64,000 nt of DNA from Pirellula sp. (GTDB lineage: Bacteria > Planctomycetota > Planctomycetia > Pirellulales > Lacipirellulaceae). The position numbers and the translations under genes are program-made. Below are positions 1 to 64,000 of this stretch, piece after piece (position 1 is the first letter of the stretch; every line of letters starts with the position of its first letter). The stretch spans positions 1-64,000 of the forward strand of contig PNKX01000014.1 in assembly GCA_013822725.1 (NCBI GenBank), written 5' to 3'. The notes beneath the pieces were generated by a model that saw only the letters and a list, made by a program, of their open reading frames with translations, searched no databases and was not told the DNA's origin.

Positions 1-747
1 AATTCGCACGACGTGGTCATGCACGTCCTGGAAGTACGGCTGCGTGTTCGGCGGAATCAGCTGCGATGTGCTCCGGGAGAGTCGGGCCAACACATCGATC
101 AGCGGCGTCACGGCTTGCTTCATCGCCAGCAAATCGCGCCGCAAGTGATAGAGACGGGCCGTGACGCTCCTGACGAACGTGCCGCTGAAAATCTGCTCTT
201 CCAACTCATCCAATTCAGTTTGAAGTGCGTCGAGGATCGGAAAATATTGATCGACGATAAAGTCCATGAGCGCGTGGAGCACGAAGCCCTCGCCTTTCGC
301 CAACATTTGGGGCGAGGCCTCGCAGCGGGAGCGGAGGCCGACGTGCGACTGCAACGATCCGTGCCGCACCGTCACCACATAGCGGGGGCCAACGAACACG
401 TGCGTTTCCCCGAATTCGATGCGGTGTTCGCCGTCCGCACACAGTTGCGCGGTGCGCAGGACGACGAACATGGAATCGTCGTAGATTTCCAGTTTGGGCC
501 GCTGGTGCGCTTGATGCGCGTCTTCGATCGCCAGGTCGTGGAGACCAAACGCTTGTTGAATATGCGCGAGCAGCGGCTCCGATGGTTCGTAAAGCCCGAC
601 CCAGAAGAAACGATCGGAGTGACGCCAGGCGTCCCCTAAATCGGGGATCGGCACGACCGCCACGCGTACGCCATTGCAGTACGCTGCGGAGTTAATGACG
701 CTGCTCGGCGGCGCCGCCGACGCGTGTTTGGAACTCTCGGGAGTCAC
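1..747 (-). CDS. corA: CorA-family magnesium/cobalt transporter, C-terminus cut by window edge
   Basis: The minus-strand frame is open from the window edge to a GTG at 747-745. The visible 249 residues are the cytoplasmic N-terminal domain of CorA-type divalent cation channels: segments such as WVGLYEPSEPLLAHIQ, LAIEDAHQAHQRPKLE, MFVVLRTAQL and FVLHALMDFIVDQYFPILD follow the family order. The long helix that leads to the pore begins at the window edge; the two membrane helices and GMN signature lie outside. An upstream in-frame TGA leaves GTG as the first usual start, with AGGA 11 bases before it. Function follows from the family; metal preference cannot be read here. Confidence 0.85.
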   Translation of the reverse strand, partial: MTPESSKHASAAPPSSVINSAAYCNGVRVAVVPIPDLGDAWRHSDRFFWVGLYEPSEPLLAHIQQAFGLHDLAIEDAHQAHQRPKLEIYDDSMFVVLRTAQLCADGEHRIEFGETHVFVGPRYVVTVRHGSLQSHVGLRSRCEASPQMLAKGEGFVLHALMDFIVDQYFPILDALQTELDELEEQIFSGTFVRSVTARLYHLRRDLLAMKQAVTPLIDVLARLSRSTSQLIPPNTQPYFQDVHDHVVRI

Positions 748-1405
748 GTTATTCTCAGTCCTGGCGAGGTCATGGGCGGGGCCTGCTCAATCGTACCTCA
801 TGGGACTGAGTTCAGAGGGGGTCTAAGCACAACGCGGAGCCCTCCGCAGGACGTACGAAGAGCTGACCGTGGTGAAGCGTCGGACACGTCCATAATGGAC
901 GCCCGGCCGGCAAACCGCCGCGGACGATTGCCGTCGCAGTCCGGGGAACGCGGCAGAGTGCGACGCCGCAATAGAGAGGCAAATCCAGCCTCCAACGTCG
1001 GCCGTTTGCGATTCCAGGGACTACTAGAGCGTTTCAGCCGCTTGGATCATGGGAAGTTCTTGAATGCATGCTTTCGCGGCCTGGCCTCGACCTCATGTTA
1101 GGGAGGCAGGGCGCCCCGTTGGAGGGTGAGCCCCCCAGATCTGTCATCTATATAATCGCTCGTTTGGGACGGATTGACGATTGTCGTGCGCCACACGGAG
1201 CAGCACGACACGGTCATAATTAATTGGCCGCCGATTTATAGCGGATTTGGAGGTCGCCTTATACGTACGCCTGTATTTGATGCAATCGCAGCTACGGATT
1301 CCCGGGGCACTATAACGCGGAGGACGTGGGCCGCTGGAGGAAACGCTTCCTCATGACATGCCGTACGAGCGCGAGATCATGCCTTTGAGCCGCGCCCGCC
1401 ACTAA
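748..1405. other. Gene-free stretch of about 660 bases
   Basis: It lies between the divergent side of the CorA gene and the 3' end of the renalase-like gene. Several short open frames exist on both strands, but none shows a recognisable motif, a good ribosome binding site or planctomycete-like composition. Base composition looks more mixed than in neighbouring genes, with A/T-rich patches around 1150-1280, so it may be decayed coding sequence. I see no RNA gene or clear terminator. Confidence 0.4.
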
Positions 1406-2455
1406 CTACTGAAACTTATCCTCCTGATCCACCACCTCGATGCGATACGTTTGACAGACCCGCTCGCCAGCCCCATTGAGCAAGGCGTTAGCCGCTGCGA
1501 GGCCGCTCAAAAACGCCCCCTCAATTCGTGGACCGCCGCACCAATCGCCACACGCCGCGAGGCGAATCGCCGGATCGAGCAAGAATCGCTGCGGCAATAG
1601 GTCGATCGGCCTCGCGTATCGCCATCGGTGCCCCGCGACGAACCCGGGCAACTGCGTCGGTTGCGCCACCGCGTGCCAGAACTCATGAACTAGAGTCCGC
1701 GTCACGTCGTCGGCTGATTCATCGAGATGACCGCGAGACCAGTCCTCGGTCGCGTGGAGCGTCCAGCAGTTTCCGATTTGTCGCTGCGGTTTGCTGTCGT
1801 TGCGGGCAATCCACGCAAGCGGTGATTCGTGGATGAACGCTGCATCAAATGCAACCTGTAGCGTCTCTGTTAGTTGAATGATCACTGCCCAGCACGGGGA
1901 CATGCGAACACTCGAAATGGCCTCCGCCATCACGGGCGAATGACCGTCTACGAGGGCCAATGTTTGCAACGGCGGCGCCGTCACGATCAGCGCGTCGAAA
2001 GCTCCATACATCGCTCCTCCGGCGTCTTCGACATGCCAACGATCGTCGTTGCGACGGATCGCTTGCACGGCGACGTCGGTCCGTACGTCCAATCCGATAC
2101 TCAGCAACTTGGCAATGGCGGACATTCCCGGAACGCCGACGAAGCGATTCTGCTCCAAGAGTTCGGCCGTGACTCCTCGATCCAAGCTAACAATCCGCCC
2201 CGACCAGCGGGCGGCGGCCCCGGCCGCGCACCACTACTCAACTTCGGCCGCGAATCTTGCGTCACGAACCGTAAAGTACTGGGCCCCGTGGTCAACTCCC
2301 GCAGTTGAATTAATTCGACGAGTCGCACACCGTCCGCCGACTCCGCGGGATTTTTCGAAGACCGTGACCGGCACGCCGGCACTACGCAAAGTCTGAGCGC
2401 ATGCGAGTCCGGCGATCCCAGCGCCGATGACTCCCGCCGACTTTATAGCATGCAT
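1406..2455 (-). pseudogene. Renalase-like NAD(P)/FAD-dependent oxidoreductase interrupted by an in-frame amber stop
   Basis: Reading from ATG 2455, the first 73 codons give a Rossmann FAD-binding start (GVIGAGIAGLACAQTL, then VFEKSRGVGGRCATRR and DHGAQYFTVRD), typical of the renalase/amine-oxidase-like family. A TAG follows directly after AAEVE (2236-2234). The same frame then continues with WCAAGAAARWSGRI and runs to 1406, including CGDWCGGPRIEGAFLSGLAAA, the family's C-terminal FAD-binding element. The whole would be 349 residues, normal for the family. There is no frameshift: one base change, for example CAG to TAG, explains it. Either a recent pseudogene, a sequencing error or suppressed termination; I favour a recent pseudogene. 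Confidence 0.8.
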
Positions 2456-2640
2456 GGCCGATTCCTAGGTTGACGATTGGCCGCACAGGGCTCGATTAGG
2501 ATGATAGCCGACATGATCATGGCCGACGCCCATGCAATTGACGCATCCGAACCATGCCGAAAGACGAACATTCGACTGGCCACTGCGTTATCTTACGCTA
2601 GCGCTTTGTCGGTACAAAACAAGGACGGGACAAATTCGCC

Positions 2641-3243
2641 ATGAGGATTCCACTAAAACTGCTCATTGTCGCGTTGATCCTCGCGCCCGTCCCAGGGTGC
2701 GCTGCCCCAGTGAAGGGCGTTCCGCAGGAGGAAACCGTGCTCGGATCCGTAATGAAATCGTTGGACGGCGAAGAGATCGATCTAAAACAATACGATGGCA
2801 AAGTCCTTCTGATCGTGAACGTCGCAAGTCACTGCGGGTACACCGGTCAGTACGAGCAGCTGCAGCAGCTCCATGAAAAGTACGCTGAGCAAGGGCTTGC
2901 CATTCTCGGCTTTCCCTGCAATCAGTTCTTGGGGCAGGAGCCTGGAACGGCGCACGAGATCCAGGAATTCTGTCGCGCGAACTACGGCGTCACGTTCGAC
3001 ATGTTCGGCAAGGTAGACGTGAATGGCGAGGGCGCGTGCGAACTGTACAAGCAGCTGACGTCGCTAGATGCCAAGCCCAAGGGGGCTGGCAAGATCAGCT
3101 GGAACTTCGAAAAGTTTGTCGTTGATCGCAGGGGATTTGTCGTGGGTCGGTTCGGGTCCGGCGCCAAACCCAACGCTCCGGAGATAATCGAGCTCATCGA
3201 GCTTGAGCTGGCAAGAAAACCGGCGTCGGACCCGAAGCAGTAG
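2641..3243 (+). CDS. Glutathione peroxidase family lipoprotein (thiol peroxidase)
   Basis: A 200-residue protein. Residues 1-20 form a signal peptide ending in PVPGC, a lipoprotein-type cleavage site, so it is probably anchored outside the cytoplasmic membrane. The family core follows: NVASHCGYTGQYEQL with the peroxidatic cysteine near residue 65, LGFPCNQFLGQEPG with the second cysteine and catalytic glutamine region, and SWNFEKFVVDRRG with the catalytic Trp-Asn pair. Having cysteine rather than selenocysteine, it belongs with thioredoxin-dependent bacterial enzymes that reduce hydroperoxides. It stands alone between a broken oxidoreductase and a decayed phosphatase. Confidence 0.9.
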   Translation: MRIPLKLLIVALILAPVPGCAAPVKGVPQEETVLGSVMKSLDGEEIDLKQYDGKVLLIVNVASHCGYTGQYEQLQQLHEKYAEQGLAILGFPCNQFLGQEPGTAHEIQEFCRANYGVTFDMFGKVDVNGEGACELYKQLTSLDAKPKGAGKISWNFEKFVVDRRGFVVGRFGSGAKPNAPEIIELIELELARKPASDPKQ

Positions 3244-3287
3244 CGTCTTCTAGGCGGTGCGCCGCCCTCGTTTTAAGTGAACTTGTT

Positions 3288-3880
3288 ATGAGTGAACTTG
3301 TTTCAGAACGCATGGAATGCATGGAAGTGTGGGGCGGCAATCGCGCCGTCGATCGAAGGTTCGAGACCTCGGGCTTGAATATTTGGGTTCACAGTCGTCC
3401 GTACGGTCAGCCGCTAGGCGGAGGGGGGTATTACATTTCTTCGTGCGCGTCGGGGCGGATGACGCGCATGTTGCTGGCCGACATTAGCGGGCACGGCAAG
3501 CTCGTCGCACAGCTCGCAGTGAACTTGTGTGACCTGATGCGACGCAACGTGAACTATATCCGGCAGACTCGCTTCGTCGGGGCTATGAACCAGCAGTTTG
3601 GCGACTTTAGCGAGCAGGACTCATTCGCCACGGCGTTAGTCGCCACCTTCTTTGCACAGCCCGCGGCATGACGCTCTGCCATGCCGGCCATCCAGCGCCG
3701 CTTGTGTTTCGTCACAACGCATCCCAGTTGAATGAACTGGCGAAGGAGGCTCGCTCGGCTCGAGGCCTCACCGATTTGCCGCACGGCGTTGCCACCCAAA
3801 CGAACTATGTTCAGCTTTAGAGTGAATCTGTAAGCTGGCGACCTGATCAGCGACGCCGTTCGATTGCGTGGATACGAGAA
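3288..3880 (+). pseudogene. Decayed PP2C/SpoIIE (RsbU-type) serine phosphatase
   Basis: The first frame, 3288-3671, resembles a PP2C phosphatase of the RsbU/SpoIIE type: LADISGHGKLVAQLA carries the conserved Asp-Gly region. It stops at a TGA directly after TFFAQP. The next piece of the same fold, MTLCHAGHPAPLVFRHN, is in another frame starting at 3668 (ATGA overlap) and ends at 3820. A third piece, AGDLISDAV, the usual metal-binding GD..L..D region, appears in yet another frame near 3835-3860. The first metal-site motif, normally GGD.Y, reads GGGGYY. At least two frameshifts plus this change indicate a dead gene. Confidence 0.7.
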
Positions 3881-3921
3881 AAGCCCGTTCTAACGCCTTT
3901 CGAGCGTCAGAACGGGCTTTT
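3879..3921. terminator. Bidirectional intrinsic terminator at the 3' end of tmRNA
   Basis: A 13-bp perfect stem: AAAAGCCCGTTCT at 3879-3891 pairs with AGAACGGGCTTTT at 3909-3921. It gives a U-rich tail on both strands. It lies about 30 bases beyond the mature tmRNA 3' end and also ends the decayed phosphatase on the plus strand. Confidence 0.85.
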
Positions 3922-3950
3922 ACACGGATAAATGGACTTTTCAGTCCGAG

Positions 3951-4312
<362 letters not shown>

Positions 4313-4341
4313 GATGTGCGGCTAGAGCCGGCAGACTCGTC

Positions 4342-4347
4342 ATTATA
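4342..4347 (-). promoter_or_regulatory. ssrA: Probable -10 box of the tmRNA promoter
   Basis: The minus strand reads TATAAT, a perfect consensus -10 hexamer, 30 bases before the mature tmRNA 5' end. That leaves about 20 bases of 5' leader for RNase P to remove. I see no good -35 hexamer. Confidence 0.6.
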
Positions 4348-4386
4348 TTCGTCCCGGGGCGGGAGGATAGTGAGGGAATTTGCGGG

Positions 4387-4414
4387 CTGGTTGCTGGTTG
4401 CTGGTTGCTGGTTG
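4387..4414. repeat. Four perfect tandem copies of CTGGTTG
   Basis: The heptamer CTGGTTG is repeated four times without change, directly upstream of the tmRNA promoter region. A simple slippage-type repeat. Confidence 0.9.
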
Positions 4415-4473
4415 TTTGTTGAAGAGGGCGAGACGGCTGGGAGAGTCGCTAAGCCGCAAGCGGCGTGTCGTTC

Positions 4474-4499
4474 TGTCGCGGGAGCGCGGTTGGGCGACA
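4474..4499. repeat. TGTCGC/GCGACA palindrome
   Basis: TGTCGC at 4474-4479 and GCGACA at 4494-4499 form an inverted repeat around a G/C-rich core. Weaker member of the family seen at 4658 and near 56.2-56.4 kb. Confidence 0.5.
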
Positions 4500-4657
4500 C
4501 AAATCCTAAGTTGTTTCAGGGGCGTCTGTTAACGGTGCGCTGGTTAACGACGGAATGGCGACGGAAGCTAGTTGTGGAGCGATTGGCGCGTTTGCTGACT
4601 TGAGGGAAGTCGGTTCAGCGGCGGCCAGCGGCGGGGTGAATTGTGTCGCGTGGGCAT

Positions 4658-4687
4658 TCTGTCGCGTCATGCGTTTTTGGCGACAGA
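4658..4687. repeat. TCTGTCGC...GCGACAGA palindrome, related to copies near 56.2 kb
   Basis: The minus strand reads TCTGTCGCCAAAAACG, then TGACGCGACAGA. It shares the TGTCGCCAAAAA start, the TGA before the right arm and the GCGACAGA end with the two copies at 56228-56255 and 56402-56429. Confidence 0.65.
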
Positions 4688-5119
4688 AGTCGAAACTCAT
4701 TGGATGGGTTGGACTTGTGCGTCGCCGCGATCGTTGCGGGGGACTGAGGGACGACGCCAACGCTTGCGGCACGAATCTGCTGATCGGCGCGCGGGGTTGG
4801 AGCCATTACCCATGGATGGCGACGTCGCGCAATGTGGACGTGTGATCACTATAGTGGACGGCGCGGCCATTTTCTAGATGGAAGTTGGCGGGTTACGGTC
4901 GGGGCTCGACTGAAAGCCCGAAAGATTCTTGCAAGGTTACAGGCGGCAAAGGCCCTGGAGCAGCCGCTGAGTCCGGGCCGCCGGCCTGCAGGCGAATCCC
5001 CGTAACAGCGCGTCTGTGCGCACGCTCTAGTCTGCATCAGACGTATCTTCACTCCGCCTATCGCGGAGTTTCGCTTCTTGCACGGCGACCGCTCTTCGCA
5101 GTCGCGTCGGGAGAATTCT

Positions 5120-5968
5120 ATGCTGCCTGCGACCGGTTACGCCATGAGGGACGAGAATCGCCCTTACGCTGATGATCCTGCCTGGACGGCGGTCGAAATC
5201 GACTTCAAGCGAGCCGACCATCCCCTCCGCACCGAACCGTTTCTGCAAGGGTTGGCGTTCGATTACGTGAGCGTGCATACGCTCGACTTGTCGATCTGCA
5301 GCCCGGAGCCGGCCGATCCTCAATATCTCGATGCCCTGGTGGAAGTCGCGCACGAGAACGGAGCGCAGGCCATCACCGATCACCTGGGATTCACCCACGG
5401 CGTCAAAGGAGGCGCGGGGGTGGGGCACGTCATGGCTCCGCCATTTAGCGAGGCCGCGCTGGACTCTACCTGTCGCAACATCGACGTCATCCAACGTCAT
5501 TTCGGTCCATTCAAATTCTACGTCGAAAACCTGGCGCACTTCTTTGCGTGGCAGGGAGAGATCGACGAGATTTCGTTCATGCAACGCGTCCTGGAGCGAA
5601 CGGGCTGCGGCCTGCTGCTCGACGTCACGAACTCTTACGCCAATCAGCAAAACTTCGGCGACGATGCGGGAGACTTCATCCGAGCCGTAGTTCCTGCGGC
5701 AAGTCGCGTGCAAATGCATCTGGCGGGCGGGTACTTCGACGAGCGGTGGGGTCGATATATCGACAGTCACTCCGAATCGATCCCTCCCGAAGTCTGGACG
5801 CTCTATCAAGAAGCCCTGGCGATTGGCGCCGGCAAGGTCGACGCCGTGTTCATCGAACGGGACTGGAAGTTCCCGCGCGAGGAAGGGTGGCGCAACGAGG
5901 TTCACCGGGCGCGGCAGCTTGCCGACGAAGTCGCCCAGCGGGCGCAGGCGGCGGAGTTCGCACGGTGA
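5120..5968 (+). CDS. MNIO (DUF692) multinuclear non-heme iron oxygenase of a RiPP cluster
   Basis: 282 residues from ATG 5120, chosen because GGGAGA lies just upstream; a longer start at 5078 lacks this. The MNIO pattern is complete: VSVHTLDLS (His53), ITDHLGFTHG (His88), FYVENLAHFF (Glu136, Asn137), CGLLLDVTNSYANQQNFG (Asp168, Asn171), VQMHLAGG (His200), YIDSHSESIPPEVW (Asp215, His217) and VFIERDWKFP (Glu246). These residues match the ligands of the two or three iron atoms in the family (MbnB, TglH). Characterised members oxidise cysteine, and some other residues, in ribosomal peptides. It overlaps the next gene (GTGA) and opens the cluster that includes a lanthipeptide-type precursor, its likely substrate. 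Confidence 0.9.
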   Translation: MLPATGYAMRDENRPYADDPAWTAVEIDFKRADHPLRTEPFLQGLAFDYVSVHTLDLSICSPEPADPQYLDALVEVAHENGAQAITDHLGFTHGVKGGAGVGHVMAPPFSEAALDSTCRNIDVIQRHFGPFKFYVENLAHFFAWQGEIDEISFMQRVLERTGCGLLLDVTNSYANQQNFGDDAGDFIRAVVPAASRVQMHLAGGYFDERWGRYIDSHSESIPPEVWTLYQEALAIGAGKVDAVFIERDWKFPREEGWRNEVHRARQLADEVAQRAQAAEFAR

Positions 5969-6762
5969 AAACCTACGAACAACGCCTAGCCGATTGGTCG
6001 GACGAACTCGCAGCGGCGCGGACGCGCCAAGTCCTCGGCGATCTCACTGCCGACTGTTCGGTGCGCGACGTCGAGCGATTTCTGGAGAACGCCGTCGGCG
6101 AACGTCGGCGGATGTTGAGCGAAGAGATGGACCTCGTCGGATTGGCGTTCGACGACATGGAACGACTCATCGACGAGTATGTGGCGCTAACGCCGCGTAA
6201 GACGTTTGAGTTGCATGAGCGCGAGCCGCAGCGGTTTCTTCGTTGGCTCCGCCGCCTCCCGTTAACGCCTCAACAGGCCGACTATGTGACCTATCAAGAG
6301 TCGGAATACGCTTGTTACGAGCTGGCGCGAACCAACCGCACTACGCATCTCGCGTTTCAACGCTTGCGGAATCAATGCGTGACGGAGGATTTCGAACCCC
6401 TCGATCACGCCGATTGCCTGCTTTACCTGAATCCCGTTTGCGTTTGGTCGCAGCTAGAGGTCGCCGCGACCGTCGACGGCTCAGCGGCGAGCGGCGACGT
6501 CGCATTCATCGCCATTGATTCGCGCATCGAGATGCTCTGGCTTTCCGGCGAACAGCGAGACTTCGTCGATCGATTGAACGCCCACGCGCCTACGACTTGG
6601 ACCGCATCCGCAAATGTTGACGCGCGCCCGAGTCTGAATGCCGTCAATGCGATGGTTCGGCAACTCGTTGCCGGCGGACTATTGGCTTGCAGCGCCGTTG
6701 AACAAACGTTAATGCCGAATTTCGGAATCGACCTGAAACAAATCAATCAACCTAACGCTTAG
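5965..6762 (+). CDS. Unrecognised MNIO partner protein, possible peptide-recognition subunit
   Basis: 265 residues from GTG 5965, whose last two bases are shared with the MNIO stop codon (GTGA), implying translational coupling. MNIOs normally need a partner protein that binds the precursor leader, so position argues for that role. I do not recognise a DUF2063-type partner. The first half is helical and rich in Arg and Glu. The second half has alternating strands (LEVAATVDG, VAFIAIDSRIEMLWL) followed by a helix and NAMVRQLVAGGLLACSAV, which would suit a winged-helix fold of the PqqD/RRE kind. That fold assignment is inference. It contains 5 cysteines but no metal-binding motif. Confidence 0.75.
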   Translation: MKTYEQRLADWSDELAAARTRQVLGDLTADCSVRDVERFLENAVGERRRMLSEEMDLVGLAFDDMERLIDEYVALTPRKTFELHEREPQRFLRWLRRLPLTPQQADYVTYQESEYACYELARTNRTTHLAFQRLRNQCVTEDFEPLDHADCLLYLNPVCVWSQLEVAATVDGSAASGDVAFIAIDSRIEMLWLSGEQRDFVDRLNAHAPTTWTASANVDARPSLNAVNAMVRQLVAGGLLACSAVEQTLMPNFGIDLKQINQPNA

Positions 6763-6917
6763 ATATTTCGGAGCGTCGCGTCACCTGCTTCCTCGCGACG
6801 ACGCCCCGATTAACATTTCAGAGGAAGCGCCTACCGAGCTCTGTCGCCTCACTTGTCAGCCTCTGGTCCGACGACCAGTTCAGGTGTGAAGCAGATGCTC
6901 AGAAAGAGACTTGTACC

Positions 6918-7118
6918 ATGTCACGTATCGATGTCATCCGCGCTTGGAAAGATGCTGCCTTCCGTCGGACGTTGTCGTCCGAGCAACTGGCCGGAATGCC
7001 GGCGAATCCGGCCGGCGCCGTCGAGTTGACCGAGGCCGAAGCGGCCACGATCAACGGCAAGCTGGCCCTGGCCGGCTGCAGCAGCTGCCACGGATCGAAG
7101 GCTTGCCGGGTTCGCTAA
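6918..7118 (+). CDS. lanA: Mersacidin/lichenicidin-type RiPP precursor peptide
   Basis: A 66-residue peptide. The N-terminus MSRIDVIRAWKDAAFRRTLS and the following LAGMPANPAGAVELTEAEAA match the leader of the mersacidin/lichenicidin precursor family (IIRAWKDP.YR..L....... NPAG...L). The usual Gly-Gly cleavage site is replaced by ING-K at residues 45-48. The C-terminus is CSSCHGSKACRVR, with Cys54, Cys57, Cys63 and Ser55, Ser56, Ser60. Serines are possible LanM dehydration sites, and the cysteines are possible MNIO targets or thioether donors. AAAGAGA precedes the ATG. A strong hairpin follows the stop, so the peptide may be made in excess over the enzymes. Confidence 0.85.
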   Translation: MSRIDVIRAWKDAAFRRTLSSEQLAGMPANPAGAVELTEAEAATINGKLALAGCSSCHGSKACRVR

Positions 7119-7152
7119 GCGTTCCTTGCTTGATCGTTCGATTGTTTTATAT

Positions 7153-7186
7153 GACGGCGGGTCACCTGATTGGTTGGCCCGCCGTC
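7153..7186 (+). terminator. Hairpin between precursor and synthetase genes, probable attenuator
   Basis: GACGGCGGGTCA (7153-7164) pairs with TTGGCCCGCCGTC (last 12 bases, 7175-7186) in a 12-bp stem with one G-U pair and a 10-base loop. No long T run follows, so partial termination or 3'-end protection of the precursor mRNA is likelier than a full stop. Such hairpins are common after lanthipeptide precursor genes. Confidence 0.6.
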
Positions 7187-7233
7187 GTATTCTATAGGCA
7201 CATTCCGGAACGCAATAGAAAGCAGCTAGATCG

Positions 7234-9414
7234 ATGACGGCTCGCCAAGAATTGCTGGGGACAACGCAAACGAATTGCCACGCCAGCGGCGTCACGCTCG
7301 CGGCGTGGCTCGACGAACTGGCGGGGGCCGCGCAAGCGCCAAGCGAGGTTGCTCAAGACGATGAGAGCCGGACGCCAGACGCCTTAGGGCTGCTGGCGCT
7401 TTTCGCGATCCCCATTCGCGACGGACGGAAGCAACTGTGTGCAGGATTGCGCAAGCTTCGGCTCCATTGCCGGAAGCTTCCAGCTTCCGATCCGGTCCTC
7501 GAATCACAACTGCTGAATCACCTCTATGCGCGGCTGAAGCTGACCGCCGAACGGACGCTGGCGCTCGAACTGCAAGTCGCCAGCATTCAAGGCGAGCTGC
7601 ACGGCGACACGCCCGCGGCGCGCTTCGATTCCTTCACCGCTCGGCTGCGACAGCCCGCAGCGGCGCTGGCCATTCTTGGCGAGTATCCCGTGCTGGCCGA
7701 ACAAGCGCTGAACTGCATCAATCAATGGCTCCGCTTCAGTCTGCAGTTTGTACGGCATCTGGCTGCCGATTGGAGACGCATCCAACAAACGTTTCGTGTG
7801 CCGGCCGAGGTCGGCGACATTACGGAGATCCAGGGCGACGCCGGCGATCGCCATGCCGACGGCAAAGCCGTGATCCTGCTCCGCTTCGCCAGCGGCTTCC
7901 GGCTGGTTTATAAGCCGCGATCACTCGCCGTCGATCTCTGCTTTCAGGAATTGCTCGCCTGGTGCAATACGCGCGGCGCGAGTCCGCCGTTGTGGACGTT
8001 GCGAGCGTTGGATGAGGGAGATCACGGGTGGGTCGAGTTCGTCCAGGCTGAGAGCTGTGAAACGCGAGATCAGCTGCAACGTTTCTACCAACGGCAGGGA
8101 CTCTACCTAGCCCTCTTGTACTTGCTCCAGGCGACCGACTTCCACTTCGAGAATCTCATCGCTGCCGGCGAACATCCGGTGCTAGTCGATTTGGAAACGC
8201 TATTCCACGAACGGCTCCCGGGAACGGCGAGCACGCCGCCGATTCGCGGCATGTCGAACTCGATCGTCTCGATTGGCATCCTCCCGCGCGTCTCCTACTA
8301 CGAAGGCTTCGACAAAGGCGTCGATTTCAGCGGTTTGGGGGCCTCCATCGGTCAGGAAATTGAAACGCCGACGTACGAGTTTCAAGCGGCCGGCACCGAC
8401 GAAATGCGGCTCGACCGCATTGAGATGCATACGCTGGCGGGGAACCATCGGCCGAAACTCACGGGAGACGACGTCTCGCCGGGGAGCTTCGCTGCGGAGA
8501 TTCAGGCCGGATTCACGAGCATGTATCAGCTGCTGCAGCAACATCGCGAGGCGTTGCTTGCCGAGGAGGGCCCGCTCGCTCCGTTCGCCGCCGTCGAAAC
8601 GCGGTTTATCGCCCGGGCCACGCAGATCTATGGACTATTGCTGGAACAGAGCTTTCATCCCGATTTTCTGCGAGATCCCGAAGCTCGCTCCCAGTGGTTC
8701 GACCAACTCTGGTCGCAAGCGAAAGAGGCGGTCGGGCTTCAGCCTCTGGTTGCCGCCGAGCGCGCCGAACTGGAACGCAACGACATCCCGCTGTTTCATA
8801 TGCGGCCTGGTTCAACCGACCTTTGGACGGCGCGCGGCGAGCGAATCGCGAACTTCTTCCCCCAGACGCCGCTGGCGACCGTCCGACAACGTCTCGCAAC
8901 GCTGGGGCCCGACGACCTAGCTAGACAGACATGGCTGCTGCAGGCGGCTCTGGCCAAACTGCAGCAGGCGCCGCCCGTCGCGCTCGTCGATTTGACGGCA
9001 AGCCCTCTGCGGCTCGATGGCGAGGAGGCTGTGGAGGCGGCGATCGCCGTTGGCGAGCAACTCCGGGCACTTTGTTGGCAGGACGACGAAGCGGCCGGAT
9101 GGCTTGGCGTCCAACAGCGCGAACGGGGTTGGTTCGTCGATGCGATCGGTCTGGAAGAGGGGGGACTGCTCGAAGTCGCGACGCTGCTCGTGCAACTCGA
9201 CAGGATCACCGGGGAGTCGCGACACGGCAGCTTGCTCGCCAAAGCGATACGTTCGATCAACCGCCTGATTCAAGATTCGCCGCAACCGCTGCCTGGCGAC
9301 TGGCGTGACCGCGCCGAAACGTTTACGGCCATGCTGCCAGCCCGCCAGGAGCCAGAGTTGCGCCGTGAAACGGCCCGAATGACCGAAGTGATGAAAAGTA
9401 CCGCTAGTACTTAG
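7234..9414 (+). CDS. lanM: LanM-type lanthipeptide dehydratase with truncated cyclase domain
   Basis: 726 residues; family members are normally about 900-1100. The dehydratase domain (DUF4135) is complete: GDRHADGKAV (205-213), RLVYKPRSL (223-231), TDFHFENL (301-308), VDLETLFHE (318-326) and RGMSNSIVSIGILPR (338-352) match the LanM phosphorylation and elimination centre. From about residue 586 the chain resembles only the start of the LanC-like cyclase (GWLGVQQRERGWFV, GLEEGGLLEVATLLVQLDRITG) and ends near 726. The zinc ligands of LanC (Cys, Cys-His) are absent. I infer that it dehydrates Ser in the precursor but cannot catalyse thioether rings in the usual way. No remnant of the missing cyclase is visible before the next gene. 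Confidence 0.88.
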   Translation: MTARQELLGTTQTNCHASGVTLAAWLDELAGAAQAPSEVAQDDESRTPDALGLLALFAIPIRDGRKQLCAGLRKLRLHCRKLPASDPVLESQLLNHLYARLKLTAERTLALELQVASIQGELHGDTPAARFDSFTARLRQPAAALAILGEYPVLAEQALNCINQWLRFSLQFVRHLAADWRRIQQTFRVPAEVGDITEIQGDAGDRHADGKAVILLRFASGFRLVYKPRSLAVDLCFQELLAWCNTRGASPPLWTLRALDEGDHGWVEFVQAESCETRDQLQRFYQRQGLYLALLYLLQATDFHFENLIAAGEHPVLVDLETLFHERLPGTASTPPIRGMSNSIVSIGILPRVSYYEGFDKGVDFSGLGASIGQEIETPTYEFQAAGTDEMRLDRIEMHTLAGNHRPKLTGDDVSPGSFAAEIQAGFTSMYQLLQQHREALLAEEGPLAPFAAVETRFIARATQIYGLLLEQSFHPDFLRDPEARSQWFDQLWSQAKEAVGLQPLVAAERAELERNDIPLFHMRPGSTDLWTARGERIANFFPQTPLATVRQRLATLGPDDLARQTWLLQAALAKLQQAPPVALVDLTASPLRLDGEEAVEAAIAVGEQLRALCWQDDEAAGWLGVQQRERGWFVDAIGLEEGGLLEVATLLVQLDRITGESRHGSLLAKAIRSINRLIQDSPQPLPGDWRDRAETFTAMLPARQEPELRRETARMTEVMKSTAST

Positions 9415-9544
9415 GCCAGCAATGCGCCGGCCCATGTCGGCTCCATTCAGCAAGTTCCGTCGAAACAAGCTGCGAGCTTCCACGCTATCTAACTTGGGAG
9501 TTGCGGCGTCGCTCTTCCGTTGTTGATCGCGAAGGAGCTGACCG

Positions 9545-11788
9545 ATGTGGCCACGGTATCGTCTAGTGCGGCAGAACGACCAAGCAGACTGCGGACCCGC
9601 GGCGCTGGCTACGCTTGCTCGCCATCACGGCTTGGCGGTTAGCCTCGAATACCTGCGCCATCTCAGTCACACCGACCGCGACGGCGCGAATCTGCATAGC
9701 TTGCGACAAGCGGCCGAAAAGCTTGGTTTCTCCGCGAAGGCGGTCCGGATCCCCGCGGAGTCGTTGGCGTCCGCGCCGTTGCCGGCGGTCGCCCATTTGA
9801 CGTTGGCGGGGGGCGCCGGGCATTACGTCGTGTTGTTCCGCGCTAACCGCCGCTCGGTGGTGATCGGCGATCCGGCCGGCGGGATCGAAACGCGACCCCT
9901 CACAACCTTTCTCGAGCAGTGGAGCGGCAATCTGCTGCTGGCCGTTCCCAACGGACTCTCTGCAGCGGGGCCACACCCGCAACCCAAGTCGCCCGTCAGG
10001 CAGTTCTGGCAACTGCTGCAACCTCACAAGGCTCTGATCGGCGAAGTCGTGCTCTGCGCCCTCTTGATGGCGATGCTGGCCGTGTCGACTTCGTACTTCG
10101 TACAGCATCTGGTCGATTCGGTGCTGGTTCACTCGGAACGGAAGCTGCTCAATGCATTTGGCATTGGGATGGCGGTGATCGTCCTGCTGCGAACGGCGTT
10201 TGGCGCCGCCCGTCAGTATCTGCTGGCGTTCATGGGACGCCGCATCGACCTGATGCTGATTGGGGGCTACTCGCGTCATATCTTGCGGTTGCCGGTGCAG
10301 TTTTTTCAGACGCGCCGCGTTGGCGAGATTTTCTCCAGAGTCAGCGACGCCGACAAACTTCGCGACGCCATCGGAGGCGCCACGACGACCGCCATCGTCG
10401 ACGGCGCCGTCGTCGCCTCCTTGTTGACGCTCCTCTGGTTCTACGATCTTCCCTTGGCGGCCGCCGCTACGGTGGTGGCGCCTCTGTTTCTCGGCGGGAT
10501 CGCGATGAACCATGCGGCGCTCGCCAGGCATTCGCGGGAGTCGATGGAGAAGGGTTCGCAGTTCGCCTCGCACTTGGTCGAGGATATTTCAGGCGTCGAG
10601 ACGATCAAAGCGTGCGATGCCCAGAGTCTCCGCAGCGATCGGACGGAAGCTCACTTGGTCGGTTTCATCCAATCGATGTTCGCACTGGCCAAGCTGGAAG
10701 TCTGGATGACGTCGATGAGTACGTTCATCAGCGGCATGGCGGGCGTCGCGATCCTGTGGTTGGGCGGCCACCGCGTGCTGACCGGCGCGCTCACGATCGG
10801 CCAACTTTTGTTTTTCTATACGCTGCTGGTCACGATGCTCGAACCGCTCAGCCGCCTGGCGAGCGTCAACCTGAAGATTCACGAAGCCCTTTCCGCCATC
10901 GAACGACTCTTCCAGGTCCTCGACTTGGAAGTCGAAGCCGGCGGACACGACCAGGCGCCTTTCACCGGCGTGCGGCAAGAGATTGAACTGCGCGACGTCA
11001 GCTTCGGCTACGGCTCGCGCCATCGCGTCTTGGATCAAGTCGATCTCACGATTCCCGCGGGCAAGATGACGGCGATCGTCGGCGCTAGCGGCTCGGGAAA
11101 ATCGACGTTGCTGAAGCTGCTGTTGCGATTCCACTCGCCCTCAGAGGGGCAGATTCTCGTTGACGGCATCGACCTACGGGACTTCGCGCTCGGATCGCTG
11201 CGGAGCCGGTTGGGCGTCGTGACGCAAGACGCCTATGTCTTCACCGGAACGATCCGCGAGAACATTTCGCTGGGGGCGCCTCACGCGTCGCTTCCTGACG
11301 TGATCATGGCGGCGCGAGCGGCGGGACTCGATGAATTCATCAACACGCTCCCCAATCGCTACGATGCGATGGTCGGCGAGCGCGGTTCCAACCTTTCCGG
11401 CGGCCAGCGCCAGCGACTAGCCATTGCTCGGGCATTGGTCGCGCAGCCGGACGTGCTCATCTTCGACGAGGCTACCAGCCAACTCGACACGACGACCGAG
11501 CGGCAGATCCAGCAGAACCTGCGGAAGACGCTCGCCGGTCGCACCGTCCTGGTGGTGGCCCATCGGCTCAGTACGATTATGGATGCCGACTTGATCTATG
11601 TCATGGAAGAAGGGCGGGTCGTCGAGCAAGGGACCCACCGCGAGTTACTCGCCGACGGCGGCGCTTACGCCAAGCTCTGGGAATCGCAGACCACATCGTA
11701 CGACGAACTGTTCCACCTGCCACTGCTCGGAAACGGTCGTGCGGCCGCTCACCGCCTTACCGACGCGTTCAATAAGGGCCAACTCTAA
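9545..11788 (+). CDS. lanT: C39 peptidase-containing ABC exporter (bacteriocin/lanthipeptide type)
   Basis: 747 residues in three parts. The N-terminal C39 peptidase has Gln10, Cys16 (QADCGPAAL), His94 (GHYVVLF) and Asp110 (IGDPAGG), so it should be active. Several membrane helices follow from about 160 to 440. The ATPase has GASGSGKST near 513, the LSGGQRQRLAIARAL signature and VLIFDEATS. Such transporters remove the leader at a double-glycine-type site while exporting the peptide. Here the precursor has ING-K rather than Gly-Gly, so the cleavage point is uncertain. The stop overlaps the ATG of the HlyD gene (TAATG). Confidence 0.95.
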   Translation: MWPRYRLVRQNDQADCGPAALATLARHHGLAVSLEYLRHLSHTDRDGANLHSLRQAAEKLGFSAKAVRIPAESLASAPLPAVAHLTLAGGAGHYVVLFRANRRSVVIGDPAGGIETRPLTTFLEQWSGNLLLAVPNGLSAAGPHPQPKSPVRQFWQLLQPHKALIGEVVLCALLMAMLAVSTSYFVQHLVDSVLVHSERKLLNAFGIGMAVIVLLRTAFGAARQYLLAFMGRRIDLMLIGGYSRHILRLPVQFFQTRRVGEIFSRVSDADKLRDAIGGATTTAIVDGAVVASLLTLLWFYDLPLAAAATVVAPLFLGGIAMNHAALARHSRESMEKGSQFASHLVEDISGVETIKACDAQSLRSDRTEAHLVGFIQSMFALAKLEVWMTSMSTFISGMAGVAILWLGGHRVLTGALTIGQLLFFYTLLVTMLEPLSRLASVNLKIHEALSAIERLFQVLDLEVEAGGHDQAPFTGVRQEIELRDVSFGYGSRHRVLDQVDLTIPAGKMTAIVGASGSGKSTLLKLLLRFHSPSEGQILVDGIDLRDFALGSLRSRLGVVTQDAYVFTGTIRENISLGAPHASLPDVIMAARAAGLDEFINTLPNRYDAMVGERGSNLSGGQRQRLAIARALVAQPDVLIFDEATSQLDTTTERQIQQNLRKTLAGRTVLVVAHRLSTIMDADLIYVMEEGRVVEQGTHRELLADGGAYAKLWESQTTSYDELFHLPLLGNGRAAAHRLTDAFNKGQL

Positions 11789-13053
11789 TGCCCGCCGCCA
11801 TCACGACAACCTTGAATGACTGTACGGCATACCGCGAGACGATTGCCGCCCAACCGCCGCGCATCGCGCATCTCGGCGTGATCCTCTGCGTGACGACGCT
11901 GGCAGCGGGCCTCATTTGGGCGGCCCTCACGCCAGTCGACCTGGTGGTGCGAGCCGACGGCGTCGTCCGCTCAGTCGATCTCCCGACGCAAGTCTTCACG
12001 GCCGTCAGTCAGAAAGTGGAAGGTCGCGTCGTGGAAGTGCGGGTTCAGGAAGGGGACCGCGTCCGCAAGGGGGACGTTCTGTTGCGACTCGACACTCGGC
12101 GCTTGGAACACGAGATCAGCGTCATTCGCGCCCAATTGGAATCGTCGCAGCGCGAACTGCAACATCTGAGCGACCTCACTGGCTTGCAAACGAGCCAGTT
12201 TGAGGCGGCGCGGTCCAAGGCGGTTGCCGAGTTGGCTCAAGTCAGCGGCGAGCTCGCTCTGGCCCGAGAAACGCGGGCCTCCGACATTCGCCAGGCGAAG
12301 ATCAAGCTTGGCCTGGCGCAAGACAAGTATTCGCGGTCGGAGAAACTAGCCGTCAGCCGTGCGATCAGCCAGCAAGAAGTGGCCGAGGCGCAAGGCAGAG
12401 TCCACGCCGCGGAAGAATCGCTGAAGCGAGCCGAAGTTCCGCTCGACGAGGGAAGACTCGCCGTGCTGACGCAATCCGTCGGGTTGGTCGACCGAGAGCG
12501 CGAGCTCAAGACGGCTGAACTAGAAGCGCGGCTGCTCGGCAAGCGACGAGAAGTTGACGCGATGACGAAGGAACTGGCCGAACTTGAACTGCAAGCGACG
12601 CTGGCGGTGCTCCGCAGTCCGATCGACGGCGTCGTCACGAAGGGGCAATTTCACGTTGGCGACGTCGTGGCGATGGGTAGCCCAGTCTTCGACGTCGCGG
12701 CTCAACAGGCTTACTGCTTCGAAGCGACCATCGCCAGTCGCGACATGGGACTGGTGCATGATCAGATGGCGGCCCGCGTTAAGGTCGACGCCTACGACTA
12801 TCAACTCTATGGTTCGATGCCGGGGAGCGTTTGTTTTATTTCGCCCGATGCCGCGCGCAACAGCGACGATTCGGCGGAACGCGAGAATCTCTACAAGGTT
12901 CGCGTCTCGCTGGCTGACCAGCGCGTCGGTCGTGGGCAATTCGCCGGCACGATCAAGCTGGGCATGACGGGCCAGGTCGAGATCATCACCGATCGCCGCA
13001 CCGTGCTGACGGTGCTGCTAAGACGCATCCGCTCGTCGATCAGTCTGGGATAG
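11788..13053 (+). CDS. HlyD-family membrane fusion protein of the RiPP exporter
   Basis: 421 residues. One membrane helix lies at about 28-46, then a lipoyl half-domain (VEGRVVEVRVQEGDRVRKGD), a long coiled coil from about 110 to 270, the second lipoyl half (LRSPIDGVVTKGQFHVGD) and a beta-barrel C-terminus. It would bridge the C39 ABC exporter to the outer membrane. The start codon overlaps the exporter stop, so the two are translationally coupled. Its 3' end is 17 bases from the 3' end of the convergent vWA gene, leaving no room for a separate terminator. Confidence 0.92.
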   Translation: MPAAITTTLNDCTAYRETIAAQPPRIAHLGVILCVTTLAAGLIWAALTPVDLVVRADGVVRSVDLPTQVFTAVSQKVEGRVVEVRVQEGDRVRKGDVLLRLDTRRLEHEISVIRAQLESSQRELQHLSDLTGLQTSQFEAARSKAVAELAQVSGELALARETRASDIRQAKIKLGLAQDKYSRSEKLAVSRAISQQEVAEAQGRVHAAEESLKRAEVPLDEGRLAVLTQSVGLVDRERELKTAELEARLLGKRREVDAMTKELAELELQATLAVLRSPIDGVVTKGQFHVGDVVAMGSPVFDVAAQQAYCFEATIASRDMGLVHDQMAARVKVDAYDYQLYGSMPGSVCFISPDAARNSDDSAERENLYKVRVSLADQRVGRGQFAGTIKLGMTGQVEIITDRRTVLTVLLRRIRSSISLG

Positions 13054-13070
13054 CGAGGTTGAACGTCATA

Positions 13071-14468
13071 CTACTCGCCGCGGAACTCGCCGCCCGTGAT
13101 GCTGGCGACGGTTCGCAGGAAGGTCGACATCTCTTGATCAAAGTAGTTGCCGAGGCCGATGGTATTGATCGGAATCTCAGCGTGTTCGCGACAGAGTTGA
13201 TACACCTGCTGCGCTAACGGATCTTGATAAGCGCCCGAAGCAACTTTGCTGGGCGCGCCGTCGGAGAGAAGCAGGATCGTGTCGACGTCGTACTCGTACG
13301 CCTTCTGCAACGCCAAGAGCGTATCGGTCCAGCCGCCGGGGGCGACCGATTGGAGTTGTTGCAGCATTTGGTCGCGCTTGGCGGCGCCGGCTTCGCCGCG
13401 GAGATCGGTCAGCGATCCATCGGCGGGAAACGTCCGGACTTCCGTCGAGTAGACGATTAGCACGCATTCTTGGACGTTCAGATGCTTTAGCCATGTGGCC
13501 GCAATCTGCTGCGCTTCGGCCCAGCGATCCGCGCCGCCGGTTCCGGTTTGTCGCATGCTGCCAGAGGCGTCCAAGATGATCGCCACCTTGCGGAGCGATC
13601 CTTTGAGGCCGACCAATTCGCGATTGTTCTCCGCTTCGGCGAGCAAGTCGGCTTGGCGTTTTCGTTCGGTTTCGCTGAGTTCGTTCTGCAGTTGCTGCTT
13701 TTCGAGCTTGAGACTCTCCAGCATCTCCGTGGCGCGCCGCAGGTCGGCGAGATACTTTTCGGCCTGCTGATCGCCAGCGGCGACTTTGGCTTGTAGTTCA
13801 GTCGCGTTCTCTTCCGCCTTATCCTTGGCCATCTTGAGATCGACGTGCATTTCCTCAAGACGTTGTTTCAGCGCCGTCACGATTGAACTGAGCTCATCAG
13901 CCTGCTTGGTCAGTCGGTCGCGCTGGGCCTCGACGGCTTCCAAGGCGGCGATCCTTTCAGCCAACTGAGTGGCTAGCGTGTCGAGCCGGCTGCGCAGCGT
14001 GGCACTAGTCGCGGCCGCGGAGTCGCGATCGCCTTCGAGCGCCAGCTTCTCTTGCGTGAGCGCCTCCTTTTCCGTCAACAACGTTTGGCGTTGGCGAGCG
14101 AGATCGCCTTTGTCCGCCACCAGTACGTCGAGCTTGGCGTTGAGGTCAGTCAGCGCCGTGAGCTTTTCGACTAGCTGCAGCTGCAGCGCGTCGCGCTCTG
14201 CTTGCGTCAGGCTGAGTCGCTCATTCGTTTTCTCCAGCAAATCGCGGGCGTCGTTCAGCTCGTCCGCTGTGGCGGCCAGCGTGGCGGTGACGGCCGTGTT
14301 CTGGTCCGCGAGGCGCTCTTGCTCCAGGACGCCCTTGTTCAACTTAGAATGCAGGAAGATCGCGATCACCATGACCAACACCATGGTGAACAGGGTGACG
14401 TCATTGCTGGCAATCCAGCCCGCGACGCCAGCTTCGCTGGATCGAGACGTCACGCGTTCAAGATGCAT
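13071..14468 (-). CDS. Membrane-anchored coiled-coil protein with C-terminal vWA domain
   Basis: 465 residues. A membrane helix at about 24-40 is followed by a coiled coil of about 240 residues and a von Willebrand factor A domain. The MIDAS motif is DASGSM (Asp300, Ser302, Ser304), with further elements WTDTLLALQKAYE and TILLLSDGAPS. The topology, short N-terminus, one helix, long coil and globular end, is like MotB/ZorB, but the ligand-binding domain is vWA rather than OmpA. It lies 30 bases after the ExbB/MotA-like gene and is probably its partner. Substrate unknown. Confidence 0.85.
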   Translation of the reverse strand: MHLERVTSRSSEAGVAGWIASNDVTLFTMVLVMVIAIFLHSKLNKGVLEQERLADQNTAVTATLAATADELNDARDLLEKTNERLSLTQAERDALQLQLVEKLTALTDLNAKLDVLVADKGDLARQRQTLLTEKEALTQEKLALEGDRDSAAATSATLRSRLDTLATQLAERIAALEAVEAQRDRLTKQADELSSIVTALKQRLEEMHVDLKMAKDKAEENATELQAKVAAGDQQAEKYLADLRRATEMLESLKLEKQQLQNELSETERKRQADLLAEAENNRELVGLKGSLRKVAIILDASGSMRQTGTGGADRWAEAQQIAATWLKHLNVQECVLIVYSTEVRTFPADGSLTDLRGEAGAAKRDQMLQQLQSVAPGGWTDTLLALQKAYEYDVDTILLLSDGAPSKVASGAYQDPLAQQVYQLCREHAEIPINTIGLGNYFDQEMSTFLRTVASITGGEFRGE

Positions 14469-14498
14469 TGAATTCCCTCCGAACTTCCCGGCGCTGCA

Positions 14499-16064
14499 CT
14501 ATCGAGGCCGCTTGCCGATCCCGATCGCCAGGCTTGGCTCTGCGGCGCCATGGCCGTTTAGTTCCATGCGCTGCTCCAACATGATGCGCATCTGCTCGGG
14601 GAGCGACGAGATCGCATCGGCGATGGTCGCCGCTTGGCCGAGCGTTTCGGTCAATCTGTCGATGTCGTCGCGAGCGCCGCTGAAATGTTGAATCGCTTGA
14701 ATGGTTCCCTGCAGCCCCGCTAGCGAATCGTGCAAGGCGGCCAGATCGTGAGTGGCGGGATGAATCCCGTGCTCAATAAACCCGGCGAGTTTGTCGGCCG
14801 ACTGAGCGAAGGCGAGGATGGCGTCATTCAGCTTGGCGTGCGAAGGGCCGAAATCGCTCTCCATGGCGTGTTGCGCGCGGTCGCCGGCTGCCGTGAGCGC
14901 CGTCGCGGAGGCAGCCAACGACTCGCCGATTCCGACAAGAGCCGTGACCGTCCCCGCCGCCAATCGGTTCAACTCGTCGTTCCTCGAATTGAGCGCATCG
15001 GTAGTCGATTGCAGCCGCGCCGCCGAGGCGCCAAGTGATTTACTCGCGTCGTGATGAATCTTGGCAGCCTCGATAAACTCCTGATCGATGGTCGTGCGGA
15101 AGGCGGCGACCGACACGTCGAGATTGGCGACCGCGCGAGCCCCGGCGGGTATCAGATCCTGCAGCGCTTGCGCCGACGCGGCGGTGGCGTCGCGGATGAC
15201 GGCCAGCGCCGCCGGCATCTCTTTGATTTCGTTATGCACGGCCCCGACGATTCGCTCAAACTGGGAGGCCGCCTGTTTCAGCGAGGCGGTCGACGCCTTG
15301 ATCTGGTCCGAACTCTCCGCGTGTCGATGTGCGGCGCCGACTAAAATGCTCGCGAACGTCTCGATGGAGCCGACGGTCGCCTCGGCGGGCGATTGGAGGG
15401 CCGCCTGAGGCCAGATCACCGCGTCGAACCATGTCCGGGCCGACATACGGAGTCGCTCGAAGCGGCCGCCAACGGCCTGTAGTAAGAATTGATTGAGAAG
15501 CGCCAGCACCGCGCCCGCGCCGACGCCGCTAACCAGCGGCGTGACCGAAACCAGAATGGTTTGCAGCGATTGCTCGCCAGTGCCGTCGATCTTCAACCAA
15601 TAGAAGCCGATCACCGTGAGGACCACGCCCAGCAGCGGCGCCATCACGCCCATGCGTTGCAGCAACAAGTAGGACCAATCGCTGGCGATCCGCGTATCTA
15701 ATTCATGGAGGACCGTCTCGCGCGTGAAGGCGGCTGGTCGCCGCTTCTCGCTGGCAGGGAAGGCGGTCAGCACCCAGTCCAGCCAAGGAAAATCGTCGAG
15801 GGAATCTCCGAGAGGAGGTCGACCCGACTCGCCGTGGTCGAATTCGCGCCGAAGCTGACGGAGCAAGCGGTTCTGTTCCCACGCTTGCGCGAAGAGCTTC
15901 ATGCTCAGGATCACCTGGACGACGAAGAAGACCAAGCTGATGCCGATGACGACAGCCCAGTGGTCGGAGAGATTTCTGACGCCGTTAAGAAGATTGTCGA
16001 ACAAAGGCCCGCCTTCCGTCAGAGGACTGGGGTGGAATCTTCGCCGCGCCACCGCGAGGATCAT
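14499..16064 (-). CDS. ExbB/TolQ/MotA-like channel protein with long coiled-coil tail
   Basis: 521 residues. Predicted membrane helices are at about 36-58, 138-157 (MGVMAPLLGVVLTVIGFYWL) and 169-195 (TILVSVTPLVSGVGAGAVLALL), the last two resembling the conserved pair of ExbB/TolQ/MotA proton channels. A tail of roughly 300 residues is helical and rich in Ala, Asp and Gln. A channel with a long cytoplasmic helical tail is reminiscent of ZorA in Zorya defence systems. The downstream vWA protein would take the MotB/ZorB place. No ZorC, ZorD or ZorE follows, so I do not call this Zorya. The start is not certain. Confidence 0.8.
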   Translation of the reverse strand: MILAVARRRFHPSPLTEGGPLFDNLLNGVRNLSDHWAVVIGISLVFFVVQVILSMKLFAQAWEQNRLLRQLRREFDHGESGRPPLGDSLDDFPWLDWVLTAFPASEKRRPAAFTRETVLHELDTRIASDWSYLLLQRMGVMAPLLGVVLTVIGFYWLKIDGTGEQSLQTILVSVTPLVSGVGAGAVLALLNQFLLQAVGGRFERLRMSARTWFDAVIWPQAALQSPAEATVGSIETFASILVGAAHRHAESSDQIKASTASLKQAASQFERIVGAVHNEIKEMPAALAVIRDATAASAQALQDLIPAGARAVANLDVSVAAFRTTIDQEFIEAAKIHHDASKSLGASAARLQSTTDALNSRNDELNRLAAGTVTALVGIGESLAASATALTAAGDRAQHAMESDFGPSHAKLNDAILAFAQSADKLAGFIEHGIHPATHDLAALHDSLAGLQGTIQAIQHFSGARDDIDRLTETLGQAATIADAISSLPEQMRIMLEQRMELNGHGAAEPSLAIGIGKRPR

Positions 16065-16308
16065 CCCCTCAGATGCGTACGGGATGATCCACCTAAAATA
16101 GCAGGCGGGCTTTGCCTTTGGCCAGCAAAAAAAGGATTAAACCCAGTCTGCAGTCAGGGTAGCCGCATGGAGCCGCGTCTACTTCTCTCCGCAGTTTCTG
16201 GTCATATTACCGTCAAACTTGCCTTAACCGGTCTGCTGGCAAATGGTCGCAGCGCGCTTCCGGGAACGCGAGAGCGGCGTGCTGGCGATGCCTGCGTCGT
16301 TGCCGGGC

Positions 16309-18681
16309 TCATTCCTCGATGAAGCCGTGATAACGGCCAAGATAGTACGGCAGCAGAAATGCCGCACCGTCGGCCAACTCGCTGCCGCTGCCGCCGACGT
16401 CTAGCCGCCAAGGATTATGGTTCCAGAATTCGAAGTGCCGCTCATCAACGGGAATCACTTTGCCATCGATGCGGTGCCCTGTGTTCTGAAACCAGAGGTC
16501 GCGTAACGGGACGACGTCGAGCCGATGGCTGTTTTTGTGCGCCCAGTTGAACCGGTCGAGCGGGAATCGTTTGAGTGTGTCGACCGCGTCGTCGAGGGCG
16601 TGCTGCGGCACGGCGCGAACGGGATAGCCGATCGTGCCGTCCCACACGGCGGCGAACACGAAGTTAAAGAGCGGATTGCATTCCGGCCGCTCCAGCGACC
16701 AGTACCACGACAGCGAATATTCGTAAAACTTGCGCACCGTCGGATCGGTTTCGTAGCGCAGCAGATTGTAGTAACACATGAACGCCATCTCATCGTCCGA
16801 CTGGTTGCCGGTCCCGTAGCCGAGCGACCATTTGGGATTGAACGTGTTGGCGGCGTAGGACTCTTCCTTCACCAGCTTGTCGTGGTGCTCCCGAAACTTT
16901 GGATCGCCGGTGATGTGCTCGGCGGTTTTCAGATACGAGAGAATGCTGAGCGAATTGAGCCCGCGCCCCGCGATGAGGTTGCCGTGATCGAGAGTTTCGC
17001 GGTTGTAGCGCCCCCAACGCGTCGGCTGGCCGTCGTGATCGACTAGTTGATAGTCGTGCTCAATCAAATGCGTCGTCATGTCGTAGACGACTTGCCGCAC
17101 GCGCTCTTTCTCTTCCGGCGTCTCGGCGACGAGGTCGTAGTAATTCGCGTAGAGAAAGTAGTGGCCGTCGAGTTCGTCGGAACTGGTGTCGCACTTCCAG
17201 TACCACTTGCCGTCGGCGCTCTTCGGCCAACGCGGCGCGATCTCTTTCCAGTGAGCGTCCTCGGTCGCCCGCACCGATCGATCTCGCTCCAGGTTGTCAT
17301 AATCATTGGGATCGGGACCGGAGACGGGCCGTATGGAACGCGCTGGAAACCCTTTCGGCGCCGGATTCGAGCCTCCTTGCGTGACGTCGCTCAGGAATTT
17401 GAGGGCTTCGAAAGCGGCTGTGGCGCGTTGCTTGGCCGCCGGATCTTTGGTGGCCCCGTAGGCGAAGCATTGGCCTGCGCCGTACATGGCCGTCCACAGG
17501 CCGTCATTGTCGCTGTCGTACTGTTGGACTTCGTCCTTCGACCCCGGCGCCGTGACGCCGACGGCGTTCACAAAACCAAACGGCGTACGGCGATGGTGAC
17601 GGTCGATTTCTTCTTCAAAGAAGGCGGCCTTTTGCGCGAGCGTCGTCGACTGCCGCTCGATCAGGCCGACGCCTTGGCTGGTTGCCATCCAGGCGTTGCC
17701 GTTCGCTTCAATCGCTATGGCGTTGATCGCATCGTCTGGCGTCCAGCGCCGGCCCTGGCGATAGCTCCACGTCGTGCCGTCGAATCGAATGGCGCCGATC
17801 TTCGTGCCGAACCAAACGACGCCTGGCTCGCCGGCGGCGCAGGTGGTGAAGTCGTCGTACGGCAGGCCTTCTTCGCCAGTGTAGAGCGACCACTGGTCGC
17901 CTTCACGACAACCGACTCCTTGCACGCTGCCAAACCAGAGCCTGCCGGAGCGATCGTACGCGACGGCCCGCACGTCGTGCGGATACCAACTCCGTTTGCC
18001 CGAGCGGGCCTTCACTGCTTGCCATTCCCCAGAGGCTGAGCGTACGAAGAGCCCTCCCGCCGCGGCTACCGCCAATTCGCCGTCGGCTCCCGCCGCGAGT
18101 TGCCGCACGCACTGGTCGTCTTCGACGAGTTCTTGAAACGGCTCGACTGGTGAGAACTTCCCGTCGACGAGTGCGAACAATCCTGTTTCACCGCCCAAAT
18201 AAGTTGTTCCGTCGGCGACAGCCAACGACACGCGCGACGCCGTCGTGAAGTTCGGCGGCAGTGTCGCGATGGCAGCGACTTCTCCCGTCGCTGGTTGGCA
18301 ACGAACAAATTCGTCTCCGATCGCAACCAACAAGGCATCGCCCTGTGGAAGCATGGCCGACACCCTACCCTGCCGATCGCAGCATGGCTCCCAACGTTCG
18401 CCATTCCAGCGCGCCACGCCTTGGGAAGTTCCGGCGAACACCGCACCCTGCGACGATTGGGCGATCGCATTGACCTCGTTAGCGGGCAATCCTTCCGCCG
18501 TGGAGAAGACGCGCAGTCGTTCCGCGGAGAACTCGCCCACCTTCACTGGCGCCACCTGCTCGCCAGAAGCGGGCAAGTCGTCGATTGGCAAGTCATCGGC
18601 ACGCCCGCAGGTTGACCAGATCCCACCGACCATTGCCGACGTCAACGCAAGCCAGTACCGCAACGCATTCCAGGCGTTCAT
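16309..18681 (-). CDS. Secreted beta-propeller protein fused to an alpha/alpha-toroid-like domain
   Basis: 790 residues with a signal peptide at about 1-28. Residues 50-370 contain repeats of the two-component-regulator propeller kind: GLPANEVNAIAQSSQGAVFA, RAVAYDRSGRLWFGSVQGVG, GVVWFGTKIGAIRFDG and AIEANGNAWMATSQGVGLI. From about 380 the protein is helical and Trp/Tyr-rich, with YDSDNDGLWTAMYGAGQCFA, typical of helical-barrel enzymes acting on polysaccharides. No kinase or DNA-binding part is present, so it is not a hybrid sensor. GGGAGC precedes the start. A role in sensing and processing a polysaccharide is inference. Confidence 0.75.
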   Translation of the reverse strand: MNAWNALRYWLALTSAMVGGIWSTCGRADDLPIDDLPASGEQVAPVKVGEFSAERLRVFSTAEGLPANEVNAIAQSSQGAVFAGTSQGVARWNGERWEPCCDRQGRVSAMLPQGDALLVAIGDEFVRCQPATGEVAAIATLPPNFTTASRVSLAVADGTTYLGGETGLFALVDGKFSPVEPFQELVEDDQCVRQLAAGADGELAVAAAGGLFVRSASGEWQAVKARSGKRSWYPHDVRAVAYDRSGRLWFGSVQGVGCREGDQWSLYTGEEGLPYDDFTTCAAGEPGVVWFGTKIGAIRFDGTTWSYRQGRRWTPDDAINAIAIEANGNAWMATSQGVGLIERQSTTLAQKAAFFEEEIDRHHRRTPFGFVNAVGVTAPGSKDEVQQYDSDNDGLWTAMYGAGQCFAYGATKDPAAKQRATAAFEALKFLSDVTQGGSNPAPKGFPARSIRPVSGPDPNDYDNLERDRSVRATEDAHWKEIAPRWPKSADGKWYWKCDTSSDELDGHYFLYANYYDLVAETPEEKERVRQVVYDMTTHLIEHDYQLVDHDGQPTRWGRYNRETLDHGNLIAGRGLNSLSILSYLKTAEHITGDPKFREHHDKLVKEESYAANTFNPKWSLGYGTGNQSDDEMAFMCYYNLLRYETDPTVRKFYEYSLSWYWSLERPECNPLFNFVFAAVWDGTIGYPVRAVPQHALDDAVDTLKRFPLDRFNWAHKNSHRLDVVPLRDLWFQNTGHRIDGKVIPVDERHFEFWNHNPWRLDVGGSGSELADGAAFLLPYYLGRYHGFIEE

Positions 18682-18835
18682 AGAAAGCTCCCTAGTTCAA
18701 TAGAGTGGCCCGCCTCAGCCATCGACGTATCGCTCGCTTTTCCAGCGAAGCGATCTCGCTTTTATCTTACCAGATGCGGGGGCCGATTGCTCGTTCAGGC
18801 AGTGAACGTGCAGGGAACTGTAAAGTCGTTTTTTT

Positions 18836-19034
18836 GAACCGCCAAGGACGCCAAGGACGCCAAGGAAGAAATGCAAATGCGTTAACCACGAAAGAGACGA
18901 AAAAGGAAAAACAAGAGTCGTCGGAGAAATAACCACGCCCTGCTCCTTACTAACTTCCGATTTCGTCCCTTTCGTTTATTTCGTGGTTAAAAACTCCCCG
19001 CATTTCCTTGGCGCTCTTGGCGTCCTTGGCGGTT
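18836..19034. repeat. Nested long inverted repeat (GAACCGCCAAGG family, copy A)
   Basis: The left arm begins GAACCGCCAAGGACGCCAAG at 18836 and the right arm ends CTTGGCGTCCTTGGCGGTT at 19034. An inner pair, AACCACGAAAGAGACGAAA and TTTCGTTTATTTCGTGGTT, is nested inside. It fills most of the 403-base gap between two convergent-looking genes. No coding capacity seen. Confidence 0.9.
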
Positions 19035-19084
19035 GCCTTTTGGACTTTGCAGTTCTCCCGAGTGAACGCGCCTCGGCAGTGCGA

Positions 19085-20182
19085 TTAGGGAGTCGACTTC
19101 TTGATCGTAATGTGCCTCACAAGATGGTTCAGGGTATCGCCGACGTAGATGGCGCCGTCTGGTCCCACACACACTCCATGCGGACCGCTTAATCCCTCAT
19201 GGCTCGTCGCGTCGCTTGGTACGCGCTGCGATAGCGAATCGCGGTCGGCGATCGTCACGAGACGACCTGAATCAACGTCAATGCGCCGTATGGCGTTGTT
19301 CTCCGTATCGGCAATATACGCATGTCCGTGAGGACCGATGGCGATCCCTTTGGGACCGTTGAATTGCGCCTCATTAGCGGGTCCACCGTCGCCAGCCATT
19401 CCTTTGGTGCCAGTGCCGGCAACATGGTGCAGGATGCCGTCGCTCAATTTCATGCGCCAAATGCTGTGTCCCTCGCGCGAGGCGATCCACAGAACGCCGT
19501 CGTTGATGAACAGTGCCCTGGGTCCGAGAAACGGCGCTCCCCGCGCCGCCTGCCCGTTACGGGCGGCTATCGGTCGTGAGTCGCCGGCAATCGAATCGAC
19601 AATTCCCGTCACTAGGTCCACGCGGCGGATCCGATGGTTGCCGATATCGGCGATGTAGAGTCCGCCATCGTCGTCGAGCGCGATGCTATGAGGCTGCCGG
19701 AAGAGAGCCTTGATCGCTGGTCCTCCGTCGCCGCCATAACCGGGCTTCCCTGTGCCGGCAATCGTGTTGATGACGTTAGTCTGCGCGTCGACGCGCCGGA
19801 CGACGTGGTTTTTCATTTCGACGACATACAGATTGCCGCTGGCGTCGAAGCGGATTTCATAAGGCTCGTTCAGACACGCGTCGCTCGCCGGCCCGCCGTC
19901 GCCCGAGTATCCCTGCCGCCCGCAACCGGCGACCGTGGTTAGCTCTCCCGAGTGCAGATCAAGACGGCGGACGCGATGATTGCGAACTTCGGCGATATAC
20001 AGAGCGCCATCCGGGCCGATTTCGACCCCGAAAGGTTCGCCAATGTTCACGGTCGACGCATCGCCCGCGTCGCCGTTGTTTTCTGGGGAGCCCGTCCCAG
20101 CGATCGTCTCAACAACGAAGTCTTCGGCGTGGCCTGTTGCACAAACAAGGAAAAGAACTAGCGACCAGCAAGTTCGGAGCAT
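19085..20182 (-). CDS. Secreted NHL-repeat beta-propeller protein
   Basis: 365 residues with a signal peptide (about 1-19, ending TGHAEDF). Six or so NHL repeats follow, each with the pattern YIAD..NHRIRRVD and IAGTG..GY.GDGGPA: GVEIGPDGALYIAEVRNHRV, IALDDDGGLYIADIGNHRI, IAIGPHGHAYIADTENNAI, VCVGPDGAIYVGDTLNHLV. Such propellers bind ligands or proteins outside the cell. No enzymatic domain is attached. It is the last of three minus-strand genes of secreted propeller or repeat proteins. Confidence 0.9.
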   Translation of the reverse strand: MLRTCWSLVLFLVCATGHAEDFVVETIAGTGSPENNGDAGDASTVNIGEPFGVEIGPDGALYIAEVRNHRVRRLDLHSGELTTVAGCGRQGYSGDGGPASDACLNEPYEIRFDASGNLYVVEMKNHVVRRVDAQTNVINTIAGTGKPGYGGDGGPAIKALFRQPHSIALDDDGGLYIADIGNHRIRRVDLVTGIVDSIAGDSRPIAARNGQAARGAPFLGPRALFINDGVLWIASREGHSIWRMKLSDGILHHVAGTGTKGMAGDGGPANEAQFNGPKGIAIGPHGHAYIADTENNAIRRIDVDSGRLVTIADRDSLSQRVPSDATSHEGLSGPHGVCVGPDGAIYVGDTLNHLVRHITIKKSTP

Positions 20183-20256
20183 GGCATCGTCGCTTCGGGG
20201 ACTTTGGCGATCTCAATCGACGCCTATACGGCCAGCGGGCGAACTGGACTCGAGAG

Positions 20257-21468
20257 TCAGTTCGGCTCGACAAACTTCCAGAGATGTTTGTCGCTACGCA
20301 CATAGAAAGCGCCGTCGGCAAGCGCAGGCGTACACATGATCGCCTCACCCAGTTCCAGGCGGCTGGCAACCTTTCCCTTCTCGCCACCCAACTCGATTGT
20401 CTGCAAAACGCCGTTCTCGTCGGCCAAATAGAGATGGCCATTGCCCGCGAGCGGCGAGGCGTAGGCCTGCTTGCATTTCAATCGCATCTGCCAGTCGGGC
20501 TCGCCGGTCGCTAAGTTGGCGCAGGAAAGAATGGAGTCTTTCAAGACATAGACGCGATCTTGGTAAACGACTGGCGTTGGCGTGTCGGGAGAGAGTTTCG
20601 AATTGCTCCAGACGATTTCCGGCGTCGTTGTCGCGTCGGTCGGACGAAGCACGGTCAGCTCTTTCAGGGGCGCCACTAACAGGTCGCCAGCGACCGTCGA
20701 CGACGAGACGGAACCGCAAGACTGTTCGACCTCCCAGCGAGTCTTGCCGGTGCGAGGTTCGACCGACAGCAATGATTGATTCGACTGGAGGATCACCTCC
20801 GGCGTCTCGCTTCCGGGCGTGTGGAACAGCGTCGGCGACGCATAGATGGCGCCTTTCTCCCGATCGAGTTTCCAGAGCGTCTTCCCCGTGAGAGCGTCGA
20901 GACCCGTCGCGTACGATTCGCTTTCCGTGTCGAGTTGCAGCACCAACGCGCCGTCGGCGACCACCGGCGACGATGACATGCCGAGGGAACTGCTGGCGTT
21001 GGGGAAGTCGTACCCCAGGCCGCGATACCAGATGAGATTCCCGTCGAAGTCGAGGCAGAGGACGTCGTTGCAGGAGTAGTAAGCGTAAATGCGCTCGCCG
21101 TCGCTGCAGGCCTGCGGCGTTGCCATGCACATCGACTCATGACAGATGGTTCGCCCCGTCGCTTTGAACTGACGATCCCACAGCTGTTCGCCCGTGGCGG
21201 CGGAGAAGCACAGGACATGGAGCTGATCGTCGCGGTAGCCGCTGCTGGCGGTGAGAAAAATGCGGTCGCCCACGACGACGGGGCCCGACAACCCGCGGCC
21301 CGGAAGATCGGCTTTCCACTGGATCGCTTCCGCGTCATCCAGCTTGGTCGGCAGATTCGTTTCGGCGCTGACGCCCGAACTGTCGTTGCCGCGAAACTGT
21401 CGCCAGTCTGCGGCGCGGGCGGCTGGCGGAAGGACAACCACGCTGAGAATCAGTGCTATCGCTCTCAT
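20257..21468 (-). CDS. PQQ-like beta-propeller protein (BamB-like)
   Basis: 403 residues from ATG 21468, preferred over an upstream start because GAAGGG sits before it and the protein then begins with a signal peptide (MRAIALILSVVVLPPAARAA). WRQFRGNDSSGVS opens the planctomycete PQQ-like family. Repeats such as LHVLCFSAATGEQLWDRQF, ATGLDALTGKTLWKLDREKG and LSVEPRTGKTRWEVEQ form the propeller. PQQ dehydrogenase active-site residues are not evident, so a structural or binding role is likelier. Confidence 0.88.
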   Translation of the reverse strand: MRAIALILSVVVLPPAARAADWRQFRGNDSSGVSAETNLPTKLDDAEAIQWKADLPGRGLSGPVVVGDRIFLTASSGYRDDQLHVLCFSAATGEQLWDRQFKATGRTICHESMCMATPQACSDGERIYAYYSCNDVLCLDFDGNLIWYRGLGYDFPNASSSLGMSSSPVVADGALVLQLDTESESYATGLDALTGKTLWKLDREKGAIYASPTLFHTPGSETPEVILQSNQSLLSVEPRTGKTRWEVEQSCGSVSSSTVAGDLLVAPLKELTVLRPTDATTTPEIVWSNSKLSPDTPTPVVYQDRVYVLKDSILSCANLATGEPDWQMRLKCKQAYASPLAGNGHLYLADENGVLQTIELGGEKGKVASRLELGEAIMCTPALADGAFYVRSDKHLWKFVEPN

Positions 21469-21536
21469 CAGTTTCCCTTCGGAAAGTCGTTCGTCCGTCG
21501 CGGTGCGCAAGTTCATGGGAAGCTCAACGCGGCGAT

Positions 21537-22703
21537 TTACTTCTGCGTAACCTTCGCTGCGTCGCTTGCCGGGGGAGCGACCGGCAACACGGCCGTCCCC
21601 GACCCGTCGCAGACGCGAATCTGAAATTCAAAGCGTTGAGCCCAATCTTGCGTCTGCTCGTTCTGGCACAGCTTCAGCAAGATTCGATTCGTTCCCGCTT
21701 TAAGCATCACGGGAGTACGGTACTGGTCTAAGCGGGACGTCTGATGGTACTCCTCGTGCGCAAACGCCGGCTCGCCGTTGACCCACAGCTTCCAGCCGTT
21801 GGGCGTGCCGAGCCGAATCTCGACCGGTTGATCGCGATCAGACTCAAATTCTTGGTAAGCGTACACCACGGCTCCCTTGTGCGGGCCGAGGAGATTGTTC
21901 AAGTCGAGCAGGGCGTGCCGGTGATCGGTCGATTTCTCTACCCACGAGACTTCACCCTCGGTGCCGGCGTACTTCTTCTGCAGTTCGATTTCTGTCTCGG
22001 GCGGGTAGGCGGCGTTGAAACCAATCCCGCCGCGGTGATCGAAGGGCCCGATCAACCACCAACTGCTGAGCAATCCCAGCTGCTTCTTGAGATCGGGCTG
22101 TTCGCCGAGTTCGGTCAGTTTGTCGAATGCGAGATCAAGTTGATCGGGGTCGAGGGCCGCGCGAAAGGCTTGGCCATAGAGCCGCTTACTGTCATCGGCG
22201 TTCTTCGCTTCGTTGGCCTTGGCGGCGTCGTCGAGCAGTTGCTGCACTCCCGCACGACGGAATTCGGTGCTTGGATCGTCGATCATCCCTGGAACCAATC
22301 GATCGGCGGCCGTGGCGTCGACCTTCACTAACCAGTCGAACGCCAGCTGCCGCGCATCTGCCGAGTGTGACCGGTCGAGCGCGAACGCTTCGAGTTCCTG
22401 CTGCGGAAGGCTTTCGTTTTCGAGATTCCGGGCGGCGATTGATTCGAAGGCGCCGCGGAACCAGTTGGCCGCCAGCGGATTCGCTTGATCCATACCCTGC
22501 AGAAGCGGCAGTAGCGCCGACGGCGGTTGCTGGACGAGCGAGCGAAGCAGCGGGGCCGCGTCGTCGTGCCCTTTTCCCTCTTTGTCGATGGCCAACAGGG
22601 CGTTAATGCTTGCAGCCAAATCGGAAGCCGAAACGCCGCCCCCTGAAACGCACGAGGCGCAAATCAACAGCAAGTGTGCAAGCTTCGTCGGCAAACCCCT
22701 CAT
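21537..22703 (-). CDS. Secreted helical-repeat protein with C-terminal beta-sandwich
   Basis: 388 residues from ATG 22703, chosen for GAAGGAG 8 bases upstream and for the signal peptide it exposes (MRGLPTKLAHLLLICASC). Residues 40-200 are helical, HEAT-like (ADARQLAFDWLVKVDA, STEFRRAGVQQLLDDAA). Residues 230-370 look like a beta-sandwich (WLIGPFDHRGGIGF, AVVYAYQEFESDRDQPVEIRLG, GWKLWVNGEPAF, LKAGTNRILLKLCQ), which is common beside planctomycete PQQ-like proteins. First gene of a likely three-gene operon with the PQQ-like and NHL genes. Exact function unknown. Confidence 0.78.
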   Translation of the reverse strand: MRGLPTKLAHLLLICASCVSGGGVSASDLAASINALLAIDKEGKGHDDAAPLLRSLVQQPPSALLPLLQGMDQANPLAANWFRGAFESIAARNLENESLPQQELEAFALDRSHSADARQLAFDWLVKVDATAADRLVPGMIDDPSTEFRRAGVQQLLDDAAKANEAKNADDSKRLYGQAFRAALDPDQLDLAFDKLTELGEQPDLKKQLGLLSSWWLIGPFDHRGGIGFNAAYPPETEIELQKKYAGTEGEVSWVEKSTDHRHALLDLNNLLGPHKGAVVYAYQEFESDRDQPVEIRLGTPNGWKLWVNGEPAFAHEEYHQTSRLDQYRTPVMLKAGTNRILLKLCQNEQTQDWAQRFEFQIRVCDGSGTAVLPVAPPASDAAKVTQK

Positions 22704-22883
22704 GCGTTCACTCCTTCGATACTGGCCGATCGCTACGAGGGCGATGGAAACGTCCCTACGCAACCGCTGGATGGGCGTCTTGATTGTAGAGTTCGCCGCC
22801 CACGGTGCAAATTTATTCGATCGCAATGCTCATGTCACGATAGAACTCTAGACAGTTCGCCGCCACTCAACTTCCTTGAGCGG

Positions 22884-25800
22884 CTAGAACAGGCCATTAA
22901 TTCGCTGGGCGGCGAGCATTGCCGCATCGATAGCTTGATTGTCGACGCAATCGCCGAACAGATCAGACTTCTGGCGCTCCTTGGCAGAACGCTGATCATC
23001 ATCAGTTCGATCAAAGTCATTGCGGCCAACAACTCGGGCAGGTGCTGCGTTGCCAGCGCTCCGTCGGCCCGTCTGCGATCGTTCATGAATGTCGCGCTCA
23101 GCGATCGCAATACGATCAAATCGTTCCGTCTGCACGGTTGAATTGGAGACGCGTGCAGGCGTCCCCGCAGTGCCAAGTGCAGTGAAGTCCATTGTTTCGA
23201 TCGCCAATTGCCGCGAATCGCCGTCGATGCTGCTTGATTCGACTTCCATCAACTCCTCGGCTGCGCGCAGCTCAGCCGTCGAAGATGGTGCGATTGATGA
23301 GGCGGCCACTGGGCTTAGCGGCGCAGATCCATAGGTTTGCTGCCAAAGAGCAAGATCGCCGCCATCGACCAGGCGGCTCCGATCGCCGTCCGCCGAAAGA
23401 TCGGCAGTCGCCCCCAACGTCCGCTGCCATTTCAGGAAGTCGGCGCCGTCGGCGACGCCGTTGAAGTCGTAATCGCCCGCCGCGCCGCCGACATAGCGAA
23501 GGCGGAACACTCGTGCCCCAGCGTCGATCGGCGTCACCGCTCCCAGATCTTTGTAGAGTTCCGTGAAGTAAAGCCCGTCGGGACCCGCCGCCAACCCCAC
23601 GACAGTGCCGCGCCCAGCGCCGGTGTAGTTTACGATCGTCGTCGGACCGCCGATGCGATTGCCGTTGGCGTCCAATTGGAACTGAACAATCTTCTTGCCG
23701 AGCGATTGCGGCCCCAGCGCGTATGTCGGTCCCGATTCGGCGACGAACGCTCGGTCCCACATCGCCGGCGGAAACTGGCTGCCCGCAAAAGTTTCAGGCT
23801 GCACGAACGTGATGTTCACCGGAGCGTGCGCAGGGTTCCAAGTGTAGATCGCATTGATCGACATTGACGCGTCCGTCCCGTTCCAGCCGTAGTTCGTACC
23901 GCGAGTGATCTTGGCGAAGCGATCGACGCTCGGACCGTTTTCGACCTCGTAGTGCTGGCCGTCCGCTCCGCGCCACGCGCCGCCAAACGGATTGCGTAAT
24001 CCGTAAGCAAACACATAGTCCCGTGCGTTGATGCCGTTCGCTGCGCTGTAAAACGGATTGTCGCTAGGCGCCGTGCCATCAAGATTAATCCGCAAGACTT
24101 TGCCGCGGTATGAATCCAAATTCTGAGCAGTGGCTGCGTCGAAGCCGTCGCCGTTGTGAACATAAAGCTTGCCGTCCGGGCCGATCGTCAGATTCGAGAT
24201 TTGATGCGATTGCCCTTGGCTCTCGCCAATCATGTCACGAATCACGGTAGTCGTGGCTGCCGTACGGCCGCCGTCGTTGCTCGTGAACCGCAACACCTGC
24301 GGATGATGGGCCCCGTTCGGATTGGCAGGGTTCGTGGCGGTGACGCGAGTCGCGAAGACGTCGCCGGTCGTCGGATCGACGACGAGGCCGGTCAGCCCTT
24401 GTTCGCCTGAGCCAGGGAAGAATCCCGTTGGATCAAAGTTAAGCAGTCCTGAGGCGTAGTAACTGACAGTGTAATCGCGTGAGACGACTTTGATGACGCC
24501 GTACAGTTCTGTGACGTAGAAGTAGGGATCGCTTGGCAGCGGGCCAGGATTCGGCACGAACGCAACGTTCGTCGGCAACTGCAGGCCCCCGGCGACGACG
24601 TCGATCTCGTACCCCGGCGCCAGGGCAGTAAACGGCACGTTAATCGACGCTTCGCTGGCCCTGGCTAACGACGAGAAGTTGGGAGCCGTCTGGGCGGCGT
24701 TCCCGAAGTAGGTCGAGCCGTCGTCAGCAACCCACAGGTCGAGTCGTTGTTGAGCCCCCAACGAGAAGGCAGGCAGAAAAATCTCATGCTGCCCGCCATG
24801 ATCGTCGCTCACGGCAATGTTCGTGGGATCGAGTTGCAGCCCGGCCGAACCGGCAACAATGACGATGCGGACGTTAACGTGTGCCCCGAGACCGGCCGGA
24901 TTGGTGATGGCATTCGAGATGCCGTTGAGCCCCGCAATCTTGAGGAGCAAGCTGCCGTCGGCGGATTCCAAGCGCAGTTCCGATTGATTAGGCGCGGCAG
25001 AGGGAAGAATAATGTTGGCCGGCGAATCGGCGTCGGTCCACTTGGGCGCCGGGCTCGCCGCCACGTCAGAAATTTCCATCGGAAACGTCGCGGACGCCGG
25101 CCCCGTGTGAAACGTCCGCACCGCGTACGAGCTGATCGAGCCGGCGTCGTCGCGAAAGCGAACGCGCAAGCTGTAATCAGTGTCGGGCAGCAGATCAGTC
25201 CGACCCGCGTGCGAGTTCAGAAAGGTTCCGTCCCCTAGATGCGTGTGGAGCCGTTCAACTCCCGTGATGCCGAGGGTTTGCCACACGACCTGCACGCCGC
25301 CGCCGACGGTCGAGATCTCCCAATCCGTCGATTTGTGGACGTTGCCGTCGCCGTCAACGAAGTCGATAGCCTCCATGTGGACGTCGCCCGGGTTGGAGAC
25401 TTGGCCGTCAACCGACGGTTCGGTGATCGTCGGTGCGTTCGGCGAGGCGTTTGGCCCGCTTGGCAGGCCTACGACGCGAATGAAATTAATGCGCGTCGCC
25501 TTCTCAATGGCGGCGCCTTGATCGAGCGTCAGACGACCGTCGGCGACGACGATCTGCACCGTCTTTTCCCGGAACTCATTCGGAACCAGCGTGACGTCGC
25601 TCCAGTAGTTGACCCCTTCGACGTTAAGGGTGTGAGAGCTCGCATTGGACGGATCGCCGATTGACGTCGTGACTTCGTAGAGACCATTGGGAAGGGCAAG
25701 CTCCCAGGTTTGGTTCTGATGGAAGTGAATCAGCGTATCGAGTCGCTGGTCGAGGTTGACGTTGCGGTCGCGCGAAACGTCGGTGTGGTCGCTCGACCAG

Positions 25801-26009
25801 CCATAGCTGAGACCGTTGCCGCGGTCGCCGAAGACGGCTCCCACGTCGCGCAGGTAACGAGTCGGCGTTGGCGCCTCGTCGAACTGAAAGTTAATGAGAT
25901 AGGTGTCGCCCGCCAGGAGCATTCGCGACTCCAGCAACTCGCAGCGAAGGCGGCGTCCGCCGCGGCGCAAGAGTGGTTTCATCGACTTGAGTTGAGAATG
26001 ACGACCCAT
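22884..26009 (-). CDS. Secreted sugar-dehydrogenase-like protein with planctomycete export motif and dockerin-like repeat
   Basis: 1041 residues. RRLRCELLESRMLLAGD at 19-35 is the N-terminal motif shared by giant exported planctomycete proteins. A malectin-like beta-domain follows (about 35-170), then a fibronectin-like region. Around 455-830 is a glucose/sorbosone dehydrogenase-type propeller (LQLPTNVAFVPNPG, GEQGLTGLVVDPTTGDVFA, NLTIGPDGKLYVHNGDGFD, AYGLRNPFGGAWRG). A dockerin-like pair of Ca-binding loops (DYDFNGVADGADFLKWQ, ADGDRSRLVDGGDLALWQ) lies near 850-900. The tail is low-complexity. GGAG precedes the ATG. Probably a cell-surface or secreted carbohydrate-active protein. Confidence 0.85.
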   Translation of the reverse strand: MGRHSQLKSMKPLLRRGGRRLRCELLESRMLLAGDTYLINFQFDEAPTPTRYLRDVGAVFGDRGNGLSYGWSSDHTDVSRDRNVNLDQRLDTLIHFHQNQTWELALPNGLYEVTTSIGDPSNASSHTLNVEGVNYWSDVTLVPNEFREKTVQIVVADGRLTLDQGAAIEKATRINFIRVVGLPSGPNASPNAPTITEPSVDGQVSNPGDVHMEAIDFVDGDGNVHKSTDWEISTVGGGVQVVWQTLGITGVERLHTHLGDGTFLNSHAGRTDLLPDTDYSLRVRFRDDAGSISSYAVRTFHTGPASATFPMEISDVAASPAPKWTDADSPANIILPSAAPNQSELRLESADGSLLLKIAGLNGISNAITNPAGLGAHVNVRIVIVAGSAGLQLDPTNIAVSDDHGGQHEIFLPAFSLGAQQRLDLWVADDGSTYFGNAAQTAPNFSSLARASEASINVPFTALAPGYEIDVVAGGLQLPTNVAFVPNPGPLPSDPYFYVTELYGVIKVVSRDYTVSYYASGLLNFDPTGFFPGSGEQGLTGLVVDPTTGDVFATRVTATNPANPNGAHHPQVLRFTSNDGGRTAATTTVIRDMIGESQGQSHQISNLTIGPDGKLYVHNGDGFDAATAQNLDSYRGKVLRINLDGTAPSDNPFYSAANGINARDYVFAYGLRNPFGGAWRGADGQHYEVENGPSVDRFAKITRGTNYGWNGTDASMSINAIYTWNPAHAPVNITFVQPETFAGSQFPPAMWDRAFVAESGPTYALGPQSLGKKIVQFQLDANGNRIGGPTTIVNYTGAGRGTVVGLAAGPDGLYFTELYKDLGAVTPIDAGARVFRLRYVGGAAGDYDFNGVADGADFLKWQRTLGATADLSADGDRSRLVDGGDLALWQQTYGSAPLSPVAASSIAPSSTAELRAAEELMEVESSSIDGDSRQLAIETMDFTALGTAGTPARVSNSTVQTERFDRIAIAERDIHERSQTGRRSAGNAAPARVVGRNDFDRTDDDQRSAKERQKSDLFGDCVDNQAIDAAMLAAQRINGLF

Positions 26010-26468
26010 GGGAAAACTCCAGACTGGCGCGCAACAGAACTAGGTGTACAACGAGCAAGCGGCGATTGGTTTCCGTCTCGAACAAGCGACGACCGTTTCG
26101 GCACTGCAGCAATGCCGCAGACGCGCCCTGGTTCGGGACTGGCGTGAACACGCCCGAAAAGGCTTGGCTCGGCAACGCCGAACGGCCTTATTAAAGCACG
26201 CCGCTCAGTAGAATGCCACCGATCGGGTCGGAGGCTGACGGTGCGATTCGAGGGGATGGGCGGCGAAGAGTCGCCGCGACGCAGCCGGCGTCGAGGTTGT
26301 CACCGGCTCGGAAGTCGAAAAAGGAAAGTAAGTCAAAAAAGCCGCGAAGGCGCATTCGTCGTCGAAGCGGCTCGGTCGCGAACGCGTCTCGCGTTCCGAC
26401 TGCCCCCGGCCTTTCGACTCTGCTGCGCGCCTCCGCGGCTGCGACTTCGGTCACCAGGACGGCTCGGC
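26010..26468. other. Gene-free stretch with one terminator
   Basis: Between the 5' end of the dehydrogenase-like gene and the 3' end of the XRE-type gene. It contains the minus-strand terminator at 26335-26372 and a small hairpin CGGC/GCCG around 26172-26190. The only long open frame has no recognisable motif. Confidence 0.45.
26335..26372 (-). terminator. Probable terminator of the XRE-type regulator gene
   Basis: On the minus strand AGCCGC and GCGGCT form a 6-bp G/C-rich stem with a long loop, followed by six T. It lies 97 bases after the XRE gene stop. Confidence 0.5.
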
Positions 26469-27011
26469 CTAGTAGCTCGAGTCGCCGAAGAAACTATCGG
26501 GGATCGTCCGTTCAATGATGCGACCCATTTCATCTTGGGTACGCCGCTGGCCGACCGAATGCCATGCCGAAACTTCTTTCAGTTCCGGCATCACCTCGAC
26601 TAGTTGGGTGATTAGCATGGCGGTGAGGCGCTGGATCGGCGCATCGGTCGCCGACTCTTCCAAGGCCTTCGCCGTCTTCATGACGCGGAGCATGCGCGCC
26701 CGTTGGTTGACCGGTTCCGACAGCGGACCGGAACTGTCGACGAGCAGGTCCGCGAGCGGCACTTCGAGCACTTCTTGCCAGCGGACGAGTTGCGACAGCG
26801 ACAGATCATGCGTCGGGTTCTCCTGTTCGCGGACCTCTTGCATCGAGACGCCGAGCCGCCGCGCGGCGGAGCGGATTGAAACGCCTTGTTCTTGCCGCAC
26901 ATCGCAGATGCGGTGCAAGGGGCGTCGGGTTCCGACCGTCGGCGGGACGATCGGTGCGGGCGTCGGGGAGTGGAAATTGCCAAGATTGAAGTTGTATTCC
27001 ACAGTACTCAT
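26469..27011 (-). CDS. XRE-like helix-turn-helix protein
   Basis: 180 residues from ATG 27011, selected for GAGGAGG upstream; a longer frame to 27122 lacks support. After a Pro-rich N-terminus, residues 45-95 resemble a lambda-repressor-type HTH: IRSAARRLGVSMQEVREQENPTH then LSLSQLVRWQEVLEVPLADLL. The C-terminal part (RARMLRVMKTAKALEESATD, IQRLTAMLITQLVEVMPELKE) is helical and may dimerise. Probably a transcription factor or planctomycete-specific regulator; target unknown. Confidence 0.7.
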   Translation of the reverse strand: MSTVEYNFNLGNFHSPTPAPIVPPTVGTRRPLHRICDVRQEQGVSIRSAARRLGVSMQEVREQENPTHDLSLSQLVRWQEVLEVPLADLLVDSSGPLSEPVNQRARMLRVMKTAKALEESATDAPIQRLTAMLITQLVEVMPELKEVSAWHSVGQRRTQDEMGRIIERTIPDSFFGDSSY

Positions 27012-27552
27012 CGCTGGGGGCGCCTCCTCTCGTCGGTAGAGACCAACGAGCGTTCCGAAGTGGTGTCCTGGGGGCTCACGCGATCGCTCGCAGCGGGGTC
27101 GCCCACGCGCATCCAAGCGCAACGACGCCGCGACGAAGGGGATCGGGAAAGCTGGTAGTCGGCATAACGATAAGATGCTGACTCGCCGCGATCATTGCGA
27201 TGCGAGACGCCTGTTGGGACTGTCGCCAAACCTACCAGCCGAGAAAGGTTCTTGCCCTGGCGACCGTCAATTGAGAGGAGTCAGCTGGCCGGCACAACTC
27301 CCCTCGAAGCACCCTTATCGTAGGCATGCCTGGAAGGTGAAACAAGTAGCGGTTACTCGCAATCGGCGCCGCGACTGCAGCTCGCTTGGCAGCAGCTGTC
27401 CGTGCAAGTGCTTGAGGACGATGCGATCAATTTTTTCCAGCTTATGAAAGCGGAAAGCAGTGATTTTCGAAGATAGAATCGCTGCTAGCCCGACAAAGCT
27501 TGTGGACAATTCGTAGCGTGGGACGAGGCGATTTTCGCGGCCCCGGAAGCGA
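27012..27552. other. Gene-free stretch of about 540 bases
   Basis: Separates the XRE-type gene from the GT2-like gene, both read leftward. I see no motif-bearing open frame, RNA gene or clear repeat. It should hold the promoter of the XRE-type gene. Confidence 0.4.
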
Positions 27553-28149
27553 CTATTTTCCGCTTGCCAGGGGACTGCCGAAACTGCTCATCGCGGGCAT
27601 TAGCCCATCGAGAGCTGCGCCCAGAACCGGCGTCGCGGGACGCTTGCGACGGGAAGCGGCGGGCTCATCGATCCGGAGCCAACGGAATGCTCCACCGGTG
27701 CGGTGCGCCTCAACCAGCCGAGGGGCGAGAGCAGGCTGCGAGCCGGCGCGACGGGTGCCGCGGCCTTCTCCAGTCATCGTCGCCGCGGCGACGTGGGGGG
27801 CGTCACGCCGTTCGTTGCCGGCAGTCAGGAGGAGGGCTAGTTCCTGATGGTCGATCTCGCCAACGCCGCTGTGGGCGACCACGTCTGTCACCCCCATCCG
27901 CAGGCGGACTTGTTCTAGCGCCGTCCCCAAACCCCGTTGATAGGGCTGACGCAGCACCTGAACCTGCGGGAACTCACTGGCCAGTTCGCAGGCGATTTCG
28001 TAGGTGGCGTCGGTCGAGCCGTCATCGACGACCGCGACCTGCAGACGACGGCCTGTCGTTTCGGCCAATTCCATTAACCCCAGTAGCGACGAACGAAGGG
28101 TCCGCTGGGCGTTGTGGACCGGCAAGACGATCGTGACGACGGGGTTCAA
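27553..28149 (-). CDS. Short GT2-like glycosyltransferase-fold protein lacking the DXD motif
   Basis: 198 residues. The first 110 match the start of a family 2 glycosyltransferase: VTIVLPVHNAQRTLRSSLLG, VAVVDDGSTDATYEIA, VLRQPYQRGLGTALEQ. The position of the metal-binding DXD, normally around VIFTDADD, reads VVAHSGVGEIDHQEL. The second half is Arg- and Ala-rich and does not continue the GT-A fold. It may be a degenerate nucleotide-sugar-binding protein or a truncated gene. No obvious frameshift restores a longer enzyme. Confidence 0.65.
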   Translation of the reverse strand: MNPVVTIVLPVHNAQRTLRSSLLGLMELAETTGRRLQVAVVDDGSTDATYEIACELASEFPQVQVLRQPYQRGLGTALEQVRLRMGVTDVVAHSGVGEIDHQELALLLTAGNERRDAPHVAAATMTGEGRGTRRAGSQPALAPRLVEAHRTGGAFRWLRIDEPAASRRKRPATPVLGAALDGLMPAMSSFGSPLASGK

Positions 28150-28520
28150 GGGGCGTCTCCGACGATTCAGGTGGGGGGAGGTTCGCGGGACCTACTTCAT
28201 TCCATCGGCGGAACCTCCGTGGCGCTGCAGCTCAGCGGCAAAGACGCATGTTGAGCCTGAATTTCCAGCCGCGCGGGTCGTGCCGACGGCAACGGGAGCC
28301 CCCTTCGTTGCATGGACCAGGCGAGTAGACGCGCGCCGGTTGCGCCGGGTATTCTGAGATTGTCCGTGGTGACATGCGTCCCTTGCAGCCCCCGGCTCCG
28401 CCGGGGGGTAGCAGCACGCGCGACAATGCCTACCGGCATGGTGATCGACCCCCCGGCGGAGCCGGGGGCTGAATTGCTAGTGGAATTCGTGACGCGCTCA
28501 AGCCAAGAAACCGACCACCA
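28150..28520. other. Gene-free stretch carrying a palindromic element
   Basis: Lies between the divergent GT2-like and hisI genes. It contains the CCCCCGGCTCCGCCGGGGG-family element at 28385-28472. Otherwise I see nothing recognisable; it must include both promoters. Confidence 0.5.
28385..28472. repeat. CCCCCGGCTCCGCCGGGGG-family element
   Basis: AGCCCCCGGCTCCGCCGGGG near the left end and CCCCGGCGGAGCCGGGGGCT at the right end are inverted copies, each also self-complementary. The interior (ACGCGCGACAATGCC, ACCGGCATGG) closely matches the element at 39554-39640, showing common descent. Confidence 0.85.
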
Positions 28521-28910
28521 GTGACCACTTCGCTTCCCAACTTCAAAACTCCCGACGGGCTCGTCACCGCAGTCGTCCAAGACGCCACGACGGGCCGGGT
28601 GTTAATGCTCGCCCACATGAACCAAGAAGCCTGGGAAGAAACCGTCGCCACCGGCCGGGCTTGCTACTTCAGCCGCAGCCGCGGCCGCCTCTGGCGGAAG
28701 GGGGAAGAGAGCGGCCATGTTCAACAGGTGCGCGAGGCCTACGTCGACTGCGACGGCGACGCCGTGTTGCTGAAGGTCGATCAAACCGGGGCGGCGTGCC
28801 ACGAAGGCTTCGAGAGTTGCTTCTTCCGCCGCCGGACCGACGGGGGCTGGGAAGTGATCGGCGAGCCGATGGTCAACCCGCAGGATATTTACAAAGACAA
28901 GAAAAATTGA
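28521..28910 (+). CDS. hisI: Phosphoribosyl-AMP cyclohydrolase (histidine biosynthesis)
   Basis: 129 residues, usual for the single-domain enzyme. It opens the purine ring of phosphoribosyl-AMP in the third step of histidine synthesis. Motifs: [59 protein letters not shown] with the metal-binding aspartates and cysteine, and SCFFRR. No HisE domain is fused. No other his gene is nearby. The stop codon TGA is the first part of the TTGAACCGCC start of a long inverted repeat. Confidence 0.95.
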
Positions 28911-29086
28911 ACCGCCAAGGACGCCAAGAGCGCCAAGGGGAAGACAAAGATTGAGTTGGAACCGCCGATGAACGCAGATTAACGCCGATGAGTACATGAA
29001 TTTTACTTGTCTTATCCGCGTCCATTGGCGTTTATCCGCGGTTCCAACTTGTATTTCCTTGGCGCTCTTGGCGTCCTTGGCGGTTC
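28909..29086. repeat. Nested long inverted repeat (GAACCGCCAAGG family, copy B)
   Basis: Begins GAACCGCCAAGGACGCCAAG inside the hisI stop codon and ends CTTGGCGTCCTTGGCGGTTC at 29086. An inner pair, GGAACCGCCGATGAACGCAG and GGCGTTTATCCGCGGTTCC, is nested. It fills the hisI-RidA gap. Confidence 0.9.
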
Positions 29087-29123
29087 AAAATTGAATTTCC
29101 ACAAATTAGTAAGTGAGCCACGC

Positions 29124-29591
29124 ATGGAAAGCAACGAATCGCGACTAGCTGCGTTGAAGTTGGAACTCCCCCCCGCCCCCAAGTCGATCGGCGTTTATAA
29201 GCCGGTCGTCGAGATCAACGGTCTACTCTATCTATCGGGCCACGGACCGTTGCATCCTGACGGCAGCCTGACCAAGGGACGCGTTGGCGCCGATCTCGAC
29301 GTGGCGGCCGGATATCAGGCGGCTCGTCAAACGGGGCTCGCCATTCTCGCCACGCTCCAAAAGCATTGCGGCAGCCTCGACAGAATCGCCCGGCTGGTGA
29401 AAACCTTAGGCTTGGTCTATGCGACGCCTGAATTCGTCGATCACCCCGCCGTCATCAACGGCTTCAGCGAACTGATGCGCGACGTCTTCGGCGAGGAGCA
29501 TGGCGTCGCCGCTCGCAGTGCCGTGGGCGCCGTTTCGCTGCCGGGCGGCATGGCGGTCGAGGTCGAGGCGATCTTTGAGCTCGTTCGGTAA
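29124..29591 (+). CDS. RidA (YjgF/YER057c/UK114) family protein
   Basis: 155 residues from ATG 29124; an upstream in-frame start at 29007 would lie inside the repeat and is rejected. The sequence SIGVYKPVVEINGLLYLSGHGPLHPDG, the middle helix region AARQTGLAILATLQKHCGSLDRIARLVKTLG, and the end RSAVGAVSLPGGMAVEVEAIFELV fit the family variant that has a longer C-terminal loop. The conserved arginine before SAVG is present. RidA hydrolyses reactive enamine/imine intermediates; this paralogue's substrate is not certain. Confidence 0.88.
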   Translation: MESNESRLAALKLELPPAPKSIGVYKPVVEINGLLYLSGHGPLHPDGSLTKGRVGADLDVAAGYQAARQTGLAILATLQKHCGSLDRIARLVKTLGLVYATPEFVDHPAVINGFSELMRDVFGEEHGVAARSAVGAVSLPGGMAVEVEAIFELVR

Positions 29592-29608
29592 AGGGTTAAG
29601 CGTTTCCT

Positions 29609-29698
29609 GGGTGGCACGCCCTAAGGTACTCCGCAGGGCGTGGCGGTACTGATTTGGCGCAACCACGCCCATCGGAGTACCTCTGGACGTGCCACCCG
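29609..29698. repeat. Inverted repeat GGGTGGCACG...CGTGCCACCC
   Basis: GGGTGGCACGCCC at 29609 and a matching CGTGCCACCC ending at 29698, with inner pairs GGTACTCCG/CGGAGTACC and GGGCGTGG/CCACGCCC. Imperfect but long. It lies between the convergent RidA and membrane-protein genes and may act as a terminator. Confidence 0.8.
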
Positions 29699-29711
29699 AT
29701 AGGGCGAGTTG

Positions 29712-30158
29712 TTACGACTTTGTCCTGGCCGCCGACCGCCACTTTGGCTCTTCGGAACCAGTTTCCGAGCGAAGTTTGGCGAGTTGGCTGCGAAAGTCCT
29801 CGATGCCGGCGAGGAGTTGCTGATCCATCTCTTCGAGGCCCCGTTCAACGGCTTCGGCAGTAACCGTCGCGGCGTCTCCGTTGCCGATGGTTGCGGGCGG
29901 GGCCGATGGGTCCGTTGAACCGTTACCGGAGCTTGTCGCCGATCCGTCTGTCTGCCCTGGGGCCGGCGCCGTGCTTGCGCTGGCAGGATACAATTCGCTC
30001 CGCTCGCGCTGCTCGCCAATCGGGGCGTTGCCGGACTTGGGGAAGCTCCCCTGGCTGCGATGATTCTCCAACGTCAACGACTCGCGCATCAGGTAAACGG
30101 CGAGCGCGTACCCGAGAAAGATGTTGAGAATTGATGTGCCGATCAGAAACGCGAGCAT
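29712..30158 (-). CDS. Hypothetical single-span membrane protein
   Basis: 148 residues from ATG 30158, preceded by GGAGGGC; the longer frame to 30296 has no support. A membrane helix (MLAFLIGTSILNIFLGYALA) opens the protein. A low-complexity Ser/Gly/Pro/Ala linker at about 50-95 follows, then a charged helix (AVERGLEEMDQQLLAGIEDF) that may be a coiled coil. No family recognised. The N-out/C-in orientation and function are unknown. Confidence 0.65.
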   Translation of the reverse strand: MLAFLIGTSILNIFLGYALAVYLMRESLTLENHRSQGSFPKSGNAPIGEQRERSELYPASASTAPAPGQTDGSATSSGNGSTDPSAPPATIGNGDAATVTAEAVERGLEEMDQQLLAGIEDFRSQLAKLRSETGSEEPKWRSAARTKS

Positions 30159-30420
30159 GACCGGTTCGCCCTCCAGGACAAGCGACGCCGGGCGAAACCG
30201 TGACGACGGTTGGTCGCGCGAAGCCGACAAGCCGGGGCCGAGAAGTCCAATGACCACTCGCTGAGAGTGGTATCGTGCCGCGTCGGCGCCCTGCACTGAA
30301 AGCGTATGTCACGACAGGGCGTTTGCATGACGCGCCGCTGCGAAGCCGGTGGCCGCCAGCCGCGGGGCGGTTCCAGTTATGACGACTATGGCGACGAGAC
30401 GCTCGCCCGGCGGTTGCGGC

Positions 30421-32106
30421 TTAGCGAATAAAGGACGAACTAGGTTGCGCTGCCATATTGCCCGCTGACGAATGGGAGCGGGCGGCCGCTTCCAGCGTTT
30501 GCACGAATTCTGGAGAAGCAGTCTTCAGCTTAATGACGTCGCTGGGCGACGCCGCATCGTGCGGCCGGATGATGACGATCACTTCCGAGTTGCCGGCCCG
30601 GCGACCAATTTCTTGAATCGCGGCCCGTTCCGCAGGAGCGAGAGCGGCCGCGTCAATCGGCGCAGGAGTCGCAGCGCTGGCGATGGAGCTTGCCGCTCCA
30701 CTGGCATTCGTAGGTGAGGTCGAGGCTAGAGCGCTGCCAAACGGGTTGGAGGAAGTCGCGTCCGACATTGGCGTCGGGGGCATTGGGTTCTGGCCGCGCA
30801 CTTCGAAGGGCGCAGCTGCTGAGGCGACTTGCGGCGGTTGGTGCGACTCTGGCGGCGCTTGTGGTTGCTGAGCGATTCCCGCTGGCTCTGCCGAGCCGCC
30901 TGGCGGCGTCTGCAGCGTGGCGCTCAGGTTGAGTGCGTCGAGCTTTTGGTAGATCGAATCAATCGAAGCGTAAAGCCCTTCGTTCCCCTGCGGATCAGCG
31001 GCGAAGCAGACGCCGATCAGCTGTCCGGCGGCGTTGAACAATCCGCCGCCGCTGCGCCCTTCTTCGGGAGCGCGAGCCGCTTCGACGTTGGCGTGGCCCT
31101 GATAGCGATTCACCTCCGTGATGCGCGTTTCCCACGGCGTCGGGTTGGCGCCATGGCCGCAGCCGACGCTGGTGACCGGCGCCTCGACGGCGAGTGCCGA
31201 ACCGCGCGGCGCCAACGGCGTCACCGCTACCGGGCTCGTCGTCTCGAAGCAGATGAGCGCGAGGTCGCGGTCGAGATCGAAGTCGATCACTTGCGCCTGC
31301 GCGGAACCGATCTGCTCTGCGCCTTGGGCGCCGTTGCGGAAGAGGGTGACGTCGACCACCCCCTGCCCTTTCGATTCGCGAAAAAGATGACCGCAGGTAA
31401 GGACCAAGGCCTTTCCCTGGCGGGCGTCGATAATGGTTCCCGTGCCGGTGCTTTTGCCTTGGGCGTCGGCAATGCTGAGACGCACCGTGGCGTCGACGAG
31501 CTTCGCCGCTCCGCTGGTCGCGAGCGCGGAGGGCTGGGTGCCGGAAGCAGCGACGTTCTGCACCGGCGGCGGGCCATAAGAGTTGGTAGGAATCTGCGAA
31601 AATGGGCTGGGAGCCGCCGCGGAGGCGACGGCGGGCGTGACTTGTTGACTGCCAAGCTGCGTGACTCGGCCCGGTTGCGGCTCCTGGGCTTGGGCGAACG
31701 GGTTGACCGTCTCAGTGCCCGAGTCGACGAACGCGACCGCTGGATCGGCGTTCGCCGGTTGCTGCTGCTGTTGTTGCGCCGCGATCGCCGTGGCCCGGTG
31801 GATCATCTCCGTAAGCGTACGATGATCAGTCCCCCCCTCGAGGCGCGCATATTCGCGGCGGTCGACCAGCACAATAAACGTCGGGAACCCGGTGACGCGA
31901 TAGTCGGTGGCCGCCTGCGGGTGGCTCGACGCATCGACCTCGCGCACTGCGTACCCTTCAGCAGCGAGTTGCTGCACGACGGGTCGCATCCGGCGGCAAG
32001 GGCCGCAGTTCTGCGTGGTGAATTCGAGCAGCACCGTTTCGCCAAACGCCGTTTGACAAACGAACGTCGCGAAGAGAGCGAGTGTAAAAGTTCGCAACCA
32101 GACCAT
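30421..32106 (-). CDS. Secreted thioredoxin-trypsin-like protease fusion
   Basis: 561 residues. A signal peptide (1-22) precedes a thioredoxin domain with CGPC at 34-37 and the cis-proline region VTGFPTFIVL. A Gln-rich linker (QQQQQQ near 111-116) and a low-complexity stretch lead to a trypsin-like serine protease domain with VLTCGHLF (His), DLDRDLALICF (Asp) and EGRSGGGLFN (Ser). A Pro/Ala/Ser-rich C-terminus ends in a short helical region (APAERAAIQEIGRRAG). Redox and protease parts in one periplasmic protein suggest quality control of exported proteins; that is inference. Confidence 0.85.
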   Translation of the reverse strand: MVWLRTFTLALFATFVCQTAFGETVLLEFTTQNCGPCRRMRPVVQQLAAEGYAVREVDASSHPQAATDYRVTGFPTFIVLVDRREYARLEGGTDHRTLTEMIHRATAIAAQQQQQQPANADPAVAFVDSGTETVNPFAQAQEPQPGRVTQLGSQQVTPAVASAAAPSPFSQIPTNSYGPPPVQNVAASGTQPSALATSGAAKLVDATVRLSIADAQGKSTGTGTIIDARQGKALVLTCGHLFRESKGQGVVDVTLFRNGAQGAEQIGSAQAQVIDFDLDRDLALICFETTSPVAVTPLAPRGSALAVEAPVTSVGCGHGANPTPWETRITEVNRYQGHANVEAARAPEEGRSGGGLFNAAGQLIGVCFAADPQGNEGLYASIDSIYQKLDALNLSATLQTPPGGSAEPAGIAQQPQAPPESHQPPQVASAAAPFEVRGQNPMPPTPMSDATSSNPFGSALASTSPTNASGAASSIASAATPAPIDAAALAPAERAAIQEIGRRAGNSEVIVIIRPHDAASPSDVIKLKTASPEFVQTLEAAARSHSSAGNMAAQPSSSFIR

Positions 32107-32863
32107 TGCTTCCCTCCATGGATGCTTCGGTCAGGGCGGTTGAGCGCGAGCTCGACCGCGAATGTCGTGGGCAGGTCGTTGGCGACTCGAGAAGCATGGC
32201 GTCGCGTGAAGAGGCTCGTCCGTCACGGCAGGCGATCAATGCCTGCCGCAGGGCGGCGTCTGCACCATGACTACTTCCGTGTCGTCAGGTCGACCTGTTG
32301 GCGCTAACCCATGGTGCTCGCTGGTGAAAATCCGTTTTCGCCGTGTCGAGCGGGTCGGCAACCTGTCAGTTGTGGATGCTACGTCAGTGTGGCCGTTTCT
32401 ATGCGGTTGGAACTCCTGCTCCAACTGCGCGGCCAATTTGTCCAAGATTCGTAATTCTTACAAGGGCAACCAAGGGTGAAGGAACGCCCGATTGCGGCGA
32501 TTCACCAAGGTTGCCCCCGTTTCTGCCAGTTGCCGTCAGCATGCTAGCGGCGAGTGGGCGATTCGCAGTGATCAAATTGCATTTCGCGTGCCACGCGCTG
32601 TGGGGCATGCACCGACGTGAACCAGCGGATGCAGAAAAGCCTCCATTTATCGAGCGAAACCGTTCGTGCAGCGTGGACTCCCGAGCCATCGCACTCGCCG
32701 GTAGAATGGCCGCTTCCTGCAGACGCGTTGAGTGCTAGCAATGTGTCGTTGCGAGGGTCCAGCCCGGACCGCGTGGCGGTCCGGCTAGATAAAGATGAAT
32801 TGTCTGTAAGGGTTTCGACTTTTACCGATCACGGATCACAGTCACCGCTCACCACTTCCCGCC
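32107..32863. other. Gene-free stretch of about 760 bases
   Basis: Lies between the divergent protease and metG genes. It has a hairpin GGCAGGC/GCCTGCC near 32228-32246 and a perfect 9-bp hairpin at 32764-32784. A 69-codon minus-strand frame from TTG 32445 begins like a helix (DKLAAQLEQEF), but its support is too weak to call a gene. Confidence 0.45.
32764..32784. repeat. Perfect hairpin upstream of metG
   Basis: CCGGACCGC and GCGGTCCGG form a 9-bp stem with a GTG loop, about 80 bases before metG. No T run follows, so a dispersed palindrome or leader structure is likelier than a terminator. Confidence 0.7.
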
Positions 32864-34924
32864 ATGCCCCGTCGCCTGCTCGTCACCTCCGCCCTCCCCT
32901 ACGCCAACGGCCACATTCATATTGGCCATCTGGTCGAGTACATCCAGACCGACATCTGGGTGCGCTTCCAGAAGCTGTTCGGGAACGACTGCCGCTACAT
33001 GTGCGCTGATGACACGCACGGCACGGCGATCATGATTCGCGCGCGGCAGGAAGGCCGCAGCGAAGAAGAGGTGATCGCCGACATGCAGGCGGCCCATGAG
33101 CAAGACTTCGCCGGCTTCGGCATCGAGTTCGACAACTATGGGAGCACCCACAGTGAAGAGAATCGCGAACTCTGCCACGAGATTTGGGCCGCGATCCGCA
33201 AAGCGAACCTCGTGAAGGAAGAGTCGGTCGAGCAATTGTTCGATCCGCAGGCGGGGACGTTCTTGGCCGACCGCTTCGTCCGCGGCACCTGCCCCAAGTG
33301 CAAGTCGCCCGATCAGCCGGGCGACAACTGCAGCGTCTGCGGGCATCACTACACGCCGATCGAACTCATCGATCCGGTGAGCACGCTGACGGGCTCGAAG
33401 CCGGAAGTGCGGTCGGCGCTGCACTTGTTTATCGAACTCGAAAAGCTGCATGGCTTCCTCGCCGAGTGGACGCAATCAGGCGAACACTTGCAGTCGGAGA
33501 TCGCCAACTATCTGCAGGGGCACTTCCTCGGCGACCCGCTCCGCGATTGGGACATCTCGCGACCGGCGCCTTACTTCGGGTTCGAGATTCCCGACAGCCC
33601 CGGCAACTATTGGTACGTCTGGTTCGATGCGCCGATCGGCTACATCGCCAGCACCTGGCAGTGGTGCAAGCGGAACGGCCAGAAGCTCGACGATTGGTGG
33701 AAGTCGCCCGACTGCGAAGTCCACCACTTCATCGGGAAGGACATTACGTACTTCCATACGCTCTTCTGGCCTGGGATGCTGAAGACGGCCGGCTTCAGCT
33801 TGCCGACGAAGGTTCACATCCATGGCTTTCTCACCGTCGACGGCGAGAAGATGTCGAAGAGCAAAGGGACGTTCGTCCGCGCTCGCACCTACTTGAACCA
33901 CCTAGATCCGTCGTACTTGCGCTACTTCTACGCGACGAAGCTCTCGTCGCGCGTCGATGATCTCGACATGGCGATCGACGAGTTCATCGCGAAGGTGAAC
34001 ACCGACCTCGTCAACAAAGTCGTCAACCTTGCGAGCCGGACGGCGAAGTTCGTCGAGAAGACCGGCCTCTCGGCCAAGTATCCCGACGACGGCGGGCTAT
34101 TCGCTGCGGCTGCCGCGGCGGGCGACGAGATTGCTGCGGCGTACGAAGAGTGTGATTTCAACAAGGCGATGCGTCTGATCGTGGCGCTCGCCGATCGTGC
34201 GAACCCGTTCGTCGAAGAGAACAAGCCGTGGGAACTCCGTAAGGATCCCGCGAGCGCCGAGCGACTGCAAGACGTCTGCACGATCGCGCTCAACTTGTTC
34301 CGCCAACTTGCCATTTACCTCGCCCCCGTGTTGCCGAAGCTCGCGCAACAGACGGGCGAATTACTCAACAACCCCATCACCTCTTGGAAGCAAGCCGCGA
34401 CGCCGCTGGTCGGCACGCCCGTTGCCAAGTTCACTCACATGCTCCAGCGCGTCGAAGAAAAGGACCTGCTCGCAATGATCGAAGAAAGCAAAGAAGAATC
34501 CCAAGCCTCCCAGCCCGCCGCGAACGGACTGGCCGCTTCAGCGGCCAGTGACCCCTGGAACGACGCCGGCGACGCCCTCGCCGCCGAACCCCTCGCCCCC
34601 GAATGCACGATCGACGAGTTCGCCAAAGTCGACCTCCGCGTCGCTCGCATCGTCTCCGCAGAAGAAGTCCCCGAAGCCCGCAAGCTGCTGAAGCTGCAAC
34701 TCAGCCTCGGCGGCGGCGTCACGAAGCAAGTCTTCGCGGGCATCAAGGCTCACTATGAACCGCAGCAACTGGTCGGTCGATTGGTGGTCTGCGTCGCCAA
34801 CCTCGCCCCGCGCACGATGAAGTTCGGCGTCAGCGAAGGGATGGTCGTGGCGGCAGGCGGCGGGACGGAAGCGTTTTTGTTGACGCCGGATGAGGGCGCG
34901 AAGCCAGGGCATCGGCTACACTAG
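32864..34924 (+). CDS. metG: Methionine-tRNA ligase
   Basis: 686 residues. The Rossmann core starts [20 protein letters not shown] with the HIGH motif; a zinc knuckle [18 protein letters not shown] lies near 146-163; [11 protein letters not shown] carries KMSKS near 328. The anticodon-binding helical domain follows. A linker rich in Ala and Ser (about 540-585) connects to the C-terminal tRNA-binding domain ([46 protein letters not shown]). The linker DNA contains a palindrome shared with an intergenic copy near 40.25 kb. Charges tRNA-Met in the cytoplasm. Confidence 0.97.
34528..34549. repeat. ACTGGYCGCT palindrome inside the metG linker
   Basis: ACTGGCCGCT at 34528 pairs with AGCGGCCAGT ending at 34549, two bases apart. 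The same palindrome with T for C occurs at 40250-40273. Here it encodes LAASAAS of the linker between the anticodon-binding and C-terminal domains. Confidence 0.8.
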
Positions 34925-34937
34925 TCGCGATGTCCGT

Positions 34938-34968
34938 TTAGCCCCCGGTTAGTGACCGGGGGCTAAAA
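34938..34968. terminator. Palindrome after metG, terminator-like
   Basis: TTTAGCCCCCGGT and ACCGGGGGCTAAA form a long stem around TAGTG, just after metG. It may serve as a terminator and resembles a second copy at 47469-47492. Confidence 0.6.
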
Positions 34969-35003
34969 TCGCGTTACACACGTTCTTCTCTCGGAGCATC
35001 ATC

Positions 35004-36113
35004 ATGAGTGGCGTGCGGGTGCTGGTGGGAACGCGGAAGGGGGCGTTTATCCTCACTTCCGACGGCCATCGCCAAAAGTGGCAAGTGACAGGCCCCCACT
35101 TCGGCGGGTGGGAGATCTACCACATTAAGGGGTCGCCGGTCGATCCGAACCGGATCTACGCCTCGCAATCGAGCAGCTGGTTCGGCCAGGTGATCCAGCG
35201 TTCGAGCGACGGCGGCCTAACGTGGGAGCCGGTCGGCAATCAGTTTGGCTACGAGGGCGATCCCGGCACGCATCAGTGGTACGACGGCACGCCCCATCCG
35301 TGGGAGTTCAAACGAGTCTGGCATCTGGAGCCGTCGCTCACCGATGCGGATGAGGTTTACGCGGGCGTCGAGGACGCGGCGATTTTCCGCACGCGCGACG
35401 GCGGACAGTCGTGGCAGGAACTCCGCGGCTTACGGGCGTGCCAGGGGCCGAAGTGGCAGCCGGGCGCCGGCGGGATGTGCCTCCACACGATTTTGCTTGA
35501 TCCGCAGAATCCGCTGCGGATCTTCATCGCGATCTCCGCGGCCGGCGCGTTTCGCACCGACGACGGCGGCCTGACATGGCGGCCGATCAACCAAGGGCTG
35601 CGGTCCGAATACATTCCCGACCCCAACGCCGAGATCGGCCACTGCGTCCATCGCATCGCATTCCATCCGTCGCGGCCCGACGTGCTCTTCATGCAGAAGC
35701 ATTGGGACGTCATGCGCAGCGACAACGCCGGCGACCTGTGGCGGGAAGTGAGCGGCAATTTGCCGAGCGACTTTGGCTTTCCGATCGACGTGCACGCTCA
35801 CGAGCCGGAGACGATTTACGTCGTGCCGATCAAGAGCGACTCGGAGCACTACCCGCCAGACGGCAAGCTGCGCGTTTATCGCAGCCGCACCGGCGGCGGC
35901 GAGTGGGAGCCGCTCACCAAGGGACTGCCGCAGCAAGATTGCTATGTGAACGTGCTGCGCGATGCGATGGCGGTCGACCGCTGCGATCCGTGCGGCGTCT
36001 ACTTCGGCACCACCGGCGGGCAGGTCTATGCGTCGCCCGACGGCGGCGACAACTGGGCGCCAATCGTCCGCGACCTGCCGGCGGTGACGTCAGTGGAAGT
36101 CCAAACTCTCTAA
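35004..36113 (+). CDS. BNR/sialidase-like beta-propeller protein
   Basis: 369 residues, no signal peptide. Repeats with Asp-box-like turns ([49 protein letters not shown]) form a propeller related to sialidases and VPS10-type proteins. The catalytic Arg/Tyr/Glu set of sialidases is not evident. It lies just before a MoaD/ThiS-like gene; a cytoplasmic role is likely given the lack of a signal peptide. Function unknown. Confidence 0.85.
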
Positions 36114-36146
36114 CGCAAACGGCGATTGTTCGTCGAAGTCATCGCC

Positions 36147-36443
36147 ATGGTCCGCGTCATCTTGCCGCTCCACCTCCGGACGCTTGCCCAAGTTGACGGC
36201 GAAGTCGAACTCGCCGTCGAAGGTGCGCCGACGCAGCGAATGATTCTCGACGCCTTGGAATCTCGTTTCCCGATGCTGCGCGGCACGATCCGCGATCACG
36301 CGACGCAGCAGCGGCGAGCGTTCCTGCGATTCTTCGCCTGCAACGAAGACGTCTCGCATCAATCGCCGGACGAGCCGCTCCCCCCCGCCATCGCCACGGG
36401 CGTCGAACCGTTCATGGTCGTCGGCGCCATCGCCGGCGGCTGA
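36147..36443 (+). CDS. MoaD/ThiS-family ubiquitin-like sulfur carrier protein
   Basis: 98 residues from ATG 36147. MVRVILPLHLRTLAQVDGEVE is the first beta-hairpin of the ubiquitin-like fold, and the protein ends IAGG, the diglycine that is adenylated and thiocarboxylated in MoaD and ThiS. No moa or thi genes are nearby. It starts 34 bases after the BNR-propeller gene, so the two are probably co-transcribed. The pairing of a BNR propeller with a MoaD-like protein recurs in other bacteria to my knowledge, but its purpose is not established. Confidence 0.85.
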   Translation: MVRVILPLHLRTLAQVDGEVELAVEGAPTQRMILDALESRFPMLRGTIRDHATQQRRAFLRFFACNEDVSHQSPDEPLPPAIATGVEPFMVVGAIAGG

Positions 36444-36550
36444 TCGGCTCGACGGCAAGTTTCTAAGTTGCAGTTCGCTCCTTTCACCGCTTGATCCTTC
36501 ACCGCTGCGGCGCTTTGCTCACGCCGCGGCAAACCTCGAAGGAGTTTGCG

Positions 36551-37375
36551 ATGAAGGTTCGATTCTTATCCCTATTAGCGCTAATCGTCGCCTTGGCGGT
36601 CGTACCGCTGGCTCACGCCGCGACGATCACCCTCGACGCTAGCAAGGATGCTTCCATCTTTCAGAACAACGTCAACAACAGCAGCGGCGCTGCGAATGGG
36701 TTGATCGTGGGGACGAACGCCCAGAGTTCGACGCGCCGCGCGGCTATCGCTTTTGATGTGGCGAGCGCTCTGCCGGCCGGAGCCGTCATTCAGAACGTGC
36801 AACTCAACCTGGTGCTCGGAGGCGTTGCGGGAGGCGGTGGCGGAGGGGGCGGCCCGGCGAACGTAACGATCGGCCTCCACCGGCTGGCTGCGAATTGGGG
36901 TGAAGGAATTGCCCAGCAACAGAGTCCGCCGACCGACGGTCTCGGCGGGCAGGGACAAGGGGTCGCGGCCGGGGCCGGCGACATTACGTGGAACTCCAGT
37001 TTTCACGGTTCGTCGCTCTGGGCGACCCCTGGCGGCGACGTCACGGCGATGGCGAGTGCGTCGGCGCTGATCGACGCCTTGGTCGGCGGGACAAAATCAT
37101 GGTCTTCAACTGCAGAACTCGTCAGCGACGTGCAGAACTGGTTCGACAATCCGAGCAGCAATTTTGGCTGGATGCTCGTCACCACGGATGAAGCGACGGC
37201 GAACACCGGCCGGACGTTCTTCTCGAGCGAAGTCGCCACCGCGGCGTTTCGTCCGCAGCTGGAGATCACCTACGAGGTGATTCCCGAGCCGAGCACGCTG
37301 CTGCTGGGCGTTACGGCGGGGCTCGTCAGCCTTGTCGTGCCCAGTCGCCTCGCTCGTCGCGAGCTTCGCGGCTAG
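36551..37375 (+). CDS. DNRLRE-like PEP-CTERM secreted protein, first of three tandem paralogues
   Basis: 274 residues from ATG 36551 (GAAGGAG upstream). A signal peptide ends HAATITL. Residues 25-240 are a DNRLRE-type beta-sandwich: TITLDASKDASIFQNNVNNS, RRAAIAFDVASALPAGAVIQ, NWGEGIAQQQSPPTDG, SDVQNWFDNPSSNFGWMLV, and RPQLEITYEV. The end VIPEPSTLLLGVTAGL..RR is a PEP-CTERM sorting signal. A Gly-rich run (GGVAGGGGGGGGP) occurs in one loop. Probably a surface protein related to extracellular matrix; carbohydrate-binding is inference. Confidence 0.85.
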   Translation: MKVRFLSLLALIVALAVVPLAHAATITLDASKDASIFQNNVNNSSGAANGLIVGTNAQSSTRRAAIAFDVASALPAGAVIQNVQLNLVLGGVAGGGGGGGGPANVTIGLHRLAANWGEGIAQQQSPPTDGLGGQGQGVAAGAGDITWNSSFHGSSLWATPGGDVTAMASASALIDALVGGTKSWSSTAELVSDVQNWFDNPSSNFGWMLVTTDEATANTGRTFFSSEVATAAFRPQLEITYEVIPEPSTLLLGVTAGLVSLVVPSRLARRELRG

Positions 37376-37467
37376 GCCGCCGCCCGAGATCGCTGGCAGC
37401 CCTGTGCTTCGGTCGGGCGTGCTCGAACGTCCGTTCGTGCTCTACGTCTAGTACGGTCGGCGGCGCG

Positions 37468-37546
37468 ACTCCCCCGGCGGAGCCGAGGGCTGCAAGTAGC
37501 TTCAAGTTTGTTTGGACTTCGTCCACCGGCGGAGCCGGTGGCTTTT
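37468..37546. repeat. Palindromic region between tandem paralogues
   Basis: CCCCCGGCGGAGCC near 37470 and the perfect stem CCACCGGC/GCCGGTGG around 37520-37538, followed by TTTT. The second part may terminate the upstream gene. Belongs to the CCCCCGGCTCCGCCGGGGG family. Confidence 0.65.
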
Positions 37547-37581
37547 ATCTATCACGCGTGGTTCACGCGAAAGGCATTTTA

Positions 37582-38589
37582 ATGAAGACAATATTTTCTC
37601 TGGTGGTCGCCGCCCTAGCGTTGCCGGCGGCGCAGCCGGTGATGGCGATGACGATGACGCTTGGCGCCAAGCAGGATGCGACCATGTTTCAGAACAATCC
37701 CGACAACGGCAGCGGCGGCGGCAACGGACTGTTCGCCGGCACGAACGGCGCCCAGACATCGCCGCGACGAGCCCTGATCGCCTTCGACGTTGCGGCGGGA
37801 CTGCCGAGCGGCGTCGTCATTCACGATGTTGACCTCACGTTGTTCTTGGGGCAGTTCCCTAACGTGGGCGCCGTCGCTTCTTCGACGATTGGTCTTCACC
37901 CAGTGACAAGCAGTTGGGGCGAAGGGCTCACTCAGCAGCAAACGCCGCCAAACGACACGTTCGGCGGCTTAGGCCAAGGCGCCCCGGCGCTCGACGGCGA
38001 CGTCACGTGGAACAATCGTTTCCATTCAGCGGCCACGCCGACTGCCTGGACCAACGCCGGCGGCGATTTTGAGCCGACGAGCAGCGCCAGCACCGTCGTC
38101 ACGCGCAATCTGAACACCGGCTATGTATGGAACTCGACCGATGCGCTCATCGACGACGTGCAAGGTTGGCTCGACAATCCGCAAGCGAACTTCGGTTGGA
38201 TGCTGAAGAACGCTGACGAAGTGACGCCCGCCACGTTTCGCGGATTCTATAGCCGGCAGACGGCGACGGCGGATTTACGACCACATTTGACAGTGTCGTT
38301 CTCGTTGCCCGGCGATTTCGATCATAACGACGTCGTCGACGCCGCGGATCTTACGGTCTGGCAATCGAACGCCGGCCTCGGCAGCGGCGCCCTCCACACG
38401 CAGGGAGACGCCGATCTCGATGGCGACGTCGACGGCGGCGATTTCCTCGTCTGGCAGCGGCAAGTGGGACAGACGCCGAATCCGCCGGCCATATCCGCGA
38501 TTCCCGAACCTACAACGGCTGGCCTACTGGCGGTCGCACTGGCTGCGGGAGCATGGCGCCGCCGTGCTGCCCAGCGGGCCGCGAACTGA
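37582..38589 (+). CDS. DNRLRE-like PEP-CTERM protein with dockerin-like repeat, second tandem paralogue
   Basis: 335 residues from ATG 37582. The domain matches the first paralogue throughout: TMTLGAKQDATMFQNNPDNG, RRALIAFDVAAGLPSGVVIH, SWGEGLTQQQTPPNDTFGG, DVQGWLDNPQANFGWMLKNAD. Unlike its neighbours it then carries a dockerin-like pair of Ca-binding loops (GDFDHNDVVDAADLTVWQ, GDADLDGDVDGGDFLVWQ) before the PEP-CTERM end (IPEPTTAGLLAVALAAG). This shows gain or loss of a module after duplication. Exported, probably surface-attached. Confidence 0.85.
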   Translation: MKTIFSLVVAALALPAAQPVMAMTMTLGAKQDATMFQNNPDNGSGGGNGLFAGTNGAQTSPRRALIAFDVAAGLPSGVVIHDVDLTLFLGQFPNVGAVASSTIGLHPVTSSWGEGLTQQQTPPNDTFGGLGQGAPALDGDVTWNNRFHSAATPTAWTNAGGDFEPTSSASTVVTRNLNTGYVWNSTDALIDDVQGWLDNPQANFGWMLKNADEVTPATFRGFYSRQTATADLRPHLTVSFSLPGDFDHNDVVDAADLTVWQSNAGLGSGALHTQGDADLDGDVDGGDFLVWQRQVGQTPNPPAISAIPEPTTAGLLAVALAAGAWRRRAAQRAAN

Positions 38590-38593
38590 ATTT

Positions 38594-38685
38594 CAGCCCC
38601 CGGCTCCGCCGGGGGGTAGGTCGCCATCTTGGTATGCGTCGCCCAACGTTACGCGCGCCCCCCACAGCGGAGCCGGGGGCTGAAA
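38594..38685. repeat. CCCCCGGCTCCGCCGGGGG-family element
   Basis: CAGCCCCCGGCTCCGCCGGG at the left and GGAGCCGGGGGCTGAAAG at the right are inverted arms of about 20 bases. It separates the second and third tandem paralogues. Confidence 0.85.
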
Positions 38686-38726
38686 GACGACTTCAACATT
38701 ATCTCAAACAATAAGGAACACCTCTC

Positions 38727-39539
38727 GTGCTTCGTCCATTCATACGCATCGTTTCACTCCTTTCGCTGCTGGCGGTCTCAAGCGACAGTCGCGCGGCGAC
38801 TATCACTCTCGGCGCCAGTCAAGATGGAACCATTTACTCCAACCATATCAATCGCGGCAGCGGCGGGGGCAACGCGCTGATCGTCGGGACTAACGGCCGC
38901 GACGCTCCGCGACGGGCGCTGATTGAGTTTGACGTCGCTGGCCAAGTTCCTGCAGGGGCCGTTATCCAGAACGTTAAGCTGACGATGGTGATGGGCCAAC
39001 TGCCGACAGAGCCGGAAGAGTTTTCGACCATCGAGTTGCATCGCGTCAGCGCGAGCTGGGGCGAAGGAACGACGCAACAGCAGAATCCGCCGAACGATTC
39101 GTTTGGCGGTATGGGACAAGGCGCCCCGGCCCACGATGGCGACGTCACCTGGAGTTCCCGCTTCTGGGGATCGCCGCCCACGCCTTGGTCAACGCCGGGC
39201 GGCGACTTCAATGCGGCGGTGAGCGGCGCGGCGGCGATTGGCTTGCCGATAGACGTTCCTTACTCGTGGGATTCGACGGCAGGAATGGTGGCTGACGTGC
39301 AGGACTGGCTCGACAATCCAGCGGCGAACAATGGTTGGATTCTGAAGAACGTCGACGAGACGAGCATGTCGACGTTTCGAGTTTTCTACAGTCGACAGAC
39401 CGCCACGGCGGCATGGCGGCCGCAGCTGACGATTGAGTATCAGATGATTCCGGAACCGACATCGCTGGCGATGGCGGGCTCGGCGTTCGCAGGATGCGTC
39501 ATCGCGGCGACGAGACGTCTAAAACGATCGTCGACGTAG
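38727..39539 (+). CDS. DNRLRE-like PEP-CTERM protein, third tandem paralogue
   Basis: 270 residues from GTG 38727, with AAGGA upstream. A signal peptide precedes TITLGASQDGTIYSNHINRG. The fold elements RRALIEFDVAGQVPAGAVIQ, SWGEGTTQQQNPPNDSFGG, DVQDWLDNPAANNGWILKN and RPQLTIEYQM align with the two genes upstream. It ends IPEPTSLAMAGSAFAG..RRLKR, a PEP-CTERM signal, with no dockerin part. Confidence 0.85.
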   Translation: MLRPFIRIVSLLSLLAVSSDSRAATITLGASQDGTIYSNHINRGSGGGNALIVGTNGRDAPRRALIEFDVAGQVPAGAVIQNVKLTMVMGQLPTEPEEFSTIELHRVSASWGEGTTQQQNPPNDSFGGMGQGAPAHDGDVTWSSRFWGSPPTPWSTPGGDFNAAVSGAAAIGLPIDVPYSWDSTAGMVADVQDWLDNPAANNGWILKNVDETSMSTFRVFYSRQTATAAWRPQLTIEYQMIPEPTSLAMAGSAFAGCVIAATRRLKRSST

Positions 39540-39553
39540 CACCGCGTTCACTT

Positions 39554-39640
39554 CAGCACCTGGCTTCGCCAGGGGGTAGCGCCACGCGCGACGATGCCCA
39601 CCGGCATGGCGACCGATCCCCGGGCGGAGCCCGGGGCTGC
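39554..39640. repeat. CCCCCGGCTCCGCCGGGGG-family element
   Basis: CAGCACCTGGCTTCGCCAGG at the left and CCCCGGGCGGAGCCCGGGGC at the right, each self-complementary. The interior closely matches the element at 28385-28472. Confidence 0.8.
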
Positions 39641-39651
39641 AAGAGCGGCAA

Positions 39652-40191
39652 TCAAAAGAGAGAAATCTGACCTCGGTGGAGTCGGGCCATGACGGCTTCG
39701 TGTGAAACGATAACGCCGTCGGCGTCGATGTGAGCGACCAACACACGGCGACCCGCGAGCGCCTCGCCGATCAGTTTGGTGCGGTGGCAGCGCCCAGGCG
39801 CCGCTTCGGCGCACATGATGGCGATGCGATGTCCCTCGCGCCAGCCGGTTTCGAGACGAGTTAAGCCGGTAGCGAACCAACCTCGCTCGCGCACTTTACC
39901 GTAGTCGACGTTACCTTCCGTGTAGCAGGTCGGATCGCTCGGCCGGCCGCCGAGCATCTCTCCCATCGCGATGTACGCGATGCCGTGGCGTTTTAAGTTG
40001 GCGGCGATCGGTTCTTGAGAAAACTCTGGTCTAAATTTGGAGAAAGGTCTCGTTCGTACGTCGACGAGGTAGTCGACGCCGTGAGTTTGCAGCAACTGGA
40101 CGAAGTCATCGAGCGAACGCTTGTTGCCGTAGCCGATGGTTAAGAGCGGTTCGCGGCTGTGGTCGCTGCGGGTGGTTTCGGCGTTCGGCAT
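39652..40191 (-). CDS. DUF488 family protein
   Basis: 179 residues. TIGYGNKRSLDDFVQLLQTHGVDYLVDVRTRPFSKFRPEFSQ opens the DUF488 domain, and IAIMCAEAAPGRCHRTKLIGEAL supplies the conserved C.E....CHR element. Function of the family is not established; the C.E.....CHR motif suggests a phosphatase or rhodanese-like active site. It lies downstream of the Vsr/methyltransferase pair on the same strand, but a 120-base gap with a palindrome separates them. Confidence 0.85.
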   Translation of the reverse strand: MPNAETTRSDHSREPLLTIGYGNKRSLDDFVQLLQTHGVDYLVDVRTRPFSKFRPEFSQEPIAANLKRHGIAYIAMGEMLGGRPSDPTCYTEGNVDYGKVRERGWFATGLTRLETGWREGHRIAIMCAEAAPGRCHRTKLIGEALAGRRVLVAHIDADGVIVSHEAVMARLHRGQISLF

Positions 40192-40248
40192 ATTGGGAGT
40201 GAACGCTGGATGTTGGTCTGATTAGTGGCGTTGCTGGATTGCGCCACT

Positions 40249-40274
40249 GGACTGGTCGCTTAAGCGACCAGTCC
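40249..40274. repeat. Perfect 26-base palindrome (ACTGGYCGCT family)
   Basis: GGACTGGTCGCTT is followed by its exact complement. It lies between vsr and the DUF488 gene. The core matches the palindrome in the metG linker. Confidence 0.9.
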
Positions 40275-40311
40275 GAACCCTCATGAACGCGTTGCTCTCC
40301 TGAGGATCAAC

Positions 40312-40728
40312 CTACGCTTGTAGAAATCGTTCCAATCGCTTGCGCAACGCTTCGCGTTTGGCGACTCGCGTCTGGCACTCCCACACCACGAGCACGCTCC
40401 AGCCGAGGCGGCGGAGTTTGCGAAGACTCGCGCGATCGCGAGCGACGTTGCGATCGAACTTAGCTTGCCAGTAGTCGACGCGCGTCGCCGGCGTCGACTC
40501 ACCAGCGGGGCAGGCGTGGCGATGCCAGAAGCAGCCGTGAACGAAGACCGCTTTGCCGAGCCGCGGGAGAACAATGTCGGGCTTGCCGGGGAGTTCGCTG
40601 CCGTGGAGGCGGTAGCGGTAGCCCAGCGCGTGGATGAGGCGGCGGACGATCAGTTCGGGCGTCGTGTCGCCGCTCTTCACCGCCCGCATGACGCGGCTGC
40701 GCTCAGCCGGCGAGAACCGGTCGGGCAT
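40312..40728 (-). CDS. vsr: Very short patch repair (Vsr-like) endonuclease
   Basis: 138 residues from ATG 40728 (purine-rich stretch upstream). FSPAERSRVMRAVKSGDTTPELIVRR, GYRYRLHGSELPGKPDIVLPRLGKAVFVHGCFWHRH and WQAKFDRNVARDRASLRKLRRLGWSVLVVWECQ match the family, including the catalytic Asp and metal-binding histidines. Vsr nicks at T:G mismatches left by deamination of 5-methylcytosine. Its start overlaps the 3' end of the cytosine methyltransferase by 26 bases, as expected for a coupled pair. Confidence 0.93.
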   Translation of the reverse strand: MPDRFSPAERSRVMRAVKSGDTTPELIVRRLIHALGYRYRLHGSELPGKPDIVLPRLGKAVFVHGCFWHRHACPAGESTPATRVDYWQAKFDRNVARDRASLRKLRRLGWSVLVVWECQTRVAKREALRKRLERFLQA

Positions 40729-41935
40729 CGCTGGCCCCCCTTCCCTGCTTCGCGATCGTTTGGCGCTGCGCGGCTTCAAACACCGGCGTCAGCATATGCC
40801 GATCGATCCATTCGATCACCGGGACGCAGACGGCGTCGCCGAAACCGAAGAGGGCTTGGATCGTATTCTCGGGCAACGCATAGTCGCCGGCGCCTTGGAG
40901 ACGGGCGTATTCGCGCGGCGTCATCCAGCGCATCCGCAGCTCGCCGTTGATGAGCGCCAGGACGATCTGCTTCGCGCTGCCGCCGCGCGGCGTTCGCAAG
41001 CAACCGGCAATGCCGTCGAAGCGGACTTCCATCCGTTGCTTCCCTTCGCGCACGCGGCGGAAGGCGGTGAGCGCCAGCGGCGGACCTCCGTGAGCACGCA
41101 ACGACTCGACCTGGCGGCTGTGGCGTTCGAACATCATCGCGTAGTGGCGATCGACTTCCGTTTGGCCCCACCAAGGTTGATCGTCGTCGAAGTCGATGAC
41201 GTCGCTGATCGACTGAGGCGAACGAAGGGGATTGCCGCAGTCGATCGTCGTCCAGCCGGTGGCGGGTTCGATCGATTCCATCGCGGCCCGCAGACGCGCT
41301 GGACGGAGGCGGTCGGCGCGGGCGATCGCTTGTTGCCAGGGATCGTCGCCAGCGTCGATTTCAACCTCGGTTGATTTGAGGACGAGCGGCGGCGTCAGCA
41401 GTTCCGACTGGTAACCGACGAGAAACATCCGCGGCCGGCTTTGTGGAACGAACCACTGGGCGTCGATGACAAAGCTATCAACCCAGTAGCCGAGAGCGGC
41501 GAGTTCGTGAACCGCCGTTTCAAAATCCTTGCCGTCGTGCGACGTGAGAAAGCCGGGGACGTTCTCCAGCAGCAAGGCCCGCGGACGCCGGTCGCCGAGC
41601 TGTTTAATCACCTGCAGAAAGCCGAAGAGCGAGCCTGATTGTTCGCCGGCGAGGCCGCGGCGTTTCCCGGCAAGCGACATGTCGGTGCAAGGAAACGACG
41701 CCGTAGCGAGAAACGGTCGTCCGGGAATACGCGACAGCACTTCGCCGACCTGCCAGACGTCCCCCTCGTGATAGTGGGGCGACGGGCCGTAGTGCCCTTC
41801 GTACATCTGCCGCTTCTTCGGGTCGATGTCGTTGGCATAGCTGCACTGCCAGCCGCTGCGGCGGAGGGCCTCATCCACCAAGCCGATGCCGGCGAAGAAT
41901 TCGCAGGAGGTTTTGTCGTCGCCAGGGTATTCCAT
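40703..41935 (-). CDS. C5-cytosine DNA methyltransferase
   Basis: 410 residues. CEFFAGIGLVDEALRRSGW is motif I; ASFPCTDMSLAGKRRGL carries the catalytic Pro-Cys of motif IV; LLLENVPGFLTSH is motif VI; WFVPQSRPRMFLVG is motif VIII; ALFGFGDAVCVPVIEWI is motif X. The target-recognition region lies at about 190-310. A vsr gene follows at once, but no restriction endonuclease is visible. The recognition site cannot be read from sequence. Confidence 0.93.
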   Translation of the reverse strand: MEYPGDDKTSCEFFAGIGLVDEALRRSGWQCSYANDIDPKKRQMYEGHYGPSPHYHEGDVWQVGEVLSRIPGRPFLATASFPCTDMSLAGKRRGLAGEQSGSLFGFLQVIKQLGDRRPRALLLENVPGFLTSHDGKDFETAVHELAALGYWVDSFVIDAQWFVPQSRPRMFLVGYQSELLTPPLVLKSTEVEIDAGDDPWQQAIARADRLRPARLRAAMESIEPATGWTTIDCGNPLRSPQSISDVIDFDDDQPWWGQTEVDRHYAMMFERHSRQVESLRAHGGPPLALTAFRRVREGKQRMEVRFDGIAGCLRTPRGGSAKQIVLALINGELRMRWMTPREYARLQGAGDYALPENTIQALFGFGDAVCVPVIEWIDRHMLTPVFEAAQRQTIAKQGRGASDARPVLAG

Positions 41936-42375
41936 CAGATGCTCGAGCTTCCTGCGGCCGCAGCGTAACAGCGGCGGGTGATGTGCGCTTCCAGTATAGA
42001 GGTCTGGCCGGCGATTGCACCGGGTAGGTTTTGAATTGAACCGCCAAGGACGCCAAGGTGCGCCAAGGAAACGCGGAGGAGGAATTGCACCACGACGGCA
42101 CGGCGGGCACGACGGAATACAAGGGAGAGGATAGAACCGCGGATAAACACAGATGAACGCAAATAATTCTTCATCTACGTCTATCCGCGTTCATCGGCGG
42201 TTCCAATGGCATTTGTATTCCCTTGGCGAACCTTGGCGAACCTTGGCGTCCTTGGCGGTTAGATTCTTCATTTGTAGTACATAAGCGGTTGCCAGCGACA
42301 TTTTCCTTCGCTGCGCCGATGCGATACGATGGAAAACGCCTGCCACCTCCCCTGACGCCTTTGGGATATCCGGCG
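41936..42375. other. Gene-free stretch filled by a nested inverted repeat
   Basis: The divergent upstream regions of the methyltransferase and the redoxin-cytochrome fusion gene. The repeat 42038-42260 occupies half of it. An open frame into the fusion gene runs through the right arm, but the signal peptide sets the real start at 42376. Confidence 0.6.
42038..42260. repeat. Nested long inverted repeat (GAACCGCCAAGG family, copy C)
   Basis: Begins GAACCGCCAAGGACGCCAAG and ends TTGGCGTCCTTGGCGGTT. The inner pair is GAACCGCGGATAAACACAG / CTATCCGCGTTCATCGGCGG. The right arm has a duplicated CCTTGGCGAA unit. Confidence 0.9.
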
Positions 42376-44187
42376 ATGAAGCTTTTTGTAGCGGCCCTCC
42401 TCACGACTGCGGTCGCCCTTGCGGCAGTTGAACGATCACAGCAGGCTGTCGCTGCCGAGAACGCGGCAGCGTCGCCCGGCAAGATCGCCGACTTCACGCT
42501 CAACGATCACGCCGGCGCCAAGCGCTCGCTGTCCGAGTGGAGCGACAAGCCAGTGCTGGTGGTGGTGTTCCTCGGCACGGAGTGCCCGTTGGCGAAACTG
42601 TACGGGCAGAAGTTAGTCGAAATCGAAAAACAGTTCGCCGACCGCGGCGTGCAGTTCATTGGCATCAACTCGAACCAACAAGACACGCTCCAGGAACTGG
42701 CGGGCTACGGCACGAAGTTCGGCATCAAGTTCCCGCTGCTGAAGGATGCGGGCGCCAAGGTGGCCGACCAGTTGGGCGCCAAGCGGACGCCCGAGGCGTT
42801 CGTCCTCGACCGCGAGCGGGTCATCCGGTACCAAGGTCGCATCGACGACCAATATGGCGTCGGTTCGGCCCGCAATCAGGCGACGAAGACCGAACTCGTG
42901 GACGCGGTGGAGGCGCTGCTCGATGGCAAGCCGGTCGAAGTGGCGATGACGCAGCCCGTCGGCTGTCTCATTGGGCGTCGCACGCCGAGCGACGCCAAAG
43001 GAAGCGTTACCTACGCGAAGGACGTCGCGCCGATCTTGCAGAACCGCTGCGTGAGTTGCCATCGCGACGGGCAGATCGGGCCGTTCACGCTGACGGAATA
43101 TGACGACGTGGTGGCGTGGGCCGACATGTGCCTGGAGGTGATCGACGACGGCCGGATGCCGCCGTGGGGCGCGAACCCGGCGCATGGCGAGTTCGCCAAC
43201 GATGCGCGCCTCACGCCCGCTGAGAAGGAAATGTTCCACGCGTGGATCGACGCCGGCGCGCCGGAGGGCGACCCCAACGACTTGCCGCCGCCGCGCCAAT
43301 TTGTCGACGGCTGGCGAATGCCCAAGCCCGACGCCGTGTACAAGATGCCCGAGGAGTACAAGGTTCCGGCTAACGGGACAGTGCCGTACAAATATTTCAT
43401 TTGGGATCCTGGCTTCACCGAGGACAAATGGGTTTACGGAGCCGAGGCCCGTGCGGGAAACCCCGAAGTGGTGCACCATCTGATCCTGTTCTACATCCCG
43501 CCGGGGCAAGAGAAGCCTCGCCCGGAGGATCCGTTGTTCAATGCGATCGCGGCGTTCGCGCCTGGGATGCCGGCGGTCGTCGGGCCGGAAGAATATGCGC
43601 TGCGGATCCCGGCTGGTTCGAAGCTGGCGTTTCAAGTCCATTACACGCCGAACGGCAAGGAGACGACTGATCTGAGCGAAGCGGCCGTCGTCTTCTCGGA
43701 CCCCAAGAAGGTGCAGAAGGAAGTTCGCATCGCGGCGGCGCTCAACTTCAAATTTCTGATCCCGCCGTTCCACCCGAACTATCCGATCGCGGCGGAGAAG
43801 ACGTTCAAAGAGGATACGCTCCTCTACACAATGACGCCCCACATGCATTATCGCGGCAAGGCGTTTCGGTTCACCGCCCACTATCCCGATGGCAAGGAGG
43901 AGATTCTGCTCGACGTGCCGCGGTATGACTTTAACTGGCAGATTATCTACCTGCTGAAGCAGCCGAAGCTTCTGCCGGCCGGCACGGTGGTGAAGCTAGA
44001 GGGGCATTTCGACAACTCCGCCGACAATCCGCTCAATCCTGACCCGACGCAGATGGTGCGCTGGGGCGACCAGACATGGGACGAGATGATGCTGGGGAGC
44101 ATGACGGTGAGCCCCGCCAATCAGGACTTGCGAGCAGCGGACGGCCCGTTAGCGTCCTTGCCGGGTGAGAACGCCGGCGGCAATTGA
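42376..44187 (+). CDS. Redoxin-cytochrome c-copper monooxygenase-like fusion protein
   Basis: 603 residues from ATG 42376, which gives a clean signal peptide (MKLFVAALLTTAVALAAVE). Residues 35-190 are a redoxin domain (VFLGTECPLAKLYGQKLVEI, with one cysteine instead of CXXC). A heme-binding CVSCH lies near 225-229 in a cytochrome c-like region. From about 350 on, EVVHHLILFYIPPG, LAFQVHYTP and MTPHMHYRGKAF supply copper-type histidines of PHM/DBM-like monooxygenases, and WGDQTWDEMMLG is the conserved methionine region. Periplasmic; an electron path from heme to copper is plausible but inferred. Confidence 0.88.
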   Translation: MKLFVAALLTTAVALAAVERSQQAVAAENAAASPGKIADFTLNDHAGAKRSLSEWSDKPVLVVVFLGTECPLAKLYGQKLVEIEKQFADRGVQFIGINSNQQDTLQELAGYGTKFGIKFPLLKDAGAKVADQLGAKRTPEAFVLDRERVIRYQGRIDDQYGVGSARNQATKTELVDAVEALLDGKPVEVAMTQPVGCLIGRRTPSDAKGSVTYAKDVAPILQNRCVSCHRDGQIGPFTLTEYDDVVAWADMCLEVIDDGRMPPWGANPAHGEFANDARLTPAEKEMFHAWIDAGAPEGDPNDLPPPRQFVDGWRMPKPDAVYKMPEEYKVPANGTVPYKYFIWDPGFTEDKWVYGAEARAGNPEVVHHLILFYIPPGQEKPRPEDPLFNAIAAFAPGMPAVVGPEEYALRIPAGSKLAFQVHYTPNGKETTDLSEAAVVFSDPKKVQKEVRIAAALNFKFLIPPFHPNYPIAAEKTFKEDTLLYTMTPHMHYRGKAFRFTAHYPDGKEEILLDVPRYDFNWQIIYLLKQPKLLPAGTVVKLEGHFDNSADNPLNPDPTQMVRWGDQTWDEMMLGSMTVSPANQDLRAADGPLASLPGENAGGN

Positions 44188-44793
44188 ATTCTGCCGCCAA
44201 AAGAAAGGAAGACTGGACAGGATCACAGGATTTCTTGGGATCGACAGGATTAATTATCGAGAAGCTTGTTCCTTACCATTCTTCACCGTCAGTATTCCAT
44301 CCCGTCGATCCGCCTCATCCTGTTATCCTGTCAATAATTCGATCAGCGCAACGATAAGAATGACGCCGCAGTCGTTAATCGGTCAGTCAAGTCTCTTTAT
44401 GGCGACCATTAAATGCGCCGATTTGCGCGACCGCAATTTGGCGAAACAGTTAAAATAGGGCGTCTTTTGCGCATGCCCTCCGCCAAGAAATTTTGCGGCC
44501 CGTAACTCGTGTGGATACAGCGAGTTAGCGACGCCCTCGTGAAATATCTCAACAAAAACGCCACATTCTGTGCGTTCTCTATCAGCGTCTTTGCGCAGTA
44601 AATCGGCGGAAAGGGTTGCGGCGATCGTTATCGTCGGTTTAGCCTAAGAGCACTTCGTAATCCTGACACCCTCCCGTTTGGCGTCGTCTCTGAGTTCACT
44701 GATTGAACCGACGACGCTCCTACCTTCCCGCGATCGCCGCGCCAGGCGGCAGTCTACCGCGACGATCGCCAGTCCCCTGTGGAGACGATTTCG
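44188..44793. other. Gene-free stretch of about 600 bases
   Basis: The first part holds the ACAGGATCACAGGAT-type inverted repeat at 44215-44335. The remaining 450 bases before the DUF1559 gene show no open frame with motifs. They should hold the promoter and leader of that gene. Confidence 0.5.
44215..44335. repeat. Inverted repeat GACAGGAT...ATCCTGTC
   Basis: GACAGGATCACAGGAT with GATCGACAGGATTA at the left pairs imperfectly with GTCGATCC and ATCCTGTTATCCTGTC at the right. It follows the redoxin fusion gene and is a different sequence family from the GAACCGCC repeats. Confidence 0.8.
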
Positions 44794-45759
44794 ATGACAA
44801 GCCGAAGAAACAATCGCATGGCCCGCGGTTTCACGCTTGTGGAACTCTTGGTGGTGATCGCCATCATTGGCATGCTGGTCGCCCTGCTGTTGCCGGCGGT
44901 CCAAGCGGCTCGCGAAGCCGCCCGACGCAATTCGTGCGCCAACAATCTGAAGCAGATCGGATTGGCCGTTCAGACGAACCACGATTCGCAAAAGCAGTAC
45001 CCGATGGGTCGCGACAACACGGTGCAAAGCTCGACGTCGTGGGCGTTCAGGTTGTTACCTTACTTGGAAAAGGCGAACATCTTCCAGTCGTTCGACAAGA
45101 AGTTCCGCGTTGACGAAGCGCCGAACAACACGGCGATGCGCACTCCGGTCGAAACGTACGCCTGCCCCAGCCGTCGGACGGCGGCGGCGGATCGCGACTT
45201 CGACAACAACGACCAACCGCCAGTGGTGAAGGCCGCAGCCACGCTCGGCGACTACGCCGCTGTGGCGGGGCTCGACTACATGAACGGCGTCGTCGGCGTG
45301 GCGGGCGGACCCGACAGCGGGCTGCGTCCCGACCTCCGCCCCGACTCGACCGTGAGCGGCGCCATCTACAGCTTCTCAAAGATTCGCGACAAGGATGTGA
45401 CCGACGGCCTGTCGAACACCATCGGCATCGGAGAGAAGCACAAGCCGCAGAACCCGGAGCTCGAAAATCCCGAGATGCTTCACTACCAGCAAGGGGACAA
45501 CGCCTTCCTCGCCGGCGATTCGCCCAAGACGATCTTCGCAGGAACGCGCTTCGGCAACCCGGAAGACAAGGTTTCGGGAATTGCGCAGGGACCGGACGAT
45601 CGCGCCAACACGAAGTTCGGCAGCGAACACAACGGGCTGACCCACTTCATGTTCCTCGACGGGCACATCAAGGGGTTGAAGAACGATATTGACTATCAGG
45701 TCTTCAATGCGGCCGGGACGATCGGCGGCGATGAGATCATTCCGGAGGATGCGCTGTAA
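44794..45759 (+). CDS. DUF1559 prepilin-like secreted protein
   Basis: 321 residues from ATG 44794 (GGAG 10 bases upstream). GFTLVELLVVIAIIGMLVA is a type IV pilin/pseudopilin N-terminal methylation signal and helix, followed by LLPAVQAAREAARRNSC as usual in planctomycete DUF1559 proteins. The C-terminal half has DVTDGLSNTIGIGE and HFMFLDGHIKGL, also typical. Planctomycetes carry dozens of such paralogues, of unknown function at the cell surface. A strong terminator follows. Confidence 0.92.
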   Translation: MTSRRNNRMARGFTLVELLVVIAIIGMLVALLLPAVQAAREAARRNSCANNLKQIGLAVQTNHDSQKQYPMGRDNTVQSSTSWAFRLLPYLEKANIFQSFDKKFRVDEAPNNTAMRTPVETYACPSRRTAAADRDFDNNDQPPVVKAAATLGDYAAVAGLDYMNGVVGVAGGPDSGLRPDLRPDSTVSGAIYSFSKIRDKDVTDGLSNTIGIGEKHKPQNPELENPEMLHYQQGDNAFLAGDSPKTIFAGTRFGNPEDKVSGIAQGPDDRANTKFGSEHNGLTHFMFLDGHIKGLKNDIDYQVFNAAGTIGGDEIIPEDAL

Positions 45760-45796
45760 GACGCATGTCGTCTGCAGTGGAAGATAAGATTCTGAG

Positions 45797-45830
45797 AGGA
45801 GCCGCCGGATTCGTCCGGCGGCTCTTTTTT
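45797..45830 (+). terminator. Intrinsic terminator after the DUF1559 gene
   Basis: GGAGCCGCCGGA and TCCGGCGGCTC form a stem of 11 or more pairs with a TTCG loop, followed by TTTTTT. A textbook rho-independent terminator. Confidence 0.92.
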
Positions 45831-45853
45831 GTTGGCCTCGACCGCGTGCTTGC

Positions 45854-46258
45854 TTAACTGGCGAAAAGAGGCGTGAAGCCTGCCTGAGCGAAGTGGCGAT
45901 CGCCAGTCAACGCTTCAGTGACGCCATGTTCGCGCATCACTTCGAAGGAGATGCAGTCGGTGAGCGACCAACCTTTGTCAGGACGACTGTGGTAAAGCTC
46001 AAAACCTTGCTCGAACAACTCTCGACTGGAGGGGACGACGACGTCAATCAAATGGTCCCGCAGGTCGAAGTAGAGTTGCCTAGCTAAACCGCGATGGGGA
46101 GTTTTAGCGAAAGCGTCCGCCACTTCGGCGAGCACCCAATCGGTTGTCAGCAGAGGCCGCTTGTTCGCCTCGCTGTACGCCATCGCTTCGCGATGATAAG
46201 CGTCGTCCGGATTGATAACCGCCAGAAAGTAAAACGCATCGGCGAACACCAACCTCAT
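45854..46258 (-). CDS. PIN-domain toxin (VapC-like ribonuclease)
   Basis: 134 residues. The PIN fold's acidic residues are visible: FADAFYFLA (Asp7), LAEVADAF (Glu near 45), GWSLTDCISFEVM (Asp near 100) and TGDRHFAQAGF (Asp near 119). VapC toxins cleave tRNA or rRNA in the cytoplasm. The start overlaps the stop of the small upstream gene by 4 bases, the usual antitoxin-toxin arrangement. Confidence 0.9.
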   Translation of the reverse strand: MRLVFADAFYFLAVINPDDAYHREAMAYSEANKRPLLTTDWVLAEVADAFAKTPHRGLARQLYFDLRDHLIDVVVPSSRELFEQGFELYHSRPDKGWSLTDCISFEVMREHGVTEALTGDRHFAQAGFTPLFAS

Positions 46259-46470
46259 GGCAGCGGCGCCCCATGAATGTAGTGATCGTGGTTCTCCGCC
46301 AAATCTGCGGGGAGTCCTTTACCCTGGCCGATGACGTTCTTCAGCCTTTCGGCGATGGTCGGCAGGGACGATTCATCCAAGAACTCAATGCGCACTTTCG
46401 TCCCTTCGGGCAAAGCCATCGCCTCGTCCAACACAATCACGCCATTCTCAATATGCCCTAGCAGCGTCAT
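46255..46470 (-). CDS. Antitoxin of the PIN pair (DUF104/AF2212-like)
   Basis: 71 residues. GHIENGVIVLDEAMALPEGTKVRIEF is the short beta-rich N-terminus of AF2212-like antitoxins, followed by a C-terminal tail (ERLKNVIGQGKGLPADLAENHD) that should wrap around the toxin. Overlaps the toxin gene by 4 bases, so the two are coupled and probably co-regulated. Confidence 0.85.
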   Translation of the reverse strand: MTLLGHIENGVIVLDEAMALPEGTKVRIEFLDESSLPTIAERLKNVIGQGKGLPADLAENHDHYIHGAPLP

Positions 46471-46532
46471 GGGTCCGATCTCCCCGAGAAATGCGAGTCC
46501 TCGCCTAGTTCAATTCTAGTTCGCCCCGCCGC

Positions 46533-47372
46533 TCAAAGCCACAGCATCAGCCGCCCGTCCAGCATCTCCGGTAGCGCCCGCCGCACCATCCGCTCGACCG
46601 AAGCCGCGCCGTAGCGCGTGCTCAGGTGAGCCGCGATCACCAGTTCGTTTTTGAATCGCTCACGCCGATCGACGAAATCGTCGAGATGCATGTGGCCGAA
46701 CTTGTGGATCTTTTCCTTGCGGTGCTCTGGCGAGACGAACGTCATTTCGCAGATGAGGATCTTCGCGTCGTACATCGCGGGGCAGGCGTCGAGCCCCGCC
46801 GGCGCCGTGTCGCCGGCGTAGGCCACTAGCGGCTGGCGGACTTCTTCAGTCACGGCCGTGCCGGCCATCCGCAGGTCGCGAATCTGGTCGCCGCTGAGGT
46901 CGCGGTACTCGGTCTTCAGTTTGTTGCGGCGATCCCACACGACGTAGCCGAGCGACGGCACCGTATGCTTCGTGGCGCTGACGGTGACGACCAACTCGCG
47001 CGAGAGTTCGATCTCGTCGCCGGGGACGAGCGGGCGCAGATCGCACGGCATGCGGCCACGGTCGAGACGCACGAAGTTCTTGAGAATCTCCTGCACCGGC
47101 GCGATCGTCTCCTGCGGCAGGTAGATCACCGGCGGCTCCATCTTCATCATCCGCCGGCGGGCGACGTATACGGGCAGCGCCGCAATGTGGTCGAGATGGC
47201 CGTGGCTGACGAACCACGTCTCGGTCCCCATGAAGCCCCACGGCTGGGCGCCGAGGTCGAAGCCGATGCTCAGCTCCGGCAACCGCCAGTAGCTTTGGAC
47301 CGCCGCCCGCGAGTAGCCCTCAATGGTGAGCGGGCCATGCTGAATCGTTTTGACGGGAGCGTTGTCGATCAT
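46533..47372 (-). CDS. Ribonuclease Z-like metallo-beta-lactamase fold protein
   Basis: 279 residues from ATG 47372. [17 protein letters not shown] is the metal-binding HxHxDH motif; further ligands sit at [30 protein letters not shown] and FGHMHLDDF. The order and spacing fit tRNase Z (3' processing of tRNA), although the exosite arm is not clear. An alternative start at 47417 would add 15 unsupported residues. A cytoplasmic enzyme; tRNase Z itself or a close hydrolase. Confidence 0.85.
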
Positions 47373-47468
47373 CGGACAGGGCGAAGCGAGGATGCGGATG
47401 CGTGGGGGACCTCCCAATGTAAAGGCAGACCGCGCCCCGCGAAAGGATGTTCACGCGAGCACGCCCTT

Positions 47469-47492
47469 AGCCCCCGGTCAGTGACCGGGGGG
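47469..47492. repeat. Palindrome after scpA, terminator-like
   Basis: AGCCCCCGGTCAGTGACCGG with a short CA(G) centre; near copy of the palindrome after metG at 34938-34968. Lies between scpA and the RNase Z-like gene. Confidence 0.6.
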
Positions 47493-47508
47493 AGCGCCTA
47501 AACGCTCG

Positions 47509-48249
47509 TCACGCCGCTTCCGCCAGCGTCATCGCCTGCGGCGGCAGCACCCAAATCTCACCAAAGAGCTCCGCTTGCTCGACGCTGGCGTGATGGTGGC
47601 GGATCAGCTCCAAGAGGGCGAGGAACAGACCCACCATTCGCGAACGGTGCATTCCCGGCTCGAAAAAGTCGGTGAACAAAATCCGCTGCTCCGCGGCCAG
47701 CCGTTCCTTGATCCGCTCCATGTGGACTTCAATCGGCGTGTCGTCGTAGCGAATCTTCGTGGTCGCCTGGACGCTCTTCTGCTTGATGACGCGGCTGAAC
47801 GCGCTCACGAGATCCCATAGTTCGACTTCGTGAATCGGCTGGTCGGCCGGGTTGGCGGGGCCATCATCCAAATCGTCGACCCGCCGTTCGTAGCGGAGCT
47901 GCCACTGCCGGGCCCGCTCTTCGAGGACGTTGGCCGCTTCCTTGTAACGCTTGTATTCCAGCAGCCGGGCGACCAGCTCCTGCCGCGGGTCGTCGACCGG
48001 TTCTTCCTCGATCTCCTCATGCCGCGGCAGCATCAACCGCGACTTGATCTCCATCAGCTGCGTCGCCATTTCGAGGAAATCGCCGACCGCGTCGACGTCG
48101 ATGACCTCTAGCACGGCCAGAATCTCGAGATATTGCTCCGCGACACGCGCAATGGGGATTTCGAGCACCTCCAACTCGTGCTTTTTCACGAGATAGAGGA
48201 GCAGGTCCAGGGGACCGGCGAACATGTCGAGTTGAACGCGAAAACGCAT
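47509..48249 (-). CDS. scpA: Segregation and condensation protein A
   Basis: 246 residues from ATG 48249. VQLDMFAGPLDLLLYLVKKHELEVLEIPIARVAEQYLE matches the ScpA N-terminal domain that binds the SMC head; FLEMATQLMEIKSRLMLP is the conserved helix; the C-terminal winged helix includes VGLFLALLELIRHHHASVEQAELFGEI. It is the kleisin of the SMC-ScpAB complex. ScpB is not adjacent. Confidence 0.95.
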   Translation of the reverse strand: MRFRVQLDMFAGPLDLLLYLVKKHELEVLEIPIARVAEQYLEILAVLEVIDVDAVGDFLEMATQLMEIKSRLMLPRHEEIEEEPVDDPRQELVARLLEYKRYKEAANVLEERARQWQLRYERRVDDLDDGPANPADQPIHEVELWDLVSAFSRVIKQKSVQATTKIRYDDTPIEVHMERIKERLAAEQRILFTDFFEPGMHRSRMVGLFLALLELIRHHHASVEQAELFGEIWVLPPQAMTLAEAA

Positions 48250-48396
48250 GGGGCTACAACAAGGTGGGGCGGGCGATAGCTGGCGCCGCGGGATTATGGT
48301 GAGAACGCCGGTCCGCGACCAGAGCAGCGACACACCTAGCTAGCAGACGTGCGATCGAGGCGGGATTTCTACGCCGCGAGACGCCGTCAGATCGAA

Positions 48397-48945
48397 ATGA
48401 TGGACGAACAACGCCTCTGGGCCCCCTGGCGGATGAGCTACATCGCTGGCGACAAGTCAGCGGAAACGACCTCGCAGGAGCCGATCGCCTGGCTCCCCGG
48501 CGCCGATACGGCGTGCTTCATCTGCAAGGCGACCGCCGCGTACGCCGACGAAGCGGCGGCCCGGCGGCAGAATCTCGTGCTCGAGGTGAGCAACCACACG
48601 ATCACGCTGCTCAACCTCTACCCCTACAACAACGGCCACCTGCTCGTTTCGCCGCGTCGGCATGTTGGCGAGTTTCATCAACTGACTGACGCCGAGCATT
48701 TGGAAGCCATCAAGTCGCTGTCTCACTACACGCAGCTCTATCGCGAGTTGATCCGGGCTGAGGGGTTCAACATCGGCCTGAATCTCGGCCGCCCCGCGGG
48801 GGCCGGCGTGCCGGGGCATTTGCACTGGCATCTGGTGCCGCGCTGGAGCGGCGACAACAACTTTATGCCGGTCACGGGCGACTCGCGAATCATCTCGCAA
48901 TCGCTGCGAGAGTTGTGGGAGGCGATCGTCAGCGCGGGGAATTGA
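48397..48945 (+). CDS. HIT family hydrolase/phosphorylase
   Basis: 182 residues from ATG 48397. LWAPWRMSYIAGDK and CFICKA near the start, NLYPYNNGHLLVSPRRHVGEFHQL in the middle and GVPGHLHWHLVPRW (the histidine triad) give an Ap4A phosphorylase/HIT-type protein with a zinc-binding CXXC at the N-terminus. It acts on dinucleoside polyphosphates or nucleotide conjugates. The stop codon TGA forms the start of the repeat that follows. Confidence 0.9.
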   Translation: MMDEQRLWAPWRMSYIAGDKSAETTSQEPIAWLPGADTACFICKATAAYADEAAARRQNLVLEVSNHTITLLNLYPYNNGHLLVSPRRHVGEFHQLTDAEHLEAIKSLSHYTQLYRELIRAEGFNIGLNLGRPAGAGVPGHLHWHLVPRWSGDNNFMPVTGDSRIISQSLRELWEAIVSAGN

Positions 48946-49264
48946 ACCACCAAGACACGAAGGCAAGACGAAGAAAACGGAACCGCCAAGGACGCCAAGA
49001 GCGCCAAGGAAATACAAAAGAATGCAGTAACCGCCGATGGACGCCGATGAACGCAGATCGTTCTAATTAGCGTTCATCGGCGTTTATCTGCGGTTTCAAA
49101 CTCCCCGTATTTCTTGGCGTCCTTGGCGGTTAATTCCTCGACTTTGCAGTTCCAGCGAGAATCGGGGCGCGCAACATTCCATGCCGTCGAACGTACCCTA
49201 GAATTACCAATCTCCCCTCATCCTCCTTCGTGCCCTTCTTCGTGTCTTAGTGCCTTCGTGGTGA
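48944..49264. repeat. Triple-nested long inverted repeat (GAACC family, copy D)
   Basis: Three nested pairs: GAACCACCAAGACACGAAGG with its counterpart ending near 49264; AACCGCCAAGGACGCCAAGA (from about 48981) with CTTGGCGTCCTTGGCGGTTA; and AACCGCCGATGGACGCCGAT with GCGTTCATCGGCGTTTATC. It fills the whole 315-base gap. It begins in the HIT stop codon and ends at the dgt start codon. Confidence 0.9.
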
Positions 49265-50373
49265 ATCAGTCCCCTCCCCCAGACGCCGAAGCCCAGCTCG
49301 CCCCCTACGCGATGCATGGCCGCGACACCGCCGGCCGCGTCCACGCCGAACCGACGCACGCCTACCGCAGCCCCTACCAGCGCGATCGCGACCGCATCGT
49401 CCACTCCAGCGCCTTCCGTCGCCTAGCCCACAAGACGCAGGTCTTCACCGGCGCGATGGGCGACTACCACCGATCGCGGCTCACCCACACGCTCGAAGTC
49501 GCGTCGATCGCCCGCACGGTCGGCCGGACGTTGCGACTCAACGAAGACCTCATCGAAGCGCTCGCTTTGGCGCACGACATCGGCCACCCGCCGTTCGGCC
49601 ACGCCGGCGAAGACGTCTTGAACGAATGCCTCGCCGACCATGGCGGCTTCAACCATAACCAGCAGGCGTTACGCATCGTCGAATTGCTGGAAACGCGCTA
49701 CCCCGATTTCCCAGGGCTCAATCTCTCACGCGAGATTCTCGCCGGCCAGCAATCGCGCAGCGACAAACTCCGCCCCGCCGACTCTGGCGGCCGCTTGCTC
49801 GAAGTCCAAACGGTCGACGCCGCCGACAGCATTGCCTACAACGCCCACGACGCCGACGACGCCGTCGAACTCGGCATGATCGCGATCGAGGACCTCGACG
49901 CTTCGGCTCTGTGGAGTTCGGCCGCCGCGAACGCCCGTCGACGCTATGCGTCGCTCGACGCCCATCAGTTCCGCCGCGCCGCCGTTCACGAATTGATCGA
50001 CCTGTTCGTCAGCGATCTAATCACCGCTTCGCAACGACGGCTGACGGACCTAAATCCCTCGAACGCACTGCTCGCGGCGTTCCAGCCTCGTGCGCTAGTC
50101 TCCTCGTCGGGGGAGATGAACGAGCAAAAGCTGGAGCTGCAGCGGCTCCTCTTCGAACGAGTCTACCGCCATCCGATCGTGCTCGATCAACGGGCCCGCG
50201 CGGGGTCGGCTCTGCGTGAGATGTTCGCCCGCTTCGTCGCGAATCCCGCCGCTCTCCCCCGTCGCTTTGCGGCCATCGTCGAAACCGACGGCCTCCAGCG
50301 GGCCGTGGGCGACTGCCTGGCCTGCATGACCGACCACGCCGCCCTCGAAGAACACGCCCGCAAATTCAAGTAA
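49261..50373 (+). CDS. dgt: Deoxyguanosinetriphosphate triphosphohydrolase-like HD protein
   Basis: 370 residues from GTG 49261, just before NQSPPPDAEAQLAPYAMHGRD; an alternative start is ATG 49312. YQRDRDRIVHSSAFRRLAHKTQVF and LTHTLEVASIARTVGR, then ALAHDIGHPPFGHAGEDVLN, carry the HD metal site. The N-terminal RD..RI..S.AFRRL element and the C-terminal helices fit dNTP triphosphohydrolases. The upstream repeat supplies the GTG start. The enzyme removes the triphosphate from dNTPs in the cytoplasm. Confidence 0.92.
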   Translation: MNQSPPPDAEAQLAPYAMHGRDTAGRVHAEPTHAYRSPYQRDRDRIVHSSAFRRLAHKTQVFTGAMGDYHRSRLTHTLEVASIARTVGRTLRLNEDLIEALALAHDIGHPPFGHAGEDVLNECLADHGGFNHNQQALRIVELLETRYPDFPGLNLSREILAGQQSRSDKLRPADSGGRLLEVQTVDAADSIAYNAHDADDAVELGMIAIEDLDASALWSSAAANARRRYASLDAHQFRRAAVHELIDLFVSDLITASQRRLTDLNPSNALLAAFQPRALVSSSGEMNEQKLELQRLLFERVYRHPIVLDQRARAGSALREMFARFVANPAALPRRFAAIVETDGLQRAVGDCLACMTDHAALEEHARKFK

Positions 50374-50573
50374 CCTGCCCCTCCTGGCCCGCGCAACCCT
50401 CACGTCCGCGAGCAAACGTCCGTTTCGAACCTTCGCTCCCCCAATTGGTTCTGCCATCGCTAGGTGGTAGAATTGAGGGCTCGGGGGATGGTTTTTCAGC
50501 CGCGCGGCATTCGCCTAAGTCCGCACGGCGCAGCCCCCTTTGCGCCCACCGTCGTCCTCCAGCCGAACACGAT

Positions 50574-51623
50574 ATGGCACTGGTTATCCTGCGCTGCGTC
50601 TTCATCCTGGTCGCCGCCGGCGCTGGCTTTCAAATCATTCAGTCTGAAGCCTTGCCAAAGGAACCGGCCTACGTTCCATGGCTGGTGGTGGGCGGTCTGA
50701 TTCTATTGGCCGCAACGGTCATTGCGGTCGACGTCTTTGCGGGCCGCAAGCGGCTCGACACGATCACCGCCGTCTATTTCGGGTTGATCATCGGCCTGTT
50801 CCTTACCTACGTCCTCACCATCGCCCTCAGTCCGTGGCTCGTCTCCAATCCCAAAGAGACGAATTGGGCGCCCACGACGACGCTCATCCTCGGCATGGTC
50901 CTCTGCTACACCTGCATCAGCATCTTGATGCAGACGAAGGACGATTTCCGCTTCATCATCCCCTACGTTGAATTCGCGAAGGAAATCAAAGGCCTCAAGC
51001 CCTACGTCCTCGACACGAGCGTCGTCATCGACGGTCGCATTGCGGACGTGATCGAGACTCGCATCATCGACAACCAGCTGATTATGCCGCAGTTCGTCAT
51101 TGCTGAACTGCAGGCGATCGCCGACTCCAGCGACAAGCTCAAGCGTGGTCGCGGTCGCCGCGGGCTCGATATTTTGAACCGCCTCCGCAGCGACGCCAAG
51201 GTCGATCTGGTCGTCTTCGACCGTGAGCTCCCGCAGTTCGCCGGCCAACCGGTCGACCAGAAGCTCGTGCTGCTCGCCAAGCATCTCGAAGGCAAAGTCG
51301 TCACCAACGATTACAACCTCAACAAGGTCGCCAAGCTCCACAACGTCGGCGTCATCAATCTCAACGAACTCAGCAACGCCCTGAAGCCGATGTTCATGCC
51401 GGGCGAGACGCTGCAGGTGCGGATCATGAAGCCAGGCGAGGAGCATGGCCAAGGCGTCGGCTATCTCGAAGACGGCACGATGATCGTCATCGAAGGGGGC
51501 CGCGAGCACATCAGCGAAAACGTCGTCGTCCTCGTCACGAGCGTGCTGCAGACGAGCGCCGGCCGCATGGTCTTCGGCCGCTTCGAGCATCGCGTCGTGC
51601 CAAACGGCCAAGCCGGAGCATAG
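50574..51623 (+). CDS. PIN-TRAM membrane protein (YacL type)
   Basis: 349 residues from ATG 50574. Four membrane helices occupy about 1-135 (ALVILRCVFILVAAGAGFQ, WLVVGGLILLAATVIAVDVF, TAVYFGLIIGLFLTYVLTIA and TLILGMVLCYTCISIL). A PIN domain follows: YVLDTSVVIDGRIADVIE, GRGRRGLDILNRLR and KVVTNDYNLNKVA, with four conserved acidic residues. A TRAM RNA-binding domain ends the protein (GETLQVRIMKPGEEHGQGVG). By family, a membrane-tethered RNase of unknown target. Confidence 0.93.
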   Translation: MALVILRCVFILVAAGAGFQIIQSEALPKEPAYVPWLVVGGLILLAATVIAVDVFAGRKRLDTITAVYFGLIIGLFLTYVLTIALSPWLVSNPKETNWAPTTTLILGMVLCYTCISILMQTKDDFRFIIPYVEFAKEIKGLKPYVLDTSVVIDGRIADVIETRIIDNQLIMPQFVIAELQAIADSSDKLKRGRGRRGLDILNRLRSDAKVDLVVFDRELPQFAGQPVDQKLVLLAKHLEGKVVTNDYNLNKVAKLHNVGVINLNELSNALKPMFMPGETLQVRIMKPGEEHGQGVGYLEDGTMIVIEGGREHISENVVVLVTSVLQTSAGRMVFGRFEHRVVPNGQAGA

Positions 51624-51624
51624 C

Positions 51625-51651
51625 GAGCCGCGGGGTTCATCCCCGCGGGTC
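51625..51651. repeat. CCGCGGGG...CCCCGCGG palindrome, terminator-like
   Basis: CCGCGGGG and CCCCGCGG around TTCAT, right after the PIN-TRAM stop. A near-identical copy follows the DUF6666-like gene at 54779-54804. Confidence 0.75.
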
Positions 51652-51835
51652 TTAAAAAACACGCCCTGGTCATGCCACCCAATTGTGCCGCTTGTAGCGA
51701 ACATACAGCGAAGCTTCGCCGGCGACCGCTGTGGCTCGCCACACGATCTCGTCGCCGGCGACGTATCTTTAGGGTGAATCCTCTGATCATCACCACCCGC
51801 GGCGTCGCATCTTCGCGCCCATTCGAGGCCTCGCC

Positions 51836-53296
51836 ATGCCGTCGCTTGAAACCGAAGCATCGGTTCTTTCAGTTCCGACCGAATCGTCGCAACTGGCACC
51901 CCCCACCGCCGAGATCCGCCTCTCCGAAGTGATCGCCGCGATGTCGTACGCGCTCGACATCACCGAGGGGCAGCCGCAAGGTCACGCCGCCCGCACCTGC
52001 CTCATCGGCATGCGGATCGCGCGCGAGATCAAGCTTCCCCCCAGCGATCAATCGGCGCTCTTCTACGGCCTGCTGCTCAAAGACCTCGGCTGTTCCAGCA
52101 ACGCCGCGAAGATGTGTTACCTGTTCGGCGCCGACGATCGCCAGGTAAAGCACGACATCAAAACCATCGACTGGCCCAAGATGACGGCCAGCATCCAATT
52201 TGTGCAGAACCAAGTCGCCCCCCACGGCACGCGCCTCGAACGACTTCTCAAGATGGTGTCGATGGCCCTGCAAGGCCCCGCGGGCCCAAAACGGCTTGTG
52301 CAAACTCGCTGCGAACGAGGCTCGTCGATCGCCCGTCAGCTCGGCTTCCCCGAAGCGACCGCCACGGCGATCCACCAGCTCGACGAGCACTGGAACGGCA
52401 AAGGCCATCCGCAGGGGCTCAAAGGCGAGCAGATCTCGCTCCTCGCGCGCATCATGGGGCTCGCTCAAACGCTCGAAGTCTTCTTCTCGCAGCAAGGACT
52501 CCTGGCTGCGATGGATATCGCCGAAGATCGCCGCGGTCGCTGGTTCGATCCAGATCTCGTCGACGCCTTCCTGGCCACTCGCGACGATTTCGATTTCTGG
52601 CGTCGCGTCCATCACCCCAATCCCCACCAGCAGGTCGCCGCGTTCGAACCGCCGGACGCCGCGCTGATCGCCGACGAACCGCAACTCGACGCGATTGCCG
52701 TGGCCTTCGCGCAAGTGGTCGACGCCAAAAGTCCCTGGACTTATAAGCACTCGACCGGCGTCGCCGACATTTCAGTCGGCATCGGCGAGGTCTTAGGCTT
52801 TAGCCCGCAGGAACTTCGCGAGATTCGCCGCGCGGGCTTGCTCCATGACATCGGCAAGCTCGGCGTTTCGAACCTCATCCTCGACAAGCCGGGGAAAATG
52901 ACCGACGAGGAGTTCACCGAGCTGAAGAAGCATCCGGCGTTTACGGAGCAAATCGTCGGCCGCGTGGCCGGATTGGGACAGCTTGCCGAAACGGCCGCCG
53001 CCCATCACGAGAAGCTCAACGGCCGCGGCTACCATCGCGGAATACTGGCTTCCAGTTTGCCGATCTCGGCGCGACTTCTGAGCGTCGCCGACATCTTCGA
53101 GGCCCTCTCGGCGGCTCGCCCCTACCGCGACGGGCTCCCGATCGACAAGATCTACGAAATCATGGACCGCGACGCCGGCTTCGCGATCTGCGAAGACTCC
53201 TACGCCGCGCTGAAGACATGGGTCGACCGCCGGACATTCAAGGCCCGCATTGACGACCAGCTGGAAGCGGTGGAGCGCTTGGTCGCCGAAATCTGA
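51836..53296 (+). CDS. HD-GYP-like phosphodiesterase with a degenerate N-terminal HD domain
   Basis: 486 residues. The N-terminal half (about 45-240) resembles an HD domain but its signature reads LLLKDLGCS instead of HD. The C-terminal half has HSTGVADISV, AGLLHDIGKLGVSN with an intact HD, HPAFTEQIVGRVAG, AAAHHEKLNGRGYHRGI and LLSVADIFEALSAARPYRDG. The GYP motif reads GYH. HD-GYP enzymes degrade cyclic di-GMP; the GYH change may alter specificity. No membrane helix or receiver domain is present. Confidence 0.85.
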   Translation: MPSLETEASVLSVPTESSQLAPPTAEIRLSEVIAAMSYALDITEGQPQGHAARTCLIGMRIAREIKLPPSDQSALFYGLLLKDLGCSSNAAKMCYLFGADDRQVKHDIKTIDWPKMTASIQFVQNQVAPHGTRLERLLKMVSMALQGPAGPKRLVQTRCERGSSIARQLGFPEATATAIHQLDEHWNGKGHPQGLKGEQISLLARIMGLAQTLEVFFSQQGLLAAMDIAEDRRGRWFDPDLVDAFLATRDDFDFWRRVHHPNPHQQVAAFEPPDAALIADEPQLDAIAVAFAQVVDAKSPWTYKHSTGVADISVGIGEVLGFSPQELREIRRAGLLHDIGKLGVSNLILDKPGKMTDEEFTELKKHPAFTEQIVGRVAGLGQLAETAAAHHEKLNGRGYHRGILASSLPISARLLSVADIFEALSAARPYRDGLPIDKIYEIMDRDAGFAICEDSYAALKTWVDRRTFKARIDDQLEAVERLVAEI

Positions 53297-53324
53297 TCAA
53301 TTGGGAATCTATTCGCCAACTGCA

Positions 53325-53348
53325 CCCCCCGGCTCCGCCGGGGGGTAG
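53325..53348. repeat. Single CCCCCGGCTCCGCCGGGGG palindrome
   Basis: A solitary self-complementary arm of the family, ending GGGGGGTAG, just after the HD-GYP gene. Confidence 0.8.
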
Positions 53349-53379
53349 CGCCAAGTTGGGGCACAAACTACTCCTCTGG

Positions 53380-53475
53380 CTCCCTCCCCCTTGAGGGGAG
53401 GGCTGGGGAGGGGGTAGACGCTGGGTACACGACTTCCACACCCCTCCCTAACCCTCCCCATCGAGGGGAGGGGAC
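53380..53475. repeat. Inverted repeat CTCCCTCCCCCTTGAGGGGAGG...
   Basis: CTCCCCCTTGAGGGGAGGG at 53385 and CCCTCCCCATCGAGGGGAGG near 53453 form overlapping palindromes within a larger inverted repeat (GGAGGGCTGGGGAGGG with CCCTCCCTAACCCTCCCC). Its sequence is distinct from the other families here. Confidence 0.75.
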
Positions 53476-53740
53476 TAGAAGAATGAATAACGTGCTGAGC
53501 TTCGCTGGCCAGCAGTTGAACAAACTCCGCAGCCGGGGACTGAAATGTCTACTGTCGCGCTGCGCGACAAACTCCGCCACGCTTTCGCAACACGGCGCAT
53601 TCGGCCCATCCATCAAGGCCGAACGATAACGGCACGATCTTCGTGGTGTAAACGCTCCAAGGATGGATGCGTCTGCTGCTAGCAATGCCAGCCAGTCTCC
53701 ATGACTGCGCCGCGTTCCGCACGATCGACTAGGGAAAGTT

Positions 53741-54766
53741 GTGATGACAACCTCGCTCTCCAATCTTTGCCTGCTCGCGACCGCAGCACTGCTCGTCGCC
53801 GTCACGCCGTTCGCTGCCGCTGACGACGACCTGCTGACAGACGCCGCGCGCTACGCCGAGCCGATTCCGACGACCGCCGAAGAGTTCGTCGTCGACGCCT
53901 ATCGCGAACTCCCCGTCGCCGACGGCGTCGAACTCGCGTCGCACGAGATCTACGCCCCTTATGCTTGGAACTGGCGTGACACGCTGAGCGTGTTTCTCGG
54001 TTACGAAGGTTCGAAGCAGCCGCAAGATTTCGGCGTCAACGCCCACTTCGGCGGACGTTCGCACATCAACTGGGGCATGCCGATCCTCGCAGACGCCGGC
54101 CTCGGTCTGCAGATGGGAACCGCCATCAACGCCACCGCCAATGCCGTGCAGGTGAACGACCGACTGATCGACAACTCGTCGCGCACGCAAAGCTTCACCA
54201 CCGTCGGCCTGTTCCAACGAACCGACGGAGGACTGGTGTGGGGCCTCGGCTACGACTTTCTCTACCAGGAATACTACGACAACTTCACGCTCGGCCAATA
54301 CCGCGGTCGGCTTGGTTGGCAAACGAGCGACGCGAACGAATTCGGCATCCAGGCCGCCATCCGCGACAACAACGACGCCGGTCAATATGGCGCCACGACG
54401 GTCCTGCTGCGTCCCATCACCCAAGGCAGCGTCTACGCCCGCCACACCTGGAAGAACCAAGCAGCCATCGGCTGCTGGGTCGGCGTCGCCGAAGGCCACA
54501 GCGAAGCGAACGTCCTGGGCGACTACCCGCCGCAAGACGAATGCCTCGTCTTCGGCTCCGACCTGTTCGTGCCGCTCGGCAACTACGTCGCGATGTTCGG
54601 CGAATCGAACTTCATGACCCCGGTCGACACCGGCGCGGTCGACGCATACCTCGGCTTCGAATTCTTCCCCTGGGGCGGCGCTCGCCTCGCACGGCACAAC
54701 CCCTTCGCCCCCGTCCTCCCCGTCGCCAACAACACCTCAATGACCGTCGACCTCCTACGGCGCTAA
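53741..54766 (+). CDS. Secreted DUF6666-like planctomycete protein
   Basis: 341 residues. A signal peptide at about 1-27 ends FAAADDD. The mature protein is rich in beta-strands with aromatic ends (LSVFLGYEGSKQPQDFGVNA, GLGLQMGTAINATANA, GGLVWGLGYDFLYQEYYDNF, GRLGWQTSDANEFGIQAA, LGFEFFPWGGARLARHNPFA), a pattern expected of an outer-membrane beta-barrel. I take it as the planctomycete family DUF6666; that name rests on recall, not a search. Function unknown. Confidence 0.75.
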   Translation: MMTTSLSNLCLLATAALLVAVTPFAAADDDLLTDAARYAEPIPTTAEEFVVDAYRELPVADGVELASHEIYAPYAWNWRDTLSVFLGYEGSKQPQDFGVNAHFGGRSHINWGMPILADAGLGLQMGTAINATANAVQVNDRLIDNSSRTQSFTTVGLFQRTDGGLVWGLGYDFLYQEYYDNFTLGQYRGRLGWQTSDANEFGIQAAIRDNNDAGQYGATTVLLRPITQGSVYARHTWKNQAAIGCWVGVAEGHSEANVLGDYPPQDECLVFGSDLFVPLGNYVAMFGESNFMTPVDTGAVDAYLGFEFFPWGGARLARHNPFAPVLPVANNTSMTVDLLRR

Positions 54767-54778
54767 CACACCCCAAGC

Positions 54779-54804
54779 GAGCCGCGGGGTTCATCCCCGC
54801 GGTC
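54779..54804. repeat. CCGCGGGG...CCCCGCGG palindrome, terminator-like
   Basis: GAGCCGCGGGGTTCATCCCC followed by GCGGTC; near-identical to the copy after the PIN-TRAM gene. Confidence 0.75.
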
Positions 54805-54907
54805 TTTCGCGAAAACAATTGGCATTCTCCTCCCAAAGTCGCTAGGATTCAATTGCCGGCGCCTTTGTCGACATTCTCCTCACAACGCTTTCGCCGAAGA
54901 ACCGGCC

Positions 54908-55348
54908 ATGCGTCCCAGCAACCGCCCGGCATACGCATTCCTCCTCGTCGCCATCCAAGCGTCGACGGCACAAGCCGGGATGCCATCGCCGCTGCCAATC
55001 GAAGTCCCGCGCGTCTTTCAATTAAGCACTCCCGCCCTCGAACGCTTTCAGACCATCTCCTTCTTTCTATTTATCTTCGCCGTCTGCGCCGCAACGGTCA
55101 TGTTCCTTTGGAACTACCTGCAGCGAGATTTCCCGCGACTCCCCCGCCTCACCTTCGGCCGCGCCGCCGCTGGCGTTTTCCTGTGGGGGCTGCTATTCGT
55201 CATCGTGTTGACGATGATCTCTGGCGCCCGCGAGTTGATGACCCCGCGCGCCTGGGAGCAGCGCGGGTACACGTACCAAATTGCGGAGCCTCCTGCATCG
55301 GCCGTAGACGAACCGACCACAGTGAGCAACGACGAGGCCGGTCCATGA
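54908..55348 (+). CDS. Hypothetical membrane protein
   Basis: 146 residues. A possible signal peptide (1-24, ends AQAGMPS) is followed by two membrane helices (about 47-66, FQTISFFLFIFAVCAATVMF; about 85-105, GRAAAGVFLWGLLFVIVLTM). The last 40 residues are soluble. No family recognised. The stop overlaps the next gene's start (ATGA), so the two products are likely to work together at the membrane. Confidence 0.75.
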   Translation: MRPSNRPAYAFLLVAIQASTAQAGMPSPLPIEVPRVFQLSTPALERFQTISFFLFIFAVCAATVMFLWNYLQRDFPRLPRLTFGRAAAGVFLWGLLFVIVLTMISGARELMTPRAWEQRGYTYQIAEPPASAVDEPTTVSNDEAGP

Positions 55349-56151
55349 AATGGATTTTCGCTGCGGTGGTCGCGATCACACTCGCGGTCGTCGGGTATTA
55401 CGCGACGACCGAAGCCGTGGCGGCGCTGCTTTTCGGCTGGCTGAGTTTCTTCGCCCGCGTGATTCCGCAAGTCCGCGTCTACTGGCCGTCGGTCATCCTG
55501 GGACTGACGGCGTTCGTCATGTTTACTGTCGGACTCCACTGGTTTCTGACGCACTTGCTATCGCCGTCGACGGCAAGGTCAAATAGCGAGCCGGCGTCGC
55601 AGCGCTGGCGATTCCGCTGGACGGCAGCCGCCGTGTCGATGGTGATCGTGGCGTTTGCCGCCGGCATCTCGCTGGTCGGCGTCGTTCATCAAGTCGGCTG
55701 GCTGGCGAATTCGCAGGAACCTCTGCTCGGAGAGGCTCTCGAATACTCACGAGTTGGAGAAGTCCGCAATAATCTGAAGGAGATTAGTCTTGGAATCGAC
55801 AACGCGGAATCAGCGCGCGATCGCTACCCAACCAGCGCTTTGCTCTCCCCCGAAGGCCAACCTCTTCACGGATGGGAGACTCAGATATTACCGTATATCG
55901 GAATCATGACGCGCGATATTGATATGACGCGGCCGTGGAACGATTCTGCGAATCAGAAATATTTCAAGTGCGTGATTCCGTGCTTTATCAATCCAGAGTT
56001 TCGCACTCCTGAACTTGAAGACGCTGAAGGGTATGGCCTGAATCACTTCTCAGCGAACAGTAGGGTATTCACTGCAGACAAAAGCATGCACGGGGCCATC
56101 AAAGACGGCGCCGCGAAAACGCCGCCAGCACGAAAGAAGCGAACTTGTTAG
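55345..56151 (+). CDS. Multi-span membrane protein with truncated DUF1559-like C-terminal region
   Basis: 268 residues from ATG 55345. Three membrane helices: about 2-25 (WIFAAVVAITLAVVGYYA), 45-66 and 90-115 (WTAAAVSMVIVAFAAGISL). After about 135, EVRNNLKEISLGIDNAESARDRYPTSALL and HGWETQILPYIGIM look like the DUF1559 domain. The protein ends after AIKDGAAKTPPARKKRTC, where DUF1559 proteins read DG.SNTLL.GE; a frameshift near 56105 may have cut the end. The gene overlaps the previous one by 4 bases. Confidence 0.7.
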   Translation: MKWIFAAVVAITLAVVGYYATTEAVAALLFGWLSFFARVIPQVRVYWPSVILGLTAFVMFTVGLHWFLTHLLSPSTARSNSEPASQRWRFRWTAAAVSMVIVAFAAGISLVGVVHQVGWLANSQEPLLGEALEYSRVGEVRNNLKEISLGIDNAESARDRYPTSALLSPEGQPLHGWETQILPYIGIMTRDIDMTRPWNDSANQKYFKCVIPCFINPEFRTPELEDAEGYGLNHFSANSRVFTADKSMHGAIKDGAAKTPPARKKRTC

Positions 56152-56227
56152 ACCGACGTCCGACGACGCCAGTGTGTCACCTCGCGCAAAGCATTGAAGC
56201 GACGACCATCAAAGAACTTACGAAGTG

Positions 56228-56255
56228 TGTCGCCAAAAATCGCTGAGGCGACAGA
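56228..56255. repeat. TGTCGCC...GGCGACAGA palindrome, copy 1
   Basis: TGTCGCC, a 14-base centre AAAAATCGCTGA.., then GCGACAGA. The direct repeat extends upstream to AACTTACGA and is matched at 56402-56429 with one difference in the palindrome. Confidence 0.85.
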
Positions 56256-56401
56256 AAGTGACCCGACCCCTTCACGCGCCCACGACCGCAACCGCCAACC
56301 CTAGAAAGGACCTGCCCATGAGCCCACCGCGACGTCATGTCGCCTGGCCTGTCGCCACTAGCGCCGCGCTAAAGCACGTCTGTAAAAAAACTTACGACTA
56401 G

Positions 56402-56429
56402 TGTCGCCAAAAATCGTTGAGGCGACAGA
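56402..56429. repeat. TGTCGCC...GGCGACAGA palindrome, copy 2
   Basis: Identical to copy 1 except T for C in the centre. AACTTACGA precedes it again, so the repeated unit is about 41 bases long, 174 bases from copy 1. Confidence 0.85.
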
Positions 56430-56654
56430 TCGCGACAGGCGACAGGAAGACCCGTCGCGACAAAATCATTCCTTCGCAGTGGGACGACGCTATTTGTCGT
56501 CAGGCTGCAAATCCCGACTCAGATGATGTCTGCATATTCATTCACCCCAATGTCCAGTCCTTCAATGCTTGTGGTGAGCAGGCAGTTGGGGCATTCTGTG
56601 GGAAGCGGCGCGGGCAGCGCCGGCTCAAGATTATTCTTTCAGACGGCTCATTCG

Positions 56655-58316
56655 ATGAAGCGATTCTCAGTTCTCTTAGCGTTGACGTTCGTCTTTGGCT
56701 TTTGGCTCGCACCGACTGGTCGCGCTGCGACTCCCGAGAAACCCAACGTCGTGGTGATTCTCGTCGACGACATGGGCTTCTCCGACATCGGCTGTTACGG
56801 CAGCGAGATCCCGACGCCCAACATCGACGCGCTCGCCGAGCATGGCGTGCGCTTCACCCAGTTCTACAACACGGCCCGTTGCAGCTCGACGCGAGCGTCG
56901 CTGATGACCGGCGTCTATCCCCATCAAGCGGGGATGGGCCACCTCGACAACATCGTTCACGAAGGCTCGAAGGGGACGACCGGACGGCTCCGCGACGACG
57001 TCGTCACGATGGCCGAAGTTCTTCACGACGACGGCTACCTCACCTGCATGACCGGCAAGTGGCACATGGGCCAGCAGCATGGCACGCCCCCGTGGAAGCG
57101 CGGGTTCGATCGCTCCCTCAATTCCCCAGCCGGCGGCATCTACTTCCGCAAACAAAATTATCGTTCCGAGGTCTTCCTCAACGGTGAGAAGAAACAAAAG
57201 GACGACCCGATCTTCGGCCAGAAGTGGTACAGCACCGACCTCTGGACCGACTGGGGGATGAAGTTCATCGACGAAGCGCGCGAAGAGAAGAAGCCCTTCT
57301 TCCTTTACCTCGCCTACTGTGCGCCCCACTTCCCGCTGATGGCGCCGGCCGACGAAATCGCCAAGTATCGCGGCAAGTACAAGCAAAGCTGGGAGAAGCT
57401 GCGCGAAGCCCGCCACCAGCGGCAGATCGAGCTGGGGATCGTCGACGCGAAGTGGCCCCTCAGCCCGATTCCTGAGCAAGTCCCCAACTGGGATCAGCTC
57501 AGCGACGAGGAGAAGGACCGCTTCGATCATCAGATGGCGATCTACGCCGCGATGCTCGATCGCGTCGATCAGAACGTTGGTAAGCTCGTCGCCGGATTGA
57601 AGGAACGGGGCGAGCTCGACAACACGATCATCTTCTTCATGTCCGATAACGGCGGTAACGCCGAGTCGGGCCCGCGCGGCATCTACGAAGGCAAGAACCC
57701 GGGCGGCGCCAACTCGCGCGTCTTCCTCGGCCAAAGCTGGGCGACCCTCAACAACACGCCGTTCCGTCGCTACAAGCACTTCACCCACGAAGGAGGGATC
57801 TCGACGCCGCTCATCGTCAGCTGGCCCGCCGGCATCCCGACGGACCGCGACGGCAAGCTCGTCAAGGAGCCGGGGCACCTCGTCGACGTCATGGCCACGG
57901 TCGTCGGCGTCACCGGCGCGAAGTACCCGACCGAATTCAACGGCCACAAGATTCAACCGATGGAAGGGGTGAATCTCATGCCGGCGATCGACGGCGAAAA
58001 GCTTGAGCGGGCTAATCCGATCTACTTCGAGCACGAAGGAAATCGCGCCCTTCGCCGCGGCAAGTGGAAACTCGTGATGAAGCACAAGGGTCCGTGGGAA
58101 CTCTATGACATCGATGCCGACCGCACCGAGCAGCATGACCTTATCGCCAAGGAGCCGGAGTTGGCGAAGGAGCTAATCGCTGATTGGGAAGCGTGGGCCA
58201 AGCGGGCCGACGTGGGGCCGTGGCCAGGGAAAGCCCGGCAAGAGTGGGGTGATGAACAGCCTGCAGGCAAGAAAGCCGAGCAGAAGGCGAAGCAGCAGAA
58301 AGCTGCGGCGACGTAA
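56655..58316 (+). CDS. Secreted sulfatase (arylsulfatase type) with CSSTR motif
   Basis: 553 residues from ATG 56655, which exposes the signal peptide (1-24). PNVVVILVDDMGFSDIGCYG has the metal-binding aspartates 38-39; YNTARCSSTRASLMTGVYPHQAGMGH carries Cys76, the residue converted to formylglycine, in C-S-S-T-R instead of the usual C-X-P/A-X-R; TGKWHMG and FMSDNGGNAE complete the site. WELYDIDADRTEQHDL near the end fits the C-terminal subdomain. Substrate is likely a sulfated polysaccharide or aryl ester; not decidable here. Confidence 0.92.
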   Translation: MKRFSVLLALTFVFGFWLAPTGRAATPEKPNVVVILVDDMGFSDIGCYGSEIPTPNIDALAEHGVRFTQFYNTARCSSTRASLMTGVYPHQAGMGHLDNIVHEGSKGTTGRLRDDVVTMAEVLHDDGYLTCMTGKWHMGQQHGTPPWKRGFDRSLNSPAGGIYFRKQNYRSEVFLNGEKKQKDDPIFGQKWYSTDLWTDWGMKFIDEAREEKKPFFLYLAYCAPHFPLMAPADEIAKYRGKYKQSWEKLREARHQRQIELGIVDAKWPLSPIPEQVPNWDQLSDEEKDRFDHQMAIYAAMLDRVDQNVGKLVAGLKERGELDNTIIFFMSDNGGNAESGPRGIYEGKNPGGANSRVFLGQSWATLNNTPFRRYKHFTHEGGISTPLIVSWPAGIPTDRDGKLVKEPGHLVDVMATVVGVTGAKYPTEFNGHKIQPMEGVNLMPAIDGEKLERANPIYFEHEGNRALRRGKWKLVMKHKGPWELYDIDADRTEQHDLIAKEPELAKELIADWEAWAKRADVGPWPGKARQEWGDEQPAGKKAEQKAKQQKAAAT

Positions 58317-58379
58317 ACTGGTCCCCTTCAGCCCCGGGCTCCGCGCTGGGCTACAACGCGGTGAGGGCCAGCACCCAGC

Positions 58380-60365
58380 TTACATCCGCTCAACGACTTC
58401 GATGCCGAGCAAGTCGAGGCCGCGCGCCAGCGTCCGCGCCGTGAGATCGCACAGCAACAACCGGCTCTTGCGCAGTGATTCGTTCTCCGCCTTCAGCACG
58501 GGGCAGTTCTCAAAGAATGACGAATACTTCCCCGCGAGTTCGTAGAGATAGTCGGTGAGGTAGTTCGGCCGGTAGTCGCCGACGACGCGATCGAGCGCTT
58601 CGCTGAACTGTAGGATCGCCACGCCGAGCGCTCGTTCGGCGGGATGGTCGAGCGTGATCGTCGCGCCGCTCGCTCGCAGTTGAGCCGGGTCGACGCCCCC
58701 CTTGCCAAAGATGCTGCTCACGCGGGCGTAGCTATACTGCATGTACGCCGCGGTGTTGCCGGTCATCGCCAGCATTTTGTCGTAGCTGAACTTGTAATCG
58801 CTCGTTCGATTGTGGGCGAGGTCGGCGTACTTGATCGCCCCGATGCCGACCCGTTCGGCGACGATCTGCCGCTCGTCAGTCGACAGCATCGGCTCGGGCC
58901 GCGTGTCGTCGTTGGCGCTGACGATCGCCAGCGCCCGCTCGACAGCTTCGTCGAGCAGCCCGCTCAGGCCGACCGACGATCCGGACCGCGTCTTGAACGG
59001 CTTGCCGTCGTCGCCCAGCACTGTGCCGAAGCTGACGTGCTGGAATTCGACGTTGTCGAAGCCCCACAGCCGCGCCGTCGCGAACAGCGAATCGAAGTGG
59101 AACGACTGCCGGTGGTCGACGACGTAGAGCATCGCATCGGGCTTCCACTCGCGCATCCGGTAAGCGATCGTCGCGAGGTCGGTCGTCGCGTAGAGGAAGG
59201 CGCCATCCTTCTTCTGCACGATGAAGGGCGCATCCTGCCCGGCGAGGAAGACGCACATGGCGCCGTCGCTCGGCTTGGCGAGGCCCTTCTTCTTGAGATC
59301 CTCGACGACGCCGGCGAGATCGTCTTCGTAAAAACTTTCGCCGAAGGCGTGATCGAACGTGACGCCGAGCCGCTTGTAGGTTTCTTCGATCTCTGCGAGG
59401 CACGGCGGCAGGAACCGCTCCCACAGGGCGCGATTCGTCGCGTCGCCCGCATGGAGGGCGGCCGTCTCGGCGAGCACCGCTTGGCCAATCGTCGGATGAG
59501 CGTCCGCGAGTGGCTTGAGCTTTGAATCGCCTTCGAACTCTGTCAGCTTCGCTTCGAGCTCTTTGTACTCGCGCCGCGCATCGGCCAACTGGCCTTGCGC
59601 CTGGCTGATCCGCTTCGCATGCTTTTTCTGCTCCGCCGGATCGGCCGGCGTCGGCGCGAGTTCGAGCTGCGAGACGCGGCTTTCCTGCTCGCCGACCTTC
59701 GTCGCCGCGGCCGGCAGCGCTTCGTCGCGCACGGCGTGGTACTCGACCAACGTGTTCACGAGACGGTAGAGCCGCGTCAGCTCCGGCACCGGTGCCTTGG
59801 CGAACGCCGCTTCGTCCCCAAAATGCTTCCAACCATAGATGATCATCCCGAACTGGGTGCCCCAGTCGCCGATGTGGTTGTCGCTGATCGTCCGATGGCC
59901 GACGAACTTCAGCACGCTGCAGAGGGCATCGCCGATCACCGTCGAGCGGATATGCCCCACATGCATTGGCTTGGCGACGTTTGGCGACGAGTAGTCGACG
60001 ACATACGTCCGCGGGGTCGCGACCGGGGCGATGCCAATCCGATCGACGTCGGGGAGCGCCGCCTGCAGCTTCGCCGTGATGAACGCATCTTTCAGCCGCA
60101 GGTTAATGAACCCGGGGCCGGCGATCTCTGGAGTCTCGCACAGGTCGGCGACGTTCAGCTTCTCGACAAGCGCCGTCGCCACCTCGCGCGGCGGCTTGCC
60201 GAGCCGCTTGCCGAGCGGCATCGCACAGTTCGCCTGGTATTCGCCAAACTTCGCATCCTGGCTCGGCAGCACCATCGCCGCGAGTTCGGCCACGCCCTGC
60301 TCGGCGCCAGCTACTTCCACCAGCGCCGCCGCCACGCGTGCCCGCAGTTCAGCCAAAATGTTCAT
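58380..60365 (-). CDS. argS: Arginine-tRNA ligase
   Basis: 661 residues from ATG 60365; longer than usual (about 550-600). Motifs: N-terminal Add1 domain (MNILAELRARVAAAL to FINLRL), VVDYSSPNVAKPMHVGHIRSTVIGDAL with the HIGH equivalent HVGH, NHIGDWGTQFG, and TRSGSSVGLSGLLDEAVER where KMSKS would be, as in many ArgRS. A helical insertion near 215-300 (KKHAKRISQAQGQLADARRE, EAKLTEFEGDSKLK) explains the length. A DALR domain ends the protein. Cytoplasmic. Confidence 0.95.
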   Translation of the reverse strand: MNILAELRARVAAALVEVAGAEQGVAELAAMVLPSQDAKFGEYQANCAMPLGKRLGKPPREVATALVEKLNVADLCETPEIAGPGFINLRLKDAFITAKLQAALPDVDRIGIAPVATPRTYVVDYSSPNVAKPMHVGHIRSTVIGDALCSVLKFVGHRTISDNHIGDWGTQFGMIIYGWKHFGDEAAFAKAPVPELTRLYRLVNTLVEYHAVRDEALPAAATKVGEQESRVSQLELAPTPADPAEQKKHAKRISQAQGQLADARREYKELEAKLTEFEGDSKLKPLADAHPTIGQAVLAETAALHAGDATNRALWERFLPPCLAEIEETYKRLGVTFDHAFGESFYEDDLAGVVEDLKKKGLAKPSDGAMCVFLAGQDAPFIVQKKDGAFLYATTDLATIAYRMREWKPDAMLYVVDHRQSFHFDSLFATARLWGFDNVEFQHVSFGTVLGDDGKPFKTRSGSSVGLSGLLDEAVERALAIVSANDDTRPEPMLSTDERQIVAERVGIGAIKYADLAHNRTSDYKFSYDKMLAMTGNTAAYMQYSYARVSSIFGKGGVDPAQLRASGATITLDHPAERALGVAILQFSEALDRVVGDYRPNYLTDYLYELAGKYSSFFENCPVLKAENESLRKSRLLLCDLTARTLARGLDLLGIEVVERM

Positions 60366-60396
60366 GCGACTTACTTTTGCTGTGAGATGAAATGAT

Positions 60397-60534
60397 TCTC
60401 GCAAAGGCGCGAAGGCGCAAAGGAAACGCAAAGAAATGCAGAAGTAAAGTGGAGCAACTAAAGGACTCTCGATACGCTTTGAATCAAATTCTTCTTTGCG
60501 TATTTCTTTGCGCCTTAGCGCCTTTGCGAGAGAC
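60397..60534. repeat. Inverted repeat TCTCGCAAAGGCGCGAAGGC...
   Basis: TCTCGCAAAGGCGCGAAGGC and AAAGGAAACGCAAAGAAAT pair with TTTCTTTGCG and CGCCTTAGCGCCTTTGCGAG. It lies between argS and rsfS. Another sequence family of long intergenic inverted repeats. Confidence 0.85.
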
Positions 60535-60828
60535 TTATTCCTTCGCCTCTTCAACAGGCTTCCACGGCAACGGCACCCGTTGCGCCTCGCTCCAGAAATC
60601 TTCCAAAGCGTAGAACTCACGCGTCTCCGCGTCGAACAGATGAATCACCACGTTCCCGTAGTCGAGCAGGATCCAGCGGCTTTCTTGGTACCCTTCGATC
60701 CCCATCCGCTTGTCTTTGAGTTCGTCCTCAAGGACATGCTCGATCTCCTCGCTGATCGCGTGGAGCTGCCGGCGGCTGTTGCCGGTGGCGATGACGAAGT
60801 AATCGAAGACCGGCGTGATCGTTCGCAT
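60535..60828 (-). CDS. rsfS: Ribosomal silencing factor RsfS
   Basis: 97 residues from ATG 60828: PVFDYFVIATGNSRRQLHAI, GIEGYQESRWILLDYGNVVIHLFDAETREFYALEDFW match RsfS, which binds L14 and prevents subunit joining. The conserved part begins earlier: the frame extends upstream without a stop to 60946 and translates to AVAAARTAEDNRAEDIVILD, which also fits the family. That 38-codon extension has no ATG, GTG or TTG; ATC at 60942-60940 or CTG are the only candidates. The real start is therefore uncertain. Confidence 0.88.
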   Translation of the reverse strand: MRTITPVFDYFVIATGNSRRQLHAISEEIEHVLEDELKDKRMGIEGYQESRWILLDYGNVVIHLFDAETREFYALEDFWSEAQRVPLPWKPVEEAKE

Positions 60829-60942
60829 GTCGAGAATGACGATATCCTCGGCGCGGTTATCCTCCGCTGTGCGGGCAGCGGCGACCGCCAGTTGGTAGCT
60901 GCGGTCGGCGGCGGATTTCGATGGATCGGATGACGTGGCGAT

Positions 60943-61376
60943 AGCTCAACTCGTTGGCCGACGAAGCGGCGCGTAAACATGAAACGGTGCGACTGCCGGC
61001 GCTCAGCTTTCTCAGCCGAGGCCCGCGAGTCGCGCGAAAGCCTGGAATTCTACCCCATTTTCGTCCCCAACGGGAGGGTCCCGCCGAAGTGGCCAGGGGG
61101 AGCGCCAAGCCCCAAAGAGCCCGCGAATCACGCGAATCTGCGCGAATGAATGCCGTCAACTGCCCAACGGCACGGCGATTCCGAGCGGTCTGGCCAATGA
61201 GTCGGTAGCCCACTTCATTCGCTTCAATTCGCGTAATTCGCGGGCTTCTCTCTTTCCTCCCGAATGATCTGAGCCTCCTTGGCGGTTAAGCATTAGCCCA
61301 TGCAAGCCTGCCGCTTCCGGCGATACAATGCGGCGACAATTCGAACCGACGCCATGCGAACCCCAGGAAACTCGTG
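60943..61376. other. Gene-free stretch with an inverted repeat
   Basis: Holds the CCCGCGAAT-family inverted repeat at 61114-61255 and one isolated right arm (CCTTGGCGGTTAAGC) near 61278. No motif-bearing open frame seen. It includes the promoters for rsfS and bcp. Confidence 0.5.
61114..61255. repeat. Inverted repeat AAAGAGCCCGCGAAT...ATTCGCGGGCTTCTCTCTTT
   Basis: AGCCCGCGAATCACGCGAAT at the left pairs with AATTCGCGTAATTCGCGGGC at the right, with CGCGAATGAATG / CATTCGCTTCAATTCGCG inside. Confidence 0.85.
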
Positions 61377-61859
61377 ATGTCCGACTGGATTGAACCGGGC
61401 CAAAAGGCCCCTGCATTCACCCTGACAGCCGACGACGGCTCGAAGGTTCGCCTCGCCGACCTCGTTGGGAGCCCGGTCGTCCTCTACTTCTACCCGAAGG
61501 ACGACACCCCTGGCTGCACCAAGGAGGCGTGCGCTTTCCGCGATCTAAAGAAGGATCTCCAAAAGCTCGGCGCTAAGGTCTTTGGCGTCAGCGCCGACGA
61601 CGTGGCGAGCCATGTGAAGTTCCGCGACAAGTTCAAATTAAACTTCCCGCTGCTAGCCGACGTCGATCACGCCGTCGCTGAGAAGTACGGCGCGTGGCGG
61701 GAGAAGAACATGTACGGCAAAGTGTCGATGGGGATCCAGCGCAGCACCTACCTGATCGACGCCGCCGGCAAAGTGGCGAAGGTCTGGAAGCGCGTGCAGG
61801 TTGACGGGCATGATCAGAAGGTCCTGGAGGCGCTGGGTGAACTTCAGAATGACGAATGA
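61377..61859 (+). CDS. bcp: Thioredoxin-dependent thiol peroxidase (peroxiredoxin Q/Bcp)
   Basis: 160 residues from ATG 61377 (AGGA upstream; GTG 61374 is an alternative). FTLTADDGSKVRLADLVGSPVVLYFYPKDDTPGCTKEACAFRD contains the peroxidatic and resolving cysteines five residues apart (CTKEAC), typical of Bcp. VSADDVASHVKFRDKFKLNFPLLAD follows. Reduces hydroperoxides with thioredoxin. The final residues QNDE and the stop codon are encoded within the adjoining GACGAAT repeat. Confidence 0.95.
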   Translation: MSDWIEPGQKAPAFTLTADDGSKVRLADLVGSPVVLYFYPKDDTPGCTKEACAFRDLKKDLQKLGAKVFGVSADDVASHVKFRDKFKLNFPLLADVDHAVAEKYGAWREKNMYGKVSMGIQRSTYLIDAAGKVAKVWKRVQVDGHDQKVLEALGELQNDE

Positions 61860-61952
61860 CGAAATCCGAATGACGAATGACGAATGAGGGACGCAAGCGG
61901 ACGCCACGCTGAAGTACCCGCTCCCCATTCGTCATTCGTCATTCGTCATTCT
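61845..61952. repeat. Inverted repeat of AATGACGAATGACGAA units
   Basis: CAGAATGACGAATGACGAA then four further CGAATGACGAAT-like units at the left; CATTCGTCATTCGTCATTC at the right. It begins inside bcp and ends before the MFS gene. A strong candidate for a stem-loop between the genes. Confidence 0.85.
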
Positions 61953-62004
61953 GGCTTCGTCATTTGACCTGCCGCTTCGGCTTGGACTCGTAGAACGCTG
62001 CCGC

Positions 62005-63315
62005 ATGCCGCTCCCCAACGCCTTTCGCGCGCTTGCTCATCGCAACTACCGCCTGTTCCTTATCGGACAGGGGGTGTCGATGATCGGCACGTGGATGCAG
62101 ACGACCGGGTTGGCGTGGCTCGTCTACAAGATGACGGACAACTCGTTTCTCCTAGGGCTAGTTTCGTTTTGCGGCCAGATCCCCGCGTTCTTCCTCTCGC
62201 CGATCGCGGGCGTGCTGTCGGATCGCTTCGATCGCCGGCGCACGCTCTTCGTGACGCAGGCGATTTCGATGGTGCAGGCCGTGTCGCTCGTGGCGCTCAC
62301 CTGGACGGGCCACATCGAGATCTGGCAGATCATCGCGCTCAGCGCCGTGCTCGGCATGGTCAACGCGTTCGACATGCCGACGCGGCAAGCGTTCCTCTCC
62401 GACATGGCGCCGACGCGCGTCGATCTGCCGAACGCGATTGCGCTCAACTCGTCGATGTTCAACCTCTCACGGCTGATCGGACCGGTGATCGGCGGCGTGC
62501 TGTTGGCCGAGTGGGGCGCGACTGCTTGCTTCCTGACGAACGCCGTCTCCTACATCGCCGTTATTGTCGCGCTCGCAGCGATGCGCGATTTGCCGGTTCG
62601 CGTCGCGCCGCGGCTCGGCCGCGTCAGCAGCGGTCTCGTGGAAGGATTCGTCTACGCCTTCGGCTTCGCACCGATCCGGGCACTGCTGCTGATGATCGCG
62701 ATGGTCAGTCTCCTCGGCATGCCGATCTCGACGCTGCTGCCGGTCTTCGCCAAGGACGTGCTCCATGGCGAAGCCCAAACCTTTGGTTACCTCCTGGCAG
62801 CTTCGGGCGCCGGCGCCCTTACTGGCGCTCTTTACCTCGCTAATCGTCGCACCGTCGTCGGCCTTGGCAAACCGATCGCCGTGGCTACCGTCACGTTCGG
62901 CATTAGCATGATTGCGTTCTCTTACTCGCGGAGCGTGCCGATTTCATGCGTCATCCTGCTGATCGCCGGCTTCTCGATGTTGCTGACGCTTGCCGGTTGC
63001 AACACGCTGCTGCAGACGATCGTCGACGACGACAAGCGTGGCCGCATCATGAGCCTCTACGCGATGGCGTTCATGGGAACCGTGCCGGTCGGCAGCCTGC
63101 TGGCCGGTTCGCTTGCCGACGCCTTCGGCGCGCCCTTGGCGGCGCGGATCAATGGCGTCTTGTGCATCGTCGGCGCCGCGGCGTTCATTCTGCGACTGCC
63201 GGCGCTGCGGAAGCAGGTGTTGCCGATCTACCAGCGCGTGGGCCTTGTGCCGCCGCTCACCGCGGCGGTGGAAGCGGTCGCCGAGCTCCAGGCGGCGCCG
63301 GAAGACGGGGTTTGA
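62005..63315 (+). CDS. MFS transporter (MFS_3-type exporter)
   Basis: 436 residues with about 12 membrane helices. FRALAHRNYRLFLIGQGVSMIGTWMQ opens the family typified by EntS-like exporters; SDRFDRRRTLFVTQ is the conserved loop between helices 2 and 3; GRIMSLYAMAFMGTVPVGSLLAGSLADAFG comes near the end. Likely exports a small molecule; substrate unknown. The longest intervening sequence after bcp is the repeat. Confidence 0.92.
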   Translation: MPLPNAFRALAHRNYRLFLIGQGVSMIGTWMQTTGLAWLVYKMTDNSFLLGLVSFCGQIPAFFLSPIAGVLSDRFDRRRTLFVTQAISMVQAVSLVALTWTGHIEIWQIIALSAVLGMVNAFDMPTRQAFLSDMAPTRVDLPNAIALNSSMFNLSRLIGPVIGGVLLAEWGATACFLTNAVSYIAVIVALAAMRDLPVRVAPRLGRVSSGLVEGFVYAFGFAPIRALLLMIAMVSLLGMPISTLLPVFAKDVLHGEAQTFGYLLAASGAGALTGALYLANRRTVVGLGKPIAVATVTFGISMIAFSYSRSVPISCVILLIAGFSMLLTLAGCNTLLQTIVDDDKRGRIMSLYAMAFMGTVPVGSLLAGSLADAFGAPLAARINGVLCIVGAAAFILRLPALRKQVLPIYQRVGLVPPLTAAVEAVAELQAAPEDGV

Positions 63316-63647
63316 TGAAGATCTGAGGCCTCCCCCAGTCCGGCAAGCCAAGGAAGCTCCTCCCCCGCTGGCAACCCGCTTCTCTTTCCACTCTTTCACT
63401 TTCGGTGTGCCGAAAGCCTCCGCATCGAGCGCATCTTACGCGTCTCAGGCAGCCATTTTTCCAGGGCAGCTCGCGGAATTCGCGACGACGAACAGCGTCG
63501 TCTCGCGCATGCGCGCGTCAGTTTGCGGTGACAAACGGTTGTCACTCAACTCGCAACTGCCACATAGTTGACGCATGTTGTGTGATTCGGACAATCGGCC
63601 TCGCTTGCTCAGTTTCGCTCCGCAGCGCATCTTTTGGGAGTTGAGTG
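63316..63647. other. Gene-free stretch of 332 bases
   Basis: Between the MFS gene and the partial secreted-protein gene. I see no repeat of the families above, no RNA gene and no motif-bearing frame. Presumably holds a promoter. Confidence 0.4.
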
Positions 63648-64000
63648 ATGAGACGATTGATCGGCAGCATGACTTGCTGGAAGTACGTCGCCTGTTGGGG
63701 ACTTTTGTTCATCTGCTGGTGGGGCCAAGCTCCTGCGGCGAACGCCATTGAGGAAGCGGCTTCGGGGGTTTCCATTGACGCGAATGAGCCTGAAGGCCCG
63801 ATCTTGGTCGGCTACGAAGCGACAAGCGATGAACCGACGTCAGGCGTCGAGCCGGCGAGCCACGCTGCGGAACCGCTCCCTACTCCCGCGGCGCCCCGTC
63901 TCGCGGCCGAATTGAAGCCTGTTGTAACTACGCCGGTCGCCACCGCGGCGTCCGCGCCCGTCGTCACCGACGTCATCATGCTCATCGACGCGACCCATAG
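63648..64000 (+). CDS. Secreted protein, 3' end cut by window edge
   Basis: 117 codons from ATG 63648, preceded by GGGAG. A signal peptide (MRRLIGSMTCWKYVACWGLL to about residue 36) precedes a low-complexity, Pro/Ala/Glu-rich linker (EPASHAAEPLPTPAAPRLAA). The visible part ends VVTDVIMLIDATH at the window edge. No family recognised. Confidence 0.7.
   Translation, partial: MRRLIGSMTCWKYVACWGLLFICWWGQAPAANAIEEAASGVSIDANEPEGPILVGYEATSDEPTSGVEPASHAAEPLPTPAAPRLAAELKPVVTTPVATAASAPVVTDVIMLIDATH

Follow-up and report, generated by a model that had tools for sequence, protein, structure and literature searches.

Organization of the operon

The window analysed here, a stretch of 64,000 nucleotides from Pirellula sp., carries a six-gene RiPP operon read in one direction, in which genes for an MNIO, a TglI-like partner, a precursor, a LanM, a C39-peptidase ABC exporter and an HlyD protein follow one another (Table 1). 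The MNIO is the only one in this genome, is common to five clusters at 67–85% identity and can be aligned with TglH, MbnB and 3bww. Residues H53, D87-H88, E136-N137, D168, H200, D215, H217 and E246 are invariant in the five clusters, and with these His/Asp/Glu positions and its PF05114 match the protein has the metal-ligand motifs of the MNIO family. With 134 bits against MNIO_BufB (cut-off 310) and 118 bits against HvfB (cut-off 360), it falls outside the bufferin and oxazolin equivalogs. The partner has no Pfam match; however modest their TM-scores (0.49–0.53), the best Foldseek matches of its AlphaFold2 model (pLDDT 76.6) are TglI of the TglHI holoenzyme (8hi7_A, 8hci_A) and NGO1945 (3dee), with E-values of 1e-3 and 8e-3, and by this fold match it is a partner of the DUF2063/TglI/MbnC type.

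The precursor scores 62.1 bits against TIGR03898 (cut-off 23.5) and so has a class II leader. Candidate cleavage sites lie near G47, where the leader model ends and K48 follows, or after A52-G53, directly before the first Cys. Downstream, the peptidase motifs DCGPA, GHYVV and GDPAGG of the exporter are intact. Promoter and terminator scans gave results at about chance level, and an Rfam scan of the window found no riboswitch or other RNA besides a tmRNA gene (RF00023; 3948-4312, minus strand; tag ARQTLDTRAAK), its only match. Upstream of the operon, a 127-aa SpoIIE-like phosphatase fragment (3288-3671, plus strand) is ended by a stop; the domain seems to continue in another frame, and the gene may be frameshifted.

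Table 1. Coordinates of the operon features and of the peptides encoded at sister MNIO loci (the latter as locus:positions)
Feature	Position	Strand	Basis
MNIO (DUF692 / MbnB_TglH_ChrH) oxidase, 282 aa	5120..5968	+	PF05114, E 3e-47
MNIO partner, 265 aa; N-terminal helical part, C-terminal RRE-like winged-helix part	5965..6762	+	AlphaFold2 and Foldseek
Precursor peptide, 66 aa, mersacidin/lichenicidin-type leader	6918..7118	+	TIGR03898; homologues in 4 other clusters
Core CSSCHGSKACRVR, residues 54-66	7077..7115	+	Alignment of precursors
LanM without cyclase active site, 726 aa	7234..9414	+	ATG 7234, stop 9414; PF13575, TIGR03897, alignment, AlphaFold2
Dehydratase part of LanM, residues 83-580	7480..8973	+	Alignment to CylM/LicM2 and residue roles in PMC4550811
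LanC remnant without zinc site, residues 596-726; a helix, the three-strand element and four helices	9019..9411	+	AlphaFold2, cyclase-query search, alignment
Three-strand element, residues 615-637, counterpart of CylM Ile666-Leu690	9076..9144	+	AlphaFold2; PMC4550811
C39-peptidase ABC exporter (LanT-like), 747 aa	9545..11788	+	PF03412, PF00664, PF00005
HlyD-type membrane fusion protein, 421 aa	11788..13053	+	PF13437, TIGR01843
Sister-locus peptides	L075:1980-2246, L076:5812-6018, L077:7149-7283, L078:7954-8076, L079:7319-7537		
Sister-locus peptides	L084:7801-7932, L085:7621-7752, L090:7286-7513, L052:6518-6652		
Sister-locus peptides	L051:3558-3737, L081:7534-7773, L087:7485-7796, L089:7465-7662		

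Dehydratase and cyclase remnant of the LanM protein

A first-pass annotation of this DNA had assigned a full dehydratase to residues 1-585 of the LanM protein, and profile searches bear this out: residues 151-523 cover PF13575 (LanM dehydratase) from end to end (E 4e-123). Against TIGR03897 (NCBIfam LanM), residues 83-681 match profile positions 24-635 of 932 only (E 1e-169). Residues were mapped on the two LanMs of solved structure, CylM and LicM2, which are also the top-ranked Foldseek matches of the model. The phosphorylation residues K227, D302, H304, N307 and D319 correspond to K274, D347, H349, N352 and D364 of CylM, and the residues for phosphate elimination, D205, H207, R457 and T463, to D252, H254, R506 and T512 (roles from PMC4550811). 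All nine are thus kept, and they are invariant in the 12 LanMs aligned. Freed of the cyclase by excision, CylM 1-625 still dehydrates its substrate (PMC4550811). The sequence of the window LanM shows a conserved, intact dehydratase; the protein has the phosphorylation and elimination residues of a class II enzyme and lacks the C-terminal LanC-type cyclase with its zinc triad.

PF05147 (LanC) finds no match in the window LanM, and the alignment offers no counterpart for the zinc-ligand motifs WCHG and LCHG of the full-length proteins L013 and L014 (CylM Cys875, Cys911 and His912), as the initial reading of missing zinc ligands had held. A cyclase query taken from a full-length relative matches residues 607-688 only, which correspond to the first 84 of its 401 positions, and about one third of the LanC domain, its beginning, is kept. 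The structure prediction that had been called for (AlphaFold2, pLDDT 80.7) likewise yields the start of a CylM-type domain only. Of the roughly 140 LanC-like residues originally described, the beginning is indeed present, but the recognisable part is confined to about residues 596-690, and the last 40-60 residues of the protein are not conserved. The element of CylM to which the three strands correspond was proposed to bind the leader peptide (PMC4550811). A frameshifted or split gene was considered and rejected: only 130 bp separate the stop codon from the next gene, and remains of a cyclase are absent from the other frames, in the operon as well as around the four relatives.

Between the window and Lacipirellula limnantheis, with dS near saturation and omega values to be read as relative only, omega of LanM rises from 0.08 in the DUF4135 region to 0.21 across residues 581-660 and 0.88 across residues 661-726; that of the MNIO, the exporter and HlyD is 0.07-0.09. 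The contrast points to a dehydratase kept functional by strong purifying selection, to partial constraint on the stretch that contains the three-strand element and to almost none on the last 66 residues.

Related clusters and the target of the MNIO

LanM profile searches covered order, class and phylum, with about 400 genomes per level in overlapping samples, and LanM-like proteins proved rare among these planctomycete genomes. When related loci were sought, a single LanM query recovered none and a query with the MNIO alignment recovered three named loci. The order MNIO, partner, precursor, LanM recurs in four further genomes, namely L. limnantheis (same genus; L004), a Pirellulales MAG (L005), a genome of another family in the same order (L012) and a Gemmataceae MAG with two precursors (L027). 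The zinc site is absent from all five MNIO-linked LanMs (window 726, L004 744, L005 855, L012 767 and L027 645 aa), which come from five genomes in three families. Alignment to relatives, suggested at the outset as a check, thus shows the cyclase loss to be conserved, and the close relatives, in which a full-length cyclase at the same place would have spoken for a recent truncation, are themselves without one. The loss takes different forms: L005 and L012 carry an internal LanC deletion and keep the last motif, PGxxxGLAGxGxxLL (equally good in 0/1000 and 2/1000 shuffles, respectively), the window and L004 proteins end earlier, and L027 is without any LanC, even the stretch with the three-strand element being lost. 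A decayed GxSHG motif in the middle fragment of the L012 remnant was discarded, as 3-26% of shuffles were equally good.

By comparison, neither an MNIO nor a partner lies near any of the seven full-length LanMs of the phylum whose flanks are informative (L013, L014, L030, L056, L057, L058 and the second LanM of L059). The contrast of 5/5 with 0/7 corresponds to a Fisher probability of 1/792, which serves as a description and not as an independent count, for the five share ancestry. The LanM-linked MNIOs form one clade with support of 100/98; in the LanM tree, the grouping of the cyclase-less proteins has weak support (48/51). Taken together, the comparisons indicate that the genes for MNIO, partner, precursor and LanM have been passed on as a set and that the truncation of LanM is no accident.

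The motif C-S-[S/G]-C-H-G is invariant in the six precursors, whose cores otherwise differ in length and sequence. Every core holds three Cys and at least one Ser, with the third Cys at position 7 (L012, L027) or 10 (window, L004, L005). In the L027 core, Ser and Thr are limited to the serines of CSSC, which must therefore be the target of the dehydratase there, if that core is dehydrated at all. The two L027 precursor genes lie in tandem (L027:7279-7527 and 7766-8011), and their sequences, with the upstream reading frame, are nearly identical as far as the core; this pattern suggests a recent duplication with diverging cores. In all five loci, the invariant motif also fits CxxCH, the sequence at which c-type cytochromes attach haem. 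Haem attachment was set aside, as modification of the Cys should precede export and the operon contains no haem machinery; metal binding is one possibility for the invariant His and Gly.

Within the class, about 20 of 343 genomes have MNIOs of a sister clade, with the same kind of partner and no LanM nearby. Directly upstream, most of these loci encode a short unannotated peptide whose core consists almost entirely of Cys and Arg (RCCRCCRCCRGR, for example). The peptides, from Gemmataceae and Pirellulales, share a leader of about VREL..LRT....KK.AER, with RSCRSCRSC and CRRGCNRGCRRGC as further examples of their cores. They look like an undescribed family of MNIO precursors in which Cys is the only obvious target. 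Since the sister enzymes adjoin such Cys/Arg-only cores, Cys is likely to be the target of the LanM-linked MNIOs as well, as far as neighbouring genes can tell. MNIOs also modify Asp, Asn and Phe.

Proposed pathway, rival readings and known systems

On the basis of these comparisons, we favour, with moderate confidence, a working RiPP operon in which a class II lanthipeptide dehydratase and an MNIO would together produce dehydroalanine and oxidized Cys, lanthionine closure being dispensable. The mersacidin-type leader would be held by the RRE-like domain of the partner and by the three-strand element of the LanM remnant. The MNIO and its partner would oxidize one or both Cys of C-S-x-C-H-G, probably to a heterocycle of the thiooxazole or oxazolone-thioamide type, as in bufferins, oxazolins and methanobactins (PMC12452194). 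LanM would phosphorylate the conserved Ser, and possibly others, and eliminate the phosphate to leave dehydroalanine; the C39 exporter and HlyD would remove the leader and secrete the product. The cyclase may have become dispensable because the MNIO uses the thiols on which LanC would have acted: once these are consumed, lanthionine formation would be left without substrate and the cyclase domain would erode. Of the four outcomes listed by the first-pass annotation, replacement by MNIO chemistry and a product that retains dehydroalanine fit best, as cyclase loss tracks the MNIO, and its interpretation of a cyclase-deficient LanM is supported. Enzyme-free ring closure of Dha2 by the third Cys or by Cys1 is possible.

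Such closure is central to an alternative in which a lanthipeptide is still made: the dehydratase would install dehydroalanine, a Cys would add to it without a cyclase, for example Cys1 or the Cys at position 7 or 10 to Dha2, and the MNIO would modify another Cys. The composition of the cores would permit this. Mersacidin has a ring between Cys1 and the adjacent Thr2, and dehydro residues are generally known to undergo addition without an enzyme. Yet ring size would not be conserved, given the shifting third Cys, and the two invariant Cys, at -1 and +2 of Ser, are awkwardly placed for the usual rings; we regard this alternative as unlikely, though with some claim to attention. Closure in trans by a LanC-like protein encoded elsewhere is very unlikely for the window locus. 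One genome (G056) does have a LanC-like ORF of 480 aa elsewhere, and another (G587) has a match at a contig end, but at E-values up to 0.1 PF05147 finds no LanC-like protein in either of the two closest genomes, that of the window (86% complete) and that of L. limnantheis (2 contigs, 6.8 Mb, 94% complete), and neither encodes a HopA1/LxmY-type (class V) protein. A LanC homologue elsewhere in the same genome, which the annotation had named as contrary evidence, is thus missing from both, and trans closure is largely refuted there. The second LanM of the Gemmataceae MAG seems to be split over two contig ends (L028, G587:C126; L054, G587:C317), and the G587 match seems to stand alone because it would be the C-terminal, cyclase half of this broken protein.

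LanM might act only as a kinase, or as a scaffold that binds the leader for the MNIO, with no dehydration. However, the elimination residues D205, H207, R457 and T463 are invariant in all 12 aligned LanMs along with those for phosphorylation, and we consider so limited a role improbable. Decay of a normal lanthipeptide cluster, with LanM as a pseudogene or a recent truncation, would account for the near-neutral last 66 residues (omega 0.88), but hardly for a cyclase loss common to five genomes of three families, for a constrained dehydratase (omega 0.08) with every catalytic residue kept, or for an open frame in a complete operon; it can scarcely be credited.

The pathway that we propose would work much like that of the dehydrazoles, in which a YcaO turns Cys, Ser and Thr into azoles and a LanM-type enzyme without zinc site yields dehydroalanine and no lanthionine (PMC10676384). 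Both here and in carnazolamide biosynthesis (CcaM, LanMbC and YcaO), a DUF4135 dehydratase without a zinc cyclase stands beside a second enzyme that forms heterocycles, as here proposed, and dehydroalanine would be kept. The dehydrazole systems, however, use a YcaO and an NHLP-type leader and keep a full-sized, zinc-free class III cyclase domain, which in CcaM is still required for dehydration (PMC10676384); the window system has an MNIO with its partner, a mersacidin-type leader and a deleted cyclase domain. No YcaO is found among the genes of the operon, the leader is of the TIGR03898 and not the NHLP type, and no full class III-like cyclase is fused to DUF4135, the deletions differing among the clusters and L027 retaining nothing of the domain. 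By analogy with CcaM, the LanM remnant may matter more than assumed. With class II lanthipeptide systems (CylM, LicM2; mersacidin, lichenicidin) the operon shares the dehydratase, the TIGR03898 leader, the LanT-like C39 exporter and the order precursor, LanM, exporter, whereas it lacks the cyclase active site and adds the MNIO and its partner. The locus thus fits the definition of neither a dehydrazole nor a full class II lanthipeptide cluster.

Among MNIO RiPPs (bufferins, oxazolins, methanobactins, pearlins/TglHI and chryseobasin), an MNIO with a TglI/DUF2063-like partner likewise lies by a Cys-containing precursor, but none of those in PMC12452194 has a LanM dehydratase or a mersacidin-type leader, and neither LanM nor DUF4135 occurs in the text of that MNIO landscape paper. 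A further likeness is a passing mention that the sprH3/sprPT pair adjoins DUF692 (MNIO) in four clusters (PMC7794033); there too a lanthipeptide dehydration system stands beside an MNIO gene, but its enzymes are of class V and the combination was not analysed. The searchable literature, which mostly excludes subscription journals, yielded no MNIO–LanM hybrid. Large lanthipeptide surveys take LanC-like proteins (PMC7268733) or, likewise, the cyclase domain (PMC11251773) as their starting point, and dehydratases that have shed their cyclase are therefore invisible to them by design.

The locus joins a cyclase-free LanM to an MNIO and points to an undescribed hybrid peptide family. It is quite conceivable, and we suggest it tentatively, that this is a new hybrid RiPP family of planctomycetes whose single C-S-x-C-H-G core is modified by an MNIO pair and by a cyclase-free LanM alike, with dehydroalanine set beside an oxidized, possibly metal-binding Cys heterocycle, LanM perhaps recognizing the MNIO-modified core as CcaM does azoles. 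The six-residue conserved core would be a very small substrate on which to work out the order of MNIO and LanM action, and natural stand-alone LanM dehydratases of 645-726 residues are possible tools for the installation of dehydroalanine. A testable rule suggests itself, that the cyclase is lost where another enzyme takes over the Cys. If the hybrid family is real, it would represent a second, independent route by which Cys-consuming chemistry made the lanthipeptide cyclase redundant.
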